Source of the DNA: Lysinibacillus sp. FSL M8-0337
Lineage (GTDB): Bacteria > Bacillota > Bacilli > Bacillales_A > Planococcaceae
Reading direction: 5' to 3'
Assembly (NCBI RefSeq): GCF_038593855.1
Contig: NZ_CP151996.1
Span: 3,410,001-3,474,000, forward strand
DNA: 64,000 nucleotides
Of the stretch, positions 1 through 64,000 are shown in pieces. Below the pieces are notes generated by a model that ran no database searches, was not told the origin of the DNA, and saw nothing but the letters and a program-made list of their open reading frames with translations. Every line of letters begins with the position of its first letter. Position 1 is the stretch's first letter. A program made the translations under genes and the position numbers.

Positions 1-458
1 CTGAAGGTCGCATTATTATCATTCGGAAAGACAACATTATTGTAGGCTACGTCACCTATTTATATCCCGATCCGCTTGAACGTTGGGCAGAGGACCGCAT
101 TGATAATATGATTGAGTTAGGAGCCATTGAGGTAATTCCTGACTATCGTGGGACTGGGGCTGGTAAAGCCTTGCTTTCGGTGTCCTTTATGGGGGATGAG
201 ATGGAGGATTACCTTGTTATTACAACTGAATATTATTGGCATTGGGACTTAAAAGGGACTGGGTTAAATGTATGGGATTATCGCAAAATGATGGAACGGA
301 TGATGAGCTCGGCTGGTTTCGAATATTTTGCTACAGATGATCCTGAAATTACATCACATCCAGCTAACTGCCTAATGGCTCGGGAAGGCAAAAGAGTGCC
401 TCCTGAAACAATGGAAAGATTCGATAGGCTCCGTTTTAGAAATCGCTTCATGTATTAA
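1..458 (+). CDS. acuA: AcuA, GNAT-type protein acetyltransferase (5' truncated)
   Basis: This is the C-terminal part of an acetoin-utilisation acetyltransferase; the reading frame is open from the first bases and the true start lies outside the window. In Bacillus, AcuA acetylates and inactivates acetyl-CoA synthetase AcsA. The visible part carries a GNAT acetyl-CoA loop, IPDYRGTGAGKALL, followed by a conserved C-terminal region. The stop is 23 bp before acuB, so acuA, acuB and acuC look like one operon, as in B. subtilis. The identification rests on the GNAT signature plus the acuB and acuC neighbours and is strong. About 55-60 N-terminal residues are probably missing compared with the usual length of about 210. 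Confidence 0.9.
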   Translation, partial: EGRIIIIRKDNIIVGYVTYLYPDPLERWAEDRIDNMIELGAIEVIPDYRGTGAGKALLSVSFMGDEMEDYLVITTEYYWHWDLKGTGLNVWDYRKMMERMMSSAGFEYFATDDPEITSHPANCLMAREGKRVPPETMERFDRLRFRNRFMY

Positions 459-481
459 AACCAACACAAGGGGATGAGTAT

Positions 482-1129
482 ATGATTGTAGAAGAAATTA
501 TGAATGACGAGCCTTATACACTGGCTCCTACAAATACTGTGTTAGAAGCGCTGAAATTAATGCGTGAGAAGAAGGTGCGTCATTTACCTGTTATAGACAA
601 TGAACGCCATGTTCTAGGTGTTATTACAGAGCGAGATATTAAAGAAGCACTGCCTTCGCCATTGAAGGATGAACCCAATTCTCCTGTCTTTAGTGCCAAG
701 GTAGAAGATATTATGATAAAAAATCCACTAGTTGGTCATCCTCTTGATTTTGTAGAGGAAGTTGCACTCACTTTTTATGAAACGAAGATCGGTTGTTTAC
801 CAATTGTCTCTGGGGGAAAACTTGTCGGTATCGTCACTACAACCGACTTACTCTACACTTATATTGAGTTAACTGGTGCAACTGAACCCGGCTCTAAAAT
901 TGAAATACGCGTGTGTGATACACCGGGAGTGTTATTTGAAATTACAAAAATTTTTAATCTACATCATGCAAATGTCCAAAGCGTCTTAGTATATCCTGAT
1001 TCTGAAAATACACAAAATAAAATTTTAAGCGTCCGAGTAAAAACACTAAACCCACTTGCTATCATTGAGAATCTTCGTAAAGAAGGTTTCGACGTGTTAT
1101 GGCCTAATCTACCAGGTGTTTCTTTATAA
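482..1129 (+). CDS. acuB: AcuB, CBS-pair and ACT domain protein
   Basis: The 215-residue protein has two CBS motifs (about residues 1-55 and 72-130) followed by an ACT domain (about 138-215, IRVCDTPGVLFEI). CBS pairs usually bind adenine nucleotides and ACT domains bind small ligands, so AcuB is probably a ligand-sensing regulator of the AcuA/AcuC acetylation switch; its biochemical role is not established. The ATG has a good ribosome site (AAGGGGATG). The stop codon overlaps the acuC start by one base (TAATG), which implies translational coupling. Length and domain order match Bacillus AcuB. Confidence 0.93.
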   Translation: MIVEEIMNDEPYTLAPTNTVLEALKLMREKKVRHLPVIDNERHVLGVITERDIKEALPSPLKDEPNSPVFSAKVEDIMIKNPLVGHPLDFVEEVALTFYETKIGCLPIVSGGKLVGIVTTTDLLYTYIELTGATEPGSKIEIRVCDTPGVLFEITKIFNLHHANVQSVLVYPDSENTQNKILSVRVKTLNPLAIIENLRKEGFDVLWPNLPGVSL

Positions 1130-2289
1130 TGAAAAAGGCTGTCTTTGTTTATTCGCCAGAGCAACTCGGATATAAATTTTCAGATACACATCCTTTCAAT
1201 CACAAACGCTTGACGCTAACGATGGATTTACTAAAAAATATAGGGGCGCTCGATGATGTCGATATCGTTCCTGCACGTATTGCAACAGAAGAAGAACTCT
1301 TGCTCGCACATGATCCAAAATACATTGAAATTGTAAAAAGTGCAGGGCATGGTAAACTCAGTGAGGCACAATGTGCAAGCTATGGGATAGGCACGGAGGA
1401 TACACCTATCTTTAAAAATATGCATGAAGCAAGTGCCCAACTTGTAGGTGGCACATTAACTGCTGTCGATTATGTGATGGAAGGAAAAGCCGAACATGCG
1501 CTAAATCTGGGCGGTGGGCTACATCATGGTTTCCGTGGGCGCGCATCAGGTTTTTGTATTTATAATGATAGTACTGTAGCTATACGTTATTTACAGGACA
1601 AATACAAAGCGCGGGTGCTATATGTTGATACGGATGCCCATCATGGGGATGGCGTACAATGGAGTTTCTATGATGACCCCGATGTTTGTACATTATCAAT
1701 TCATGAAACAGGTCGCTACTTATTCCCTGGAACAGGTAATATAACTGAACGAGGCAATGGGCAAGGCTATGGAACTTCATTTAACTTTCCAATCGATGCA
1801 TTTACCGAGGATGATAGTTTCTTAGACATCTATGAACAGGCAATGCGCGAAGTCTTTGAATTTTTCAAACCCGATGTTGTATTAACGCAAAATGGTGCAG
1901 ATGCACATTATTTTGACCCATTAACACATTTATACGGTACAATGAATATTTATAAGGAGATTCCTAAGTTAGCGCACAAGCTAGCGCACGAATATTGTGA
2001 TGGCAAATGGATTGCGGTTGGTGGTGGAGGCTACGATATTTGGCGTGTTGTGCCACGCGCATGGTCTATGCTATGGTTAGAAATGACCAATCAAGAAATA
2101 CCAACAGGTCCCTTACCACAAGCATGGTTAGAGCGCTGGCAACCGGAGGCACCCGTTCCGTTTATTCCTACATGGGAGGACCCAAATCCTCTTTATGAGC
2201 CTATTCCACGAAAGGCAGAAATTGAAGAAAAGAACGCGCAAATGTTAGAAAAAGCGCTACATATTATTCGCACTGAAAAGCGCAGTTAA
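1129..2289 (+). CDS. acuC: AcuC, class I/II-type protein deacetylase
   Basis: This zinc-dependent deacetylase of the histone deacetylase superfamily removes the acetyl group that AcuA places on AcsA. The 386-residue sequence shows the catalytic His pair H132-H133 (GGGLHHGF), the zinc ligands D169 and H171 (DTDAHHGDG) and D258 (QNGADAH), and a GGGGY loop near the C-terminus. It is the last gene of acuABC; its start overlaps the acuB stop. A REP-like repeat begins 3 bp after its stop codon, and a bidirectional terminator follows between it and convergent ccpA. Cytosolic. Confidence 0.95.
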   Translation: MKKAVFVYSPEQLGYKFSDTHPFNHKRLTLTMDLLKNIGALDDVDIVPARIATEEELLLAHDPKYIEIVKSAGHGKLSEAQCASYGIGTEDTPIFKNMHEASAQLVGGTLTAVDYVMEGKAEHALNLGGGLHHGFRGRASGFCIYNDSTVAIRYLQDKYKARVLYVDTDAHHGDGVQWSFYDDPDVCTLSIHETGRYLFPGTGNITERGNGQGYGTSFNFPIDAFTEDDSFLDIYEQAMREVFEFFKPDVVLTQNGADAHYFDPLTHLYGTMNIYKEIPKLAHKLAHEYCDGKWIAVGGGGYDIWRVVPRAWSMLWLEMTNQEIPTGPLPQAWLERWQPEAPVPFIPTWEDPNPLYEPIPRKAEIEEKNAQMLEKALHIIRTEKRS

Positions 2290-2292
2290 GCC

Positions 2293-2315
2293 GGTGCCAG
2301 TCACCCAAACAATTC
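2293..2315 (+). repeat. REP-like element copy 1 (3' of acuC)
   Basis: GGTGCCAGTCACCCAAACAA followed by TTC starts 3 bp after the acuC stop, in the same orientation as the gene. It matches the other REP-like copies in this window (core GTGCCAGGCACC plus CAAACAATTCTGAA). Confidence 0.75.
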
Positions 2316-2323
2316 ACTACAAT

Positions 2324-2366
2324 AAAAAAACACGCAAATCTTACCATTAGATTTACGTGTTTTTTG
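2324..2366. terminator. Bidirectional terminator between acuC and ccpA
   Basis: An inverted repeat with arms AAAAAACACGCAAATCT and AGATTTACGTGTTTTTT flanks a short loop. There are A-runs on the left and T-runs on the right, so it can terminate the convergent acuABC and ccpA transcripts. Confidence 0.9.
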
Positions 2367-3371
2367 TTATTTGCTTTTAACAGATTGTCGATGTTCAATG
2401 CGATGTGGTAAAATAACCGCTTCATCTTCAACAGGCTCTTTATTCATAAGTTTAGTCAATAATCGCATCGCAACAGCTCCGATATCATATAACGGTAGTG
2501 CTACACTTGTAAGCTGTGGGCGTACCATACGAGCTAACTTAGAATTTTCAAAACTGATGACCTCGATATCCTCTGGCACATTTTTCCCAGCATCCTGCGC
2601 ACCATGAATCAATCCGATAGCGAGTTCATCGCTGCCTGCAAAATAAGCAGTTGGAGGATTTTCTAGAGCAGATAACGTTTCCCATGCCTCTAAGCCCATA
2701 TCATAGCTAGATTCCTCTGCAGCAATTAGTGATTCATCTATACTTAAGCCTGCATCTTGCAATGCTTTTTTATAAGCTTCAAGCTTGAATTTTCCATTAA
2801 TTGTATAAGTAAGTGGGCCTGTTACAAAGCCGATTCGTGTATGACCGTTTTGAATCAGTAACGAAATCGCTTCATACGCTGCTTGGAAATAATCAATATT
2901 CACAGTGGCAATTGTTTGTGATTCATCTACAGAACCTGCAAGAACTATCGGAACTGGCGAATGATCCATCGATTGTTGCATTTTCTCTGTTACTTCATCA
3001 CTCATCATGACAATACCGTCCACCTGTTTGCCTAACATTGTATCTAGCAGCTGTAGCTCTTTATCTTCATGTTGGTCCGAGTTGGCAAGAATAATGTTGT
3101 AGCGATACATTGTCGCAATATCCTCCACACCACGTGCCAGCTCCGCATAAACGTTATTTGCAATATCTGGGATAATCACGCCAACTGTTGTTGTTTTCTT
3201 ACTCGCTAACCCTCGCGCTACTGCGTTCGGACGATATTCTAATCGTTCAATTACTTCTAATACTTTTTTTCGTGTTGCTGGTTTTACATTTTGGTTACCA
3301 TTAACTACACGAGAAACGGTTGCCATCGAAACATTTGCTTCTCGTGCAACATCATAAATTGTAACAGTCAT
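2367..3371 (-). CDS. ccpA: CcpA, catabolite control protein (LacI family)
   Basis: This is the global carbon catabolite regulator; with Ser46-phosphorylated HPr it binds cre operators. The N-terminal LacI helix-turn-helix ([20 protein letters not shown]) is followed by the hinge ([14 protein letters not shown]) and a periplasmic-binding-protein-like core. The longest frame begins at 3434, but the ATG at 3371 (MTVTIYDVA) has the ribosome site GGGAGGC and gives 334 residues, the normal family length, so that start was chosen. It lies downstream of aroA and converges on acuABC. The motPS genes that follow ccpA in B. subtilis are absent here. Cytosolic. Confidence 0.95.
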
Positions 3372-3507
3372 CGTACGTGCCTCCCTTTTTCCTTTTATAG
3401 CCTTATCATACGATAATTTTCGCATCATTTTCAAGAAGAAGTACGTACGTGAACGGAAATACCAAGTACAAATAGTACTGTTCTAGACATTAAATTGTCA
3501 CGATATA

Positions 3508-3545
3508 GTAAACACCGCCTGCTTAATGCGCAAGCGGTGTGAAAT
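3508..3545 (-). terminator. Hairpin downstream of aroA
   Basis: ACACCGCCTGC and GCGCAAGCGGTGT form a stem just past the aroA stop. The U-tract on the minus strand is short (UUUAC), so termination before ccpA may be partial. Confidence 0.6.
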
Positions 3546-3547
3546 CA

Positions 3548-4633
3548 TTAGGCATGAATTTCATGATTCTTCATGAATTTTTGTAGCGTTTCGTAGAATG
3601 TATCGAATGTTGGAATATCCATTTGTTGTTGTGAATCAGAAAGTGCTACAGATGGATCTGGATGCACCTCTGCCATTACACCATCTGCTCCAATGGCAAT
3701 TGCTGCTTTCGCACATGGTAATAATAAGTCACGTCGACCAGTTGAATGTGTTACATCGACAAATACTGGTAAATGTGTTTCTTGTTTTAAAATTGGGACT
3801 GCTGAAATATCTAATGTGTTACGTGTTGCTTTTTCGTACGTACGAATACCACGTTCACAAAGGATGATGTTCTCATTTCCTTTAGACATAATGTATTCTG
3901 CTGCATGAATGAACTCGTCAATCGTTGCTGCTAAACCACGTTTTAATAGTACCGGTTTGTTTGTAGCACCAGCTGCTTTTAATAATTCGAAGTTTTGCAT
4001 ATTACGAGCACCAATTTGAATCACATCAATGTAATCCAGCGCTTCTTCTAAATGACCTGGTGTCACAATTTCTGTAATAACACCTAAACCATATTCTTCC
4101 GATACACGTTTTAAAATTTTAAGCCCTTCTAATCCAAGACCTTGGAAGTCATATGGAGAAGTACGAGGTTTGTATGCTCCACCACGGATTAACTTTTCAC
4201 CTTTAGCTTTAATAGATGCTGCAACAGCTGCTACTTGCTCATATGATTCAACAGCACATGGACCAAATACGAAAGATGGTTTTCCTTGGCCGATTAGTTC
4301 ACCATTAACATTAATGACAGTATCTTCTGATTTTTTCTTGCGTGATACAAGTAATTCTTTCTTTTTATCCGCTTCAAGTTGTTTTAAAGCTGTTTTAAAG
4401 ATTTGTTTAAAAATATAATCTACCGTCATTTGGTTTAATGGACCGTGATTGTGCTCTTTAATTAGATCAAGCATATGTCGTTCGCGCAATGGATCATAGC
4501 GATTAACACCTTGTTTTTCTTTAATTTTACCGATTTCATCTACTACAGCTGCACGTTCGTTAATTAGACGAAGAATTTCTAAGTTTAATCCATCAATCTG
4601 ACTACGTAAGCTTTCTAAATCCTTTTGGCTCAT
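3548..4633 (-). CDS. aroA: AroA, bifunctional chorismate mutase / DAHP synthase
   Basis: The first shikimate pathway step condenses phosphoenolpyruvate and erythrose 4-phosphate. As in B. subtilis AroA, an AroQ-type chorismate mutase domain (about residues 1-85, [20 protein letters not shown]) is fused to a KDO8PS-type DAHP synthase domain (about 100-361, [25 protein letters not shown]). The mutase part probably serves for feedback sensing by chorismate and prephenate. The start was moved from 4663 to the ATG at 4633 (MSQKDLES), which has a GGAG site 8 bases upstream, giving 361 residues. It lies upstream of ccpA on the same strand with a hairpin between them. Confidence 0.95.
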
Positions 4634-4805
4634 ACTTCTTGCTCCTCTCCCCATGACAGACACTTTCAGAACTCTGAAATGTATGTTACATTTTTAGATA
4701 TTAGCATCATTATAATCAAAGTTGTTCAGAATGTCACGCATTTTTAATTTAGCGCTTCAACTCGCTAAATTATTTTGAGATATTTCGAGGAAGGAAGCGA
4801 TTACA

Positions 4806-6962
4806 TTGAGTTCAAAATTATTTGCGCTTGATATCGGTACACGTTCTGTTGTTGGCATTATTTTACAGGAAGATAATGATCATTTTCATGTACAAGATAT
4901 TTTAGTAAAAGAGCATAAAGAACGGGCCATGGTAGATGGTCAAATACATAATGTCATGTACGTGGCAGAGTTAATTAATGAGATAAAACAAGAGCTCGAA
5001 GAAAAGCATGGACCTTTGTCCAAAGTTAGTGTTGCTGCTGCAGGTCGTTCATTAAAAACGGAGCAGGCAAGTGTGACCATTAATATTCGTAACCGTCCTA
5101 TTTTTACTGAAGAAGATATTAGTCGCTTAGAATTACAGGCGGTTCAACAAGCCCAGCAACAGCTCCTACAACATAAAGAGGATACGAAAACAAGTCACTA
5201 TTATTGCGTTGGTTATTCGGTCCTTTATTATCGTCTAGATGGTGAAGAAATCGGTAGCCTTCTTGATCAGCAAGGTGATGAGGCACAAATCGAAGTGATT
5301 GCCACTTTCCTTCCTCGTGTTGTAGTGGAATCACTGATTGCCGCATTAAAACGGGCAAATTTAGAGATGGATGCACTAACATTAGAGCCCATTGCTGCCA
5401 TTAATGTGCTCATTCCACCTACGATGCGCCGTTTAAATGTTGCACTTGTCGATATTGGTGCTGGTACATCAGATATTGCCATTACCGATAAAAGTACAGT
5501 TGTTGCCTATGGTATGGTGCCGACAGCAGGAGATGAAATCACCGAAGCACTTAGTGACCATTATTTGCTCGATTTCCCTGTTGCGGAAGAGGCAAAGCGC
5601 CAACTGCATTGTTCAGAGGAGATTTTAATTCAAGATATTTTAGGATTCGATCAATATTATCCTAAAGAAGAAGTGCTTACTGCAATTGAACCAGCTGTTA
5701 AACAACTTGCAAAGGCGATTGGAGAAGAAATATTACGTCTTAATAATCGAACTGCTCCTAAAGCCGTAATGCTCGTTGGTGGAGGTAGTTTAACACCTAA
5801 CCTTACAACTGAAATCGGTCTAGTCCTTGATTTACCAGCAAATCGTATTGCCGTTCGCGGTGTCGATGCCATTCAAAATTTAACAAAGGAAGCGCACATT
5901 AAAGCATCCCCTGAATTAGTAACACCTATTGGCATAGCTATTGCTGCAAAGAAAATGCCGATTCAATATATGAGCTTAACGGTAAATGAACAAATTGTAC
6001 GCCTTTTTGAATTAAAAGAAATGACTGTTGGCGATGCCTTTTTAGCTGCCAATATTCGTGCTAAACAATTATATGGCAAGCCAGGTCATGGTTTATCCAT
6101 TAGTGTGAACGGACAAGATATTTTTATACCTGGTGGCCACGGCCAACCAGCACAAATTTTAGTAAATGGACAACAATCCTCTACAAAAACAATTATTAAA
6201 ACGGGTGATGCCATTCAGCTAATAGAAGGACAAGATGGTCTTCCGGCTACTGCTACAATAAGAGATATAGTGGATCAAGCCGTCATTAAAACAATCACAA
6301 TTCAAGAAACAAAATATGTCATTGAACCTAAAATTACAGTTAACGGTTCATCCGTTTCAATGGATGCTCTCGTAAACGATCGTGATATTATTTCATATGA
6401 AATAGCTGAAACAGTAGAAGACGTGTTTACATCGACGAACAATACCCATATACTAAAACAATTTGAATCGTATGTTATATATGTCGATGGCAAGCCATTA
6501 TATTTACCAGCGTTTTCCGCGAATTTACTAATTAACGGAAAACCAGGAAAGCTGTCTTATGCTGTTCAACATAACGATACTATTACTTTTTCGCAACCAT
6601 CGTTACCAACAGTACAGCGAATCGCTGATCATCTGAATGTGTTGCTGGAGGACAAAATCATTGTCCATTTTCAACAGGAACTGTTAGAGCTTAGAAAAAC
6701 GACGAATGAAGTACTTGTGAATCAAGCTGTTGTTTCACCGCTTTCTACGGTTCCTAATGGAGCGACAGTTAGCATTCAAGAGAAAGATCGAAGTCCTTGG
6801 ATTTATCAGGATGTATTCCGCTTCTCGAATTGGCAGCTCCCAACAACATTTAAAGGCAACTTTACGATTTTGCGTAACGGACAACCCGCAACCTTTGATA
6901 CAGAAATTTTCGGTGGCGATCAATTAGAAATTGTACTCGAAGAAGCACCTTTATCATTGTAA
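4806..6962 (+). CDS. PilM/FtsA-like actin-fold ATPase with repetitive C-terminal modules
   Basis: This 718-residue protein starts at TTG with the site AGGAAGG. Residues 1 to about 385 form an FtsA/PilM-type ATPase: phosphate-1 loop DIGTRSVVG (9-17), phosphate-2 loop DIGAGTSD (216-223) and adenosine motif VGGGS (324-328). The second half (about 425-718) has no membrane segment. It repeats a pattern in which a VNG or ING turn is followed about 20-40 residues later by a GD or ND turn before a hydrophobic strand (for example VNGQ at 434, ILVNG at 451, TVNGS at 511, LLINGKP at 574, ILRNGQP at 688). This suggests tandem small beta-rich, possibly beta-grasp-like modules. No pilus or division genes are adjacent. 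It is divergent from aroA. The ATPase fold is well supported; the function is unknown. Confidence 0.85.
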   Translation: MSSKLFALDIGTRSVVGIILQEDNDHFHVQDILVKEHKERAMVDGQIHNVMYVAELINEIKQELEEKHGPLSKVSVAAAGRSLKTEQASVTINIRNRPIFTEEDISRLELQAVQQAQQQLLQHKEDTKTSHYYCVGYSVLYYRLDGEEIGSLLDQQGDEAQIEVIATFLPRVVVESLIAALKRANLEMDALTLEPIAAINVLIPPTMRRLNVALVDIGAGTSDIAITDKSTVVAYGMVPTAGDEITEALSDHYLLDFPVAEEAKRQLHCSEEILIQDILGFDQYYPKEEVLTAIEPAVKQLAKAIGEEILRLNNRTAPKAVMLVGGGSLTPNLTTEIGLVLDLPANRIAVRGVDAIQNLTKEAHIKASPELVTPIGIAIAAKKMPIQYMSLTVNEQIVRLFELKEMTVGDAFLAANIRAKQLYGKPGHGLSISVNGQDIFIPGGHGQPAQILVNGQQSSTKTIIKTGDAIQLIEGQDGLPATATIRDIVDQAVIKTITIQETKYVIEPKITVNGSSVSMDALVNDRDIISYEIAETVEDVFTSTNNTHILKQFESYVIYVDGKPLYLPAFSANLLINGKPGKLSYAVQHNDTITFSQPSLPTVQRIADHLNVLLEDKIIVHFQQELLELRKTTNEVLVNQAVVSPLSTVPNGATVSIQEKDRSPWIYQDVFRFSNWQLPTTFKGNFTILRNGQPATFDTEIFGGDQLEIVLEEAPLSL

Positions 6963-6978
6963 AAGTAGGTGCCAAAAG

Positions 6979-7020
6979 AAAAAGTGTTAGATTGACTGTA
7001 ATCAATCTAACACTTTTTTG
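6979..7020 (+). terminator. Terminator after the PilM-like gene (also the end of a dispersed repeat)
   Basis: AAAAAGTGTTAGATTGA and its exact complement TCAATCTAACACTTTTT form a 17-bp perfect stem with a 6-base loop and T-run. Nearly the same hairpin occurs at 36790-36829, and both sit at the end of a longer shared repeat. Confidence 0.9.
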
Positions 7021-7147
7021 CTATGTTGTTAATGTCAAGCTATGGCGGATGCTTCCTGCGCGGTTTGTAACATCTTATCTGCGTGCTTTACGATACATTC
7101 CACATGCTCACAGGAGTCCCGCCACCGCTATCATCAACTAGTACTAG
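6979..7147 (-). repeat. Structured dispersed repeat, copy A
   Basis: Read on the minus strand from 7147, this begins ACTAGTTGATGATAGCGGTG, continues through GACTCCTG and a CATCCGCCA segment, and ends in the hairpin at 6979-7018. The same order of blocks is found on the plus strand at 36659-36829. It fills the interval between the PilM-like gene and ytxH; no ORF is present. Confidence 0.7.
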
Positions 7148-7185
7148 TGTAGTGTTCTATAGGAAATCCTAAATTCCCCTTTAGT

Positions 7186-7695
7186 TTACGCACGAACCTC
7201 TTGTGCGTCCTCTTGCTTTTCAACAGTTTGTTCCGTTGCTTCTGCTACGTCCTCTTGTTTTACTTCAACACCATCAATGAATTCATCAAGTGGCTCTTCC
7301 CCTTCAAAAGAAACCGTACCGTCATCAAAAACAGTTGGTGCTTTTGCGGACTTAAGCGTTTTAACTTTCTCTACCAATTGTGAAGATTGCTCTTGAATTT
7401 GTTTTGATAGTTGTACAGTTTTATCCTTCGCTGTTGACGAGAAGTCTGCACTTTTATCTTTTAAATTAACGGCTTGCACTGCCACATCACTACGTAAATC
7501 TTTCCCTGATTTTGGAGCTAATAATAACCCTGCTGCTGCCCCCACTATACCTCCAACTAAAGCGCCAATGACGAAATCTTTCATGTTTACACGCTCCTCT
7601 TCATAGATCGATTCCTGCGAATTATAAAGCTGTGGTAATGTACTTTCAAGTTGTTGTTCTTTCACTTCGTTAAAGTTTGGCTTTTGTGTAGTCAT
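7186..7695 (-). CDS. ytxH: YtxH-family general-stress-type membrane protein
   Basis: The YtxH core KDFVIGALVGGIVGAAAGLL is a glycine-rich transmembrane segment followed by LAPKSGKDLR, and then a long polar, probably coiled-coil tail with an acidic C-terminus. In B. subtilis ytxGHJ is a SigB/SigH-influenced stress operon. The start at 7695 (MTTQKPN) has GGGAGG 8 bases upstream and gives 169 residues with a 37-residue N-terminal extension. The ATG at 7584, at the start of the conserved core, also has a good site (GAGGAG, 9 bases), so a shorter product may be made. It lies downstream of ytxG; ytxJ is absent. Confidence 0.85.
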   Translation of the reverse strand: MTTQKPNFNEVKEQQLESTLPQLYNSQESIYEEERVNMKDFVIGALVGGIVGAAAGLLLAPKSGKDLRSDVAVQAVNLKDKSADFSSTAKDKTVQLSKQIQEQSSQLVEKVKTLKSAKAPTVFDDGTVSFEGEEPLDEFIDGVEVKQEDVAEATEQTVEKQEDAQEVRA

Positions 7696-7792
7696 GGACA
7701 ATTCCTCCCATTTTATAATCTAATGCGCCTAGACGTCTGTATTACTACTTGCGAGCAACACATAAAAATCGCCTAAGGCTTTATTTATATTC

Positions 7793-7819
7793 AGCAGGTG
7801 TCAATAAAGCACCTGCTAA
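7793..7819 (-). terminator. Possible weak hairpin after ytxG
   Basis: AGCAGGTG and CACCTGCT form an 8-bp stem 9 bp past the ytxG stop. There is no clear U-tract on the minus strand, so it may only stabilise the 3' end or attenuate read-through into ytxH. Confidence 0.35.
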
Positions 7820-7826
7820 ATAATAA

Positions 7827-8333
7827 TTATTTTTTGCGACCCCATTTTCTTTTCGGCTTGTCCGCTTGAACTTGTTCAAAATTATATACATCCTCAGGCA
7901 TTATTTCTGGTGCCTGCTCAATTATTTTACGCTTCTTCCATTTATCTGCAATGCCCATTGCGACATTACTCCACTGTACAACTTGCGCAATTTTTTCTTC
8001 GTTCTGTTCAACGCTTTTAGAAATAGAAGACGTAATTTGCTGTACGGATGCATTTAAACCGTTTACAGACTCACCCATTCCTTTCACTGCATGAACAACA
8101 GAATTTAACTGCTCAGATTTTTCTTGAATATCTTCGGCTAAGCTATTTGTTTTAATTAACAAAGAAGTCGTTTCACGTGTAATGCCTTCCATTTGTTTCT
8201 CAATGCCCGATAATGTACCCGATAAACTACTAAGAATTGATTTGAGCGAAAATAACGTCATACCGACGCTGACACACAAAAATAAAAAACCGATTGCTGC
8301 AATAATTGCTGCGATATACAAAATGACTTCCAT
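7827..8333 (-). CDS. ytxG: YtxG-like DUF948 membrane protein
   Basis: The 168-residue protein has one N-terminal transmembrane helix (about residues 3-25, ILYIAAIIAAIGFLFLCVSV) followed by a long amphipathic region with regularly spaced hydrophobics (residues about 30-125) resembling a methyl-accepting-protein-like coiled coil, and a basic C-terminus (KRKWGRKK). This matches DUF948 (YtxG). Its role is unknown, but it is paired with ytxH as in Bacillus. It follows murC on the same strand, with the murC terminator between them. Confidence 0.87.
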   Translation of the reverse strand: MEVILYIAAIIAAIGFLFLCVSVGMTLFSLKSILSSLSGTLSGIEKQMEGITRETTSLLIKTNSLAEDIQEKSEQLNSVVHAVKGMGESVNGLNASVQQITSSISKSVEQNEEKIAQVVQWSNVAMGIADKWKKRKIIEQAPEIMPEDVYNFEQVQADKPKRKWGRKK

Positions 8334-8423
8334 AAAATAGACCTCCTGCTAGTAAGAATTCTCTCTATACTATTACTTACCTTATCTTCGACAAATAAAA
8401 CTTAAATCCTTCTCAAATTTTAG

Positions 8424-8457
8424 AAAAACAGCTTATTCCTTACGGATTAAGCTGTTT
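8424..8457 (-). terminator. Terminator overlapping the end of murC
   Basis: AAACAGCTTA and TAAGCTGTTT form a stem followed by TTTTTCT on the minus strand. The 5' arm includes the murC stop codon region, so the last murC codons are part of the hairpin. Confidence 0.8.
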
Positions 8458-9760
8458 CGTTGTTTTTTAGTACATCTTCAAAGGCATCTTGGAATTTGTG
8501 CACATCGCCTGCGCCCATAAATAAGAACACTGCGCCTTTATGCTTTGTTAAAACATCAATACCTTCTGTAGTAATTACAGCACTGCCTTCAATAAGAGAG
8601 GCTAAATCTTGAATTGACAGTGCACCTTGCGTTTCCCTTGCAGAACCAAAAATATCGCAAAGGTATGCGGCATCTGCCAAACTAAGGCTATCAGCAAAGT
8701 CCTGTAAAAATGCTTGCGTACGTGTGAATGTGTGTGGCTGGAATATAGCTACTAATTCACGTTCTGGATATTTTTGTCTAGCCGATTGAATCGTTGCACG
8801 TATTTCTGTTGGGTGATGTGCGTAATCATCAATTAACACATGATCCCCGATTTTCGATTCCGTAAAACGTCTTTTTACACCTTTATAGGTGTTTAAACGT
8901 TCTTGAATGATTTCTGATGAAATACCCTCGTATTGGCAAAGTGTAATAACAGCTAATGTATTCAACACTGCATGGTCGCCAAATAACGGAATAAAGAAAG
9001 TACTATAAAATTCATTGCGAACAAATACATCAAATGTTGTGCCTTCCGTTGTTTTTTCAACATTACGTGCTTCGAAGTCATTTTCAGCTCCGAATCCATA
9101 ATAAACAACAGGTACTTTCGCTTGAATACGTTGCAAATGCTCATCATCACCACATGCGATAATTGCTTTTTTCACTTGTAAGGCAAGTGATTGAAAGGCT
9201 GCATACACATCTTCAATGTTCGCGAAGTAATCTGGATGGTCAAAGTCAATATTCGTCATGACTGCATAATCAGGATTATAGGCTAAAAAGTGTCGACGAT
9301 ACTCACATGCTTCCATCACAAAGAAGTTTGCATTTTCATGTCCTGCACCTGTACCATCTCCGATTAAATACGATGTTGGTTTATATCCACCAACAACATG
9401 CGCCATTAAGCCCGTTGTAGAGGTTTTGCCATGTGCACCTGTAATGGCAATGGATGTGTAATTGCCAATATACTCACCAAGAAATTTGTGATAACGAATA
9501 ATTTCTACACCGATTTCACGTGCTCGGACTAATTCAGGATGGTCATCAGGAAAAGCATTCCCTGCAATTATTGTCATACCTTCTTTAATATTATCCGCAT
9601 TAAAAGTAAGAATTGGAATATTTCGTTCACGTAACGGTTGTTCCGTAAAGAAATACTTATCAATATCTGAGCCCTGTACTTGTTCACCAGCATCAAATAA
9701 GATTTGTGCAAGCGAACTCATGCCAGAACCTTTAATGCCTGTGAAATGAAAAACTGTCAT
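8447..9760 (-). CDS. murC: MurC, UDP-N-acetylmuramate--L-alanine ligase
   Basis: This cytosolic ligase adds the first peptide residue (L-Ala) to UDP-MurNAc in peptidoglycan synthesis. The 437-residue sequence has the N-terminal nucleotide-sugar loop [15 protein letters not shown], the Mur ligase P-loop GAHGKTST (108-115), the conserved EACEYRRHF segment, and the C-terminal domain with [10 protein letters not shown]. The length is typical. It lies between sftA and ytxG on the minus strand, the same order as in Bacillus. Confidence 0.97.
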
Positions 9761-9982
9761 TAATTAAACCCCCCGGGAAATACAATATCCCATCTATCAT
9801 CTATTAGGTGTATCGTATTTTGTACTAGGTATTAATACCTTTACACGTACAGAAAAATACGTACTATGTTAAAACATCTTGTCTATTATAGCACTATTTA
9901 TGCACAAGGATAAATGTGCAACTTTTCTAAAAAAACTAATTTTGACGAAAGTCAGATAATCTTGACGAAAACACCGCAATTC

Positions 9983-12900
9983 TTATTCAAACATAGCAAT
10001 TAAATCTTGCTCAGTAATATAACTTTCTCGCGGTTTACTACCTCGTGCTTCTGACACAAAACCATGTGATTCCAACATATCAATTAAACGTGCAGCACGA
10101 TTATAACCGATATGATATTTACGTTGAATAAGAGAAGTAGAGGCCCCACCGGCTTCATAAACAAAGCGACAGACATCCTCAAACAAATCATCTTGCTCTG
10201 CAGTAACTTCTGATTTCTTTAAAAGTTCCTCTTGATCGAATATATAATCAGGTTCACCTTGCTCACGAACATGATCGATAATCGCTTCTATTTCATCATC
10301 TGTTACAAACGTCCCTTGCAAACGTACAGGAGCCGACATGCCATTACCTAGATATAACATATCGCCTCGTCCCAGTAAGCGCTCTGCCCCTTGCCCATCT
10401 AATATTGTACGTGAATCGATTTGTGAAGAAACCGCAAAGGCAATACGGGTTGGGATATTGGATTTAATTAGACCTGTAATAACATCGACAGAAGGTCTTT
10501 GCGTGGCAACAATTAAATGAATACCACAAGCACGTGCCTTCTGGGCAATACGACAAATCGCTTCCTCAACATCTGCTGGCGACATCATCATTAAGTCTGC
10601 TAACTCATCAATAACAATTAAAATATACGGTAATTTTAAACTATGCTCATTGTTTTTATCTGCTAAAGCGTTATAACGTGTAATATCACGCGCACCCGCA
10701 TGTGCAAATAGCTGATAACGACGCTCCATCTCCTCTACTGCCCATTTTAACGCTGCTGTTGCAGCCTTTACATCCGTAATAACCGGACTGACTAAATGGG
10801 GAATATGATTGAATGGCGCAAGCTCTACCATTTTTGGGTCAATCAGCATAAGTTTTAATTCATGCGGTGCAGCTTTATATAATAAACTAACCAAAATGGA
10901 ATTGATACAAACAGACTTTCCTGAACCAGTCGCCCCAGCAATTAAGCCATGTGGCATTTTACGTAAATCAATTGTGACTGGCTTCCCTGTTAAATCGAGA
11001 CCTAGTGCCGCTTCAAGTGGTGAATCAGAATCCAGGAATGAGGCACTATTTGTCACTTCCGATAAACGAACAGCACGAGATACACGGTTAGGAATTTCTA
11101 TTCCGATTGAACTCTTTCCAGGAATCGGTGCCTGTATTCGAATGTCTTTTGCAGCTAAAGCCAGTTTTAAGTCATCTGCTAAATTACGAATTTTACTTAC
11201 CTTTGTACCATGACTAACTGTAATTTCAAATTGAGTAACGGCAGGACCTTGCATAATCGATTCTATTTGTGCTGACACTTGGAAATAAGATAGTGCTTCA
11301 ACTAGTGTATCCCCTTGTTGCTCCATCCACTCTGTATCCTGTGTTTTCTCCTCAGGTGGCTCCAAAAATTCATCTGTGGGCTTTTGGTACACATGAATAG
11401 GCTTTTGAGGTTTTATTTCTTTTTCAGGCTCTATATTTAAAATTTCCAATGTATCATTAAGTTTCTCTTCAATGATGTTTTGATTATCATTTGATTTTTG
11501 GATAGTTTTTTCATGTAATAAATCCGTTCCAACCAAAAGCGTTGCAGAAATTTCTTCATTTGCATCCACTGTAATTGCCGTTTGTTCTGCTTGGTGTAAA
11601 TCATTTGCAACAAACGATGGTGTAAGATTTTCTTCAAGAGTATCCACTTCAATTACTGTCTGCTCTGCTTGCTGTATTTCATTTGTGATAATCGGTGATA
11701 CAAGATTTCCTTCTAAGTTATCTGCTTCACTTGCTGACTGTTCTGCTTGACGTATTTCATTTGTGACAATCGGTGATACTGGTTTTACTTCAAGTGTATC
11801 CGCTTCACTTGACTGTTTTTCAGTTGGCATCCGCGTCATTGTTGCAACAGGAGACATTGTAATAACAGGATTATTATTTGATTGTGTCATTTTGGCAAAT
11901 GGTTCTTGGGATGATGTCTCGATTGAAGATGTAGTAACATGTTCTGACAATGCTCCATCGTCGATTTTGTCATCATCGGAAGTAACCGCTATCTCGTTTT
12001 GAATTTTTTCTGTAGTCGCCGGCACTTTCGATTTTAATTGTTGTGAAATTCGCCATTTTTCTTTATCTGTTTTTAACATTAAGACATTAAATGGAATGCG
12101 ACTTTTTTCTTGCTTTACATATGACTCCTCAACTACCTGCTGTTCATTTTCTTCATTTGACGGCTGAACAACCGTCACTTCCCCAATATGAATTGTGGAA
12201 TTCTCTATTTGTAATTGTTCCACAACGACTTCTTTTACATGAATTTCGGATTGATCTGCTGATAGCTGTTCAACTGCTAGTTCTTGTTGCACAGCATCTT
12301 TAATTTGAGCTTCAAAATTTACAGCAAAAGATGTAGTTTGTGGTATAGGTAGCTCTTTTTCTGCTTTATCTGTCAGTTCGCTTTGCTCTGTAATTGCAAC
12401 TTCTTCAAATGTAATCGGCTGCTTTGGTATAGCGTCCGTATTTGCTTCAAAAGCTACTTTGCTTGACTCTGTCACTTCAACTTCTTCAAAAATAATTGGT
12501 TGCTTCGAAGTAGCTTTGCCATTTGCATCAATGATTGCTTGACTATGCTCTGTCACTTCAACATCCTCAAATCCACTTGAATGCTTTGGAACTTCCTTTA
12601 GGCTTGATATTTCAAGCTGTTCATGTAAATCATTTGGCGTAATGGTAGGCTCTTTTTCTTCTAGTATATTTTCAATAGGCTTATTTGTTGTCGCTTCTTT
12701 TGCAATCATAGCAATGGAGGGCTTTTCCGCTTCATGTTCTTCCTTGCGTTTATTTAATAATTGCTCGATTGGACTTGGTTTTGCAAAACCATAAACTGGT
12801 GAAGGGACATCCGTTGGCACAAAACGTTTTCGATTTTGTGGCGTGCTTTCGACAGTATTTTCCTGTTTCGCTTGCGGTTCTTTTAAAACAGGTGCTGCTT

Positions 12901-13330
12901 CAATTTGTGCATCACGAAAAACCATACTCGCTTTTGTCGGATATTCTTGCTTAGGTTGAACGCGTGAAATTGTCGTTCTGCCAGTTCGTTTCGAACGATT
13001 TTCTAAAAGATCGCGAATTCCAGAAACTTCTATGTCATATACACGGGAATCCACGACTTGATGATTTAAATGTTTTGGTAAGGATAAATCTTCAATTTGG
13101 CCATATACATCGTCCATTTGATTAAACATTTCTTTTGATTGTGAAGAAGGTTGCGCTATCTCTGGTTCATCATCAATTAAAGGGAAACGAAAAGCCTTTT
13201 GAGTAGGTGCTTGCGTCTCCTTTATCGGCTGTTGGTGCTCTGGTTGCTCCTCATACTCTTCATAATATTCTTCATATTCATAGTCATCTCTATTTAAAAT
13301 TTTATCTAATTTTCTTTTAAACCAATTCAC
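9983..13330 (-). CDS. sftA: SftA-type DNA translocase (FtsK/SpoIIIE family)
   Basis: The 1115-residue protein starts at GTG. It has no N-terminal membrane helices, which points to the soluble SftA type, which helps clear DNA from the closing septum, rather than SpoIIIE. About residues 1-690 are a long acidic, low-complexity linker. The motor follows with Walker A GATGSGKS (about 797-804) and Walker B LIVIDELADLMM (about 910), and a C-terminal winged-helix gamma domain (last ~65 residues, GYNRAARLIDMLE). It is longer than B. subtilis SftA (about 950). The extra length is partly made of tandem 26- and 27-residue repeats. The ribosome site is weak (GAGTG). Confidence 0.93.
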   Translation of the reverse strand: MNWFKRKLDKILNRDDYEYEEYYEEYEEQPEHQQPIKETQAPTQKAFRFPLIDDEPEIAQPSSQSKEMFNQMDDVYGQIEDLSLPKHLNHQVVDSRVYDIEVSGIRDLLENRSKRTGRTTISRVQPKQEYPTKASMVFRDAQIEAAPVLKEPQAKQENTVESTPQNRKRFVPTDVPSPVYGFAKPSPIEQLLNKRKEEHEAEKPSIAMIAKEATTNKPIENILEEKEPTITPNDLHEQLEISSLKEVPKHSSGFEDVEVTEHSQAIIDANGKATSKQPIIFEEVEVTESSKVAFEANTDAIPKQPITFEEVAITEQSELTDKAEKELPIPQTTSFAVNFEAQIKDAVQQELAVEQLSADQSEIHVKEVVVEQLQIENSTIHIGEVTVVQPSNEENEQQVVEESYVKQEKSRIPFNVLMLKTDKEKWRISQQLKSKVPATTEKIQNEIAVTSDDDKIDDGALSEHVTTSSIETSSQEPFAKMTQSNNNPVITMSPVATMTRMPTEKQSSEADTLEVKPVSPIVTNEIRQAEQSASEADNLEGNLVSPIITNEIQQAEQTVIEVDTLEENLTPSFVANDLHQAEQTAITVDANEEISATLLVGTDLLHEKTIQKSNDNQNIIEEKLNDTLEILNIEPEKEIKPQKPIHVYQKPTDEFLEPPEEKTQDTEWMEQQGDTLVEALSYFQVSAQIESIMQGPAVTQFEITVSHGTKVSKIRNLADDLKLALAAKDIRIQAPIPGKSSIGIEIPNRVSRAVRLSEVTNSASFLDSDSPLEAALGLDLTGKPVTIDLRKMPHGLIAGATGSGKSVCINSILVSLLYKAAPHELKLMLIDPKMVELAPFNHIPHLVSPVITDVKAATAALKWAVEEMERRYQLFAHAGARDITRYNALADKNNEHSLKLPYILIVIDELADLMMMSPADVEEAICRIAQKARACGIHLIVATQRPSVDVITGLIKSNIPTRIAFAVSSQIDSRTILDGQGAERLLGRGDMLYLGNGMSAPVRLQGTFVTDDEIEAIIDHVREQGEPDYIFDQEELLKKSEVTAEQDDLFEDVCRFVYEAGGASTSLIQRKYHIGYNRAARLIDMLESHGFVSEARGSKPRESYITEQDLIAMFE
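11540..11800 (-). repeat. Tandem 26-codon repeat inside sftA
   Basis: Three consecutive 26-residue units begin VSPIVTNEIRQAEQ, VSPIITNEIQQAEQ and TPSFVANDLHQAEQ. A separate set of 27-residue units (FEDVEVTEHSQ, FEEVEVTESSK, FEEVAITEQSE) lies around 12370-12580. Both are in the disordered linker. Confidence 0.8.
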
Positions 13331-13476
13331 GTTGTTTCACTCATTTCTCTTACACTTCTTTTATAACATTGTCTAAGACTATTAAAATCAAGTACTAAAA
13401 CTATATTCAATGTCCACATCAAAAAGCATACCATAAAAATGATATAGAAACTCGTATTTATAGGCTCAATCTAGAC

Positions 13477-13521
13477 AAAAAATCGTTATACCACCAGCTA
13501 TTGGTAGCATAACGATTTTTG
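13477..13521 (-). terminator. Terminator after ytpR
   Basis: AAAAATCGTTAT and ATAACGATTTTT form the stem, with an inner pairing of ACCA and TGGT, and a T-run on the minus strand. It ends the ytpQ-ytpR transcript before sftA. Confidence 0.85.
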
Positions 13522-13537
13522 CTTAAAATTTATTCGT

Positions 13538-14152
13538 TTAACGGCTTGGTGTTTCAAATGCACTACCTACTACAGCATCCTCAGATAAAACTAAAATACC
13601 TTTTTCAGATGGTGCATTAGGAATGGCTAATTCACGCGCTGAGCATAACATACCAAAAGAGTCAACACCACGTAAATTACCTTCTTTAATCAGCATACCT
13701 GATGGCATAACAGCTCCAATTTTAGCAACGACTACTTTTTGACCAGCATCAACGTTCGGTGCACCACATACAATTTGTAGCGTTTCTTCTCCTACATTGA
13801 CAGTACAAATACTTAATTTATCAGCATTTGGATGCTTTTCTTTTGTCTCTACATAGCCCACAACAAATTTAGGTGAAAAATCTACATCCAGGCTAATTGT
13901 AGCTCCATTGTTCTTAATAGCAGCTTCCAACTGTGCAACAAATTCTGGTGTAATCTCTACATTTCCCTGCGCTTCAACTTGAATATACTTGCTTGCATTA
14001 AATAAGTTAAATGCTTTTATTTCCCCTGTTTGTGCTTCTATTAAAATGGCAATATCTCCAGCACGTTCTACCTCTGTTTTCACAATTGCCTCTGTTGCTA
14101 ATTGTACTAATAGGACATCTCCCACATGTTCTTTGTTGTAAAATACATTCAT
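13538..14152 (-). CDS. ytpR: YtpR, tRNA-binding-domain (EMAP/Phe-RS beta N-terminal-like) protein
   Basis: The 204-residue protein has an N-terminal DUF4479-like domain (about 1-85) and a C-terminal tRNA_bind OB-fold (about 95-200: [50 protein letters not shown]). The OB fold resembles the N-terminal module of phenylalanyl-tRNA synthetase beta. The cellular role is not established. Its start overlaps the ytpQ stop by 4 bases (ATGA), so the pair is translationally coupled. The gene order ytpQ-ytpR-sftA matches Bacillus. Confidence 0.92.
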
Positions 14153-14982
14153 TGTTTTTCTTGCTCCTTCTTTACTCTGTTTTTTGCTAGTATAAAGATC
14201 GGTTCTAGCTCTCCATCTTCATAAATAAATGATAATGACGTAATCGGTACTGTTCCTACCGTAAAGAAATGCATCGTCATCTGTGCTAATACATCATACC
14301 CTGTTTCATTGCGAATATCACCTAGTATTAATACATCTTGATGAGGTACAGATACAGTCATATCTCCTTCAATTTTTGAGCGCATATCTTTTAAAAAGCT
14401 TTCATTTAAAATACGACTGGCATCATAGCCATCATTGGCATTAACAAAATAAAAGACATTGCCAGCTACTTCGTCTTTCTTATAATTGGTTGGCAATTGT
14501 TTAACAGAAAAACGCGCCATTTCTCGGATTTGCTCTACAGTTAATTTTAACGTTTCTAACATGGATTCATCAATAAAGCGATACGTTTTTCCTAAATCGA
14601 GCGCATAGAAAATACGTGTTTCGGCAGTATGCTCCGTTGTGATAAAAGCATGCCCTTCTTTCGAAGCTTTCGGATAAGATGTGGCGCGAATAACTGGATA
14701 GATGTGCCCAGATTGTTCAAAGCCTTGCTCCTGCTCCTGTTCCATTGCTAAAAAAGTTTGCTCAATCGTATAGACCACTTCTGCAATCGCTGCTTCTTGC
14801 TTTTCATTATATTTTGCTAAAATCCCTGGTAAAGAGAGCTCCATCCCTTTGTCTAGTTTTTTATGATTTAAGCGTAATTTATCTTGCTTTTTATCAAATT
14901 GAAAATCAAACTTTTGCTCATTTAACTGTTTTTTTAATAGGGACACAAGTTGCTCTGATTTTATTTGTTTCAATTCGCTCAC
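14149..14982 (-). CDS. ytpQ: YtpQ, DUF1444 family protein
   Basis: This 277-residue conserved Bacillales protein of unknown function (DUF1444) contains [14 protein letters not shown], the family's characteristic stretch, and no signal or membrane segment. The assigned start is GTG at 14982, but the AAAGGA site lies only one base before it. The in-frame TTG at 14973, about 10 bases from that site, is a better placed initiator and would shorten the protein by three residues. It overlaps ytpR by 4 bases. Confidence 0.88.
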
Positions 14983-15000
14983 GTCCTTTCTTCATAATGA

Positions 15001-15030
15001 AACGGCTCACATGGATTTGTGAACCGCTCT
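15001..15030 (-). terminator. Weak hairpin after the lipoprotein gene
   Basis: CGGCTCACA and TGTGAACCG form a 9-bp stem with a poor U-tract (GUUUCAUU) on the minus strand, between the lipoprotein gene and ytpQ. Confidence 0.5.
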
Positions 15031-15044
15031 TCAAAACGATGCAA

Positions 15045-15563
15045 TTATTTAATCTTAACCGAATGAACGATTTTCGTCATCTCATGAAGATTATTTTCAA
15101 TATTATTTGCTGTTGAAATAGTCGTCATTTTTACACCACCACTGCTAACAATTAACTCAAATTCATCTTTATTATCTGTTTTAGACACCGCAGAGAAGCC
15201 GAAAATACCATCCTTGTCATATGTAGTTTCATTAATGACTTTCTTTGAACGATCTTCTTTTAGCAGATTATAATAAAGCTTACTATCATCTTGTTCACGA
15301 TCATTGATAAAAAGAATAAAGGAATTCGTTCCTTTTGATATTAAAATATTATAGTCATCTGAACTATCCTCAATTTTGAACTTTGACGGTAAAAAAAGTT
15401 GAATTTGACCAATTTTGTCGGTATACGCTTCCGGCTCTTCAGCAAATACCTTTTCCGTCATTTGAAGTCCACTAGCAATTTGTTCATCAACCGATTGATT
15501 ACAACCCGAAAGCCCCAATAGTAATAGCAGTAAACCTAATGCTTGAAGCCTTGCATAAGACAT
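15045..15563 (-). CDS. Predicted lipoprotein of unknown function
   Basis: The 172-residue protein has a short lipoprotein signal (hydrophobic run LLLLLLGLSGC, lipobox LSGC with Cys21). The mature part is polar with alternating beta-like segments (IQLFLPSKFKIEDSS, NSFILFINDREQDDS) and resembles small secreted proteins with a DUF4367/PsbP-like fold, but no family is recognised with confidence. It sits between ytpQ and the DUF84 gene, where B. subtilis has the thioredoxin-like ytpP. The product should be anchored outside the cytoplasmic membrane. Confidence 0.75.
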   Translation of the reverse strand: MSYARLQALGLLLLLLGLSGCNQSVDEQIASGLQMTEKVFAEEPEAYTDKIGQIQLFLPSKFKIEDSSDDYNILISKGTNSFILFINDREQDDSKLYYNLLKEDRSKKVINETTYDKDGIFGFSAVSKTDNKDEFELIVSSGGVKMTTISTANNIENNLHEMTKIVHSVKIK

Positions 15564-15660
15564 TTCAATCTTCCTTTCATTGCTAACTTTTTTCTATTTT
15601 AAAAAAATTCTAGATAAGTTGCAACTTCACTGCTCCGTTCTCACTAGTTATAGAACACTA

Positions 15661-16179
15661 TCATTGTGCTAATGTGAACAAATATTGTCCAACAAGCAGC
15701 GCGACAATATGCTCAAACATCGTCTGTCTACTCACTATCCCTTGCGTAAGAATACCTACAGCTCCTGTGCCTTGACGAATATCTAAACGTTGCGTATATT
15801 GTTCCATTACAGGACCAAGCTCCCTGCCATCCCTTATTTCCTGGGCAATTTCTTCTGGCAAAATAATTTGTGCCCCTGCTGCCGTAAACGTTGTGCCATC
15901 AGCTAATGTTAGTGCTCCCCAATTGCAAACATACATCATACCATCTATTTCCGTGACACCACCTTCAAGTCCAAAGGATAGTGCTGCATCGGTCGCAAGG
16001 GCTGTATTTTTCGCCCGATTGATGGCCCCTAATCTTGTTTCTTCCGTAGTTAAAGGTTGGTCTGATACTTGTGAGGCGGCTTTAACATATGTAAAATTTA
16101 CTTTTTCAAAATATTGATTAACAATCGCTTGCACTGCCTGGATTTTCGCTTTGTTCGTCGTCCCAATCGCTATTTCCAT
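15661..16179 (-). CDS. DUF84 family inosine/xanthosine triphosphatase-like protein
   Basis: The 172-residue protein belongs to the YjjX/DUF84 family, whose members hydrolyse non-canonical purine nucleoside triphosphates such as ITP and XTP. It shows the family start IAIGTTNKAKIQAVQAI, the SDQPLTTEET segment, GAINRAKNTA and FGLEGGV. The longest frame begins at 16224, but the ATG at 16179 (MEIAIG) is preceded by GAAAGAGGGATAAG and matches the family start. The 45 bases upstream overlap the ytoP terminator, which supports the later start. Cytosolic. Confidence 0.88.
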   Translation of the reverse strand: MEIAIGTTNKAKIQAVQAIVNQYFEKVNFTYVKAASQVSDQPLTTEETRLGAINRAKNTALATDAALSFGLEGGVTEIDGMMYVCNWGALTLADGTTFTAAGAQIILPEEIAQEIRDGRELGPVMEQYTQRLDIRQGTGAVGILTQGIVSRQTMFEHIVALLVGQYLFTLAQ

Positions 16180-16203
16180 TCTTATCCCTCTTTCTTTACA
16201 TAG

Positions 16204-16231
16204 AAAAAGATGCCCTAAAGGCATCTTTTTC
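16204..16231 (-). terminator. Terminator after ytoP
   Basis: AAAAAGATGCC and GGCATCTTTTT form an 11-bp perfect stem with a 4-base loop 7 bp past the peptidase stop codon. Confidence 0.85.
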
Positions 16232-16237
16232 TGTTAC

Positions 16238-17314
16238 TTATACATTAGCGCGAATCGTCTCTAATGTCGAACGATCTGCTGTTTTCACTAATTCTACGAT
16301 TAATGCTTTAGCTGCTGCATAGTCATCAATATGAATGATTGATGCTGACGTATGGATATAACGCGAGCACACACCAATCACAGCACTTGGTACACCGTCA
16401 TTTGATGTATGTACACGACCAGCATCGGTGCCGCCTTGCGATACAAAATACTGATATGGGATATGATTAGATTCTGCCGTATCTAAAATAAATTCACGCA
16501 TACCACGGTGTGTGACCATCGTACGGTCAAGTATTCGTAATAATGTTCCTTTTCCAAGCTGACCAAATTGGTTTTTATCTCCGGACATGTCGTTCGCAGG
16601 TGATGCATCTAGTGCGAAAAATAAATCAGGTTGTATCATATTCGCTGATACTTGTGCGCCGCGCAATCCAACCTCTTCCATAACATTGGCACCTGAATAT
16701 AAATGTGAAGCTAATTTTTCATCTTTTACTTCTTTCATTAATTCAATCGCCAGTCCACAGCCATAGCGATTATCCCACGCTTTTGCCATAATTTTTTTCG
16801 GATTGGCCATTGGCGTGAATGGACATACTGGGATGATCGACTGTCCTGGGCGAACGCCAAGAGCAATCGCATCTTCTTTATTGTCCGCGCCGACATCAAT
16901 CAGCATATTTTTGATTTCCATTGGTTTTGCACGTTCTGCATCTGTAAGTAAATGCGGTGGAATTGATGAAATTACACCTGGAATCGCACCGTTTTTAGTA
17001 TATACTTCTACACGTTGTGCAAGCATCACTTGGTTCCACCAGCCTCCAAGTGTTTGAAAACGAATTAATCCATTATCAGTAATAGATGTAACCATAAATG
17101 CTACTTCGTCCATATGACCTGCTACAAGTATTTTAGGGGCATCTGCTACTTCACTATGCTTGACACCAAAAATACCACCTAAATGATCTTGGATAACCTC
17201 ATCTGAGTACTTCTGTAGCTCTGAACGCATAAATGCACGTACTGCATGTTCATTGCCTGGTGCACCCGGTAATTCCGTTAAAGTTTTAAATAATTGTAAT
17301 GTTTCCTCATTCAT
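16238..17314 (-). CDS. ytoP: M42 family glutamyl aminopeptidase-like metallopeptidase
   Basis: The 358-residue protein is an M42 (TET-type) aminopeptidase, a cytosolic dinuclear-metal enzyme that trims N-terminal residues from peptides. Metal-site signatures are visible: [29 protein letters not shown] and [10 protein letters not shown], with a late H in SRYIHTSAS. The length and order match B. subtilis YtoP. It is a single gene with its own terminator, upstream of the DUF84 gene on the minus strand and divergent from the small membrane protein at 17481. Confidence 0.93.
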
Positions 17315-17480
17315 GATGACTCTCTCCCCACGAAGTAGAATTTTCTTCCTTGCTTATTGTATCATAATTATTTCAGAAGTCGAAATATTGATATATTTCA
17401 TAAAAGTCCTTTGCAATGAACGTGCATTCACTCTTTGTGCTATGCTAAAATAGAGCTATAGGAAAAGGAGGAAAAAACCC

Positions 17481-17795
17481 ATGAAATTACGTGATTTTTT
17501 AATTGGTGTTGCAACAGGCCTCGCCGCGGCAGTCATTATTAAAGAAGCCAGTGAAAAAGTTTCTCCGTATGTGCCAGCAGGACAAGTACTTGAAAACATA
17601 AAAAAGGAATTTAAAAAAGATGCGCCAATAGACGGTTCTTGGATCTTTATGAAAACAGATAATTTCACAAATGGTTTTATGACAATTCCCGTTTATCGTG
17701 GTGGTATTTCACGCATGCACGAGGGTGAAATGCAAACATTCGAGTTCGCTGCCGACGCACGCTCTGGCGTTGTCGTAGAATTAATCGAAGTCTAA
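17481..17795 (+). CDS. Small membrane-anchored protein, PepSY-like / YtzB-like
   Basis: The 104-residue protein has an N-terminal hydrophobic segment (FLIGVATGLAAAVIIKEA) resembling the YtxH-type glycine/alanine anchor, then a short beta-rich domain ending ARSGVVVELIEV. Position and size fit the small YtzB-like proteins near ytoP in Bacillus, an assignment made from context rather than a strong motif. An excellent ribosome site (AAGGAGG, 9 bases) precedes the ATG. It is monocistronic and followed by a terminator. Confidence 0.8.
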   Translation: MKLRDFLIGVATGLAAAVIIKEASEKVSPYVPAGQVLENIKKEFKKDAPIDGSWIFMKTDNFTNGFMTIPVYRGGISRMHEGEMQTFEFAADARSGVVVELIEV

Positions 17796-17810
17796 ACATA
17801 ATCCGTTACT

Positions 17811-17852
17811 ATAGCATGTGGACATTGTGATACGTCCATATGCTATTTTCTT
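17811..17852 (+). terminator. Terminator after the small membrane protein gene
   Basis: ATAGCATGTGGAC and GTCCATATGCTAT pair with one G-U and are followed by TTTTCTTT. Confidence 0.85.
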
Positions 17853-17910
17853 TATAACTACATATATGTAGGGAAAGAATGAACGATGTTGCTCAAGTTA
17901 TTTTTCATTG

Positions 17911-18021
17911 TTTCGCGGGTAAATGACTTCACTCCGCGGGTATTCCTCTCTCTTTCGCGGGTAAATCACTTCGCTCCGCGGGTATTTCTCTCTCTTTCGC
18001 GGGTAAATCACTTCACTCCGA
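17911..18021. repeat. Tandem repeat with 42-bp period built from two alternating 21-bp halves
   Basis: CGCGGGTA recurs at 17914, 17935, 17956, 17977 and 17998, exactly every 21 bp. It is followed alternately by AATGACTTCACTC-type and TTCCTCTCTCTTT-type sequence, giving a 42-bp unit in about 2.6 copies. It lies between the convergent terminators of the small membrane protein and the ATP-grasp gene. No ORF uses it. Confidence 0.9.
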
Positions 18022-18032
18022 GAGAAATCAAA

Positions 18033-18065
18033 TAAAAGGAGGTATAAGTGTTATACCTCCTTTTA
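18033..18065 (-). terminator. Terminator after the ATP-grasp gene
   Basis: AAAAGGAGGTATAA and TTATACCTCCTTTT form a 14-bp perfect stem with a 3-base loop. Confidence 0.9.
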
Positions 18066-18072
18066 AGTAATC

Positions 18073-19299
18073 TTATTCTTCTAAACCTTTATTATTAAAA
18101 TACTTTTTATATTTTCGGTAATAGTTTAGATTATTTAGCGTAAGCTTTACCCATCGCTTTGGATTCATATCTTTATCGAAGTAAAGTGAATTGGTGTACT
18201 TCCCTTCACGAATCAATTTTTGCGCTTCTAGTTTAAGCTTTTCGTTTGATGCGTATTTAAATAGCACACCCTTCGGAATAATCATCCATAAATGTTTATC
18301 CTCAACATATGTTAACTGTTGCTCAATATTTAACATATGGTCATCCGCTACATATTTCATTAAATTATGACCACTTGCGGTTACATAATAGCTTGAGCGA
18401 CCGTTACGTAAATTAATTTCAAATAACTTATACTGTTTATCGCGAATATCATACTTCATATCGAAGTTAGCAAAGCCCGTATAGCCGATATCCTCTAAAA
18501 AGTGGCGCACTTGATCCATTAGCGCTTTATCATATGTCGTTACGATTGCTGCATAACTACCAATTCCTTCAGGCGAATGCTCTTCCAAAATTGGATTACC
18601 TAGGCACATTAGCTTCACTTTCCCGTCTTTCCCTACATATGCATTTAACACACGCATATACGAATCATCACCAGGGATGAATTCTTGAATAATCATTGTA
18701 TCTTGGTAAGTAGAGCTATAAATCGCTTTTAAGATAGCCGTCTTTTCCGCTTCATCATGTGCAACGAAGACCTTTTTCTTTCCTGGGAATTTACAAGCCC
18801 AATATTCCACTGAATTGGACGCTTTTAAAATAATTGGATAGTCAAATGGTGGTGTAAAGTCTTGATAGTTTTTGGCTGTGACTGTTGTTGTCCCAGGGTA
18901 CTTAAAGTCGTACTTCTCACACATTTTATAAAAATTTTCTTTCAATAATATTTCATCCATTAATGACTCATCAATATAAGGTACTGTAAAGTGCTCCTGT
19001 AGGACCGGTTTGTTTTTAATAATTAGTTTTGCATAATCATCGCCACAAGCAAGTAGCAGTAATTTTTTATCAGCGTATTGTTTTGCAACTTGTGCAAGGG
19101 CTGGTGCAAATACGTCCTGTTCATTTAAACGATCGATTTCTTGGAACTCCAATATATGGCTATCCTGTGTTGCTGTTAAATGTGAACGTCCTAATACAAG
19201 TGGCTTAATGCCATATGCTTCATAAAATGCTCGGGCCATGCCGTATGCATTCATATCTGATCCTAATAATACTGGTAAAAATGGTTGCTCCGTTGCCAT
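18073..19299 (-). CDS. ATP-grasp carboxylate-amine ligase family protein
   Basis: The 408-residue cytosolic protein has an N-terminal nucleotide-binding-like domain (PVLLGSDMNAYGMARAFYEA) and an ATP-grasp core: PIILKASNSVEYW, MIIQEFIPGDDSYMR, and the metal site KLFEINLRNGRSSYYVT. The family forms amide or peptide bonds through acyl phosphates and includes D-aspartate ligase-like proteins acting on the cell wall. The substrate cannot be read from the sequence. A terminator separates it from the PTS-IIC-like gene upstream, so it probably has its own promoter. Confidence 0.85.
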   Translation of the reverse strand: MATEQPFLPVLLGSDMNAYGMARAFYEAYGIKPLVLGRSHLTATQDSHILEFQEIDRLNEQDVFAPALAQVAKQYADKKLLLLACGDDYAKLIIKNKPVLQEHFTVPYIDESLMDEILLKENFYKMCEKYDFKYPGTTTVTAKNYQDFTPPFDYPIILKASNSVEYWACKFPGKKKVFVAHDEAEKTAILKAIYSSTYQDTMIIQEFIPGDDSYMRVLNAYVGKDGKVKLMCLGNPILEEHSPEGIGSYAAIVTTYDKALMDQVRHFLEDIGYTGFANFDMKYDIRDKQYKLFEINLRNGRSSYYVTASGHNLMKYVADDHMLNIEQQLTYVEDKHLWMIIPKGVLFKYASNEKLKLEAQKLIREGKYTNSLYFDKDMNPKRWVKLTLNNLNYYRKYKKYFNNKGLEE

Positions 19300-19365
19300 C
19301 GTTATTTCAACTCTCTTTTGTGTTTTAGTATAGCTTTTAGTGTATCACATTTTCCAAAATGTTCA

Positions 19366-19396
19366 CGAAAAAAAAGCCCCCATACGGAGACTTTTC
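19366..19396 (-). terminator. Terminator after the PTS-IIC-like gene
   Basis: On the minus strand AAAAGTCTCC pairs with GGGGGCTTTT (several G-U pairs) and is followed by a run of T. It lies directly after the stop codon at 19399. Confidence 0.8.
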
Positions 19397-19398
19397 CA

Positions 19399-20427
19399 TT
19401 ATTCATAATGTACTTTGTAATCATTGGATGTAATCCATTTTAATTTCATCGAGAAGATTCGTAGTAAGATGACATTTAATATAATTGGTAAGGCGATAAA
19501 TAGTGTAATAGCTACAGTGATTGTATAAGGTGTCCATCCGACTAAACTTAAATATTTTAACGGTCCAACAAAACCACCTAAACCGAAACCTGCACTATAT
19601 GGAGTACCTACGATTTCAAACAGCCCTGCTAATGCCCCTAATATTCCCGCCGTGATAATCATCGGAAAAGCTATTTTTGGTTTCATGAAAAAATTACGCA
19701 TTTGAATTTTTGCTGAAGCAACATGGGCAATCGCTGTCCCAATATTATTTGCTTTATAACTTGCAATACACATCCCAACGCCAGATGCACAAACACCGAG
19801 ATTCGCTGCCCCTGCACCGATGCCTGATAACATAATAACTGTCGCAACACCGATTGTAGAGATTGGTGAAATGATTAAGATAGAGAAGATCATGGCAATT
19901 AGCGAGCCCATTACAACAGGTTGTAATGTCGTTAAATGCTCAATCATCAGACCAACATAGCCTGAGCCTGTACGCACATACGGTAAAATGGCATTTCCGA
20001 TTAAACCAGGTACGAACATAGCAAGTGCAGGCATTAAAAGAAGTGTAAAATCTTTCAGCTTATTTCCTAAAAATTGCACAAAAAGTACAGCCAAAGCTGT
20101 CGTAATCCCGATATTAATTACCACACCTATACCGGCGATGGTAATGCCTGTATCAGGATCAATTGTGTAGACACCGCTACCGACAAATGCAGCTAGTCCA
20201 ACACTACATGTTTGAACAGGCGTTAATTTAAAGCAAATACCTGTCATTACACCTATAACAACTGGCAATAGACTCATAGCTAAAACCGATGTATTTAAAA
20301 TAATTTCTAACTGAGGTACGTAGGGAATAATTAATTTTAATATTTCTCCAACTAATGCGTTTGGAATTAAACAAACGACAATCCCCATACTCATACCGGT
20401 TAGTACATTATTAATAAAATTTTTCAT
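19399..20427 (-). CDS. PTS_EIIC_2-like polytopic membrane protein
   Basis: The 342-residue hydrophobic protein has about nine to ten membrane segments and glycine-rich loops such as GVGVVINIGITTALA, LSGIGAGAANLGVCASGVG and GFGLGGFVGPLKYL. This matches the PTS_EIIC_2 family (sugar-specific IIC-like proteins without attached IIA/IIB domains). No PTS IIA or IIB gene is adjacent, so the substrate and energy coupling are unknown. Single gene with its own terminator. Confidence 0.8.
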   Translation of the reverse strand: MKNFINNVLTGMSMGIVVCLIPNALVGEILKLIIPYVPQLEIILNTSVLAMSLLPVVIGVMTGICFKLTPVQTCSVGLAAFVGSGVYTIDPDTGITIAGIGVVINIGITTALAVLFVQFLGNKLKDFTLLLMPALAMFVPGLIGNAILPYVRTGSGYVGLMIEHLTTLQPVVMGSLIAMIFSILIISPISTIGVATVIMLSGIGAGAANLGVCASGVGMCIASYKANNIGTAIAHVASAKIQMRNFFMKPKIAFPMIITAGILGALAGLFEIVGTPYSAGFGLGGFVGPLKYLSLVGWTPYTITVAITLFIALPIILNVILLRIFSMKLKWITSNDYKVHYE

Positions 20428-20610
20428 TGTATTTCATTTCCCTTCTGACAATATAACTCTCGTTGATGTTATCTCAGTATATTAATATTAGACTAATCGG
20501 TCAATATGAAATATTCAGAATATTGTATACTAATATTGGTAAACAGCATATTCCATCCATAGTCAGAAAGTAGTCGTTTACAACTAGCTGAAAACTGCAC
20601 AAAAAATATC
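20428..20610. other. Intergenic region upstream of the PTS-IIC-like gene
   Basis: This AT-rich stretch presumably holds the promoter of the minus-strand gene. It has ATATTAATATTAG and ACTAATATTGG segments in opposite orientation around 20478 and 20528, which could be operator halves. No ORF and no stronger signal was seen. Confidence 0.3.
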
Positions 20611-20634
20611 GGTGCCAGGCACATAAACAATTAC
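20611..20634 (+). repeat. REP-like element copy 2
   Basis: GGTGCCAGGCACATAAACAA followed by TTAC. This copy is intergenic, between the PTS-IIC-like gene and the ytnP terminator, and is not at the 3' end of a plus-strand gene. Confidence 0.7.
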
Positions 20635-20650
20635 ACCAAGACAACTAAAA

Positions 20651-20696
20651 AAGACTACAGGCAAGCGTCAAATCTTTCGCTTGCCTGTAGTCTAGT
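20651..20696 (-). terminator. Terminator after ytnP
   Basis: AGACTACAGGCAAGCG and CGCTTGCCTGTAGTCT form a 16-bp perfect stem. On the minus strand it is followed by TTTTTTAGTT. Confidence 0.88.
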
Positions 20697-20740
20697 GTCT
20701 GAACTTTAGACGTTCACGTATAAAATTACTATGTCTATGA

Positions 20741-21604
20741 TTAAAATGTTATAACCGCTTGTCTGCTGCGTTCTAACTTAGCAACCATTTCCTTACCTGT
20801 TTCATTCCATTTAACCATTCGATAATACGCATCATGGTAGAAAATAAAACTGTAGCCGTTTGCTAAAGCTTCTTTCATCATTCGTTCCTTGGCAAATACA
20901 CTCGTCATCGGATAATCATCATATGCTAACACCCATAATGGATTTTGATGCGCATGAGTTGGCATAATATCGGCCATATGTATCATGACCTCACCATTTT
21001 GTGACAACTTAATGATGGCATGTCCATCACTATGACCACCTGTGTGGATCATTTCAATGCCAGGAGCTACCTCTAAAGAGCTTTCGTACGTTTCAACTAA
21101 ATGCTGTACAGGCTCCCAGTTTTCTTTCCAATACGTGTTTTTCGAGCGAATATTTGGCTCACGCATTTCATCCCACTCAATTTGTGTTACATAGATTTTG
21201 GCATTCGGGAATGTAGGAACTAAAACTTCACCTTCCCATTGTGTCAGACCACCCGCATGATCAAAATGTAAATGTGTCATTAAGACTGCATCAATATCAG
21301 CAGTTGTTAGACCAAGTTCTTGTAAACTATCAGCTAGCGTCGATTCCTCTGTTACGCCATAGTTTCGCAGTTGCTTTTCATTTAATTTGTTAAAACCGAC
21401 ACCCGTATCAATAAGGTAATTTTTTTCACCATATTGAATTAAAATAGGCTCTGTTGGTAATTCAATTTGATTGTTTTCGTTTACTGGATATTTACGTGAC
21501 CAAAGTGGTTTTGGTACTACGCCAAACATTGCACCGCCATCAAGGCAAGTGACACCCCCGTTTAGCCATGATAATGTCATATTGTGAAACTTTAACTGAT
21601 CCAT
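20741..21604 (-). CDS. ytnP: YtnP-like metallo-beta-lactamase-fold lactonase
   Basis: The 287-residue metallo-hydrolase carries the HxHxDH signature H111-L-H113-F-D115-H116 ([11 protein letters not shown]), a later HTGGHSDGH metal ligand and a conserved Asp in HMADIMPTH. Family members include the N-acyl homoserine lactone hydrolases; B. subtilis YtnP has quorum-quenching lactonase activity. The ribosome site GGGGGAG precedes the ATG. It lies 21 bp downstream of trmB, so the two may be cotranscribed, and it has its own strong terminator. No signal peptide. Confidence 0.9.
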
Positions 21605-21625
21605 CCTTACTCCCCCTGCTATCTA

Positions 21626-22273
21626 TTATTTTGTAATAAATTGCGATTCTAAGCGATAAATCGGCTGACCTTTAGCAGAAAATTTCTGCTCGTATTCTGT
21701 CATAATATTATCTTCTGGCATATTTGCATGTAGGTCGAGTGATACATACTTCAGTAACATACCATATTCAGACATACTAACTAACGAATACTCGAACAGT
21801 CCACGGTTGTCCGTTTTAAAATGAACTTCCCCGTTATCCACTAGAATCGACTCATATAATTTCAAAAAACCCTCATGCGTTAAACGACGCTTTGCATGGC
21901 GTAATTTTGGCCAAGGATCTGAGAAATTCAAATACACGCGGTCTACATCATTTTTTTCAAAGAATTTATTTAAATCTGCGCCATTTACTTTTAACAAACG
22001 TAAATTCGCTGGAGATTTAGCTTCAAGAATGTTTTCTAATGCGCAAACGATGACGCTATCATAAAGCTCAATACCGATATAATTAATATCTGGATTTTGC
22101 AGAGCCATTCCGGTTACAAATTGACCCTTCCCAGTACCTACTTCAATGTGTAATGGGTGATTGTTGCCAAAAACCGCTTGCCAATTTCCTTTAAAGTCTT
22201 CAGGATTTGGAATAATCACCTCTGGATGATTTGTAATCATTTCCTCTGCCCAAGGCTTATTTCGTAATCTCAA
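21626..22273 (-). CDS. trmB: TrmB, tRNA (guanine-N7)-methyltransferase
   Basis: The 215-residue SAM-dependent enzyme makes m7G46 in tRNA. The SAM-binding loop [15 protein letters not shown] is followed by IGIELYDSV, and the family signature [20 protein letters not shown] is intact. The start is TTG with the site GAGGAAG. It lies upstream of ytnP with a 21-bp gap. The length matches Bacillus TrmB (YtmQ). Cytosolic. Confidence 0.96.
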
Positions 22274-22325
22274 TTTTCTTCCTCATTTCTTAATAGTGAA
22301 ATTATTGATTTTTTATAGTATAACG

Positions 22326-22370
22326 TAAAAACGTCATATTCGCATGATATTATTGCGAAATGACGTTTTT
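22326..22370 (-). terminator. Terminator overlapping the 3' end of the lipid kinase gene
   Basis: AAAAACGTCATATTCGCA and TGCGAAATGACGTTTTT form the stem. The 5' arm encodes the last residues (NVISQ) and the stop of the lipid kinase gene. Confidence 0.85.
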
Positions 22371-23303
22371 TGTTTTTTCTAATTTTATACATTTCCATGC
22401 TTGTTGTTGGATTGTACAGCGCACAATTGTATCCTGTTTAATTGCACCAATGTAGTTACCATCTGTATGACAATCAACGCTCTTTGCATGTACAACAATC
22501 TCAAATTGATTGCTTTGTAAAAAAGTTATTTCTCGGAATTTTGTATGCTTCTCAAAAAAAACAGTAGCGAAAACTAGTAGTAGCTTCCATCTTGCAATAT
22601 TATGAACAATGGTTAATTCAATTTGGCCGTCCAATGCATTAGACATAGGTGAAATTTTCATTCCTCCACCAAAGTACGGTTGATTGCTCGTTGCTACAAA
22701 CCATACATTTTGAAATTGCTGTGTTTGATTGTTTGTATAAACCGTTACATCGAAACAAGTAAAACGAAACAGTCCCCTAACTACTGCCGCAGCATAAGAT
22801 AGTTTTCCTAACCCAATTTTATTAAAATAGTATTTTAGACGTGACTTATTAATATGCTTTGTGACATAGGCATCAAAGCCAAGCCCTGCATTATTGACGA
22901 ATATTTCATCGTGCATAGTTCCTAGTTGAATCTTTCCTATATCTATCGAACGCTCAAGCATTTCCGTTCTGACGTAAGCTTCAATTTGTGTTGCATTTTG
23001 AAATGTTGGAAAATAACGTGCAAAGTCGTTACCAGAGCCTGCACTTATCACACCAATCACAACAAAATCATTATGTACAATGCCACTAACCACCTCATGA
23101 ACGGTGCCATCTCCACCAACAACAATGATTAACTTTTTTATTTGCCCGTTTTGAGCCCATTCGCTCGCAATTTCTTGCCCATGTCCTTCATATTGTGTCA
23201 GAGCCACTTGATAATCAATCGTTAAATGTCGTTGTAGTCTATTCCAAACAATTTTCCCTTTGCCATTCCCTGCACGCTCATTCACAATAAATAATACATG
23301 CAT
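22350..23303 (-). CDS. ytlR: Diacylglycerol/lipid kinase family protein (YtlR-like)
   Basis: The 317-residue protein is a DAGK-catalytic-domain lipid kinase: nucleotide-binding GGDGTVHEV (from residue 63), GSGNDFARYF and later TDGNYIG near the C-terminus. It probably phosphorylates diacylglycerol or a related lipid at the membrane inner face. The start ATG has GAGGA seven bases upstream, inside the last codons of the preceding gene, with only 3 bp between the two genes, so translation is coupled. The order ytlQ-ytlR matches Bacillus from memory. Confidence 0.9.
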   Translation of the reverse strand: MHVLFIVNERAGNGKGKIVWNRLQRHLTIDYQVALTQYEGHGQEIASEWAQNGQIKKLIIVVGGDGTVHEVVSGIVHNDFVVIGVISAGSGNDFARYFPTFQNATQIEAYVRTEMLERSIDIGKIQLGTMHDEIFVNNAGLGFDAYVTKHINKSRLKYYFNKIGLGKLSYAAAVVRGLFRFTCFDVTVYTNNQTQQFQNVWFVATSNQPYFGGGMKISPMSNALDGQIELTIVHNIARWKLLLVFATVFFEKHTKFREITFLQSNQFEIVVHAKSVDCHTDGNYIGAIKQDTIVRCTIQQQAWKCIKLEKTKNVISQ

Positions 23304-23306
23304 CTG

Positions 23307-24314
23307 TTAGTCCTCAGCTTTTGAAGATGTCTGTTGCCAAATATCACGATTAAACGAAGTCGTTTGGACGTTATTTAAAATTGTTTGTGCAGCGCGGATT
23401 TGCATATGCTTCATAGGAGATGATACGTTTCTTAAAGCATGCAACCATTCATTATAATTACGACGATCCACTAATCGAATGTTAAAAGATGAGCCTGGAT
23501 AATCGAAATAGCCATTGCGTGTTAAAATAACTTTGCGAATCGGCATGTCGACTTGATCTTGCTTAAATAATTGAGTTAACACAGATTCCATTCTACTTAA
23601 ATTAATCATTGGATTCAGTACTTTAGAATCTTTTGTGCCCACTTTTTTCTCCCAAAAACGTTCACTTCCACCTACATACACTGCTTGATTCTCTGCCTCA
23701 AGTACAGTAATACAAATACATTCCGTAGGAGACATTAACACAACATCTAGCTCAATTGGTGCCTTTCTCACTTGCAAAATAGGATAGTAAAAAACTAAAT
23801 AATTATCTGGTAGTTTTTGTAGCAATGTTCGTAACAAAGAATCACGTAAAAATCGAGGATCGACATAAGATTTTTCTCGCAAAGTGGAACTCGCCCACTT
23901 CATTTGGAAATGAAAAAACTGATCTATAAACATTCGCTTCAACTCATGAATAGACTGAGGTGCGTACACTATATTCGGTTCAAATGATAAAGTTGTTTCT
24001 TCTTCAGGAATAATATCTTCGTCATTTGTTAATTCGTTTGTAACGTCGATTTGCTCAATATCTTCTTGCACGTCTTCTTTGTGTCGCCCTGCAAAAATCT
24101 TTTTAAAGAGTGAGAAGCGCTCTTTTTCTTCCAATGCATCATTGTCTTTTTCATTCGCCGTATGCTGCCACTCGGTAATATCTTCGCCCAATTCCCATTG
24201 ACGTTTAATTCGATCCCATTGACTTTTCTTTAAACGTACAAATTGAGTTGGATATCTAGCTAAATCAATTTGATAACGTGAAATATAATCTTGTATTTTC
24301 ACTAATTGTGCCAT
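23307..24314 (-). CDS. ytlQ: NERD-like domain protein (YtlQ-like)
   Basis: The 335-residue protein has a polar, acidic N-terminal half (residues 1-120) and a C-terminal region beginning PIELDVVLMSPTECICITVLE that resembles a NERD/restriction-like nuclease core (a beta strand with D in a PxELDVV context). The lysine expected after the acidic strand is not obvious, so catalytic activity is doubtful. It lies 3 bp upstream of the lipid kinase gene. The function is unknown; the name rests on gene order and general similarity. Confidence 0.7.
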   Translation of the reverse strand: MAQLVKIQDYISRYQIDLARYPTQFVRLKKSQWDRIKRQWELGEDITEWQHTANEKDNDALEEKERFSLFKKIFAGRHKEDVQEDIEQIDVTNELTNDEDIIPEEETTLSFEPNIVYAPQSIHELKRMFIDQFFHFQMKWASSTLREKSYVDPRFLRDSLLRTLLQKLPDNYLVFYYPILQVRKAPIELDVVLMSPTECICITVLEAENQAVYVGGSERFWEKKVGTKDSKVLNPMINLSRMESVLTQLFKQDQVDMPIRKVILTRNGYFDYPGSSFNIRLVDRRNYNEWLHALRNVSSPMKHMQIRAAQTILNNVQTTSFNRDIWQQTSSKAED

Positions 24315-24361
24315 GTTTTGGTCACTCCAATCTTACTGCCCCATATCAAATTCGCCTCGTT

Positions 24362-24391
24362 ATTAGTCGGTATCACCGTGATATCGACTAA
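24362..24391. promoter_or_regulatory. 30-bp near-perfect palindrome upstream of ytlQ
   Basis: TTAGTCGGTATCAC and GTGATATCGACTAA flank a central C with one mismatch, 47 bp upstream of the ytlQ start. It could be an operator or a 5' leader hairpin; no matching family is recognised. Confidence 0.5.
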
Positions 24392-24447
24392 AGGCTATCT
24401 TTTTTATTTTACATGACGTTTCAGGAGAATACATGCATATTTTGTTC

Positions 24448-24508
24448 TATAAAAAAGAGCTACCCTCATCACTCAGCTAATAACCAAGTTTTAGGTAGCT
24501 CTTTTTTA
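24448..24508 (-). terminator. Terminator after dat
   Basis: AAAAAAGAGCTACC and GGTAGCTCTTTTTT form a 14-bp perfect stem around a 29-base loop. Confidence 0.88.
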
Positions 24509-24521
24509 TCATTTATACATA

Positions 24522-25373
24522 TTAAGCATTAATTGAAATTGGTAATTTTGCCTCAAATGCTTTTTGTAATTTACGAGTCCATTCACCAGGAACACCTGCG
24601 CCAATTTGCTGACCATCCACATCAATAACCGGTGTCACTTCAGATGAAACAGAAGACACAATAATTTCATCCATTGCTAATAAATCGCCTTTCGTCATCG
24701 GCTCTTCAATCACTGGTAAATTTATTTCAGCTGCACATTTTAATATCACTTGGCGTGTAATACCATTTAAGATGTAGTTATTTGCTGGGTGCGTATAAAG
24801 TTTACCATCTTTAATACCATAGACATTAGCAGAAGAACATTCTGTGATAATATCACCACGGTGTAAAATGGCTTCGTAGCAACCTTTTTCAGATGCTTCT
24901 TGTTTCGCAAGTACCGCTCCAAGTAAATTTAAAGATTTAATATCGCAACGTAACCAACGAACATCTTCCACCAATGTTGCTTTTACGCCTTTTTCGAAAT
25001 TTTCAATTGAACGTTCACCAGTTTTAACATTCCCTGTTAGAATTGCTGGTACGCTTGCATCAGGGAAAATGTGGTTACGAGAAGTTGCTCCACGTGTAAT
25101 TTGGAAGTAAACATGACCTGTTTCTAAATTATTTTTTTCGATTAAATCATGCAATAATTTGTGTAACACATCTTTTGTATAAGGGATAACAAGACGAATT
25201 TTTTCGGCACTAGCATAGAAACGATCAATGTGCTCTTGTGCTGTGAACATATGTCCATTATATACTTTGATTACTTCGTAAATACCATCACCAAATTGAT
25301 AACCACGGTCTTCTGGTGAAACTGTAATAGATCCTTCTTCAACGATTTGATCATTCCATAATGAGTATGCCAT
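24522..25373 (-). CDS. dat: D-amino acid aminotransferase (D-alanine transaminase)
   Basis: This PLP class IV transaminase interconverts D-alanine/2-oxoglutarate and D-glutamate/pyruvate, supplying D-amino acids for peptidoglycan. The 283-residue form starts MAYSLWNDQI at 25373 with AAAGGA upstream; the frame extends to 25394 but has no site there. The PLP lysine is K146 (CDIKSLNLL), with R99-N-H in the substrate channel and VSSVSSEVTPV near the phosphate pocket. From memory it is very close to the characterised Bacillus sphaericus D-transaminase, which is the best clue to the organism. Cytosolic; monocistronic. Confidence 0.96.
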   Translation of the reverse strand: MAYSLWNDQIVEEGSITVSPEDRGYQFGDGIYEVIKVYNGHMFTAQEHIDRFYASAEKIRLVIPYTKDVLHKLLHDLIEKNNLETGHVYFQITRGATSRNHIFPDASVPAILTGNVKTGERSIENFEKGVKATLVEDVRWLRCDIKSLNLLGAVLAKQEASEKGCYEAILHRGDIITECSSANVYGIKDGKLYTHPANNYILNGITRQVILKCAAEINLPVIEEPMTKGDLLAMDEIIVSSVSSEVTPVIDVDGQQIGAGVPGEWTRKLQKAFEAKLPISINA

Positions 25374-25547
25374 GTTTAAAAACATCCTTTTCATTTTTAA
25401 GTTATTTTCACATTTTCAAGTACAATGATTCCCACTACACAATGAAGTAAGACCAGATGCAGTAAATCAAAGTAGATTTTTCAGTGAAGTGCTTTGCGTG
25501 TGATGCTTTGTATCTCTTTGGCAAGAACATCAAGCTCTTACTTACAC

Positions 25548-26951
25548 TTACTTCCCAGCTAGTTCTGCAATGGCTTCCGCATAAATAGCAGCAGCTTGTA
25601 CTAATTTATCAACAATTACATATTCATCCGCACGATGCATGACATCTGGATCCCCAGGGAAAAGCATGCCGAATGCCACACCTTTTTTCAAGACGCGTGC
25701 ATACGTGCCACCGCCAGTTGAAAGCAAAGGTGTTTCGTTATCTCCCGTTTGTCGGCGATAAACACCAGCTAACGTTTGGATTAACGGATCGTCCTCACTA
25801 ACATAATGAGGTTTTGAGTTTTCTTGAATATCGAGTGAAAATCCTTTGTCTGCAGCTAATCGTTGCGCTTCTGTTATTTTGTCATCAAATGGATACGTTA
25901 CAGAGTAGCGGAAACTAATAACCATATTGCCACCTTGCGTTGCATCATACGTTACAATACCAGGATTTAATGTTGTTTGTCCGGACATGTCATCTTCATA
26001 TTGTAATGCTAGTGCGTGACCATAATGATCCTGATGGAATACATCAACGATAAAATCGACAAATTGCTTACTTCCTTCAGTCGTTAACTCTTGTTGTAAA
26101 AACGCTGCAAGGTAAACAGCTGCATTGACACCTTTTTCAGGTTCCATTGCATGGGCTGCTTTTCCTTTGATAGTTATTATATAGTGAGAACCCTCCATTA
26201 ATAAAGAGCCTTCTAGCTGATTTTTACTTAAAAATGTTTGAAAATTCTGTTCGAATGGTGAAGATACGAATTGAACTGTCGCTTTTGCAAAATCAGGTAC
26301 CATATTTGAACGCTTTCCAGCATTAAATAGTAGTAGCTGTTCTTTCGTTGCATCCCCAATCTGCTTTTGAGACAATACAAGCGCAGCAATGCCTTTTTCG
26401 GCATTAATCAGTGGGAAATCCGCATCAGGAGCGAAACCGATTGTTGGCATTTCCTCGTTTTTAAAATAGTGGTCGACACAGCGGAAGCCTGTTTCTTCAT
26501 CTGTCCCGATAATCATACGCACACGTTTGTTTAATTGAATACCTGCATCTTTTACAAGCTTCATTGCCATCCATGCAGCAACTGTTGGGCCCTTATCGTC
26601 AATAGCACCGCGCGCAAATAATTTGCCATCTGCAATCGTGCCGCTAAAAGGTGGATACGTCCAGTTTGATTCATCACCTACAGGGACAACATCTACGTGA
26701 CATAAAATACCCAGTAACTCTTCACCTTGGCCCATTTCGATATGTCCAGCATAATTATCAACATTTTTTGTTTGTAACCCTTGTGCTTTCCCTTTTGCTA
26801 ACAACCATTCCAATGCCTTTAACGGTCCTTCACCAAAAGGCACATCCGCAGTTATTGTTTTTTCATCCAGTACACTATTAATTTGCACAAGCTCTTGCAA
26901 CTCTTGAATTAATTCATCTTGTCTTTCTTTTGCAGCCTGTAACCAATCCAT
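25548..26951 (-). CDS. pepV: PepV-like M20 dipeptidase
   Basis: The 467-residue dinuclear zinc dipeptidase of the M20 family hydrolyses dipeptides with an unblocked N-terminus. Metal-site motifs: CHVDVVPVGDESNW, ARGAIDDKGP, GTDEETGFR, FAPDADFP and a late PDVMHRADEY. The start at 26951 (MDWLQAA) has GGAGGAGG 8 bases upstream; the longer frame from 26969 begins inside that site. It lies upstream of dat on the minus strand with about 150 bp between. Cytosolic. Confidence 0.94.
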   Translation of the reverse strand: MDWLQAAKERQDELIQELQELVQINSVLDEKTITADVPFGEGPLKALEWLLAKGKAQGLQTKNVDNYAGHIEMGQGEELLGILCHVDVVPVGDESNWTYPPFSGTIADGKLFARGAIDDKGPTVAAWMAMKLVKDAGIQLNKRVRMIIGTDEETGFRCVDHYFKNEEMPTIGFAPDADFPLINAEKGIAALVLSQKQIGDATKEQLLLFNAGKRSNMVPDFAKATVQFVSSPFEQNFQTFLSKNQLEGSLLMEGSHYIITIKGKAAHAMEPEKGVNAAVYLAAFLQQELTTEGSKQFVDFIVDVFHQDHYGHALALQYEDDMSGQTTLNPGIVTYDATQGGNMVISFRYSVTYPFDDKITEAQRLAADKGFSLDIQENSKPHYVSEDDPLIQTLAGVYRRQTGDNETPLLSTGGGTYARVLKKGVAFGMLFPGDPDVMHRADEYVIVDKLVQAAAIYAEAIAELAGK

Positions 26952-27308
26952 TCTATGTACCTCCTCCATTTTATAATAAGATTATTCTACTCTTTACTAA
27001 AAAAAATTCAATCATCTTTCTAACTATCATTTCTTATCTTTCCTTTACACTACCACATATAGCATCTTTTTCACTAATCTCCACAAAATACAGCGCAAAC
27101 TTTATGAATTAATTGTAAATTTCCACGGCATTCACTAGAAAATCACATCGTTATTCTATATAATAGATTTATCAGAATTATTTGTTCTGAACATAAAATT
27201 AGAAAAGGGGATGTCTAAGGCAGCTACTTAATAGCCTCAGTGCACTCCGCACATATTGTCGTCCGCTAGTCTTTGCCAAGTGAATTAAGATGAAGGAGTG
27301 GTTCATTT
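26952..27308. other. Divergent intergenic region between pepV and the HTH gene
   Basis: It holds a SigA-like promoter candidate at 27136-27164, and a 6-codon ORF with a fair ribosome site (AAAAGGGGATG, about 27210-27230, MSKAAT) ahead of the ytzE-like gene. Nothing else was recognised. Confidence 0.4.
27136..27164 (+). promoter_or_regulatory. Candidate SigA promoter of the DeoR-type HTH gene
   Basis: TAGAAA and TATAAT are separated by 17 bp. The -35 has four matches to consensus. The distance to the start of the gene is about 145 bp. Confidence 0.45.
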
Positions 27309-27530
27309 ATGAAACCAACTACTGATCGAATGCTTAATCGTATTAAAGATGTGTACATGTTTATTTTAGACAAAGGAACCGTGTCTACACAGGATTTAGT
27401 CGAAGAGTTTAGCATCACTCCTCGCACCGTTCAAAGAGATTTGAACGTGTTAGCCTTTAACGATTTGGTGATGAGTCCAAGTCGAGGCAAATGGACAACG
27501 ACGAGTAAAAAAGTAAAATTGACGTCTTAG
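27309..27530 (+). CDS. ytzE: DeoR-type helix-turn-helix protein (YtzE-like)
   Basis: The 73-residue protein is almost entirely a DeoR-family winged helix-turn-helix (STQDLVEEFSITPRTVQRDL, then LNVLAFNDLVMSPSRGKW). It lacks the ligand-binding domain of full regulators, so it may act as a simple repressor or DNA-binding partner. The ribosome site is GAAGGAG. A terminator follows directly. Size and gene order fit B. subtilis YtzE. Confidence 0.85.
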   Translation: MKPTTDRMLNRIKDVYMFILDKGTVSTQDLVEEFSITPRTVQRDLNVLAFNDLVMSPSRGKWTTTSKKVKLTS

Positions 27531-27564
27531 TTTTTGCGCACTTTGCGTAAAGCATTTTTGTATG

Positions 27565-27602
27565 AAAAAGAATGACCTTTCGTCGGGGTCATTCTTTTTT
27601 TC
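27565..27602 (+). terminator. Terminator after the HTH gene
   Basis: AAAAAGAATGACC and GGTCATTCTTTTT form a 13-bp perfect stem followed by more T. Confidence 0.92.
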
Positions 27603-27669
27603 TATTTACAAAGCACTTTATTATCCGTTACACTCGAAACATTCTACATGTTGAGAGGAGGATAATTCT

Positions 27670-28833
27670 ATGAAACTATCCAAAATGTTTCATCCACTTG
27701 TTTGGATTATTTTAGGTGGAACTATCTTCACACGCGTTGCAAGCTTTATGGCAATGCCTTTTCTAGCTATCTATTTACATAACGAAATTGATGCCTCCCC
27801 TTTACAAATAGGGTTGACCATTGGTATCGCGCCACTTATTTCTACAGTAGGTGGGTTTTTCGGTGGCTACTTAACAGATCGTTTTGGTCGAAAAAGTGTT
27901 ATTTTACTTACGATACTCGTATGGAGTATTGTGTTCTTTGGCTTTGCAACAGCGCATACGATTTGGTTTTTCGTCATTTTAAATGCGTTGAACGGGTTAT
28001 GTCGCTCCTTCTTTGAACCTTCTACACAAGCTTTAATGATTGACTTTACTCCCGCTGATAAACGAAAGCGTTTGTTTTCATTGCGCTACACAGCCATTAA
28101 TATCGCCGCAGTCATAGGACCTCTTATTGGTGTATATATCGCGACATTATCCAGTCCTAGCGTGCCGTTTATGTTAACAGGCGCTATGTATATTGTTTAT
28201 GCAATGTTTTTATTTTTCGTTTTGAATCGTTACAAAATGCAACAGCAAAAGCCGATGATACACACAAAAGTGCTACAAACCTTTACAATTCTTTTAACAA
28301 ATCGTGTACTGTTAAGCTTTATTTTCGGGGCAATCTTAATAAATATTGGCTACTCCCAATTCGACTCAACACTCCCTCAACTTATTGAGCTCAAAATTGA
28401 AGATGGAGCCAAGCTCTATTCCCTACTGATTTCATTAAATGCTGCGGTTGTGCTTTTACTGCAATTACCGATTAGTATTTTTTCAGAGCGCTTCTCATCA
28501 CCAACAATACTTCTAATCGGTATTTTGTTCTTTGTCATTGGTTTAACATTATTTGGCCTATCTACTAACTACCCGTTGTTTATTTGTGCAATGGTTCTTT
28601 TTACAATTGGTGAAATATTTACTTTCCCAACAATGAATGTCATGATTGATGAAATTGCCCCAGAGACACAGAAAGCTACATATTTAGGTGCGGCCCAATT
28701 TAAAAATTTAGGCGGTTTTATTGGTCCTATTATAGGTGGCTGGCTGTTAACACACTATATTGATACAATGTTTATCGTCATTGCTGCCCTTGTTTTATGT
28801 AGTTCCCTATTTTATCGACCCAAAACACAATAA
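27670..28833 (+). CDS. MFS transporter (drug/metabolite efflux type)
   Basis: The 387-residue protein has about 12 membrane helices. The MFS loop 2-3 motif is GGFFGGYLTDRFGRKS. The first half resembles multidrug-type facilitators; the substrate cannot be inferred. The start ATG has GAGAGGAGG nine bases upstream. It is a single gene with a terminator shared with the convergent GGDEF gene. Inner membrane location. Confidence 0.88.
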   Translation: MKLSKMFHPLVWIILGGTIFTRVASFMAMPFLAIYLHNEIDASPLQIGLTIGIAPLISTVGGFFGGYLTDRFGRKSVILLTILVWSIVFFGFATAHTIWFFVILNALNGLCRSFFEPSTQALMIDFTPADKRKRLFSLRYTAINIAAVIGPLIGVYIATLSSPSVPFMLTGAMYIVYAMFLFFVLNRYKMQQQKPMIHTKVLQTFTILLTNRVLLSFIFGAILINIGYSQFDSTLPQLIELKIEDGAKLYSLLISLNAAVVLLLQLPISIFSERFSSPTILLIGILFFVIGLTLFGLSTNYPLFICAMVLFTIGEIFTFPTMNVMIDEIAPETQKATYLGAAQFKNLGGFIGPIIGGWLLTHYIDTMFIVIAALVLCSSLFYRPKTQ

Positions 28834-28880
28834 AGAAGCACGAGTCCAGTAGGCAACCTACTTGTCTCGTGCTTTTACTT
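28832..28880. terminator. Bidirectional terminator between the MFS and GGDEF genes
   Basis: AAGCACGAG and CTCGTGCTT enclose an inner hairpin GTAGG/CCTAC, followed by TTTACTT. Confidence 0.78.
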
Positions 28881-28901
28881 ATAACCGTTGTAAAACTACG
28901 T

Positions 28902-30416
28902 TTATGAATTGTATTTTTCTTCTGTTGAAGCTACTTCATGATAACTAGAATATTGGTCCTTCCCTGCTTTCTTAGACTGATATAAAGCCTTATCTGCTCG
29001 TTCAAATAAACTTAACTCGGTTTCATTTGGTTTTTCACAAATTACACCGCCCATACTCACAGAAATAACCGACCATTTATGATTCTCTACATTTTTTAAT
29101 CTACGGATTTTCTCCAAAATCGCATTTGCTACTTGTACCATATGTTCATTGTTCGTATCATATAGGACAATTGCAAATTCATCTCCACCAAATCTCACAA
29201 CGAAACCTTCTGTTCTAACGACGTCTTTTAAAATTTTAGCCGTTTCAATAAGAATCCTATCTCCTTCAGCATGTCCAAATCGATCATTTACTTGCTTAAA
29301 ATTATCCAAATCTATTAATAATAAACCAGGCGTATTGACTTTTCTTTTTTTCAATAATTTATCCATTTTACTAATGTATGTTGCACGATTATATACATTT
29401 GTTAGTGGATCATAGGTTGCAAGATGTATCGTTTTAGAAAATAGCCTATTAATAACGACCAATATAATTAACGCTGTTACTAATGCAATCATTAAAACAT
29501 ACCAAAACTGTTTTGTATTATTGGCAAGTGCATTTAACTCTGTACGATTGCCATATTTGACATAGACTACCCGTTTTGTTGAGGCACCACGCACCGTCTC
29601 TGCTTCATACGGTAAAAAACGATAGGTTTCGATATAGCCATCGTCTAATATTTGCTGATATTCAGCTGGCTTCATCGTTTGTAGTGCAGCCTTAAAATGA
29701 TCCTGAAATTTTTTTGTTTGATTTTTTACAGTTATCCGAGCGGATTCTGTGTCCGAGAAAAAAACACCACCTGCACTAATCGTTCGAACATCTAGCAAAT
29801 CATTATACTTTTCAACTAAATACGCAGCGGTTTTTCCAAAGTTAAATGTTTGAAAGACAGGGACTTCATCTAATTTCAAACCAAGCTCTAATAAATACTT
29901 TTTATCAGGCGTTGCTAAATAACTAAATTTGCGGTACTCACCAGTTGTGGTCGAAATATCTATACCATCTGTATATAATTGCCCACTCTCTCTTCGTTCA
30001 TCCAATAATGCCGAAAAGCTTTTACAGCAAAGCGAAAAATTTAGACCTAAATCTTTTTGAAATGTAGTATAAATTACCGTATTTGTTTGATCCAATATGT
30101 ATATATCCATACCATGTTGATTTTTCATTTGTTGTAAGTTCCAAGTGTCTATTTTTGGATTTTGCTTATAATAAGTAGCTAATGCTTTTAACTCTTTTTC
30201 CATCTGATCCGAAATGTTTTTATCAAAATAAAAGTGCGCATTATCTACAGTTTGCATATCTGCAAGAATATGATTTTCAATTAATGTTCGATTACTAGCT
30301 TCTTGTGTTTCAATATTTGTCACAAGAATTTGTCTATTTACATAAGAAATTACAGCAACAAGTATTAATGCAAAGGCAATTAAAGATATTAATAATTTAA
30401 TCCGTAGTTTTTTCAT
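28902..30416 (-). CDS. Membrane diguanylate cyclase (GGDEF) with extracellular sensor
   Basis: The 504-residue protein has a transmembrane helix at about residues 9-25, a large extracellular sensor region (about 30-300, Cache-like), a second helix (FWYVLMIALVTALIILVVI) and a C-terminal GGDEF domain. The active-site motif is FGGDEFAIVLYD (about 407). It is expected to make cyclic di-GMP. The usual RxxD inhibitory site five residues before GGDEF is replaced by RTEG, so product inhibition may be absent. The start at 30416 has AGAGG eight bases upstream; a longer frame begins at 30422. Single gene; signal unknown. Confidence 0.9.
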   Translation of the reverse strand: MKKLRIKLLISLIAFALILVAVISYVNRQILVTNIETQEASNRTLIENHILADMQTVDNAHFYFDKNISDQMEKELKALATYYKQNPKIDTWNLQQMKNQHGMDIYILDQTNTVIYTTFQKDLGLNFSLCCKSFSALLDERRESGQLYTDGIDISTTTGEYRKFSYLATPDKKYLLELGLKLDEVPVFQTFNFGKTAAYLVEKYNDLLDVRTISAGGVFFSDTESARITVKNQTKKFQDHFKAALQTMKPAEYQQILDDGYIETYRFLPYEAETVRGASTKRVVYVKYGNRTELNALANNTKQFWYVLMIALVTALIILVVINRLFSKTIHLATYDPLTNVYNRATYISKMDKLLKKRKVNTPGLLLIDLDNFKQVNDRFGHAEGDRILIETAKILKDVVRTEGFVVRFGGDEFAIVLYDTNNEHMVQVANAILEKIRRLKNVENHKWSVISVSMGGVICEKPNETELSLFERADKALYQSKKAGKDQYSSYHEVASTEEKYNS

Positions 30417-30540
30417 TAACATGTCCTCTACTCATCTTCACTATCATTTTTTGAACAAAAAATATTTTCGGTACGTCAAGCCTCTCCCACGTTATTTTAT
30501 TGATATATCATATTATACAGTTAATGGGACAAACTTGTAT

Positions 30541-30584
30541 AAAAAAAATCCTCGATACTAAAAGTATAGCATCGAGGATTTTCT
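30541..30584 (-). terminator. Terminator after the pseudouridine synthase gene
   Basis: AAAATCCTCGAT and ATCGAGGATTTT form a 12-bp stem with a further ACT/AGT inner pairing, and a long T-run on the minus strand. Confidence 0.9.
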
Positions 30585-31298
30585 TTACTCTCTATTTTGT
30601 AAGCCTGCTAATTCTTCTGGCGTTAACTCGCGATATTCACCTAATGCTAAGCTTTCATCAAGTTGTAAGCTCCCCATAGAAAGGCGTTTTAAGTAGATAA
30701 CACGTTTACCTACTGCTTCAAACATCCGTTTTACCTGATGGAATTTACCTTCTTGAATCGTTAATTCAATTTCTGATTGTGGGGCAGATTTCAGAATAAC
30801 GAGCTTGCCTGGCTTTGTTACGTAGCCATCATCTAGTTCAACACCACGAGCAAATCGTTCTCCATCCTCTTGCGTAACAATGCCCTCTATTATAGCATAG
30901 TACACCTTAGGCACATGCTTTTTTGGAGATAGTAAGTTATGGGCTAAAACACCATCATTCGTTAACAGTAACAAGCCCTCTGTATCTTTATCTAAACGAC
31001 CAACTGGAAATGGTTGAAAATGTTGATGTAGTGGGTCTAGTAAGTCAATTACCGTTTCATCTCGTAAATCTTCTGTTGCAGAAATAACACCTGGCGGCTT
31101 ATTCATCATGTAATACACGAACTCTGTATATACAACACGTTCACCGAACACTACAACATTTTGTTGTTCTGGATCAACATGCAAGGCCGCATCTTTTACA
31201 TACGTACCATCAACAGAAACGGCCTTTTGTTTTAGGAGTTGCTTAACTTCCTTTCGTGAGCCATAGCCCATATTGGCTAGTAATTTATCTAAACGCAT
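30585..31298 (-). CDS. RsuA/RluB-type 16S/23S rRNA pseudouridine synthase
   Basis: The 237-residue protein has an N-terminal S4 RNA-binding domain (RLDKLLANMGYGSRKEVKQL) and the RsuA catalytic domain with PVGRLDKDTEGLLLLTNDG, where the Asp in RLDKDTEG is the nucleophile. It modifies uridine in rRNA; the exact site is not clear (the B. subtilis counterpart is probably YtzG). It lies 8 bp downstream of the flippase gene, whose stop region supplies its GGAGG site, so the two are coupled. Confidence 0.92.
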   Translation of the reverse strand: MRLDKLLANMGYGSRKEVKQLLKQKAVSVDGTYVKDAALHVDPEQQNVVVFGERVVYTEFVYYMMNKPPGVISATEDLRDETVIDLLDPLHQHFQPFPVGRLDKDTEGLLLLTNDGVLAHNLLSPKKHVPKVYYAIIEGIVTQEDGERFARGVELDDGYVTKPGKLVILKSAPQSEIELTIQEGKFHQVKRMFEAVGKRVIYLKRLSMGSLQLDESLALGEYRELTPEELAGLQNRE

Positions 31299-31306
31299 AG
31301 TTCCTC

Positions 31307-32929
31307 CTATTTAAATCCCAATTTACTTGTAATTCTTGTTATGCGCTCACCAAGTAGTTTTTGTGCTAAACCTAAGCGTAATGACAAATAGCCATAAACA
31401 GCAGCACCTACTGCTGCACAAATAACAGAATAGACAAGTGCAGAGAATTTACCATCCACTGGTCCCATCACAAGTTCTAATAGCTTATGAACGATTAAAA
31501 CACTGACAGCCATTGCAGCTGTTAAAAGTGAGATAAGCATGACACGACGTATAACCATTTCTGATTTATAATTAAGCGTTTTTCGAAGCACTAGCAAATT
31601 AATAATAATTGAAACACTATAACCAATCGCTGTTGCCAAAATGGCTCCGTCCGCTTCTAGCCAACGAATAAACGAAATATTAAGGGTTAGCTTTACTAAA
31701 ATACCTGATAGTAGACTGAAGACAATCCACTTTTGGAAGTCAATACCTTGTAGCAACGCGGCTGTAACTTGGAACAACGCAAATAAAATTGCTACTGGTG
31801 CATAATGAGCTAAAATCGTTGCGCCCATCTCGCTTTCAGAGTAAAGCATAAAGTAAATTTCATTTGCTAATAATGAAATACCCACTACTGCTGGTAATGT
31901 AATGAAAATTAAAATTTGATACGTTTTATCCATCGCATGGCGTAACGATAAATACTCACCTTGTGTAAAATATTTTGTTATCGTCGGTACTAACGCCATT
32001 GAAAAACTTGTTGCTAACATAACAGGAATAATGACAACTTTATGTGTTGTAAAGTTAATCATTGATAAATACTCATCCGTTACTTTGGCTAAACCAATGG
32101 AACTCATAGCACCATTAAACGTTACCATATCCACTAATTGAAATAATGGATTAGCCACCCCTACAAACACCATCGGAATGGAATACGTTATCACTTCTTT
32201 ATAAATATCCGACATTGGTAGCTGGGTCGACGTAACACTTTGACTACGCAATAAATTAAATTCAGGTTGGTATTTTTTCCAGTAGTAATAGAGCACCATT
32301 AAGCCGCCAATTGCCCCGATAAAAGCTGCGAATACCGCAAAGGAAACTGCTGTTTGCGCTTTGCCATTAAAAACTACTACTACTAAGAAAGAGCCGCCTA
32401 ATAACACAACAATTCGGACAATTTGTTCCACTAACTGTGAAACTGCTGTCGGTTCCATTTTGTCATAGCCTTGGAAAAAGCCACGCCACAAACTCATAAA
32501 TGGAACAACAATAAGCGCAAAGCTTACCCAGCGAATAACAGACGCAATTTGCTCGACTGTAAATTTCTGTTCATCACTTTTAATAACAAGTTCACCAATC
32601 GGTGTTGCCAAGATAAAGAGGGCAGCAAAGGACACCATACCCGTTATCAACATTATCACGATACCTGACTTCATCAGCTTGCGTCCTGATTGATAGTCTC
32701 CTAAGGCATTGTATTTAGAAACAAATTTCGATACAGCAATTGGTGCACCTGAAATGGCTATTGCGAGCATGATTGAGTAAGGAATATATGCATATTGATA
32801 CAGCGCGATATTTTCCTGCCCAACAATCGCATAAAAGGGAAAAATATAAATTAATCCAAGCACCTTAGATAAAAACATCCCTAACGTTAATATCGCAGTA
32901 CCTTTCATTAAATTGGACATCGTATCCAT
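31307..32929 (-). CDS. ytgP: MurJ-type lipid II flippase (YtgP-like, MATE/MOP superfamily)
   Basis: The 540-residue polytopic protein has about 14 helices of the polysaccharide-biosynthesis/MurJ-like flippase family. B. subtilis YtgP (MurJ) moves lipid II across the membrane. The sequence begins with the family pattern KGTAILTLGMFLSKVLGLIY, and charged residues appear in the first helices. The start could be ATG 32929 or ATG 32920; neither has a strong site. It is coupled to the downstream pseudouridine synthase gene. The pairing is found in Bacillus too. Confidence 0.88.
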   Translation of the reverse strand: MDTMSNLMKGTAILTLGMFLSKVLGLIYIFPFYAIVGQENIALYQYAYIPYSIMLAIAISGAPIAVSKFVSKYNALGDYQSGRKLMKSGIVIMLITGMVSFAALFILATPIGELVIKSDEQKFTVEQIASVIRWVSFALIVVPFMSLWRGFFQGYDKMEPTAVSQLVEQIVRIVVLLGGSFLVVVVFNGKAQTAVSFAVFAAFIGAIGGLMVLYYYWKKYQPEFNLLRSQSVTSTQLPMSDIYKEVITYSIPMVFVGVANPLFQLVDMVTFNGAMSSIGLAKVTDEYLSMINFTTHKVVIIPVMLATSFSMALVPTITKYFTQGEYLSLRHAMDKTYQILIFITLPAVVGISLLANEIYFMLYSESEMGATILAHYAPVAILFALFQVTAALLQGIDFQKWIVFSLLSGILVKLTLNISFIRWLEADGAILATAIGYSVSIIINLLVLRKTLNYKSEMVIRRVMLISLLTAAMAVSVLIVHKLLELVMGPVDGKFSALVYSVICAAVGAAVYGYLSLRLGLAQKLLGERITRITSKLGFK

Positions 32930-33120
32930 CCATTCATTAGTAAAATCAAGCTTTTATAAGTGATGGAACATCATCACTTTTCAAACATTAAAACGAGTAA
33001 ACCAACTGTTATCTTAACATATTTACAAGAAAACAGATGCAAAAAACACAGAAAAGTTTTTGAAATCCACAATTCTCCGTTCATTAGAACAAATCGATAT
33101 GAATTGTCTTGTATATTTCC

Positions 33121-33170
33121 AAAAAAATAGCGGTTCAAAAAATCTACTAGATTCTTTGAACTGCTACTTC
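33121..33170 (-). terminator. Terminator after the asparagine synthetase gene
   Basis: TAGCGGTTCAAA and TTTGAACTGCTA pair with an inner AATCTA/TAGATT stem, followed on the minus strand by a run of T. Confidence 0.85.
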
Positions 33171-33174
33171 TGTG

Positions 33175-35022
33175 TTACATATCAACAAAGAATTGTTTAT
33201 ACCATACTAAGAACACATAAGCTGTCCAAATATAGCGACCACGATTAGCTTTGCCTTCATAATGTTCATCTAAATAACCCACTAGTTGCTTCGTATCGAA
33301 AAATTCATTGGCAAAGTCCGTTGTAAACATGTCCTTGACCATATTGTAATACTTTTCTTCACGCAGCCAGTGACGAATTGGTACAGGGAAGCCAAGCTTC
33401 GGACGCTTTGCCCACTCTTCTGGTAATTCCTGATGTGCCGCTTGACGAAGAACATATTTCGTATCAATATCATTGACACGATATCTTGATGGAATATTTT
33501 TTGCTAGCTCCATTACTTCTTTGTCTAAAAATGGTACACGTAATTCGATAGAGTGCGCCATACTCATTTTATCTGCCTTTAATAAAATATCTCCAGGCAT
33601 CCATAAATTCAAATCTAAATACTGCATTTTTGTAACATCATCATCACCAGGTACTTCATCATAAATACGTTTCGTAATTGTTTGTACAGAAGGACCGTTT
33701 TTGTATGCTGGTTTTAAGACGTTTAATGCGTCATCCTCATCCCATACAACCGCTTCACCGATAAAGCGCTCCTCTACGGTTTGACCACCTTTTACAAGGA
33801 AATGTGTATATTGGTTTTTCGGAAGCGCCTCTGCAATGCCACGCAATGCTTTACGTAGACCAAATGGCACCTTTTCGTATTTTTGCATTCTGCCAGAGTT
33901 TTGGTACCACGAATAGCCTCCAAAAATCTCATCCGCACCTTCACCAGAAAGTACAACTGTTACATCCTTCGCCGCTAGCTCCGATAGGAAGTAAAGCGGT
34001 ACAGAAGATGGGTTTGACTGTGGCTCATCCATATGCCATTGAATTTTCGGTAAAGCTTCAAAACACTCATCTGCTGTAATATATTTACGCTCGTTTTGAA
34101 TATTTAATGTATCCGATAAATCCTTTGCTAAGTTTGTCTCATTGAACATATCTTCATAGTCCGAAAAACCAACAGAGAATGATTTATCAGGACGTAGCAA
34201 TGATGTAATATAACTAGAATCAATACCGCCAGACAGGAAAGAACCAACCTTTACATCACTAATTTGGTGGGCGTCTACTGACTCTTTTACTGTTGAACGA
34301 ATATCTTCCACATATTTTTCAATCGGCGCTTCTTTCGCATGGAATTTTTTATCCCAATATTGCACAATTTGTTTTTGTCCATTTTTAATGACCATATAGT
34401 GCGCTGGTGGTAATTTAAATACACCTTTAAAGAATGTTTCGTCCATTGAAGAATATTGGAACGTTAAATAAGGACGTAATGCATTTTTGTTTAATTCTTT
34501 AATGAATGCTGGATGAGGCAAGAAAGATTTAATTTCTGAACCAAAAATAAATGTTCCATCCGTCGTGTTTTCAGTGTAGTACAGTGGCTTAATACCAAAG
34601 CCATCACGCGCGATAAATTGTAAATCATTCTTTTTATCCCAAATACAGAATGCGAACATACCGCGAAGCTGTTTGACAAATTCTACACCATACTGCAGAT
34701 AACCGAAGATTAACACTTCACTATCCGATTTCGTTTTAAATGTATGACCCTTTTCTTGTAGGTCCTTACGCAACTCTTGGAAATTATATATCTCCCCATT
34801 GAAAACAAGCACAATGTTGCCATCTGGGCTATAAAGAGGTTGATTTGCCACATCTGATAAGTCAATAATGCTTAAACGACGGAAACCTAACGTTACTTTA
34901 TCGTCACTATGAATACCACCACTATCTGGTCCACGGTGAATAATTGTATTCATCATATTTTCAATTGTTTGGTGATGATCAATCACATTTGTTCCATTAA
35001 TATAGCCAATAAATCCGCACAT
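33175..35022 (-). CDS. asnB: Glutamine-hydrolysing asparagine synthetase
   Basis: The 615-residue class II enzyme has the N-terminal amidotransferase cysteine (MCGFIGYING, Cys2) and glutaminase motifs (IIHRGPDSGG, FNGEIYNF), then the synthetase domain with the ATP pyrophosphate loop SFLSGGIDSSYI. It makes asparagine from aspartate, ATP and glutamine. The length matches B. subtilis AsnO (about 614) more closely than AsnB (632), so it may be that paralogue; the generic symbol is used. The start has GAGGTG upstream. The flippase gene, cotranscribed with the pseudouridine synthase gene, lies just downstream. Confidence 0.93.
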   Translation of the reverse strand: MCGFIGYINGTNVIDHHQTIENMMNTIIHRGPDSGGIHSDDKVTLGFRRLSIIDLSDVANQPLYSPDGNIVLVFNGEIYNFQELRKDLQEKGHTFKTKSDSEVLIFGYLQYGVEFVKQLRGMFAFCIWDKKNDLQFIARDGFGIKPLYYTENTTDGTFIFGSEIKSFLPHPAFIKELNKNALRPYLTFQYSSMDETFFKGVFKLPPAHYMVIKNGQKQIVQYWDKKFHAKEAPIEKYVEDIRSTVKESVDAHQISDVKVGSFLSGGIDSSYITSLLRPDKSFSVGFSDYEDMFNETNLAKDLSDTLNIQNERKYITADECFEALPKIQWHMDEPQSNPSSVPLYFLSELAAKDVTVVLSGEGADEIFGGYSWYQNSGRMQKYEKVPFGLRKALRGIAEALPKNQYTHFLVKGGQTVEERFIGEAVVWDEDDALNVLKPAYKNGPSVQTITKRIYDEVPGDDDVTKMQYLDLNLWMPGDILLKADKMSMAHSIELRVPFLDKEVMELAKNIPSRYRVNDIDTKYVLRQAAHQELPEEWAKRPKLGFPVPIRHWLREEKYYNMVKDMFTTDFANEFFDTKQLVGYLDEHYEGKANRGRYIWTAYVFLVWYKQFFVDM

Positions 35023-35219
35023 CTATTTTTCACCTCATAATTTAGTGCATAACCTCTATCATCATAGCACGAAAAGCCATTCATTTCATGCTGTCATTAT
35101 AGATAAAAAATTATAAAGCACTTTATTATAATTTTCAATGTAAAGTAGCCGCCCTCTATATAGACTTCATGTATAATAGGAAAAGTTCCTAATAATGAAA
35201 AGAAAGTGAGTTCACATAT

Positions 35220-36470
35220 ATGTATGATGTAATCGTTATCGGTGGTGGCCCCTCTGGATTAATGGCCGCCATCGCAGCTGGAGAACGAAAAAAGAAAGTT
35301 TTACTTCTCGAAAAAGGGACAAAGCTTGGGAAAAAGCTCGCGATTTCTGGCGGTGGTCGCTGTAACGTAACAAACAGACTACCTGTTGAAGAAATTGTTA
35401 AACATATTCCTGGCAACGGTCGTTTTTTATATAGCCCCTTTACTGTTTATAACAATGAGGACATTATTGCCTTTTTCGAAGGGCTAGGTGTCGCATTAAA
35501 AGAAGAAGACCATGGTCGTATGTTCCCAATGTCCAACCGTGCGCAAGATGTAGTCGATGCATTGATTCGTCAATTGCAACGACTACATGTTGAAGTACGG
35601 TTACATACACCCGTTAACAAGTTATTGATGGATGATGAAAAGATTCTTGGTGTGCGCTTAGAAGATGGGACAGAAGTACGCTGTAAGGCTATTATTGTAG
35701 CAGTTGGAGGCAAGGCAGTGCCACAAACAGGTTCAACAGGCGATGGCTACCCTTGGGCCGAACGTGCTGGACATAATGTGACAACACTCTTTCCAACAGA
35801 AGTGCCCGTTTTATCAAAAGAGGAGTTTATTCAAACGAGAGAGCTACAAGGATTAGCATTACGAGATGTCGAGGTATCCGTTCTCAATAAAAAAGGTAAG
35901 CCACTAATAACACATCAAATGGACATGCTCTTTACGCATTTCGGATTAAGCGGCCCTGCTGTATTACGCTGTAGTCAGTTTGTCGTCAAGGAGTTAATGA
36001 AAACGGGTTATGAACCTGTCACAATGCGTATCCAAACGCTTGTAGATTTCAATGAGGAAACATGTCTGCAATATTTAAATAAGCTTATAAAAGAAGAACC
36101 GAAAAAAGCAGTGAAAAATGTTTGGAAAGGCGTCGCACCAGAACGCTGGCTGCTATTTTTATGTGACCGTGCAAATATTGATGTTCAAATGACTGGTATT
36201 GAATTATCTCAAGAAAAAATTCGCGCGCTAGCACATTTACTAGTGAATTTCACAATGACGGTTAGCGGTACACAATCGCTCGACAAAGCATTCGTTACAG
36301 GTGGAGGCGTTTCTGTGAAAGAAATCGAACCAAAAACGATGGCGTCTAAGAAAAAGGCAGGTTTATTTTTCTGCGGAGAAATATTAGATATTCATGGCTA
36401 CACAGGCGGCTATAATATTACGTCTGCACTTGTGACAGGACGAATTGCAGGAATGAACGCTGACTTGTAA
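35220..36470 (+). CDS. ytfP: HI0933-type FAD-dependent flavoprotein (YtfP-like)
   Basis: The 416-residue protein has the N-terminal dinucleotide-binding motif [17 protein letters not shown], a second FAD-binding loop ([10 protein letters not shown]) and a C-terminal [14 protein letters not shown] block typical of HI0933/BaiN-like flavoproteins. The electron donor and substrate are unknown. It is divergent from the asparagine synthetase gene and probably monocistronic. Cytosolic. Confidence 0.9.
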
Positions 36471-36524
36471 TCACTCGATTCCATTTAGCAAGGACTAAGA
36501 GACGAAATATAAGCTAAAAAACAG

Positions 36525-36585
36525 TAGTAAAAAGCACCGCCGTAGCAAACATAACCGTATAACAAAAAAATGTTCGATTGATGGG
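36525..36585 (+). repeat. Partial, degenerate copy of the structured dispersed repeat
   Basis: AAAGCACCGCCGTAGCAAAC and AAAAAATGTTCGATTGAT resemble the 3' part of the copy at 36659-36829 in the same order, but the second arm of the hairpin is missing. Confidence 0.55.
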
Positions 36586-36658
36586 ATTTTTCCTTTATGA
36601 AGAGGAATGAAACCTTAGCAGTTCATTCTTTTGCAGTAAATAAAAATGAGAAGTTTAC

Positions 36659-36829
36659 ACTAGTTGATGGTAGCGAAGGCGGTGACTCCTGCGGGACAGC
36701 ACAGAACGTAAGACGCAACAACCTGCACGTTAGCGAGGGTTGCGGCTTACTGTGCTGAGCGGAAAGCACCGCCAAAGCGGACAACAACGAAAAAGTGTTC
36801 GATTGATAGCAGTCAATCGAACACTTTTT
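36659..36829 (+). repeat. Structured dispersed repeat, copy B
   Basis: It begins ACTAGTTGATGGTAGCGAAG. It has nested complementary blocks: GGCGGTG near 36679 with CACCGCC near 36767; CAGCACAG near 36698 with CTGTGCTG near 36750; GACGCAAC with GTTGCGG. It ends in the hairpin at 36790-36829. The order is the same as in copy A (minus strand, 7147-6979). Confidence 0.75.
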
Positions 36830-36830
36830 G
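36790..36830. terminator. Terminator hairpin at the end of repeat copy B
   Basis: AAAAAGTGTTCGATTGA and TCAATCGAACACTTTTT form a 17-bp perfect stem. It lies 20 bp downstream of the AIM24 gene (minus strand) and can serve it as well as any plus-strand transcript through the repeat. Confidence 0.88.
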
Positions 36831-36849
36831 CATTTTTGTCCCTACTTTT

Positions 36850-37542
36850 TTAACTTTCGCTAGACAAATAAACCTCTTCATACGGTTGGATAATGACAAA
36901 CCCTTCGCCAGAGAAAGCCATTTGAATCGATTCACCACTGCCACGTCCAATAAACGTACGGAAGCTAATATCTGTTTTAAATTCAGGTGTTAAATTGCCT
37001 GACCATGCAACTGTAGCATGAGGATCCGTATAAACTGTTTCACCAGGCTTTACCAACAACGTCAACGGCTCGAAATGCGTTGTAATGGCTACTTTACCGC
37101 TTCCTTGTAGCGTTACATTAAACAGCCCTCCAGACATAATACCAGCCATTTTACGCATTAATTGAATGTCCCAATTAATACTTGGTTCAAATGCCAGCAA
37201 GTCATTACCGTTGACACAAATACTTTCATCCTTCAAATCAAAAATAGTCACCTTTTTCCCTTGATCCGCTAAATAGAGACGCCCTTTTCCTTTTGCTTTC
37301 ATAAGTTGCGTTCCTTCGCCTGTTAATGCTTTTTTAAACATTTTTGAAAGGCCATGTTCTAAAACACGTTCCCGCTCAAACTTAATGTCGCCTATGTATG
37401 AAATCATAGCCCCCATTTTTGACCAGACTTCACCATCTAAATTAACCTCTAATACACGCTCTGTTTCTAACTCGAAATATTCGTTCTCATAATCATCTTG
37501 TTGCGTTGTCTTAATGAATTCATTTAATGAATACTTTCCCAT
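36850..37542 (-). CDS. AIM24 family protein
   Basis: The 230-residue protein belongs to the AIM24/DUF124 family of beta-barrel proteins of unknown function. It has several glycine-rich beta turns (GTQLMKAKGKGRLYLADQGK, LQGSGKVAITT, TDISFRTFIGRGSGESIQM). No signal or membrane helix. The start was moved from 37599 to the ATG at 37542 (MGKYSLNEF), which has AGGAGG eight bases upstream. A single minus-strand gene. Confidence 0.88.
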   Translation of the reverse strand: MGKYSLNEFIKTTQQDDYENEYFELETERVLEVNLDGEVWSKMGAMISYIGDIKFERERVLEHGLSKMFKKALTGEGTQLMKAKGKGRLYLADQGKKVTIFDLKDESICVNGNDLLAFEPSINWDIQLMRKMAGIMSGGLFNVTLQGSGKVAITTHFEPLTLLVKPGETVYTDPHATVAWSGNLTPEFKTDISFRTFIGRGSGESIQMAFSGEGFVIIQPYEEVYLSSES

Positions 37543-37820
37543 AGCGTCCGCCTCCTTTATACCCTTATATACGTTAATTGCCATGAAAAGATTCACCATT
37601 CTTTGTCACAGTCAATCACTACAGACATATAGCCCTTCATATACTATTATTTTGATTATTTTTATAGTAAATTGCTGTCACCTATAAATAGAATAACGTT
37701 GCAAAATTTCTCTTTTAGTAGCAAAATCACTTTATTTACCATAATCTTATTGACATCAAACATGAGCTGTTATATGTTAGACGAAGATTAATCAAGTGTT
37801 GTATAACAATCGCTACAAAT
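37543..37820. other. Intergenic region upstream of the AIM24 gene
   Basis: AT-rich, about 280 bp, with no ORF or recognised element. It should contain the AIM24 promoter and the 3' flank of the OFA-type MFS gene. Confidence 0.3.
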
Positions 37821-37870
37821 AAAAAACCGCATTAGCGTCATATGCGAAATGACACTAATACGGCTATACT
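37821..37870 (-). terminator. Terminator after the OFA-type MFS gene
   Basis: CCGCATTAGCGTCA and TGACACTAATACGG pair with two mismatches and are followed on the minus strand by TTTTTTAT. Confidence 0.85.
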
Positions 37871-37896
37871 TTTCAAGTGCGAATTGAAAGTAAAAA

Positions 37897-39168
37897 TTAT
37901 CGTGTAGCGGAGACGTCTCCAACCTTTTGCTCTGCTGTTTTTAATGCTGTTTGTTTACGCACATCTGCACGTAGCGTTAATGAAATAATTAATGAAATAG
38001 CAATTAAACCTGCAAATACATAGAATACAGGAATGTAACTATCATAAGCATTTTTAATAGCGCTCACTAGAAGTGGACCAAAAACGCCACCTAAAGACCA
38101 TGTTGTTAGTAAATAACCGTGGATAACACCAAGTTGCTTCGTACCAAATAGGTCACTTGCGAATGCAGGTAGGTTTGAGAAACCGCCACCATAACAACTA
38201 ACTACTAAGAAAATAAGTGCTTGGAAAATAATAACGTTTGTCGTATGCGGCAATACGATAAATGTAATAAGTTGTGCTGTAAAGAATATTACAAAGACGT
38301 TTGAACGACCAATATAATCCGACACAGCAGCCCAAATTAAGCGACCGCCACCATTGAATAACCCCATAACGCCTACCATTGCTGCAGCTCCTGCAACTGA
38401 TAAACCTACAATTTCCTGTGCCATCGGTGATGCGACAGAAATCATCATAATACCCGCAGTTACATTGACTAAATGCATTGACCATAACATCCAGAAATGT
38501 TTTGTTTTCACAGCTTCACGAGCTGACATTACTGCTAAATCTTTTTTCACTACATCCTTGCCTTTTTCTGCTGCCGCTTTCATATTCGCAGGCATAAAAC
38601 CTGGTTTTGGCGGCGCTATATAAGAAGCCCCTAAAATCATTAACGTGAAGTAACTTGCCCCTAAAATAAAGTAAGTTGTAGAAATTCCAACTGCTTCCAT
38701 TAAGTTTGCTGCTACCGGTGCAGTAATTAATGCTCCCGATCCAAATCCTAGTACAGCCATACCTGTAGCTAAACCACGACGGTCTGGGAACCATTTTACT
38801 AATGTAGAGACAGGTGCGATATAACCAATCCCCATACCTAAACCACTAAGTAAGCCGTAAGTTAACCAGTATAATGTGACAGAATCCATAGAGATTGCAA
38901 CACCTGCACCAGCTTGTCCTGCTCCAAACAGTACTGCTGCTACCATGGCCGATTTACGTGGACCCATTTTTTCTACTAAACTACCAAATAACGCTGCTGA
39001 AAAACCAGCAAGCCCCATCATAATTGTAAAGGCTATCGTAACCTTTGTTTCACTCCATCCCATTTCTGTGACAATCGGCAGCTTGTATACACTGTATGCA
39101 TAGGCTCCACCAATGGAAAGGTGAATAGCGATTGCAGATAATGCAATTAACCATCTATTTTTATTCAT
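37897..39168 (-). CDS. OFA-type MFS transporter (monocarboxylate/oxalate:formate antiporter family)
   Basis: The 423-residue protein has about 12 membrane helices and begins with a short cytoplasmic stretch and the OFA-family pattern IHLSIGGAYAYSVYKLPI. MFS signatures are GSLVEKMGPRKS and GLATGMAVLGFGSGALI. Members import lactate, formate, oxalate or related acids. The dicarboxylate operon starts about 900 bp away on the opposite strand; a functional link is only suggested by proximity. Confidence 0.87.
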   Translation of the reverse strand: MNKNRWLIALSAIAIHLSIGGAYAYSVYKLPIVTEMGWSETKVTIAFTIMMGLAGFSAALFGSLVEKMGPRKSAMVAAVLFGAGQAGAGVAISMDSVTLYWLTYGLLSGLGMGIGYIAPVSTLVKWFPDRRGLATGMAVLGFGSGALITAPVAANLMEAVGISTTYFILGASYFTLMILGASYIAPPKPGFMPANMKAAAEKGKDVVKKDLAVMSAREAVKTKHFWMLWSMHLVNVTAGIMMISVASPMAQEIVGLSVAGAAAMVGVMGLFNGGGRLIWAAVSDYIGRSNVFVIFFTAQLITFIVLPHTTNVIIFQALIFLVVSCYGGGFSNLPAFASDLFGTKQLGVIHGYLLTTWSLGGVFGPLLVSAIKNAYDSYIPVFYVFAGLIAISLIISLTLRADVRKQTALKTAEQKVGDVSATR

Positions 39169-40029
39169 AAATTCTCATTTCTCCCCTCTTTTGCTACCTG
39201 TGAAGATTCTATGAACGTCCATGTAAAACAATTTACCACTTATAATTATTCGAATGCAAGATGTTTTTCTAAAAAATATTATTTCTCCAAAAAGTTTTCG
39301 ACTAGTCAATACATATCAACAACATCAAAATCCTTACAGCCTCTAAGCAAAAAGGCGTTTATCAAACGATATCACCAACATATTTTAGCTATTATTATTT
39401 TTCTACCGTACTTATTCACACTAAATAAATTATTTTGAAATAGTTAAATTTGTGCATATTTTCACATATTAAGCCATGTATTCTCCTAGGCTGCCACTAG
39501 ATACAAAACCTATCGATATAAAGGGTAAGAAAATACAAATAATTGATAGGCAGAAATATTAAGAACAAAAGAGAATTTTAAAAACTTATCGAAGCAAATT
39601 TTCTTTGCGCAAAAGAAATCAAGTTATCACAACATATGTAAATCCAACCAGTAAGCATTTAAAATGTAAATTAATTTACACAAACGATATGTATAACGTA
39701 CTTTACAAGTTTAAATGCCTATTATTTTTTATTATTCAAATATAAATTTTTTGATTTACCGAAAACACTCAACGAATATTAGAACAACAAAACCTTCATA
39801 GCACTTCCCACTTTTTATATTTTTTTCTTTAAAAAACGTATAAGTTCATTGTTATAGTACACAATTGAAATGAATACGTTAAAGCGGTAATTGTATTACA
39901 ACAAGCTATTCTTTTATGTTACTTTATTATAGAATGATAGTCCTAGTTCATTGTTAGAAAAATAGGGTTTGCTAATCTACATAATCCATGCGCTTGCTGA
40001 TCGAAATCTTATACCACAGAGGTGATGAA
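39169..40029. other. Long AT-rich intergenic region before the dicarboxylate sensor operon
   Basis: There are 860 bp without a supported gene. An open frame at 39211-39438 (75 codons) has no ribosome site and unnatural composition. An inverted repeat GCATTTAAAATGTAAA / TTTACAAGTTTAAATGC is at 39655-39670 and 39702-39718. Divergent promoters are presumably here. Confidence 0.4.
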
Positions 40030-40074
40030 ATGATAAAGGGCTGCCATTTCAGCATTCCTTTTACATACTTATGA
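40030..40074 (+). CDS. Short leader ORF (14 codons) overlapping the start of the sensor kinase gene
   Basis: MIKGCHFSIPFTYL starts at ATG 40030 with the clear site AGAGGTGATGAA. Its TGA stop (40072-40074) overlaps the kinase ATG (40071-40073). The kinase ATG has no obvious ribosome site of its own, so translation of this leader may be needed for kinase expression. A true coding role for the peptide is not shown. Confidence 0.5.
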   Translation: MIKGCHFSIPFTYL

Positions 40075-41642
40075 AGAACATATCGTTGCGACTAAAAATG
40101 TTTATCTTTTCGTTCATAATTGTTATTTTTTCTATCACGACGAGTGGTGCAATTATGATTCATAATCTTGCTGGTGCTTTGGAAAAAGAATTCGGTGCAC
40201 GTGCAATAGCTATTGCACGAACCGTTTCACAGCTGACAGAAGTCCAAAAACATGTAGGCACAAAAGAAGGTTTTGAAGTGATTCAACCCATTGCTGAACG
40301 CATCCGATTAACAACGGATGTTGATTACATTGTTATCATTGATATGAAACGTATTCGTTACTCCCATCCATCTGAAAGTAAACTTGGTACAGTTTTTGAA
40401 GGTGGCGATGAAATAGAAGCTTTTTCACAGCATGAGTACATATCAAAGGCACACGGTGTGCTTGGCTATTCCATACGAGCATTTGTACCAATTATGAATG
40501 AGGAAGGTACCAAACAGGTTGGCGTTATTACCGTTGGGCTGCTGGCACCAAAATGGTATAACCTTTTAGACCAATATCAATTTGATATTTTAGTCTCTCT
40601 TTTTTGGGGACTCGTTATTGGTTTAGGTGGATCTGTATGGGTAGCTAACCATTTAAAACGCCAAACATTTAATTTAGAACCTTATGAAATTGCTCGGCTA
40701 GTAGAAGAACGCTCAGGTATTATTCAAGCGATGGATATTGGTATTTTGGCGACTGATGAAAGCGGGAATGTAACATTTATTAACCGATTAGCGAGGCAAT
40801 ATACGCATTTCTTTGGGCATAAAGTTTCCAGAAAATCATTATTTAAAAACACTTGGCTGGCAGAGGATACCATTCAACAGCACGAAGTCTATCGACCACT
40901 GTTAATGTTCGATCAAATGTATTTAGTTCGAACATTTCCGATTCGGATTATGGAGCAAAATGCGGGATATCTCATCATGTTAACCGACCGTAAAGAAGCA
41001 AATATGCTTGCCGAAGAATTAACGGGTATTAAAATGCTTGTCGATTCCTTGCGAGCACAGCAACACGAATATATGAACCGTCTCCATAGTATTGCAGGGC
41101 TTATTCAATTAGAACGAAATGACGATGCATTAAGCCTCATTATCGATGAAATTACAGATGAAGAGGAAATCATTCAAAGTTTGCATGATAAATTTCAAGA
41201 TTATTCAATTCAAGGCTTATTGCTTGGCAAATACTCACGTGCTAAGGAACTAGGAGTGGAACTAACAATTGATGAAGATTCGAACCTTGTGGATTTTATG
41301 AGTGGTTTATCGTGTGGTGACATTATCACCATTATCGGCAACTTACTGGACAATGCAATGGAAGCTTGCTTCGAATGTCCGCATAAAGATGTTCACTTAA
41401 CGATCATTGGGGATAAGCACTTTTTAATTATCGAAGTGCAGGACAGTGGTAAAGGAATTGAAGGCGTACCACAGCGTATTTTTGATTACGGATTTAGTAC
41501 GAAACAAAAAGATGGACACGGTATTGGTCTTGCACTAGTCAAACAAATTGTCGAATCCAATAAGGGAACAATTCAAGTAGAATCCACTGTTCATATTGGT
41601 ACAACAATTACAATTAATATAGGGGTGATGGACGAACAATGA
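40071..41642 (+). CDS. dctS: C4-dicarboxylate sensor histidine kinase (CitA/DcuS/DctS family)
   Basis: The 523-residue protein has a transmembrane helix at about 10-30, an extracellular PAS-like sensor (about 35-165, VDYIVIIDMKRIRYSHP), a second helix (about 172-192), a cytoplasmic PAS (about 215-310) and the kinase core. The phospho-acceptor is H332 (RAQQHEYMNRLH), and the ATPase has NLLDNAMEAC, DSGKGI and HGIGLALV. The CitA/DcuS-type sensor places it with dicarboxylate/citrate receptors. It is followed with a 4-base overlap by its response regulator and by the TRAP-type uptake genes, so it probably senses C4-dicarboxylates and turns on their uptake. Confidence 0.9.
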   Translation: MKNISLRLKMFIFSFIIVIFSITTSGAIMIHNLAGALEKEFGARAIAIARTVSQLTEVQKHVGTKEGFEVIQPIAERIRLTTDVDYIVIIDMKRIRYSHPSESKLGTVFEGGDEIEAFSQHEYISKAHGVLGYSIRAFVPIMNEEGTKQVGVITVGLLAPKWYNLLDQYQFDILVSLFWGLVIGLGGSVWVANHLKRQTFNLEPYEIARLVEERSGIIQAMDIGILATDESGNVTFINRLARQYTHFFGHKVSRKSLFKNTWLAEDTIQQHEVYRPLLMFDQMYLVRTFPIRIMEQNAGYLIMLTDRKEANMLAEELTGIKMLVDSLRAQQHEYMNRLHSIAGLIQLERNDDALSLIIDEITDEEEIIQSLHDKFQDYSIQGLLLGKYSRAKELGVELTIDEDSNLVDFMSGLSCGDIITIIGNLLDNAMEACFECPHKDVHLTIIGDKHFLIIEVQDSGKGIEGVPQRIFDYGFSTKQKDGHGIGLALVKQIVESNKGTIQVESTVHIGTTITINIGVMDEQ

Positions 41643-42307
41643 GCAAACTCACAGTTTTTATCGTAGAAGACGATCCAATGGTGCTTGAGGTTAACAAAGG
41701 GTTTTTAAATAAAATGACTGGTTTTCAGCTTATCGGAGAGGCTGTCAACGGACGTGATGCCTACGACAAAATCATTATTCAAAAACCTAATCTCATTTTA
41801 CTTGATATGTTCTTACCAGATATGACCGGAATGGAATTATTTTTAAAAATTCGAGCGCAGCGTATTCCATCCGATATTATTATGATTACAGCCGCTCGTG
41901 ATGCACCTACTGTACAAGAGTCCCTTCGACTCGGTGCAATCGATTATCTTATAAAGCCATTTCGTTTTGATCGCTTCGAAAAAGCTTTACAGCAATATCG
42001 AAACGCTACAAAAAGTTTACTAAGCACCACTACAATTAACCAAGAGAATATTGATCAGTGGTTAGGCATCCAGCACGAAATGCTTGAACTTCCTAAAGGC
42101 TTGAACAACATTACGATGGAGCAAATTTTAGGTTACTTGACAACACTTCAAGCACCTATTACTTCTGAACAGCTTGCACAAAATGTTGGCATGGCGCGAG
42201 TAACTGTCCGCAAGTACCTAGACTTTTTAGCAACAAAAGGTACAGTGCAAATCGAATTAAAATACGGAACTGTTGGACGACCTACAAAATACTATTCCAT
42301 TAAATAA
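41639..42307 (+). CDS. dctR: Response regulator of the CitB/DctR family
   Basis: The 222-residue protein has an N-terminal receiver (phospho-acceptor D56, LLDMFLPDMTG, with early acidic E10-D11-D12) and a C-terminal winged helix of the CitT/DctR type (EQLAQNVGMARVTVRKYLDFL). It should be phosphorylated by the kinase it overlaps by 4 bases (ATGA) and act on the downstream promoter at about 42570-42660. Length fits B. subtilis DctR. Confidence 0.92.
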   Translation: MSKLTVFIVEDDPMVLEVNKGFLNKMTGFQLIGEAVNGRDAYDKIIIQKPNLILLDMFLPDMTGMELFLKIRAQRIPSDIIMITAARDAPTVQESLRLGAIDYLIKPFRFDRFEKALQQYRNATKSLLSTTTINQENIDQWLGIQHEMLELPKGLNNITMEQILGYLTTLQAPITSEQLAQNVGMARVTVRKYLDFLATKGTVQIELKYGTVGRPTKYYSIK

Positions 42308-42357
42308 TGACATCCTGCGCCGTCTATCCACTTTTCTGATTACTAATAGCAATATAT

Positions 42358-42475
42358 AAGAATCTGCTCGCTTTTGTGGGTAAGCAACAAGCCATAGCAA
42401 TCTCCACGTTATCTTCAGGATTTTGCTTTGCTATCGTTTTCCCATGCAAGGCGTGCAGATTCTTTTCTTTTGAGA
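42358..42475 (+). terminator. Long imperfect inverted repeat after the regulator gene
   Basis: AAGAATCTGCTCGC and GCGTGCAGATTCTT pair around a roughly 80-base loop, extended on both sides by partially matched bases, and are followed by TTCTTTTCTTTTG. It may be a terminator with a large loop or a mobile hairpin-type element. Confidence 0.55.
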
Positions 42476-42577
42476 AGCTTCTATAACATTAAAGCAGTTA
42501 AAATCACTTACCTATTCATAAAAAAATAAGTACGCGCTCTGTTTTGTAACAGTTTATTAAAATAATAAATTGTTATA

Positions 42578-42612
42578 TACCATAAATACCAAAATGTTCA
42601 TTAATACCATAA
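42578..42612 (+). promoter_or_regulatory. Three direct repeats, candidate regulator binding sites of the dct operon
   Basis: TACCATAA, TACCAAAA and TACCATAA start at 42578, 42587 and 42605, spaced 9 and 18 bp. They lie about 70-105 bp before the ATG of the first binding-protein gene, where a CitB-family regulator would bind. Confidence 0.5.
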
Positions 42613-42641
42613 TATTGAGTATTTCAAAATATACAATACAA

Positions 42642-42656
42642 TAAAAAGCGTTCACA
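42642..42656 (+). promoter_or_regulatory. Possible weak cre-like site
   Basis: AAAAAGCGTTCACA partly resembles a CcpA operator (AAGCGTT core) with about three mismatches. It is 28 bp before the binding-protein ATG. Confidence 0.25.
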
Positions 42657-42683
42657 TCTTCAATAGATTAGAGGTGAATTTAT

Positions 42684-43727
42684 ATGTGGCGCAATCGTAT
42701 TCACAAACAATTTGTGAGCGTTCTCATTTTACTGACAGTGCTGTTAATTTCTTGTCAACAACAAGATTACCCTACAGACAATGAGCAATTAAGTCATGAA
42801 GAACAAATTGTTATTCGCTTTTCACATGTAGTTGGTGAAAACACACCAAAGGGAATGGCAGCAGTAAAGTTTGCCGAGCTGATTAAACAACGAAGTAATG
42901 GTCATGTAGAAATTCAAGTCTTTCCAAATGGTGTTCTTTATAAAGATGGTGAAGAAATGAATGCGCTTTTACGTGGAGATATTCAAATGATCGCACCAGC
43001 CATTTCAAAAATTACAACACTCGTTCCAGAATGGTCAGTGATGGACTTACCCTATGCATTTAAAAATGCGGAAGAAGTACATGCATACATTGATAGTGAA
43101 GTGGGTCAATCATTAATGAAGAAATTAAATGATCATAATCTGTTTTCAATGGGTGTTTGGGATAGTGGATTCAAACAATTGAGTAATAGTATCCGCCCTA
43201 TCCAAGATGTCTCTGACTTAAAGGACTTACGAATGCGCATCATGCCAAGCGATATTTTAGCAGAGCAATTTTTAAGTGTTGGTGCCTATCCAAAACGCAT
43301 AGATTTCAACACAGTCTTCCATCAACTACAAAAAGGCAATGTAGATGGACAGGAAAATACATTAACAAATATTACAAGTAAAAATCTTCATTCCTTACAA
43401 GACTACTTAAGCATTAGTAATCATGGTTATTTAGGTTATTTGCTACTGATGAACAATGAGTTCTGGCAATCCTTACCGAAGGATGTTCAAACATTGCTTA
43501 TTGAAACACTTGCTGAGGTACAAGAATGGGAATGGCAACTGGCAGAAAATCTCACAACAGAACGTTTGCAAGAAATGGAAGCTTGTAGTTGTATCAATAT
43601 TCATTACTTTACAGATGAAGATGTTCAGCAATGGGAATCTGCATTTGAACCAGTGTATAAGTATTACGCAAATAACTATAGCAAGAAATATATACTTGCA
43701 CTGCCAAAAAACCAATCACGTCATTAA
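42684..43727 (+). CDS. dctB: DctB-like C4-dicarboxylate-binding lipoprotein
   Basis: The 347-residue DctP-family solute-binding protein has a signal segment ending LLISCQQQ (lipobox Cys24). Family positions are visible: HVVGENTPKG, FPNGVLYKDG, LRMRIMPSD (the ligand Arg) and GNVDGQENTL. In B. subtilis a similar protein, DctB, lies next to the sensor and acts as its extracellular helper. Here the same position, directly after the two-component system and before a second binding protein, suggests a co-sensor rather than the transport subunit. Outer face of the membrane. Confidence 0.8.
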   Translation: MWRNRIHKQFVSVLILLTVLLISCQQQDYPTDNEQLSHEEQIVIRFSHVVGENTPKGMAAVKFAELIKQRSNGHVEIQVFPNGVLYKDGEEMNALLRGDIQMIAPAISKITTLVPEWSVMDLPYAFKNAEEVHAYIDSEVGQSLMKKLNDHNLFSMGVWDSGFKQLSNSIRPIQDVSDLKDLRMRIMPSDILAEQFLSVGAYPKRIDFNTVFHQLQKGNVDGQENTLTNITSKNLHSLQDYLSISNHGYLGYLLLMNNEFWQSLPKDVQTLLIETLAEVQEWEWQLAENLTTERLQEMEACSCINIHYFTDEDVQQWESAFEPVYKYYANNYSKKYILALPKNQSRH

Positions 43728-43783
43728 CTTGGGTTTAAAGGGGATCCTTTCAACTATAATCAAAACTTTTAGGGGGATTTGAC

Positions 43784-44830
43784 ATGAAAAAATGGCTTCT
43801 TATGTCACTGATGGCTGTGCTTGTACTAGCATTAGCCGCGTGTGGAGGCGACAAAAAAGAAACAGCTTCTGCTCCAGCAGCTGAAGGTGATGGTGGTTAT
43901 ACAAAAGACAAACCGCTCGTTATTAAATTTTCTCACGTTACATCAATTGACAGTGTTAAAGGAAAAGCTGCCGATGCTTTTGCAAAATTAGTTGAGGAAA
44001 AAACTGACGGTAAAGTGAAAGTTGAAGTTTATCCTTCTTCTCAATTATATGGCGATAATGATGAACTGGATGCATTAGTATCTGGAAACGTACATATGAT
44101 TGCTCCTTCTGTTACAAAAATGGTGAAAATTGACCCTCGTTGGCAATACGTGGACATGCCTTACCTTTTTGAAAATGAAGAGCATGTTCGTAAATTCTTT
44201 GATTCTGACGTAGCAAAAACAATTCTTGAATCCGATCAATTAGCGGCAAATGATATTAAAGGTTTAGTATTTTGGGAAAATGGCTTTAAACATTTTTCAA
44301 ATAACAAACACCCACTTGTAAATGTAGAAGATTTTAAAGGATTAAAATTCCGTGCACAAGCTGGTAAAGTTCTTGAAGCACAATTTAAAGCATTAAAAGC
44401 TGGCTCTGCTACGATTTCATTCGGTGAAACATACGCTGCTCTGCAACAAGGAACTGTCGATGGACAAGAAAATACGTTCAACAACTTCGATACACAAAAA
44501 TACCAAGAAGTTCAAAAGTACTTCTCTGTCTCTGAACACGGTCGTCTTGATTACGCTATCTTTGTAAACAAACCTTTCTGGGATAAGATTCCAAGCGATT
44601 TATTAAAAGCGATTGAAGATTCTTTAGATGAGGCCACAACGTTAGCTTGGGATTTAGCTGCTGAAGAAAACGCAAAATCGTATGAAAACATTAAGAACTC
44701 TGGCATTGAAGTAATTGAATTAACAGCCGCTCAAAAAGAGGCTATCAAAGCTGAACTTGAGCCCGTTTACGAAGAGTTTGGCAAAGCGATTACTGAAGAT
44801 TTAATTAATGGTATTCGTGATTTAAAATAA
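43784..44830 (+). CDS. dctP: DctP, TRAP transporter solute-binding lipoprotein
   Basis: The 348-residue protein has a lipoprotein signal (VLALAACGG, Cys20), the DctP fold with HVTSIDSVKGKAADAF, YPSSQLYGDNDEL, LKFRAQAGKV (ligand Arg) and GTVDGQENTF. It captures C4-dicarboxylates outside the cell and delivers them to DctQM. The ribosome site is AGGGGG. A strong hairpin follows before dctQ, which may raise binding-protein levels over the membrane subunits. Confidence 0.92.
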   Translation: MKKWLLMSLMAVLVLALAACGGDKKETASAPAAEGDGGYTKDKPLVIKFSHVTSIDSVKGKAADAFAKLVEEKTDGKVKVEVYPSSQLYGDNDELDALVSGNVHMIAPSVTKMVKIDPRWQYVDMPYLFENEEHVRKFFDSDVAKTILESDQLAANDIKGLVFWENGFKHFSNNKHPLVNVEDFKGLKFRAQAGKVLEAQFKALKAGSATISFGETYAALQQGTVDGQENTFNNFDTQKYQEVQKYFSVSEHGRLDYAIFVNKPFWDKIPSDLLKAIEDSLDEATTLAWDLAAEENAKSYENIKNSGIEVIELTAAQKEAIKAELEPVYEEFGKAITEDLINGIRDLK

Positions 44831-44840
44831 GTGCTTCAAA

Positions 44841-44880
44841 TTGAGTGTCGATGACTTATCGACACTCACTCTTTTTCTTC
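44841..44880 (+). terminator. Intercistronic hairpin between dctP and dctQ
   Basis: GAGTGTCGAT and ATCGACACTC form a perfect 10-bp stem with a 5-base loop, followed after ACT by CTTTTTCTT. It is probably an attenuating terminator. Confidence 0.75.
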
Positions 44881-44984
44881 AAGTAAATCGCTTACAATAT
44901 TTTGAAAATTGATAGAAAGAATGAATCCTTGTTCTACTTTATAAATCGGAAAATACTATCATCATATTTTAAGGAGGTATCCGC

Positions 44985-45482
44985 ATGAAATTTTTACATA
45001 AACTATGGGGTTATTTAGAGGAAATCCTTGCTGGATTCTTTTTCGTAATCGGAATTGCACTGATCTTCTACGGTGTAATGATGCGTTATATTTTTAACGA
45101 ACCTCAAGCTTGGGTAGAAGAATTAGCGCGCTACGCAATTATTTGGGGAACATTTCTTGGTTTTGGTTTAGCACTTCGTCACAATCAACACATCCAAGTA
45201 GATATTTTATACGATAAATTAAAACCATCCAATAAACGAATTTTAGATTTAGTGGCAACATGCTTAAGCATCGTCTTTTGTTTGATTTATACGTACTATG
45301 GATTTATTTTAGTTGAAAACCGTTATACATCCGGTATGGTATCACTAGACATTGGCATTCCTATGTGGGTAGTCTACTTAGTACTGCCGATTTCAGGTGT
45401 ATTATTTTTACTACGATTTGTAGAAAGATTAGTCAATATTTTAAGAGGAAAGGACGAAGAATATGCTAATCCTCTTACTTAG
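44985..45482 (+). CDS. dctQ: DctQ, TRAP transporter small membrane subunit
   Basis: The 165-residue protein has four membrane helices and the DctQ signature MMRYIFNEPQAWVEELARY (residues about 28-46). It pairs with DctM. The ribosome site is AGGAGG. The start of dctM overlaps its 3' end by 20 bp, so the two are coupled. Confidence 0.94.
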   Translation: MKFLHKLWGYLEEILAGFFFVIGIALIFYGVMMRYIFNEPQAWVEELARYAIIWGTFLGFGLALRHNQHIQVDILYDKLKPSNKRILDLVATCLSIVFCLIYTYYGFILVENRYTSGMVSLDIGIPMWVVYLVLPISGVLFLLRFVERLVNILRGKDEEYANPLT

Positions 45483-46731
45483 TTTCTTTATTTTATTATT
45501 TTTACGTGTACCTGTCGCAGTGAGCTTAGCGCTTTCAACGATTTTAGTGTTCTTCCAAATTGATTTTAATATGAATATGATTCCACAGCGTATTTTCACA
45601 GCTCTCGATTCATTCCCGATGATGGCTATTCCGGGATTCGTTCTTGCTGGCGTACTGATGGCACGTGGGGGCATTTCTAAGTATTTAATAGAAGCATTAC
45701 GCGCTTGGATTGGACATCTCCCTGGCGGTCTCGCAGTCGTAACCATTGTTGCCTGTGCGATATTCGCAGCGATTTCAGGTTCTTCCCCTGCTACTGCTGC
45801 TGCTATCGGTTCCATTATGATTCCTGCCATGATTTCAGCTGGCTATAAAAAGCGTTACTCTATGGGTCTTGTAGCAGCCGGTGGTACGCTAGGCATCTTA
45901 ATTCCTCCAAGTGTTCCTTTAATCATTTATGGTATAACTTCCGAGCAATCTATCGGTGAATTATTTATGGCTGGGGTTATTCCAGGTCTTGCTTTAACGG
46001 GTATTTTAATCGTTGCTGCTATCTTCTATGCAAAACGCAATGGGTTTAAAGGCGATGAACCGGCATCTTGGGAAGAACGCTGGCGTAAATCATTGAAAGC
46101 CATTTGGGGTGGCTTCTTACCATTTTTAATTTTAGGAACGATTTATTCTGGTGTTGTCACACCTACTGAATCGGCTGTGATTGCAGTATTTTACGGATTG
46201 GTCGTGTCACTATTTATCTACCGTGAAATGAAGTTAAAAGACTTCCGTGAAGTATTAGTTGAGTCTATTAATATTACAGCGATGATTTTCTTAATTATCG
46301 GTGCTGCATCTTTATTCGGTTTATATTTAACGAACGCACAAGTTCCTCAACAAGTTGGTGCTTGGATTGCGGAAAGTGACTTGAACAAATGGATTTTCAT
46401 GATTATCGTCAATATTTTATTCTTTATCATGGGGATGTTCTTAGAAGCAGTATCCATTATTCTCATAACGCTACCAATCTTGCTACCAATCCTTGTTCAT
46501 TTTGATATCAACCTTATTCACTTTGCGATTATTATGACAATCAATATGGAGCTTGGTATGATTACACCTCCTGTCGGTCTAAATCTCTTTGTAGTAAGTG
46601 GTATTGCAAAGGAAAAACTCGGAGAAGTAGTTAAAGGCGTTATTCCTTTTATTATTTTAATGATTGTGTTCTTAGCACTCGTTATCATTCTTCCACAAAT
46701 ATCACTTTGGCTACCAGAACAAATGAAATAA
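45463..46731 (+). CDS. dctM: DctM, TRAP transporter large membrane subunit
   Basis: The 422-residue protein has about 12 membrane helices and the DctM patterns AISGSSPATAAAIGSIM, GTLGILIPPSVPLIIYG and NMELGMITPPVGLNLFV. It forms the sodium-driven C4-dicarboxylate permease with DctQ. Its start has AGGAAAGGA within the dctQ coding end. A REP-like repeat starts 1 bp after its TAA. Confidence 0.95.
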   Translation: MLILLLSFFILLFLRVPVAVSLALSTILVFFQIDFNMNMIPQRIFTALDSFPMMAIPGFVLAGVLMARGGISKYLIEALRAWIGHLPGGLAVVTIVACAIFAAISGSSPATAAAIGSIMIPAMISAGYKKRYSMGLVAAGGTLGILIPPSVPLIIYGITSEQSIGELFMAGVIPGLALTGILIVAAIFYAKRNGFKGDEPASWEERWRKSLKAIWGGFLPFLILGTIYSGVVTPTESAVIAVFYGLVVSLFIYREMKLKDFREVLVESINITAMIFLIIGAASLFGLYLTNAQVPQQVGAWIAESDLNKWIFMIIVNILFFIMGMFLEAVSIILITLPILLPILVHFDINLIHFAIIMTINMELGMITPPVGLNLFVVSGIAKEKLGEVVKGVIPFIILMIVFLALVIILPQISLWLPEQMK

Positions 46732-46732
46732 C

Positions 46733-46758
46733 GTGCCAGGCACCCAAACGATTCTGAA
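46733..46758 (+). repeat. REP-like element copy 3 (3' of dctM; left arm of REPIN)
   Basis: GTGCCAGGCACCCAAACGAT followed by TCTGAA starts 1 bp after the dctM stop in gene orientation. It is the left arm of an inverted pair with copy 4. Confidence 0.8.
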
Positions 46759-46760
46759 TT

Positions 46761-46786
46761 TTCGAATTTGTTTCGGTGCCTGACAC
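46761..46786 (-). repeat. REP-like element copy 4 (right arm of REPIN)
   Basis: On the minus strand it reads GTGTCAGGCACCGAAACAAA followed by TTCGAA, beginning directly after the stop of the anti-sigma gene. It is inverted relative to copy 3 with a 2-base centre, so the two can fold into one hairpin. Confidence 0.8.
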
Positions 46787-47725
46787 TTAAAAAATCCAAA
46801 TAAGGAAAGCGATAAATATAATAGAGGTATAAGTTGTAGTTGTTAATGCTACGTAATGTCTTTTTTCATGTCTTCCAAAATAATATTCGATTGCTAAATT
46901 AGGTAACAATATAACTAAAATAAGCACAAAGTCAGCAGCAATAAATATAATCCATGATTTTAAGTTAAATATACATAGAACAATAACATTGATGAACTTA
47001 TTAAGATATACGACTTTCTTATGATTGTCACTTACATACTTCGGCTCTTTTGAAATATGGAATTTCCAGCGAACGGCTCTCTCCGCTACCCAAGCCCCTA
47101 GCCAAATGAAACCAATCCATACGAGAAAGACCAAAAAGTTAAAGTCCAATTTCTTAAAATTAAAGTCTGTAAATGCAGATACAGCCTCCCCATCATTGAC
47201 CTCATAAAACTTATTGGTTTTTATATCGAGAAAGGCAAATTGTTCATTACTTTTAAACATCTGGAGCTTTACCACTTGCCCATTACTAAATTCTATCCAT
47301 AAATTATTAATCAAGTAATACTCCTCTGATTTTTGGCTTACCACTGCCTTTTGAAGCATGTTCTCAATCAGCTTTGTCTCAGTCCCTTTTGCGTACTCTT
47401 GTTGCCCTATTACCCAACCTGTTCTTCCCGCTTTAAATGAATCTTCATACCAATTTTGTGCAATGGACAGCTGCTGTATTTCTTCATTTTGCGCTAGTTC
47501 AACAATTGAGGCATGCTGTACATATTCCGTTTGCTGCCATGGCCCACTCGCAATCAAAAAAAGCAGCGTCACCATTATCCCTACAATTATTGTAGGATAT
47601 TGCCATTTGCTATTTTGTTTGTACTGTTGTTGTGTGGCTTGGTGCACAATGCGCTCCTGTAATCCTTTCGTAAAACGTGGTGTTTCACCTATTTCCTCAT
47701 TCAGCTTCTTTTTAAAAGATGTCAT
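46787..47725 (-). CDS. Membrane anti-sigma factor-like protein
   Basis: The 312-residue protein has a soluble N-terminus with HxxC-free amphipathic helices (1-45), a membrane helix (IIVGIMVTLLFLIASG), an extracytoplasmic domain (about 65-190), and three or four more hydrophobic helices in the C-terminal third. The gene starts inside the preceding ECF sigma gene (14-base overlap) with the site GGGAGG. That arrangement and the single helix after a short cytoplasmic part point to an anti-sigma role. No named anti-sigma family is recognised. Confidence 0.7.
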   Translation of the reverse strand: MTSFKKKLNEEIGETPRFTKGLQERIVHQATQQQYKQNSKWQYPTIIVGIMVTLLFLIASGPWQQTEYVQHASIVELAQNEEIQQLSIAQNWYEDSFKAGRTGWVIGQQEYAKGTETKLIENMLQKAVVSQKSEEYYLINNLWIEFSNGQVVKLQMFKSNEQFAFLDIKTNKFYEVNDGEAVSAFTDFNFKKLDFNFLVFLVWIGFIWLGAWVAERAVRWKFHISKEPKYVSDNHKKVVYLNKFINVIVLCIFNLKSWIIFIAADFVLILVILLPNLAIEYYFGRHEKRHYVALTTTTYTSIIFIAFLIWIF

Positions 47726-48233
47726 CGTCTAGCACCTCCCAATCACTTCGTTCGAGCTTGCTTTGTAACAGTTGTCTTGCTCTACGCAACCTAGTTTTCA
47801 CTGTATTTTCTGTATTACCTAGTACATCTGCAATTTCACGTACTTTTAATTCCTGATAATAATAAAGAATCAATACTTCCCGATAAGTAATAGGTAACTC
47901 AAATAATGCCGCTTGCAATGTAACTCGTTCCGCCGCTTTAATGACATCGCTTTCTGGCGTTCTTTTACTAATACCAAAATGAAATTTACTAAGTAATTGA
48001 TGGCGTTTATTTTTCCAGCTTCTTAAATAATCATGACTTTTATGTACTGTAATTTTTACTAAATAAGTTTTAAGCGAAGCTCTTTGTTCAAAGCGATGCT
48101 GTTGCAAATAGTAGGCCAGAAATACATCCTGTACGATTTCTTCTGCAATCGACCAGTCTCGTACATATAAATAGGCCACACGAAGGCAATACTCGCCGTG
48201 CTCTTCCATAATGGCTGTTAAATGCTCACTCAC
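47712..48233 (-). CDS. ECF-type RNA polymerase sigma factor
   Basis: The 173-residue protein has sigma-70 region 2 (EEIVQDVFLAYYLQQHRFE, then RASLKTYLVKITVHKSHDYLRSW) and region 4 (PITYREVLILYYYQELKVREIADVLGNTENTVKTRLRRARQLL, split here only by position). It is a small ECF factor. The GTG at 48233 has GGAGGGG five bases upstream; an ATG at 48254 falls at the edge of that site and was not used. Its own promoter at 48263-48291 suggests autoregulation. It overlaps the anti-sigma gene by 14 bases. Confidence 0.88.
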   Translation of the reverse strand: MSEHLTAIMEEHGEYCLRVAYLYVRDWSIAEEIVQDVFLAYYLQQHRFEQRASLKTYLVKITVHKSHDYLRSWKNKRHQLLSKFHFGISKRTPESDVIKAAERVTLQAALFELPITYREVLILYYYQELKVREIADVLGNTENTVKTRLRRARQLLQSKLERSDWEVLDDDIF

Positions 48234-48262
48234 TAGAGCCCCTCCTTTATTCATTCATCCTA

Positions 48263-48291
48263 TAGTCGTAAAATTTTTAAAGTTGGTTTCA
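48263..48291 (-). promoter_or_regulatory. ECF-type autoregulatory promoter of the sigma operon
   Basis: On the minus strand TGAAAC (-35) and CGACTA (-10) are separated by 17 bp and lie about 30 bp before the start codon. This matches the extracytoplasmic-function promoter class seen for SigW/SigX/SigM (TGAAAC, CGAC/CGTA). Autoregulation is an inference. Confidence 0.7.
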
Positions 48292-48298
48292 CTTTAAC

Positions 48299-48337
48299 AA
48301 AAAAAGTGCCCTTGTTTTGGACACTTTTTTCGTTAGC
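48299..48337 (-). terminator. Terminator upstream of the sigma operon promoter
   Basis: AAAAAAGTGCCC and GGACACTTTTTT form the stem, with T-runs on both sides. It would stop minus-strand read-through from the leuS side. Confidence 0.8.
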
Positions 48338-48370
48338 ATCGTTTTAAAACTTTAGAATCGTCCCTATTTC

Positions 48371-48564
48371 TTACATTTTAATTTGCTTAGAGCTGTTTTC
48401 TATTTCGTCCATAACTGACGTTAACTTATAAACATTGCCATTTTGGGTTGCATGCTTGTGCCATATTTTCCGCTCTATATGATTTATCTGTTGGCGCTGA
48501 TGCTAGTACTTCATAATTGGGCTACATTCGATGTAGCATCTATCATAGGTTGAACCCCTGCCAT
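48371..48564 (-). pseudogene. Possible degenerate relic of a methyl-accepting chemotaxis-type protein
   Basis: Three frames read in order on the minus strand give MAGVQPMIDATSNVAQL, LASAPTDKSYRAENMAQA and ATQNGNVYKLTSVMDEIENS, ending SKQIKM and a stop. The last segment resembles the repeated helical pattern of chemotaxis receptor signalling domains. Frameshifts and a stop separate them. The identification rests on pattern recognition only. Confidence 0.35.
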
Positions 48565-48683
48565 CTTTTCTTCCCATTACATTGTTAGCAGGTTGCTGTT
48601 CGCTTCCTTTCCGCTCAATCCCTCTATCCATCCATCGTTCATCCAATGCATGTAATGTTCCTATTCCCAACGGCATTTATAAA

Positions 48684-48726
48684 AAAAGCCGTGAAGTACG
48701 CTTATTACAACGTATTTCACGGCTCT
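48684..48726 (-). terminator. Terminator after leuS
   Basis: AGCCGTGAAGTACG and CGTATTTCACGGCT pair around a short loop and are followed by a T-run on the minus strand. Confidence 0.9.
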
Positions 48727-48734
48727 TTGTTTAA

Positions 48735-51152
48735 TTATTTAACAACAATATTAACAAGCTTTCCTGGGATGACAATAATTTTCACCAAGTCTTTGCCCGC
48801 CATATATTCTTGTACTTTTTCATCGGCTAATGCTACTTTTTCAATTTCTTCTTTTGAAGCATCTTTTGCTACGATAATTTTTGCACGTACTTTACCTGCC
48901 ACTTGAACAGCAACTTCCACTTCATCGTCCACTAGCTTAGACTCATCATACGTTGGCCATTCTTCATAAGATAATGTATTTTCATGACCTAATAGTTGCC
49001 ATAGCTCTTCAGCAATATGCGGAGCGATTGGTGCTAGCATTTTCACAAATCCTTCAGCATAGGCTGTTGGAAGTACTTCTGCTTTGTAGCAGTCATTAAT
49101 AAATACCATCATTTGTGAAATAGCAGTATTGAAGCGAATACCTTCATAGTCTTCTGTCACTTTTTTCACTGTTTGGTGATATGATTTTTCTAAAAACGTA
49201 TCATCTGAAGTTTGAACTTTCGCTGATAGCGTACCTTCTTCTTCGTTGACAAACAAACGCCAGATGCGGTCTAAGAAACGACGAGCTCCGTCCAAACCAT
49301 TAGTAGACCATGCAACTGAAGCCTCTAATGGACCCATGAACATTTCATAAAGTCGTAGTGTATCTGCACCGTGTGACTCTATGATTTCATCAGGGTTCAC
49401 GACATTGCCTTTTGATTTAGACATTTTTTCATTACCTTCACCAAGAATCATACCTTGGTTAAATAATTTTTGGAATGGCTCTTTTGTGTGCACTATCCCT
49501 AAATCGTATAGTACTTTATGCCAGAAGCGCGCGTATAGTAAATGCAATACTGCATGCTCTGCTCCACCAATATAAATATCAACTGGTAACCAACGTTTTA
49601 GCAACTCTGGATCAGCAATCGCTTCTTTGTTGTTAGGGTCAATATAACGTAGGAAGTACCAGCTAGAACCTGCCCATTGTGGCATTGTATTGGTTTCACG
49701 ACGACCTTTTTTGCCTGTTTCAGGGTCTACAACATTTACCCAATCCGTAATATTCGCTAATGGTGATTCCCCTGTGCCAGATGGACGAATATTATCCGTT
49801 TTTGGAAGCATTAATGGTAACTCTGCTTCTGGCACTGGAGTTGTTGTACCATCTTCCCAATGGATCATTGGGATTGGCTCACCCCAATAACGTTGACGAG
49901 AGAATAACCAGTCACGAAGACGATAAGATATCTTTTTCTCCCCTACACCTTTTTCCTCTAACCATTCAATCGCCTTAGCAATACCATCTGCTTTATTTAA
50001 ACCATCAAGGAAATCAGAGTTAATGTGTTGACCGTCACCTGTAAATGCTTCTTTGTCAATATCGCCACCTTCAAGCACAGCAACGATGTCTAAACCAAAC
50101 TCTTTAGCAAATTCATAATCACGTTCGTCATGCGCAGGAACAGCCATAATCGCACCAGTTCCGTAAGTAGCTAACACATAATCAGCAATCCAAATCGGTA
50201 CTTTTTTGCCGTTAATCGGATTTACCGCATAAGCGCCTGTAAATACGCCTGTTTTTTCTTTGGCTAAATCTGTACGCTCTAAGTCTGATTTCATTTTTAC
50301 TTTTTCAAGATATGCATCGACAGCAGCTTGTTGTTCAGCTGTTGTAATTTCAGCCACTAGTTTGTGCTCTGGCGCAAGCACTGTATATGTTGCACCGAAT
50401 AGTGTATCAGGGCGTGTTGTAAATACCGTAAAGTTTTTGTCCGATCCTTCAATGCTAAATGTTACTTCTGCACCCTCTGAACGGCCAATCCAATTACGTT
50501 GCATGTCTTTAATAGATTCTGGCCAATCTACATCTTCTAAATCGTCAATTAAACGATCCGCATACGCTGTAATTTTAAGCATCCATTGTTTCATTGGACG
50601 ACGTTCTACTGGATGTCCGCCACGTTCAGACTTTCCATCAATCACTTCTTCATTCGCTAGCACTGTACCTAAAGCTGGGCACCAGTTTACCGCCACTTCA
50701 TCTACATAAGCTAAGCCCTTTTTATATAATTGAATGAAAATCCATTGCGTCCATTTGTAGTATTCTGGATCTGTTGTGTTAATTTCACGATCCCAATCAT
50801 AGCTAAAGCCTAACTCTTGAATTTGACGTTTAAATGTTGCAATATTTTTTGCTGTAAATTCTGCTGGGTCATTCCCAGTATCAAGTGCATATTGCTCTGC
50901 AGGTAATCCGAAGGCATCCCATCCCATCGGATGTAGAACATTAAAGCCTTGCATACGTTTGAAACGTGAAAGGATATCTGTTGCTGTATATCCTTCTGGA
51001 TGCCCTACGTGAAGTCCCGCTCCTGATGGGTACGGGAACATATCAAGCGCATAAAATTTCGGTTTATCCGTTTCATTTTCTGTTTTGAATGTTTTGTTGA
51101 CATCCCAATACTGTTGCCACTTTTTTTCAACTTGTTGATGATTAAAGCTCAT
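48735..51152 (-). CDS. leuS: LeuS, leucyl-tRNA synthetase
   Basis: The 805-residue class I synthetase charges tRNA-Leu. The HIGH-type motif is in [16 protein letters not shown], the editing domain lies at about 220-420, and the KMSKS motif is [12 protein letters not shown]. The length is typical of bacterial LeuS. The start ATG has AAGGAGG upstream. A T-box leader (51220-51430) precedes it, so uncharged tRNA-Leu induces transcription. Cytosolic. Confidence 0.97.
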
Positions 51153-51219
51153 TATTTTTCCTCCTTATATATGTGCAGTACCACTTATCGTAAGAATTGA
51201 CAAAATATTTAAAAAATAA

Positions 51220-51430
51220 AAAAACTCGCCCCTTCCTTTGTCAGAAAGGGACGAGAGTATTCTTAACTCCCGCGGTACCACCCAAATTAGTGATTACACT
51301 CGGCTCAAGCTTCCTTAACGCGGAAATAACGGCAAACGTAACAATTACATATTACGTATGCAGACTCAGCAGGCGAGTTCAACTTGCATCCTTACTAGCT
51401 TCCACCAACCGCTAGCTCTCTAAAAAGAAC
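51220..51430 (-). promoter_or_regulatory. T-box leader of leuS
   Basis: The T-box sequence GGGTGGTACCGCGGG is at about 51268-51284 on the minus strand, followed by an antiterminator/terminator region with CTCGTCCCTTTC pairing to GGGGCGAG (51224-51256) and a T-run. The likely specifier is CUC (Leu) in GAACUCGCC at 51372-51380. Uncharged tRNA-Leu would favour antitermination. Confidence 0.93.
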
Positions 51431-51518
51431 CACAAATTTACTATTCCTCATCAATGTCTTTACATGTATTGCATTTATTCTAATGGAAAGTTCTAAAAAG
51501 CACAAGCATCTTTTTATG

Positions 51519-51540
51519 GTGCCTGACACGCACACAATTT
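51519..51540 (+). repeat. REP-like element copy 5 (upstream of the RAYT gene)
   Basis: GTGCCTGACACGCACACAAT followed by TT lies about 175 bp upstream of the RAYT start, in the same orientation. It is the closest copy to the transposase gene. Confidence 0.7.
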
Positions 51541-51714
51541 CCACACAATTATTAAAAAAAATTTTTTATGATTATTTTCACCAACAATTTTTCATTTCAA
51601 CCTTCTATGCAGATGAAAAATAAAAATAGTCATTACTTTCGTAACTCCCGTCTAATTGACGTTCTTTACATGCTTTTTTATGCTAAAGAAAAAAGCTAAA
51701 GGAGGCAATAGCGT

Positions 51715-52299
51715 GTGCCAAGAAAAAAACGGCTTTGGTCCCCAGATCATTATCATCATGTAGTAGTGCGCGGTAATAATCGTCAAACTATATTTCACAA
51801 TGTTGCAGATTACGATGCTTTCTTTCGTGTATTGCAATATGCTTATCATAAATATTCGTTTAAGATTGTTACCTATTGCGTTATGTCTAACCACTATCAC
51901 CTGCTGATTCGTTCACCCAAAGTACCACTAGGCAAAGTGATGGCCAATGTAAATTGGCGCTACAGCAATTACTTTAAAAAGAAATATCACTATTGCGGTC
52001 ATCTTTACGAAAGTCGATATTTTGCAGACCTTGTTCCCTCACAACTCGACATGCTTAGTGTTAGTCGCTATATTCACCGCAATCCCATCTCAACGTCTCC
52101 CCCTATGGTTGCCAAGATGGAGGACTACCCTTATAGCTCGTATTATTTCTACAAGCATGATATATCTTCAAACTACCCATTCTTTGATACAAGTATTCTC
52201 AAAAGTTATTTACTTCAAACCTCACAAGCTCACTCACTATCCTATTGTCAGTATTGCGAGGAACATGAAGGCAAATCATTTAATGTAGCACCCCTATAG
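51715..52299 (+). mobile_element. REP-associated tyrosine transposase (RAYT, Y1/TnpA-REP family)
   Basis: The gene starts at GTG with GGAGG nine bases upstream and codes for 194 residues. The HUH metal motif is H60-Y61-H62 (MSNHYHLLI), and Y119 in RYIHRNP is the likely nucleophile; the N-terminal HYHHVVVRGNNRQ is typical of RAYTs. Unlike an IS200 transposase it has no partner gene or clear IS ends. RAYT proteins act on REP hairpins; here the candidate substrates are the eight REP-like copies in the window, one of them 175 bp upstream. A perfect hairpin follows the stop. It appears intact. Confidence 0.88.
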
Positions 52300-52300
52300 A

Positions 52301-52336
52301 AAAGCTCCACACGACAATCCATCGTGTGGAGCTTCA
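52301..52336. terminator. Perfect hairpin after the RAYT gene
   Basis: AAGCTCCACACGA and TCGTGTGGAGCTT form a 13-bp perfect stem with a 7-base loop. There is no strong T-run; it could be a terminator or a recognition hairpin. Confidence 0.65.
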
Positions 52337-52350
52337 CTCTTCAAAAACTA

Positions 52351-54090
52351 TCAATTGTCAGAATCTTTTCCGTGCCTGTCACTCGAAAAGTCAGCGCATT
52401 CATGGAAGGCGAAATGTTTACAACCAAGGCATTTATTCATATCTAAATGTGTCAATGCTCTATTTATAGCTTCTCCTGTATGTTCAAAAAAATGATCTTG
52501 TCCAATTTGAGCATATAGTCCATTACGCATTAGCGCTGCTTTTAAGTCCTCTTGTATACCCGTGACGAAGACCTTGCCACCACGCTTTGTAAAGTTCTCC
52601 ACAATATTGCTAAAATAAGACTCACCTGTGGAGTCCATAAATGGCACTTTCCCCATACGTAAAATCAGGACGCTTGGTTGCTCTTGCATAGAATGCAGTA
52701 ATGTCTCTTCAAACGTTTGCGCTGCACCAAAAAACAGTGGACCCTCAATCGTATAAATACTAATTTGTGGGCAATCATGCTTTTGATTGACAACATAAGG
52801 TTGTACCTTTCCATTCTTTTTTGTATGGTCTGGTAATACTTTATCTACCACCAACTTCTCACTCATTCGTTTAGCAAACAACACAATGGCTAAGCCAAGA
52901 CCGACTTCAACAGCAATCGTTAGGCTGGCGAAAACGGTAAGCAAAAATGTAATGATTAATACAAGTGAATCTCCAGATTTCGCTTTTACAATATGAGCAA
53001 AATGTTTTTGTTCACTCATATTCCACGCAACGACCATTAGTACTGGTGCCATACTTGCTAACGGAATATGCGAAGCAAAGGGCGCTAATAACAATAACGT
53101 GACTAATACAAAAACACCATGAATAATACCTGACATTGGTGTTGCAGCACCCGTTTTAATATTGGTTGCCGTACGTGCAATCGCCCCAGTAGCAGGAATC
53201 CCTCCGAATAAAGGTGTAATAATATTCGCTATACCCTGTCCTACAAGCTCACGATTACTATTATGTTTCGTATTGGTCATTCCGTCAGCAACAACTGCTG
53301 ATAAAAGCGACTCAATCCCGCCCAAAATGGCAATCACAAAGGCAGGTCCAATCAATAATTGTAATCGTTCCAAGGTAATTTCTGGTATCGAAAACTTTGG
53401 TAACGTATTAGGAATTTGACCATAAGCCGTAGCAATTGTTGCAACTTGTCCTGAAAAAAAGAAGGTAGCGACAAGGGTAGAAACAACAATGCCTACTAAT
53501 GCGCCAGGTACTTTTGGGAAAAATTTAGGTGTTAAAAGAATAATTACAAGACAAATAATCGCTATGAAAATACTATAATAATTGATTGTTCCTATATGCA
53601 CGAACAACTCTTTCATATTTGAGATAAAATATTCATGACGTGTAATATTTGTTAAACCTAAAAAATTAGCTATTTGTCCCGTAAAAATGATAACCGCAAT
53701 ACCCGCAGTAAAGCCTATCGTTACTGGGCGTGGAATAAATTTTATAAGAGTACCTAGCTTGAAAAGACCCATTAAACATAGCAGCACTCCCGCCATTAAC
53801 CCCGCAATTAATAAATTTTCATAGCCATACGATAAGACAATGCCTAAAAGAATTGGCACAAAAGCGCCTGTTGGTCCACCGATTTGGAATTTTGAACCTC
53901 CAAATAGCGAAATAAGTATGCCCGCAATACACGCTGTATAGATCCCATATTCCGGTTTTACACCGGAAGCAATGGCAAAAGACATAGCTAGTGGAATTGC
54001 AACAATCCCAACAATTATGCCAGATAATAAGTCCTTTTTAAAATGATCAACTGAATACCCTTCAAACCGACCTGTAAACAGTGATTTCAT
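52351..54090 (-). CDS. SulP family anion transporter with STAS domain
   Basis: The 579-residue protein has about 10-12 membrane helices (residues 20-415), a cytoplasmic linker, and a C-terminal STAS domain (about 440-545, PSVLILRMGKVPFMDSTGE). SulP carriers move sulfate, bicarbonate or other anions; the substrate is not predictable. A short Cys/His-rich tail follows (CLGCKHFAFHECADF). The last ten residues (SDRHGKDSDN) lie in a REP-like repeat. An ArsR-family regulator gene lies 75 bp upstream on the same strand. Confidence 0.9.
   Translation of the reverse strand: MKSLFTGRFEGYSVDHFKKDLLSGIIVGIVAIPLAMSFAIASGVKPEYGIYTACIAGILISLFGGSKFQIGGPTGAFVPILLGIVLSYGYENLLIAGLMAGVLLCLMGLFKLGTLIKFIPRPVTIGFTAGIAVIIFTGQIANFLGLTNITRHEYFISNMKELFVHIGTINYYSIFIAIICLVIILLTPKFFPKVPGALVGIVVSTLVATFFFSGQVATIATAYGQIPNTLPKFSIPEITLERLQLLIGPAFVIAILGGIESLLSAVVADGMTNTKHNSNRELVGQGIANIITPLFGGIPATGAIARTATNIKTGAATPMSGIIHGVFVLVTLLLLAPFASHIPLASMAPVLMVVAWNMSEQKHFAHIVKAKSGDSLVLIITFLLTVFASLTIAVEVGLGLAIVLFAKRMSEKLVVDKVLPDHTKKNGKVQPYVVNQKHDCPQISIYTIEGPLFFGAAQTFEETLLHSMQEQPSVLILRMGKVPFMDSTGESYFSNIVENFTKRGGKVFVTGIQEDLKAALMRNGLYAQIGQDHFFEHTGEAINRALTHLDMNKCLGCKHFAFHECADFSSDRHGKDSDN
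52358..52382 (-). repeat. REP-like element copy 6 (inside the 3' end of the SulP gene)
   Basis: On the minus strand GTGACAGGCACGGAAAAGAT followed by TCTGA covers the last codons of the SulP gene, in gene orientation, just before the stop. Confidence 0.72.
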
Positions 54091-54165
54091 ACAATAATCT
54101 TCCCTTCGAAATAATTAAGTTTTTCGAATCCAGTTTAGTAAGGGGTGGTAAATGTATTACATCCC

Positions 54166-54513
54166 CTACATTATCTCTTCGTCATTTTCACTGACGGTCA
54201 TTTCTTCTAATCTTGAAATTGTATGAATTAAATGGTTGTCAAAGATATCTTTTGCAACACGCAACAATTCAACAATCATTGGATCACTTAAAGAATAGTA
54301 AACTTTTTTCCCTTCTTTTGTACCATAAACAATATTTTTTGCCCGTAAAACACTTAACTGCTGCGAAACTGCCGAGCCCTCTTTTTCTAGGCAACTTTGA
54401 ATCTCATTCACACTTTTCTTGCCATCGACCAATAATTCAAGAATTCTTATCCGTAACGGGTGTGCTAAGGCTTTAAAAAAATCGGCTTTAAACTGTTGTA
54501 AGCCTTCTTCCAC
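54166..54513 (-). CDS. ArsR/SmtB-family transcriptional regulator
   Basis: The 115-residue winged-helix protein has the ArsR-type HTH (KSVNEIQSCLEKEGSAVSQQLSVLRAKNIV) split around one Cys (C41), then YYSLSDP. The classical metal motif ELCVCDL is missing. Redox or sulfur sensing through one Cys is possible but not shown. It lies 75 bp upstream of SulP and 27 bp downstream of a perfect palindrome, which should be its operator. Confidence 0.85.
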   Translation of the reverse strand: MEEGLQQFKADFFKALAHPLRIRILELLVDGKKSVNEIQSCLEKEGSAVSQQLSVLRAKNIVYGTKEGKKVYYSLSDPMIVELLRVAKDIFDNHLIHTISRLEEMTVSENDEEIM

Positions 54514-54540
54514 GTTTATCCCTCCACATCATTCATTTTC

Positions 54541-54564
54541 ACATATTCAAATATTTGAATATGT
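54541..54564. promoter_or_regulatory. 24-bp perfect palindrome, candidate ArsR operator
   Basis: The core is TCAAATATTTGA, extended on both sides to ACATAT...ATATGT, a perfect dyad, 27 bp before the regulator start. ArsR-family proteins commonly bind ATTCAA...TTGAAT-type dyads. Confidence 0.75.
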
Positions 54565-54604
54565 ATGATTGTATCCTTTTGCGTCAACTATTTCAATCTA
54601 AAAA

Positions 54605-54640
54605 AATAAAAAAGCGAATGCTATAACATTCGCTTTAAAG
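54605..54640 (-). terminator. Terminator after yttB
   Basis: AAAGCGAATG and CATTCGCTTT form a 10-bp perfect stem with a 6-base loop and a T-run on the minus strand. Confidence 0.9.
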
Positions 54641-54656
54641 TAAATTGACTTTAATT

Positions 54657-54683
54657 TTCAGAATTGTTTGCGTGCCTGCCACC
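54657..54683 (-). repeat. REP-like element copy 7 (over the 3' end of the yttB gene)
   Basis: On the minus strand GGGTGGCAGGCACGCAAACA followed by ATTCTGAA covers the last eight codons and supplies the TGA stop. Confidence 0.78.
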
Positions 54684-55830
54684 CACGGTCATAAATCAGA
54701 CATGGGAAAATGCCTAGTAATACAATAACTACTAAAATTGAAACAAGGGCAATCATACCAAACTGATCGACCATAATACCGCCGAACAATGGGCCAATCA
54801 TACGACCTGTTGTAGCCGCACTATTTATAATACCTTGGTAAAAACCTTCGCGTCCCTTTGGTGCAAGCTGATTCGCAATGGTTGGTAAAGCTGGTGTATA
54901 AAACATTTCCCCAAATGTTAATACGACCATTGCAGCAGCAAACATTTTAAAATCATCAGCAAATGCTACAATACCAAACGAAGCTGCAATAAGCGTAATG
55001 CCAAATACTAATTGACGCTTAAGTTGATGTTCCCAACGGCGCACAAGCGGTGCGATTAGTGGTTGCCCAACAACAATAAGGAGCCCATTAATCGTCCAAA
55101 GTAAACTATATTGTTTTAACCCTAAGCCCAAATCTTGCGTATAGGATGAAATGGTTGCACTCCATTGCGAATAGGCAAGCCAGCATAACACGGAAGATGA
55201 ACTTAAAATTAATAAGGCATAAAATGGTGCCTTATTTGTAATACGTTTACTTTCACTTACTACATTTTTCAATGCAATACTTTCCGCATCTATTCCTCTA
55301 AATGTAATCAATGCGATAAAGAAAAATAAAATATACATCGCTAAATTAACGACAAAAACATAATCAAATTGATAATCCGCCACAATCCCAGCTAATGCCG
55401 GCCCTACAGCAACACCTAAATTTTGCGCTAAATAAATCGCATTAAACGCCTTACGACCACCCTCAGGCCAAGCCGCTCCCGCTAACGCAAACATCCCTGG
55501 AAATACAATTCCTCCACTAAATCCAAGAATGGTTAAAAACCACACATAATGTGGCCAGCCATGCCAGATTGTTAATCCTATTAACGAAGCAACGGTCAAT
55601 AAAATGCCTAGCATAATCGATTTATAGCCACCAATTCTATCAAATAAAAATCCACCTAATAGATTGCCTAATACACCTGCAGCCGAATTCAACATTAAAA
55701 CAAAGCCAGCCATTGCAAGTGATTTCCCTAAATAATCATGCATGTAAATGGCATTTAAAGGCCATAAAAAAGAGTTGCCCGTCGTGTTCACAAGCATACC
55801 GATAATTAAAAACCAAACACTTTTTGGCAT
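54658..55830 (-). CDS. yttB: MFS transporter (YttB-like)
   Basis: The 390-residue protein has about 12 membrane helices with the MFS loop GGFLFDRIGGYKS. It resembles multidrug-type carriers; its substrate is unknown. The start chosen is the ATG at 55830 (MPKSVW), which has GGGGGT seven bases upstream; the frame extends to 55845 (MGVKD). The C-terminus (GWQARKQF) and stop are within a REP-like copy. It lies close to ytqA, as yttB does in B. subtilis. Confidence 0.85.
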   Translation of the reverse strand: MPKSVWFLIIGMLVNTTGNSFLWPLNAIYMHDYLGKSLAMAGFVLMLNSAAGVLGNLLGGFLFDRIGGYKSIMLGILLTVASLIGLTIWHGWPHYVWFLTILGFSGGIVFPGMFALAGAAWPEGGRKAFNAIYLAQNLGVAVGPALAGIVADYQFDYVFVVNLAMYILFFFIALITFRGIDAESIALKNVVSESKRITNKAPFYALLILSSSSVLCWLAYSQWSATISSYTQDLGLGLKQYSLLWTINGLLIVVGQPLIAPLVRRWEHQLKRQLVFGITLIAASFGIVAFADDFKMFAAAMVVLTFGEMFYTPALPTIANQLAPKGREGFYQGIINSAATTGRMIGPLFGGIMVDQFGMIALVSILVVIVLLGIFPCLIYDRGWQARKQF

Positions 55831-56122
55831 ATCCTTGACCCCCATTATTTCGTTTCTCTAAATAGCTAGTTTATGATGAAAAATAAAAAAGTACAAGGAA
55901 AATAAATTTACCCTTTGTTCACAAAAAAATTCTTAAATAAACAGTTTTTTCATCCTTTATGCGTTCGTTATAGCAGCCAACAGTTCTGTCGCTTTACCAC
56001 GGAAATAAATTGTTTATTCAATAAATAAAGCGGCATAACATTTGTCTCTGCATATTTAAATTCTTACTCCATGACGGAACCTTACGCACATGATAAAATA
56101 TAATGTTAGAGGAGTGAAATAC

Positions 56123-57079
56123 ATGACAGAAACAAACTTTCCTTTTCCCACAGAGGGGAAAAGATACTATACATGGAATCGCTATTTACGTGACCACTTC
56201 GGTCATAAAGTATTTAAAGTAGCACTCGATGCAGGTTTTGATTGCCCGAACCGAGATGGAACAGTCGCTTTCGGAGGTTGTACATTTTGTAGTGCTGCAG
56301 GGTCAGGTGACTTTGCTGGTAATAAAGTTGATCCTATTGATGTGCAATTTGCAGAAATTCGTGACAAAATGCATCAAAAATGGAAAGATGGCAAGTATAT
56401 GGCTTACTTCCAAGCATATACAAATACCCATGCGCCACTTCCCGTTTTAAAGGAAAAATTTGAGGCTGCGTTAGCACAAGAAGGTGTAGTCGGACTGTCC
56501 ATTGCCACACGCCCAGATTGCCTACCAGATGATGTTGTTGAATATTTAGCAGAACTAAATGAACGCACCTATTTATGGATTGAGCTGGGCCTACAAACCG
56601 TCCATGAAAAAACGGCAAACCTCATTAATCGTGCACATGATTACGCAACCTATGTAGAAGGTGTTGAAAAGCTGCGTAAACATGGGATTCGTGTATGCTC
56701 ACATATTATCAATGGCCTTCCACTTGAAGATTATGACATGATGATGGAAACGGCACGTGCAGTTGCTAAACTGGATGTCCAAGGCATTAAAATCCATTTA
56801 CTTCATTTATTAAAAGGGACGCCAATGGTTAAACAATATGAAAAAGGCATGCTAGAATTTTTAGATCAAGATGTCTATACAAAACTAGTTGCAGACCAGT
56901 TAGAAATTTTACCACCGCAAATGGTCATCCATCGTATAACAGGTGATGGACCAATTGATTTAATGATTGGACCAATGTGGAGTGTCAATAAGTGGGAAGT
57001 ATTGAATGGCATTGATGCAGAGTTAGAACGTCGGGGCAGTTGGCAAGGTAAATTTTATAATGCCGAGGTCACAAAATGA
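56123..57079 (+). CDS. ytqA: YtqA, TIGR01212-type radical SAM protein
   Basis: The 318-residue protein has a radical SAM cluster Cys set C-P-N-R-D-G ... G-G-C-T-F-C, where the first Cys is separated by 11 residues from the CxxC pair, typical of the YhcC/TIGR01212 group. It may act on tRNA or another RNA, but no reaction is established. The start ATG at 56123 (MTETNF) has GAGGAG upstream; the frame opens earlier at 56090. Its last four bases overlap ytqB. Confidence 0.93.
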   Translation: MTETNFPFPTEGKRYYTWNRYLRDHFGHKVFKVALDAGFDCPNRDGTVAFGGCTFCSAAGSGDFAGNKVDPIDVQFAEIRDKMHQKWKDGKYMAYFQAYTNTHAPLPVLKEKFEAALAQEGVVGLSIATRPDCLPDDVVEYLAELNERTYLWIELGLQTVHEKTANLINRAHDYATYVEGVEKLRKHGIRVCSHIINGLPLEDYDMMMETARAVAKLDVQGIKIHLLHLLKGTPMVKQYEKGMLEFLDQDVYTKLVADQLEILPPQMVIHRITGDGPIDLMIGPMWSVNKWEVLNGIDAELERRGSWQGKFYNAEVTK

Positions 57080-57702
57080 AGCTTCAACGCGTCTTACAAT
57101 ATGCACAGCAATTATTAATAGACTCAATACAAGAAGGCGATACTGTTGTCGATGCTACGGCTGGAAACGGTCATGATACATTATTTTTAGCTCAACTTGT
57201 TGGTGATAACGGACAAGTTTATGCCTTTGACGTGCAAAAAAATGCAGTCGATGCTACTTTGCACCGTCTGCTAGACAATGCCTTAGAACACCGTGCCCTT
57301 GTGTTACATACGGGGCACGAAAATATAGCCAAGCATGTTCAAAAACCAGTTGCGGCTGCTATATTCAATCTTGGCTATTTACCTGGCAGTAACCATGATA
57401 TCGTAACAAAACCAAATACAACGATTCTAGCAATTCAAGATTTATTACAACTGCTAAAAATCGGCGGTTTAATTGTCCTTGTCATTTACCATGGGCATCC
57501 AGGCGGCAAAGAAGAACGTGACGCAGTCATCGACTATGTTAGTCAGTTACCACAAAAATATATCCATGTGTTAAAATACGAATTTTTAAACCAACAAAAC
57601 GATCCACCATTTGTCATTGCATTAGAAAAAATGAAAGACTTCCCGGTGCCAGTCACTCAAACAATTCTGAACGCACAAGCAGCCGGTTGCGACGGCAATT
57701 AA
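57076..57702 (+). CDS. ytqB: YtqB, class I SAM-dependent methyltransferase
   Basis: The 208-residue protein has SAM-binding motif DATAGNGHDTLFLA (about residues 24-37), and NLGYLPGSNH, typical of the YtqB rRNA methyltransferase-like family. The start overlaps ytqA (ATGA). About 19 C-terminal residues (from VPVTQTILNA onward) are encoded by and just after a REP-like copy and are additional to the usual length of about 190 residues. Bidirectional terminator downstream. Confidence 0.9.
   Translation: MKLQRVLQYAQQLLIDSIQEGDTVVDATAGNGHDTLFLAQLVGDNGQVYAFDVQKNAVDATLHRLLDNALEHRALVLHTGHENIAKHVQKPVAAAIFNLGYLPGSNHDIVTKPNTTILAIQDLLQLLKIGGLIVLVIYHGHPGGKEERDAVIDYVSQLPQKYIHVLKYEFLNQQNDPPFVIALEKMKDFPVPVTQTILNAQAAGCDGN
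57645..57672 (+). repeat. REP-like element copy 8 (inside the 3' end of ytqB)
   Basis: GGTGCCAGTCACTCAAACAA followed by TTCTGAA lies in the ytqB reading frame near the stop, in gene orientation. Confidence 0.78.
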
Positions 57703-57704
57703 AA

Positions 57705-57740
57705 TAAAAAATCCTCTCATAATGAGAGGACTTTTTTTAT
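57705..57740. terminator. Bidirectional terminator between ytqB and the AGCS symporter gene
   Basis: TCCTCTCAT and ATGAGAGGA form a perfect 9-bp stem with a one-base centre, A-runs before and T-runs after it. Confidence 0.92.
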
Positions 57741-57743
57741 ACA

Positions 57744-59252
57744 TTATTTATTTTTGCGTTTATCATTGTAATCAACCCAAAAATCTGCACCTTTAATTCC
57801 TAGTTTACGAGGATCAAACACAGGGTCTTTGCCTTCTTTTTTCTGTTTCTCGTAATCTTTTAATGCGAGAATCGCAGGCTTCATAATAATTAAAATGGCA
57901 ATAACGTTAATCCATACCATTAATCCTAAACCAACGTCACCCATTGCCCATGCAAGGTCAGATGTACGAATCGTTCCATAAAATGTTGCAATTAAAAAGG
58001 CGATTTTAGCTATCCAAATGAAAATCTTTTCGGTTTGCCCCGAGAATAAATAGGCCACATTCGTCTCTGCTATATAGTAGTACGCCATAATAGTCGTAAA
58101 TGCGAAGAAGAATAAAGCGATTGCTACGAAGCTTGAACCAATGCCTGGCAATGAAGATTCCACTGCCCATTGTGTATACGCAGCGCCTTCTTTAATACTT
58201 TTCGCAAAGGTAATTTGCTCCTCACCCGTAAGGCCATTTTCATTAAATTCACCAACGTAAATAAACGGATCTGTACCTTCCGCAGCTTTCTCATTCTGTA
58301 CATTATACATACCTGTAAATAAGATCATAAATGCTGTAGCCGAACAAACTAATAATGTATCAATGTACACAGATGCCGCTTGCACGATACCTTGTTTAGC
58401 AGGGTGTGAAACTTCAGCTGCCGCCGCTGGATGTGCACCAGTTCCTTGACCCGCTTCGTTGGAATAAATACCACGCTTAACCCCCCAAGCGATTGCTGAA
58501 CCAATAATTCCCCCAAATACTTCTTGTGCACCAAAAGCACTTGAAAAAATCAGCGAAAATACAGCAGGTACTTCTGAAATATTCATAAAAATAATAACGA
58601 TTGCCATTAGAATATAAGCTAAAGCCATGAATGGTACTACTATCTGTGCAACATTTGCAATGGATTTAACCCCACCGATAATAATTGCACCTAATAATAC
58701 AACAATAATAATACCTGTAATCCAAGATTCCATTCCAAAAGCGTTTTCAACGGCACCTGCTATTGCATTTGATTGAACGCCAGGCATTAGTATCAACATG
58801 GCTATTAACGCTGCAATCGCAAAAATGATTGCAAACCACTTCTGCCCCATCCCTTTTTCAATATAAAAGGCTGGACCACCACGATATTCTGTTTCTTTCT
58901 CTTCTTTGTATATTTGCGCTAATGTTGACTCCACATAAGCTGTCGCTGCACCGATGAAGGCAATTGCCCACATCCAAAAAATAGCACCAGGTCCCCCCAT
59001 TGCAATGGCAGTTGCTGTACCAGCAATGTTACCTGTACCAACGCGCCCAGATAATGCAATCGACATTGCTTGGAAAGAAGAAATTCCCTTTTCTGATTTT
59101 TCCCCTTTAAACATTAAGACAAACATGTCCTTAATATGTCTTATTTGTAGGAACCGTGTAATAATTGAAAAGAATAAACCGATTAATAAAATACCATAAA
59201 TAAACCACGGCCCCCATAAAATACTGTTCAGAAAACTAACAATACTTTCCAT
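57744..59252 (-). CDS. AGCS family sodium:alanine/glycine symporter
   Basis: The 502-residue protein has about 10-11 membrane helices and the AGCS signatures GRVGTGNIAGTATAIAMGGPG and GIYSNEAGQGTGAHPAAAAE. It takes up alanine or glycine with sodium or proton. The ATG has GGGAGGGG upstream. Single gene; no riboswitch was recognised upstream. Confidence 0.94.
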   Translation of the reverse strand: MESIVSFLNSILWGPWFIYGILLIGLFFSIITRFLQIRHIKDMFVLMFKGEKSEKGISSFQAMSIALSGRVGTGNIAGTATAIAMGGPGAIFWMWAIAFIGAATAYVESTLAQIYKEEKETEYRGGPAFYIEKGMGQKWFAIIFAIAALIAMLILMPGVQSNAIAGAVENAFGMESWITGIIIVVLLGAIIIGGVKSIANVAQIVVPFMALAYILMAIVIIFMNISEVPAVFSLIFSSAFGAQEVFGGIIGSAIAWGVKRGIYSNEAGQGTGAHPAAAAEVSHPAKQGIVQAASVYIDTLLVCSATAFMILFTGMYNVQNEKAAEGTDPFIYVGEFNENGLTGEEQITFAKSIKEGAAYTQWAVESSLPGIGSSFVAIALFFFAFTTIMAYYYIAETNVAYLFSGQTEKIFIWIAKIAFLIATFYGTIRTSDLAWAMGDVGLGLMVWINVIAILIIMKPAILALKDYEKQKKEGKDPVFDPRKLGIKGADFWVDYNDKRKNK

Positions 59253-59381
59253 CTTACCCCTCCCAAAATATGAATATTCGTTCTTTAAGACATTATAGTA
59301 TTACATTTTTCTGAAAATTACAACATTATTTTTAAGTTACTATACATCTTATTCAACAATATTTTTCGGAGGGGAAACATT

Positions 59382-60188
59382 CTATCGAATTATATAACCA
59401 ATTCTACGCAAAGCATTATTAATAAAATCACGGATATAGAAAAAAATCTCATCTCTCTCTATTTCATGGAACAGATTATGGTAGCATTTTGCCCATTCTT
59501 TAAATTGGAATTCTGCAAACTCCTGCTGGTGTAACCAATTACGTGTTTGTCTAGTTTCTGTAATGCTATCTCTTTCTCCAGTCATAATAAGCATAGGGGT
59601 ATTTGGAAACTCTGCTTTCGGCATAATCACTAAATTGCGCATCATCTGTTGTAACTCACGATACCATTTTACTGAGATGACAGACATAAAAGGAAACTCG
59701 TCCTTCATTTCATCTCTACCTTCGACACTACGTGATAACTTGTCGAAAGTAATATCATGTGTCATCTTAACACTTGCCGTCAAAGCACTTAAGCTCGTTA
59801 ATGCATTCGATAATTTTCCAGGCTGTAAGTTCAATTGCAGCCAAGGTGAGGTCAAGACAATTCCTGCACATTCATATTTTCTCTTATGCATTGTATGCAG
59901 TATTAACGTTGCTCCTAGTCCATGCCCTATTAAAAATACTGGCAAATTATATGAAAAGGCATTTTCAATTAAATGCCTAGTATACTTGTTGTATTCTTTA
60001 AAGTCCTCATCATGGACACGTGATAGTTTCGCATTTGCCCCATGATTCGGTAAATCGCCCATGACTACGTGGAAGCCTTCCATTCTAAGTTTTTCAATCA
60101 GCCATGCGTACCAACGGTGGTTTTCATATGCACCGTGAACAATAGCAATCACAGCCTTCGCTTGTCCATCAGCTTCCCATTTCCACAT
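59382..60188 (-). CDS. ytpA: Alpha/beta hydrolase, lysophospholipase-like, with Gly in place of the nucleophile Ser (YtpA-like)
   Basis: The 268-residue protein has the alpha/beta hydrolase fold (AVIAIVHGAYENHRWYAWL with the HG oxyanion region, VVMGDLPNHG) close to YtpA and monoglyceride lipases. The nucleophile elbow reads G88-H-G90-L-G92, so the expected Ser is Gly90. Asp207 (GERDSIT) and His237 (CYHNLFHE) of the triad are present. Either the enzyme is inactive as a hydrolase or another residue substitutes. The ribosome site is GGAGG nine bases upstream. Cytosolic or membrane-peripheral. Confidence 0.87.
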   Translation of the reverse strand: MWKWEADGQAKAVIAIVHGAYENHRWYAWLIEKLRMEGFHVVMGDLPNHGANAKLSRVHDEDFKEYNKYTRHLIENAFSYNLPVFLIGHGLGATLILHTMHKRKYECAGIVLTSPWLQLNLQPGKLSNALTSLSALTASVKMTHDITFDKLSRSVEGRDEMKDEFPFMSVISVKWYRELQQMMRNLVIMPKAEFPNTPMLIMTGERDSITETRQTRNWLHQQEFAEFQFKEWAKCYHNLFHEIERDEIFFYIRDFINNALRRIGYIIR

Positions 60189-60323
60189 TCACATAGTCCT
60201 CCTAAATAATTAGTTACACAATAATTATAACGAAATATTCGTACCATTATAAAATTATATTTGCATAAAATTGCGTATTTGATACGATAATACTACATCA
60301 AAGAAAGAAAAGAGGCGATTAGC

Positions 60324-60836
60324 ATGATTTATCCTTTTAAAGACAAAACACCTACAATCGATCCATCAGTTTTTATTGCTGACTATGCAACCGTTACTGG
60401 AGACGTAACGATTGGAGCAGAGACAACAATATGGTTTAATACAGTGATTCGAGGCGATGTATCCCCTACAATTATTGGTAAACGAGTAAGCATCCAAGAT
60501 CTTTGTTGTCTACATCAAAGTCCAAAATATCCATTAATAATCGAAGATGAAGTAACAGTTGGACACCAAGTAACCTTACATAGCTGTACAATTCGAAAAA
60601 ATGCCTTAATTGGTATGGGATCAATTGTGTTAGATGGGGCAGAGATAGGAGAAGGTGCATTTATCGGTGCGGGTAGTCTTGTCCCTCCAGGTAAAGTCAT
60701 ACCTCCCAATTGTTTAGCATTAGGACGTCCAGCGAAAGTTGTACGTGAATTAAATGCTGAAGATAAAGAAGATATGGAACGTATCGTTAGAGAATACGCG
60801 GAAAAAGGACAATATTACAAATCTCTTCAAAAATAA
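60324..60836 (+). CDS. ytoA: Gamma-carbonic anhydrase-like hexapeptide repeat protein (YtoA)
   Basis: The 170-residue left-handed beta helix protein has repeated hexapeptides. Histidines in the family's metal positions are H64 (LCCLHQS), H81 and H86 (TVGHQVTLHSC). Gamma-class enzymes hydrate carbon dioxide as trimers; some homologues are inactive or acyltransferases. The ribosome site is AGAGGCG. Monocistronic, and divergent from the alpha/beta hydrolase gene. Confidence 0.92.
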   Translation: MIYPFKDKTPTIDPSVFIADYATVTGDVTIGAETTIWFNTVIRGDVSPTIIGKRVSIQDLCCLHQSPKYPLIIEDEVTVGHQVTLHSCTIRKNALIGMGSIVLDGAEIGEGAFIGAGSLVPPGKVIPPNCLALGRPAKVVRELNAEDKEDMERIVREYAEKGQYYKSLQK

Positions 60837-60905
60837 TGGTTGCTCAATTCGGGCACATTGCCCCATAGTTGTAGGTGTTTAAATACGAAACAACTCTTTA
60901 TGAAA

Positions 60906-60982
60906 TAAATTCGCAATTTTCTTCCAACCGCCTACAGTACATCTTGTATGCTAGACGTACGGGAAGAAAGCGAATTTTTTCA
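60906..60982 (+). terminator. Terminator after ytoA
   Basis: AAATTCGCAATTTTCTTCC and GGAAGAAAGCGAATTT pair (small bulge) around a 36-base loop and are followed by TTTTTTC. A second small inverted pair GCATTTCT/AGAAATGC lies at about 61060-61098. The rest of this 350-bp interval has no recognised feature. Confidence 0.75.
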
Positions 60983-61109
60983 ATCACTTACGTAAAGTGC
61001 GCTTAAGTCTTTCACTTGATTAGAGAGCACTAGTTGCCTTCACAATTTAAATAGAAGGTGCATTTCTCCCCGACCTAGTAGCAGTAAGAAGAAATGCGAA
61101 AGGCAAGAT

Positions 61110-61138
61110 AAAAAGGGGCCACTAGCTAGCCCCTTTCA
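61110..61138 (-). terminator. Terminator after metK
   Basis: AAAGGGGC and GCCCCTTT form the stem, followed on the minus strand by TTTTTATC. It lies about 55 bp past the metK stop. Confidence 0.85.
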
Positions 61139-61191
61139 ATAAAACATTTACGTTTGTTCATTACCAAATCGAATGTTCTTGATAAAACAAA

Positions 61192-62388
61192 TTATAAACT
61201 CGCTTTTTCTCTTAGTGCATCTGCCTTGTCCGTATTTTCCCAAGGTACATTTAAATCTGTCCGGCCAAAGTGACCGTATGCAGCCGTTTGTTTATAAATT
61301 GGACGACGTAAATCAAGCATTTTAATGATGCCTGCTGGACGTAGATCGAAAAGTTCGCGAACCCATTTTACGATTTCACTTTCACTTACTCGTCCTGTAC
61401 CAAACGTATCAACGGCAATCGATACCGGCTGCGCTACACCGATAGCATAAGCAAGCTGTACTTCTGCACGTTCTGCTAAACCAGCTGCAACAATATTTTT
61501 CGCTACATAACGAGCTGCATAGGCTGCTGAACGGTCCACTTTCGTAGCATCCTTACCAGAGAATGCACCACCACCATGACGTGCATAACCACCGTATGTA
61601 TCAACGATGATTTTACGACCAGTAAGTCCAGCATCTCCTTTTGGACCACCAATAACAAAACGACCAGTTGGGTTGATGAAGTATTTAGTCTGTGCATCTA
61701 ATAACTCACTAGGAACTACTGGAGCAATTACTAATGCTTTTAAATCTGCTTGAATTTGTTCAAGTGTTGCTTCTTCATCATGCTGAGTTGAAATAACGAT
61801 CGTATCAACACGAACAGGGACATTGTTTTCATCATACTCAATTGTTACTTGCGTTTTACCATCTGGACGTAAATATGCTAATTCACCTGATTTACGTACT
61901 TCTGTTAAACGACGAGCCAATTTATGCGCTAAACTAATTGGTAAAGGCATTAATTCAGGTGTTTCATTACATGCATAACCGAACATTAATCCTTGGTCAC
62001 CTGCACCAATCGCTTCAATATCCGCATCTGTCATTGAACCTTCACGTGCTTCTAATGCTTGGTCTACACCTTGGGCAATATCAGGTGATTGCTCTCCGAT
62101 TGCGACTAGTACAGCTAAGTTTTCAGCATCAAAGCCATACTTGCCTCGTGTATAGCCGATTTCTGCTACTGTATCACGCACAATGCCTTTAATATCTACA
62201 TAAGTAGAAGTAGTAATTTCTCCTGCTACTAATACTAAGCCTGTTGTGACTGTTGTTTCACACGCTACACGGGCATTAGGATCTTCTGTTAAAATGGCAT
62301 CTAAAATAGCATCCGAGATTTGATCACAAATTTTATCTGGATGTCCTTCTGTTACACTCTCTGATGTAAACAATCGACGGTTTGTCAT
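61192..62388 (-). CDS. metK: MetK, S-adenosylmethionine synthetase
   Basis: The 398-residue enzyme makes S-adenosylmethionine from methionine and ATP. Signatures are [29 protein letters not shown] and [19 protein letters not shown]. The ATG has ATAGGAGG upstream. A SAM-I riboswitch and its terminator precede it, so high SAM should stop transcription. It is divergent from pckA. The order metK-pckA matches B. subtilis. Cytosolic. Confidence 0.97.
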
Positions 62389-62580
62389 TTGGTTTTCCTC
62401 CTATTACTCTTACAAATAGTATTTGCGAAATTAATACGGTACTCATTACCCATGTCAAGTCCGCTCCTAAAGGATTGAACTCTCAAGCCGTTGTTGCTTT
62501 TAACATGAGGATTTCGAAAGATCCGTCATTATAATAAGGAAAGAATTGCACATACTTACCTTTACATTCATTTTAAAAAT

Positions 62581-62623
62581 AAAAAAAATCCTTTTCTCAC
62601 GTGTACTTAACATGAGGAAAGGA
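62581..62623 (-). terminator. Riboswitch-controlled terminator of metK
   Basis: On the minus strand CCTTTCCTCATG pairs with CACGTGAGAAAAGG and is followed by TTTTTTTT. It is the expression-platform terminator of the S-box leader. Confidence 0.88.
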
Positions 62624-62639
62624 ATAATGACTGCGTAAC

Positions 62640-62768
62640 CTTTCACTCTTATCGTTCAAGGGGTATCCCCTTGCATCAGGTTGGCACCAACGCATGTCGT
62701 GAAATAGTTCATGCAGGTTGCCGGGTTTCACAGGGCCTGACCCTCCACCAGCTCGGGATAAGAGTATC
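62640..62768 (-). promoter_or_regulatory. SAM-I (S-box) riboswitch of metK
   Basis: On the minus strand the P1 helix is ACTCTTATC with GATAAGAGT (62644-62652 and 62757-62765), followed by GCTGGTGGAGGG and GAAACCCGGCAACCT, the S-box core. SAM binding should stabilise the terminator at 62581-62623. Confidence 0.95.
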
Positions 62769-62966
62769 CGTTCAATTCCTCATCTTACGGAAAAGGTAGA
62801 ACAATGTCAATTATTTTATGTCGTTTTGTTGAAAAGTATTTAAAACTCGAAAATAATTTTTGAATTAGTATAGATTATTAAAGCAATTGTGTTATACTAT
62901 TTTTGAAATTAAGAAAAACTCCCTCAAACTCAAGGGAATACTATAAAAAAGGATGGTATTTAATCG

Positions 62967-64000
62967 ATGAATTCAGTAGAAATTGCAAACGAACTGAAGG
63001 AATTATTAAACGGCGGGAACATTAACGTTCAACTTTCAGTACCACAATTAGCTGAAAAAGCTACATCTCGTGGTGAGGCAATGTTAACAGTAGATGGCGC
63101 AGTTCGTGCAGAAACTGGCAAATACACTGGTCGTTCACCTAAAGATAAATATACGGTAGAAGAAGAAAGCACAAAAGATAAAATTGACTGGGGTAAAGTA
63201 AACCAACCAATTTCTTCTGAAGTGTTCGATAACTTATATGTAAAAGTAGTTAAATACTTAAAAGAACGTGACGAATTATTTGTATTTAAAGGTTTTGCTG
63301 GTGCTGACAAAGATTCACAATTAAGTATTCAAGTAATCAATGAATATGCTTGGCACAATCTTTTCGCCCATCAATTATTTATCCGTCCAACTGAAGAAGA
63401 ATTAGCTTCTCACGTTGCTGATTTCACAATTATTTCAGCTCCTAACTTTAAAGCAGATCCAGCTGTTGATGGTACAGCTTCTGAAACATTCATCATTGTA
63501 TCACTTGAAAAGAAAATCATCCTAATCGGTGGTACTGAATATGCTGGTGAAATTAAAAAATCGATTTTCGGTATTATGAACTACCTATTACCGCAACAAG
63601 GTATCCTATCAATGCACTGTTCAGCAAACGTTGGAGAAGCTGGTGATGTAGCATTATTCTTCGGTTTATCTGGTACTGGTAAAACGACTTTATCGGCTGA
63701 TCCTGACCGCAAATTAATCGGTGACGATGAGCACGGTTGGTCTGACAACGGCGTATTTAACATTGAGGGCGGTTGCTACGCAAAAACAATTAACCTTTCT
63801 GCTGAAAAAGAACCTGAAATCTACAACGCAATCCGCTTCGGTTCTGTACTAGAGAACGTAGCTGTAGATCCTGAAACTCGTGTTTGCGATTACGATGATG
63901 GTTCATTAACAGAAAATACACGTGTTGCTTATCCAATCCAATATATCGAAAATATCGTTGATCCATCTGTTGCAGGTCACCCAAAAACAATCGTCTTCTT
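62967..64000 (+). CDS. pckA: PckA, ATP-dependent phosphoenolpyruvate carboxykinase (3' truncated)
   Basis: The first 344 codons of PckA lie in the window, and the gene runs off its right edge. It catalyses oxaloacetate plus ATP to phosphoenolpyruvate, the entry step of gluconeogenesis. It shows [14 protein letters not shown], the kinase P-loop [11 protein letters not shown] (from residue 233), DDEHGW and [12 protein letters not shown]. The site AAAAGGATGG precedes ATG 62967. A TATACT -10-like box lies at 62893, without a convincing -35. In B. subtilis pckA is repressed by CcpN; that control was not verified here. It is divergent from metK. Confidence 0.96.

Follow-up and report, generated by a model that had tools for sequence, protein, structure and literature searches.

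A single-copy RAYT gene and a dispersed family of short palindromic elements that very probably form a REPtron in Lysinibacillus

Introduction

Knowledge on REP sequences and on REP-associated tyrosine transposases (RAYTs) rests mainly on proteobacteria and on elements bearing a GTAG foot. TnpAREP cleaves the folded single-stranded REP by means of its Tyr and HUH residues, with the protein contacting the GTAG tetranucleotide (PMC8266576; this and the other papers are cited from the accessible parts of their texts), and the Y---NP motif constitutes the signature of class 2 TnpAY1 enzymes (PMC6006769). In P. fluorescens SBW25, inverted REP pairs known as REPINs form one hairpin, 61% of the REPs occur as doublets, and the RAYT gene is flanked by REPs (Bertels and Rainey, 2011, PMC3116915). 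The TIRYT/TIRtrons are RAYT-like genes bordered by inverted repeats devoid of GTAG, some of which form repeat families, with the TIR motif GGGGWSAS; the same source saw no obvious link between repeat families and the tyrosine transposase genes of its set, and states that GTAG REP termini give stop codons to flanking ORFs (PMC3733652). Atypical REPs without GT[AG]G were reported for TnpAY1 subclass 2.6, tied to Bacteroidetes, and for class 3, tied to Planctomycetes, Acidobacteria and Proteobacteria (Quentin, 2018, PMC6006769).

The accessible part of PMC6006769 contains no description of a REP type from Bacillota. Bacillus appears in that of PMC3733652 in passing only (Bcr1 elements), and PMC12306157 lists Bacillus subtilis palindromes in a text that, as far as accessible, does not contain the word RAYT. 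Likewise, the word Firmicutes is absent from the accessible main texts of PMC3733652, PMC6006769, PMC8049555, PMC3116915, PMC2817692, PMC12306157 and PMC8266576, and the word Lysinibacillus from what is accessible of PMC3733652, PMC6006769, PMC12306157 and PMC2817692. A literature search, which was thin on subscription papers and is no proof of absence, returned no description of a REP/RAYT pair in Bacillota.

In this work, we analyzed a window of 64,000 bp (G000:C1:3410001-3474000) from a Lysinibacillus genome of 4.56 Mb in one contig (G000), and compared it with its genus and family. From these sequence comparisons, we document the pairing of a RAYT with a dispersed element, its specificity, the co-variation of hairpin and RAYT lineage, the architecture of the flanks, the placement of copies at or past stop codons, and one clade-specific insertion. 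The locus very probably constitutes a REPtron of a Bacillota type, namely a single-copy, selectively maintained HUH/Y1 RAYT accompanied by dispersed short elements that it recognises, and our analyses indicate that the RAYT probably spreads these elements. It shares with the E. coli TnpAREP and GTAG REPs (group 2, 4er8) a PF01797-type enzyme with HUH, one Tyr and the Y---NP motif, a single-copy gene flanked by REPs, and many dispersed palindromes, part of them close past stop codons. The system would be a GTAG-free branch in Gram-positive bacteria; in it, transposase and target have changed specificity together, wobble intermediates persist, and RAYT-positive and RAYT-negative species occur within one genus, which makes REP recognition, the limits of REP populations and the upkeep of a tamed transposase directly testable in culturable soil bacteria.

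Results and discussion

The RAYT gene

An intact RAYT-type gene with H60-Y-H62 and Tyr119 had been read in the window by a preliminary description, and this reading was confirmed: the ORF is uninterrupted (Table 1), its product matches PF01797 (Y1_Tnp) with 60.1 bits over a cut-off of 23, and it contains the HUH motif (H60-Y61-H62), the catalytic Tyr119, N123-P124 of the Y---NP motif and a C-terminal YCxYC. The residues H60, H62, Y119, N123 and P124 are invariant in an alignment across 39 RAYT relatives. The best NCBIfam match of the protein is NF047646 (REP-associated tyrosine transposase), matched by all 39 relatives at E<=0.001; the window protein scores 60.6 bits, without reaching the curated cut-off of 80 bits. 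Judging from the profile of the 39 relatives (A2), the closest solved structure would be that of E. coli TnpAREP, 4er8 (E 3.4e-6; following matches 0.3), and a search of structures with the single sequence returned only 2f4f, a putative transposase (E 0.024). Of the features of class 2 TnpAY1, the Y1_Tnp domain, HUH, catalytic Tyr, Y---NP and low copy number were found. The residues of the E. coli enzyme that contact GTAG, W94, Q95, E100, H101 and R104 (given in the accessible part of PMC6006769), align by eye with Y98, E99, A104, D105 and P108 in the protein from the window.

The 7 Lysinibacillus orthologues compared give dN/dS values of 0.07-0.17, indicating that the gene is maintained under purifying selection. 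The 8 Lysinibacillus carriers hold one RAYT per genome, and up to 6 per genome were found in the family. RAYT relatives are rare and distant on plasmids (15 of 72,556 records, every one below 60% identity) and on phages (1 of 50,697 records, 24% identity).

Table 1. Coordinates of the RAYT gene, of the elements in the window, and of RAYT loci with an abutting upstream ORF.
Feature	Position	Strand	Core(s)	Remarks
RAYT / TnpA_REP-like gene	51715-52299	+		194 aa, GTG start, ORF intact
REP upstream of RAYT	51519..51552	+	51519-51529	hairpin outward, double tail CACACAATT..CACACAATT toward gene
REP downstream of RAYT	52357..52382	-	52372-52382	inverted, degenerate tail toward gene; overlaps 3' end of ORF 52351-54090 (-)
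REPIN-like inverted pair	46733..46786	.	46733-46743, 46776-46786	54-bp variant; two convergent ORFs end on either side, their stop codons 1 and 0 nt away
REP singlet	2294..2319	+	2294-2304	4 nt past stop codon of ORF 1129-2289
REP singlet, degenerate	20612..20637	+	20612-20622	motif match
REP singlet	54657..54682	-	54672-54682	common to G028, G013, G027 and G021; overlaps 3' end of ORF 54658-55845 (-)
REP singlet	57646..57671	+	57646-57656	within 3' end of ORF 57076-57702
Loci with ORF abutting RAYT upstream	L095, L097, L099, L102, L108, L111, L113, L115, L165, L168, L180	same as RAYT		

The dispersed element

The element is 26 nt long, with the consensus GTGCCAGTCAC-Y-CAAACAATTCTGAA, in degenerate form GTG(C)C(A)G(T/G)CAC-Y-CAAACAATTCTGAA, and a sharp 5' edge. 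It consists of a GTG...CAC mini-palindrome followed by a directional tail, CAMACAATTC. The consensus derives from 78 copies in G000, found in 54 sequences: the window and 53 stretches around 55 of the 66 site groups among the matches listed (to 2.96 Mb). The detection rule used positions 1-20, leaving positions 21-26 outside the rule, and degenerate copies such as 52372 score below it. The family noticed in the preliminary description is real, the motif read there being a variant of this consensus; all eight sites that it gave exist, but 46761, 52358 and 54657 are tail positions on the minus strand and not cores.

The strict 11-nt core GTGMCWGKCAC occurs at 152 sites of the genome, a count including a few chance matches within genes, vs 1 site for a reversed-pattern control; core plus tail occurs at 95 sites (48/47 by strand) vs 0 for the control. 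Within the window, GTGCCAGGCACC with <=2 mismatches gave 13 matches (counted on both strands, thus fewer sites), where 1.5 were expected and the maximum in 100 shuffles was 5. Although ORFs cover 83% of the sequence, 67 of the 78 copies lie outside them by midpoint, so the family displays the canonical REP feature of many, mainly extragenic copies. Three G000 cores without tail (L066:3402, L071:1458 and L073:1438), located inside ORFs of 347-565 aa, are probably no elements.

No conserved tetranucleotide corresponding to a GT[AG]G foot was found upstream of the hairpin in the positionwise consensus of the 78 copies; read on the opposite strand, the 5' side of the element is TTCAGAATTGTTTGR. 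Unlike the GTAG REPs of E. coli, the Lysinibacillus element thus has no such foot, its palindrome is much shorter and it carries a long directional tail; nor is its motif that of the TIRtrons. Given this absence together with the replacement of the residues that contact GTAG, we infer that the conserved tail replaces the foot, and it probably serves the function that GTAG has in the REPs of proteobacteria.

As an RNA family, the elements were rejected: at gathering scores, Rfam gave no match at any element of the window, its only matches there being a T-box leader ahead of leuS (51244-51463) and a SAM riboswitch (62646-62764, minus strand).

Regarding genome-wide distribution, REP copies are preferentially located near the rayt gene in the system described in PMC2817692, and weakly so in G000, where 31 clusters lie <=500 kb from the RAYT vs 17.8 expected. 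A stretch of 690 kb in G000 (G000:C1:1885491-2575772) holds no full REP, the maximum gap under random placement averaging 277 kb (P 0.0002); this stretch lies opposite the contig start and is perhaps the terminus.

Elements flanking RAYT genes

All 8 RAYT carriers of Lysinibacillus display inverted copies on both sides of the gene with the tails pointing inward, which is the REPtron arrangement of a RAYT flanked by copies of a dispersed REP. The upstream copy lies about 195-199 bp from the RAYT in 8/8, and in the 7 carriers other than G000 the downstream copy lies at +79 to +98, counted from the end of the RAYT match. The same upstream pattern, with the doubled tail CACACAATT, is found in members of genera g10, g13 and g18. 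RAYTs with 35-37% identity, from three loci under the labels Bacillus sp. or Cytobacillus firmus, have GTGACAGGCAC 92-102 bp upstream with a different tail; the strict core is absent from the Sporosarcina koreensis locus L011. Overall, a recognised hairpin lies <=450 bp away at 54 of 61 RAYT loci of the family.

Copy number and RAYT presence

The preliminary description had inferred the pairing of protein and element from proximity and sequence form, and that pairing is now borne out by core copy number within the genus, by the flanks described above and by the hairpin types described below. A link between RAYT and cores was set down as a prediction ahead of the RAYT search. Eight of the 32 Lysinibacillus genomes have this RAYT, their core counts being 262, 196, 166, 165, 152, 23, 23 and 23; 23 of the 24 genomes without RAYT hold 0-5 cores and the remaining one, G005 (86% complete), holds 12.

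The comparison across relatives advised by the preliminary description thus gave a strong link in the genus, and a looser one in the family. Among the 261 genomes of the family, 133 have a RAYT match, with E values of about 1e-20 or lower in 128; a core count of at least 20 that was also at least 3 times the control was reached by 39 of these 128 vs 4 of the other 133 (Fisher 6e-10, with kinship ignored). Strict cores number below 20 in 89 of the 128, and other hairpin types account for some, not all, of these. The highest core count in the six genera without RAYT match (25 genomes) is 9. In 11 of 19 genera RAYT-positive and RAYT-negative genomes coexist, and the top core count belongs to a RAYT-positive genome in 8 of the 11; the link at genus level may rest on few events of gain or loss. 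These results differ from the lack of obvious correlation between transposase genes and repeat families noted in the accessible text of PMC3733652.

Four core-rich genomes have no detected RAYT: G127 (31 cores), G174 (48), G175 (30) and G183 (34). The first has no PF01797 gene, and the other three have PF01797 genes only of the kind missed by the RAYT profile. They fit a loss of RAYT with the elements left behind, and are considered here as candidate losses.

Hairpin specificity follows the RAYT lineage

Three flank hairpin types were distinguished: GC (GTGMCWGKCAC), AT (GTACCNGGTAC with wobble forms) and T3 (the 9-mer CCTGTGCRY). A locus was comparable when its flank type was known and the genome held at least 10 copies of a type, which 49 of 61 loci satisfied and 12 did not. 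The flank type equals the dispersed type at 47 of the 49 (GC 33, AT 5, T3 9). The two mismatches are L162 (G043, in which the second RAYT examined has a GC flank) and L168 (G191), with a T3-type flank and a GC-type population of 87. For 20 of the 61 loci the prediction was fixed before the sequences were examined: 18 agreed, 2 had no recognised flank and none contradicted it. With four hairpin labels, the RAYT tree requires 10 changes vs 25 for shuffled labels; the types are therefore clustered by lineage, and the 47 agreements are not 47 independent events.

The AT-type element is missing from 238 of 261 genomes, and six genomes have RAYTs with an AT or wobble flank; five of these six supply the top counts (88, 35, 23, 20 and 13). 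In genus g18, AT elements number 13-88 in five of the six AT-flanked genomes, which have 2-10 GC cores or none; the sixth, G239, has a different loop and an AT count of 4, and two GC-flanked genomes have 23 and 56 GC cores and no AT elements. Compensated change from G-C to A-T was observed among matched flank and dispersed hairpins, and core pair 3:9, tallied for 45 elements (59 loci were scanned and 17 contributed; a few loci overlap or contain several copies), is G-C in 26, A-T in 11, G-T in 5 and A-C in 3.

Going beyond the Lysinibacillus locus, we tentatively propose, at somewhat less than an even chance, that the RAYTs of Bacillota form a separate branch with another REP code: GTG-loop-CAC (or GTA..TAC), a CAMACAATTC tail substituting for the GTAG foot, plus a fixed 34-bp phasing in some lineages. 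In such a branch specificity would have been switched repeatedly, in a manner trackable base by base (G-C, G-T wobble, A-T), and one clade would be located directly behind comM.

T3-type elements are also dense away from the RAYT, with at least 12 in 60 kb of G078 (C1:700001-760000) and at least 21 in 80 kb of G092 (C1:660001-740000) among the matches listed, the genome totals being 41 and 51, respectively. By eye, the ORFs of these regions are ordinary, and several copies lie directly past stop codons.

Folding, inverted pairs and the 34-bp phase

Inverted pairs number 9 in the 54 sequences, two of them sharing one copy, and six measure exactly 45 bp, with two facing halves whose cores lie 34 bp apart. 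Two 45-bp pairs each fold into one 21-bp hairpin (z -10 and -11), and the window pair 46733..46786 folds with z -4.6; the REPIN feature of an inverted doublet forming one hairpin is therefore present, as in SBW25. Unlike the REPINs of that strain, the Lysinibacillus pairs mostly have a rigid length of 45 bp, and singlets dominate (61 of 78 copies in G000) instead of doublets.

Three singlets (-0.5, -2.5 and -1.0 kcal/mol; z 0.9, -1.2 and 0.35) folded no better than shuffles, giving no support to a stable hairpin per singlet REP, and in G000 a C.T mismatch occupies core pair 4:8 in most cases (34 of 51). Consequently, recognition may depend on something other than the small hairpin. An extension of the stem by pair -1:12 was discarded, no clean covariation being found in G000.

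At the loci from L035 on, 27 of 44 successive core pairs <=130 bp apart, from Lysinibacillus and genera g4 and g18, show the 34-bp offset, six of the 27 belonging to one tandem array and eleven to three g4 stretches around RAYTs and their neighbours. Units of 45 bp were found in three genera, the spacer sequence in g4 being unrelated; in G047 (g5) the offsets are 46-47 instead of 34. Beside the RAYT of G237, AT-type cores occur in tandem with an exact 34-bp period (L096:2301-2515). Among the matches listed for G233, G236 and G246, several AT-type hairpins are tailed on both sides (tail'-hairpin-tail), unlike the inward 45-bp pair.

History of the copies and proposed mechanism

The suggestion that the window could hold a working RAYT/REP system is supported as regards the pairing of protein and element, and by analogy with the enzyme family its action can be outlined. 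The RAYT would bind hairpin plus tail on single-stranded DNA at the fork, Tyr119 would cleave beside the hairpin, and the cleaved unit would be joined elsewhere, slowly, with the RAYT gene itself staying put; the 34-bp phase may also have a role in this process.

The recent past of the copies was compared between G000 and G028: in a G028 piece of 400 kb, 39 kb were aligned with 12 stretches of G000, at about 96-97% identity in most. The intergenic copies in the 39 kb aligned are common to both genomes, some of them differing by point changes or, within the core, by a short deletion (L067). Beyond these, one array is altered (L068) and one site (L084) has two copies in tandem in G028 vs one in G000; no clean gain or loss was seen in these 39 kb, which together point to a slow population. 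The 400 kb of G028 contain 23 element-like matches, 19 in aligned stretches; of the other four, 84550 matches a copy that carries point mutations in G000, while for one pair and a single weak match no counterpart was found in the G000 stretches examined.

One insertion could be polarised. The copy at 57646 is present in G000, G028 and G013 (with a mutated core in the latter), which the RAYT tree groups together, and is missing at this site from G027, G021, G009, G029 and G015. It lies in what we take to be a methyltransferase-like gene and encodes a new C-terminus, KDF-VPV-QTILNAQAA-CDG, in the three genomes, the others ending in a KDLPTN-like sequence. This pattern indicates a clade-specific gain.

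The slowness of this population bears on the strongest alternative, namely that the elements are fossils, once spread by a RAYT that would now have another host role, so that the pair would exist by descent without working mobility today. We consider this unlikely, but a real contender: the dominance of singlets and the lack of clean gain or loss between such close genomes agree with it, as does a RAYT under purifying selection, whereas near-perfect 45-bp units persist (L060, L047 and L094), and slow duplication is reported for REPIN populations too, with transposition rates near 1e-8 in the accessible text of PMC8049555.

Placement at gene ends

Of the 67 intergenic copies, 24 begin 0-14 nt past a same-strand stop codon, vs a mean of 8.5 and a maximum of 18 in 2000 trials of random placement within the same intergenic stretches. 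In four copies the start lies 24 nt ahead of the final base of a stop codon, which coincides with TGA in the tail; in our reading, the tail would supply the stop codon at such gene ends, as GTAG termini are said to do for flanking ORFs (PMC3733652, accessible text). In the window, three of the eight copies (52372, 54672 and 57646) overlap coding 3' ends.

This placement, the conservation of most copies between G000 and G028, and the reported effect on translation of E. coli REPs <=15 nt from a stop codon (PMC12306157, as far as accessible) would also be expected if the elements were host regulatory sequences under selection (3' UTR hairpins, terminators or translation-control signals), with the RAYT adjacent by chance or a passive user. 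That reading is, in our judgement, quite improbable, since the RAYT-free genomes of the genus, with one exception, are nearly devoid of cores, the hairpin sequence tracks the RAYT lineage, and the 57646 copy sits in coding sequence. A co-option of some copies after their spread is compatible with the RAYT/REP explanation.

The only other PF01797 match in G000, at 573286, is missed by the RAYT profile and by its sequence looks IS200-like. The presence of this gene, the PF01797 genes of that kind in G174, G175 and G183, and the resemblance of the 45-bp unit with its terminal inverted cores to a MITE could be taken to mean that the elements are MITEs of another transposon (e.g., DDE or IS200-type), the RAYT neighbourhood being one insertion site, but this is very improbable, as the strict core is absent from the 3.4-kb locus of the IS200-like gene (L008), G127 has its 31 cores with zero PF01797 genes while G063 has five such genes and only 8 cores, the hairpin flanking the RAYT predicts the dispersed one, and every Lysinibacillus RAYT is flanked on both sides.

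The comM neighbourhood

One clade displays a particular setting. The T3-flank clade comprises 24 RAYTs, and at 11 of them a long ORF on the same strand ends <=21 bp upstream or overlaps the RAYT by 14 bp (Table 1), and no such abutting ORF was found at the 36 loci of other clades compared. Nine of the 11 ORFs were tested and all nine are of comM/YifB type (Mg_chelatase and Mg_chelatase_C, plus ChlI save in two partial ORFs). ComM has a role in natural transformation; in the tentative reading of a separate Bacillota branch, the location of the RAYT behind comM would suggest a tie of REP processing to the single-stranded DNA taken up or displaced in that process. At L105, comM seems to lie downstream of the RAYT instead.
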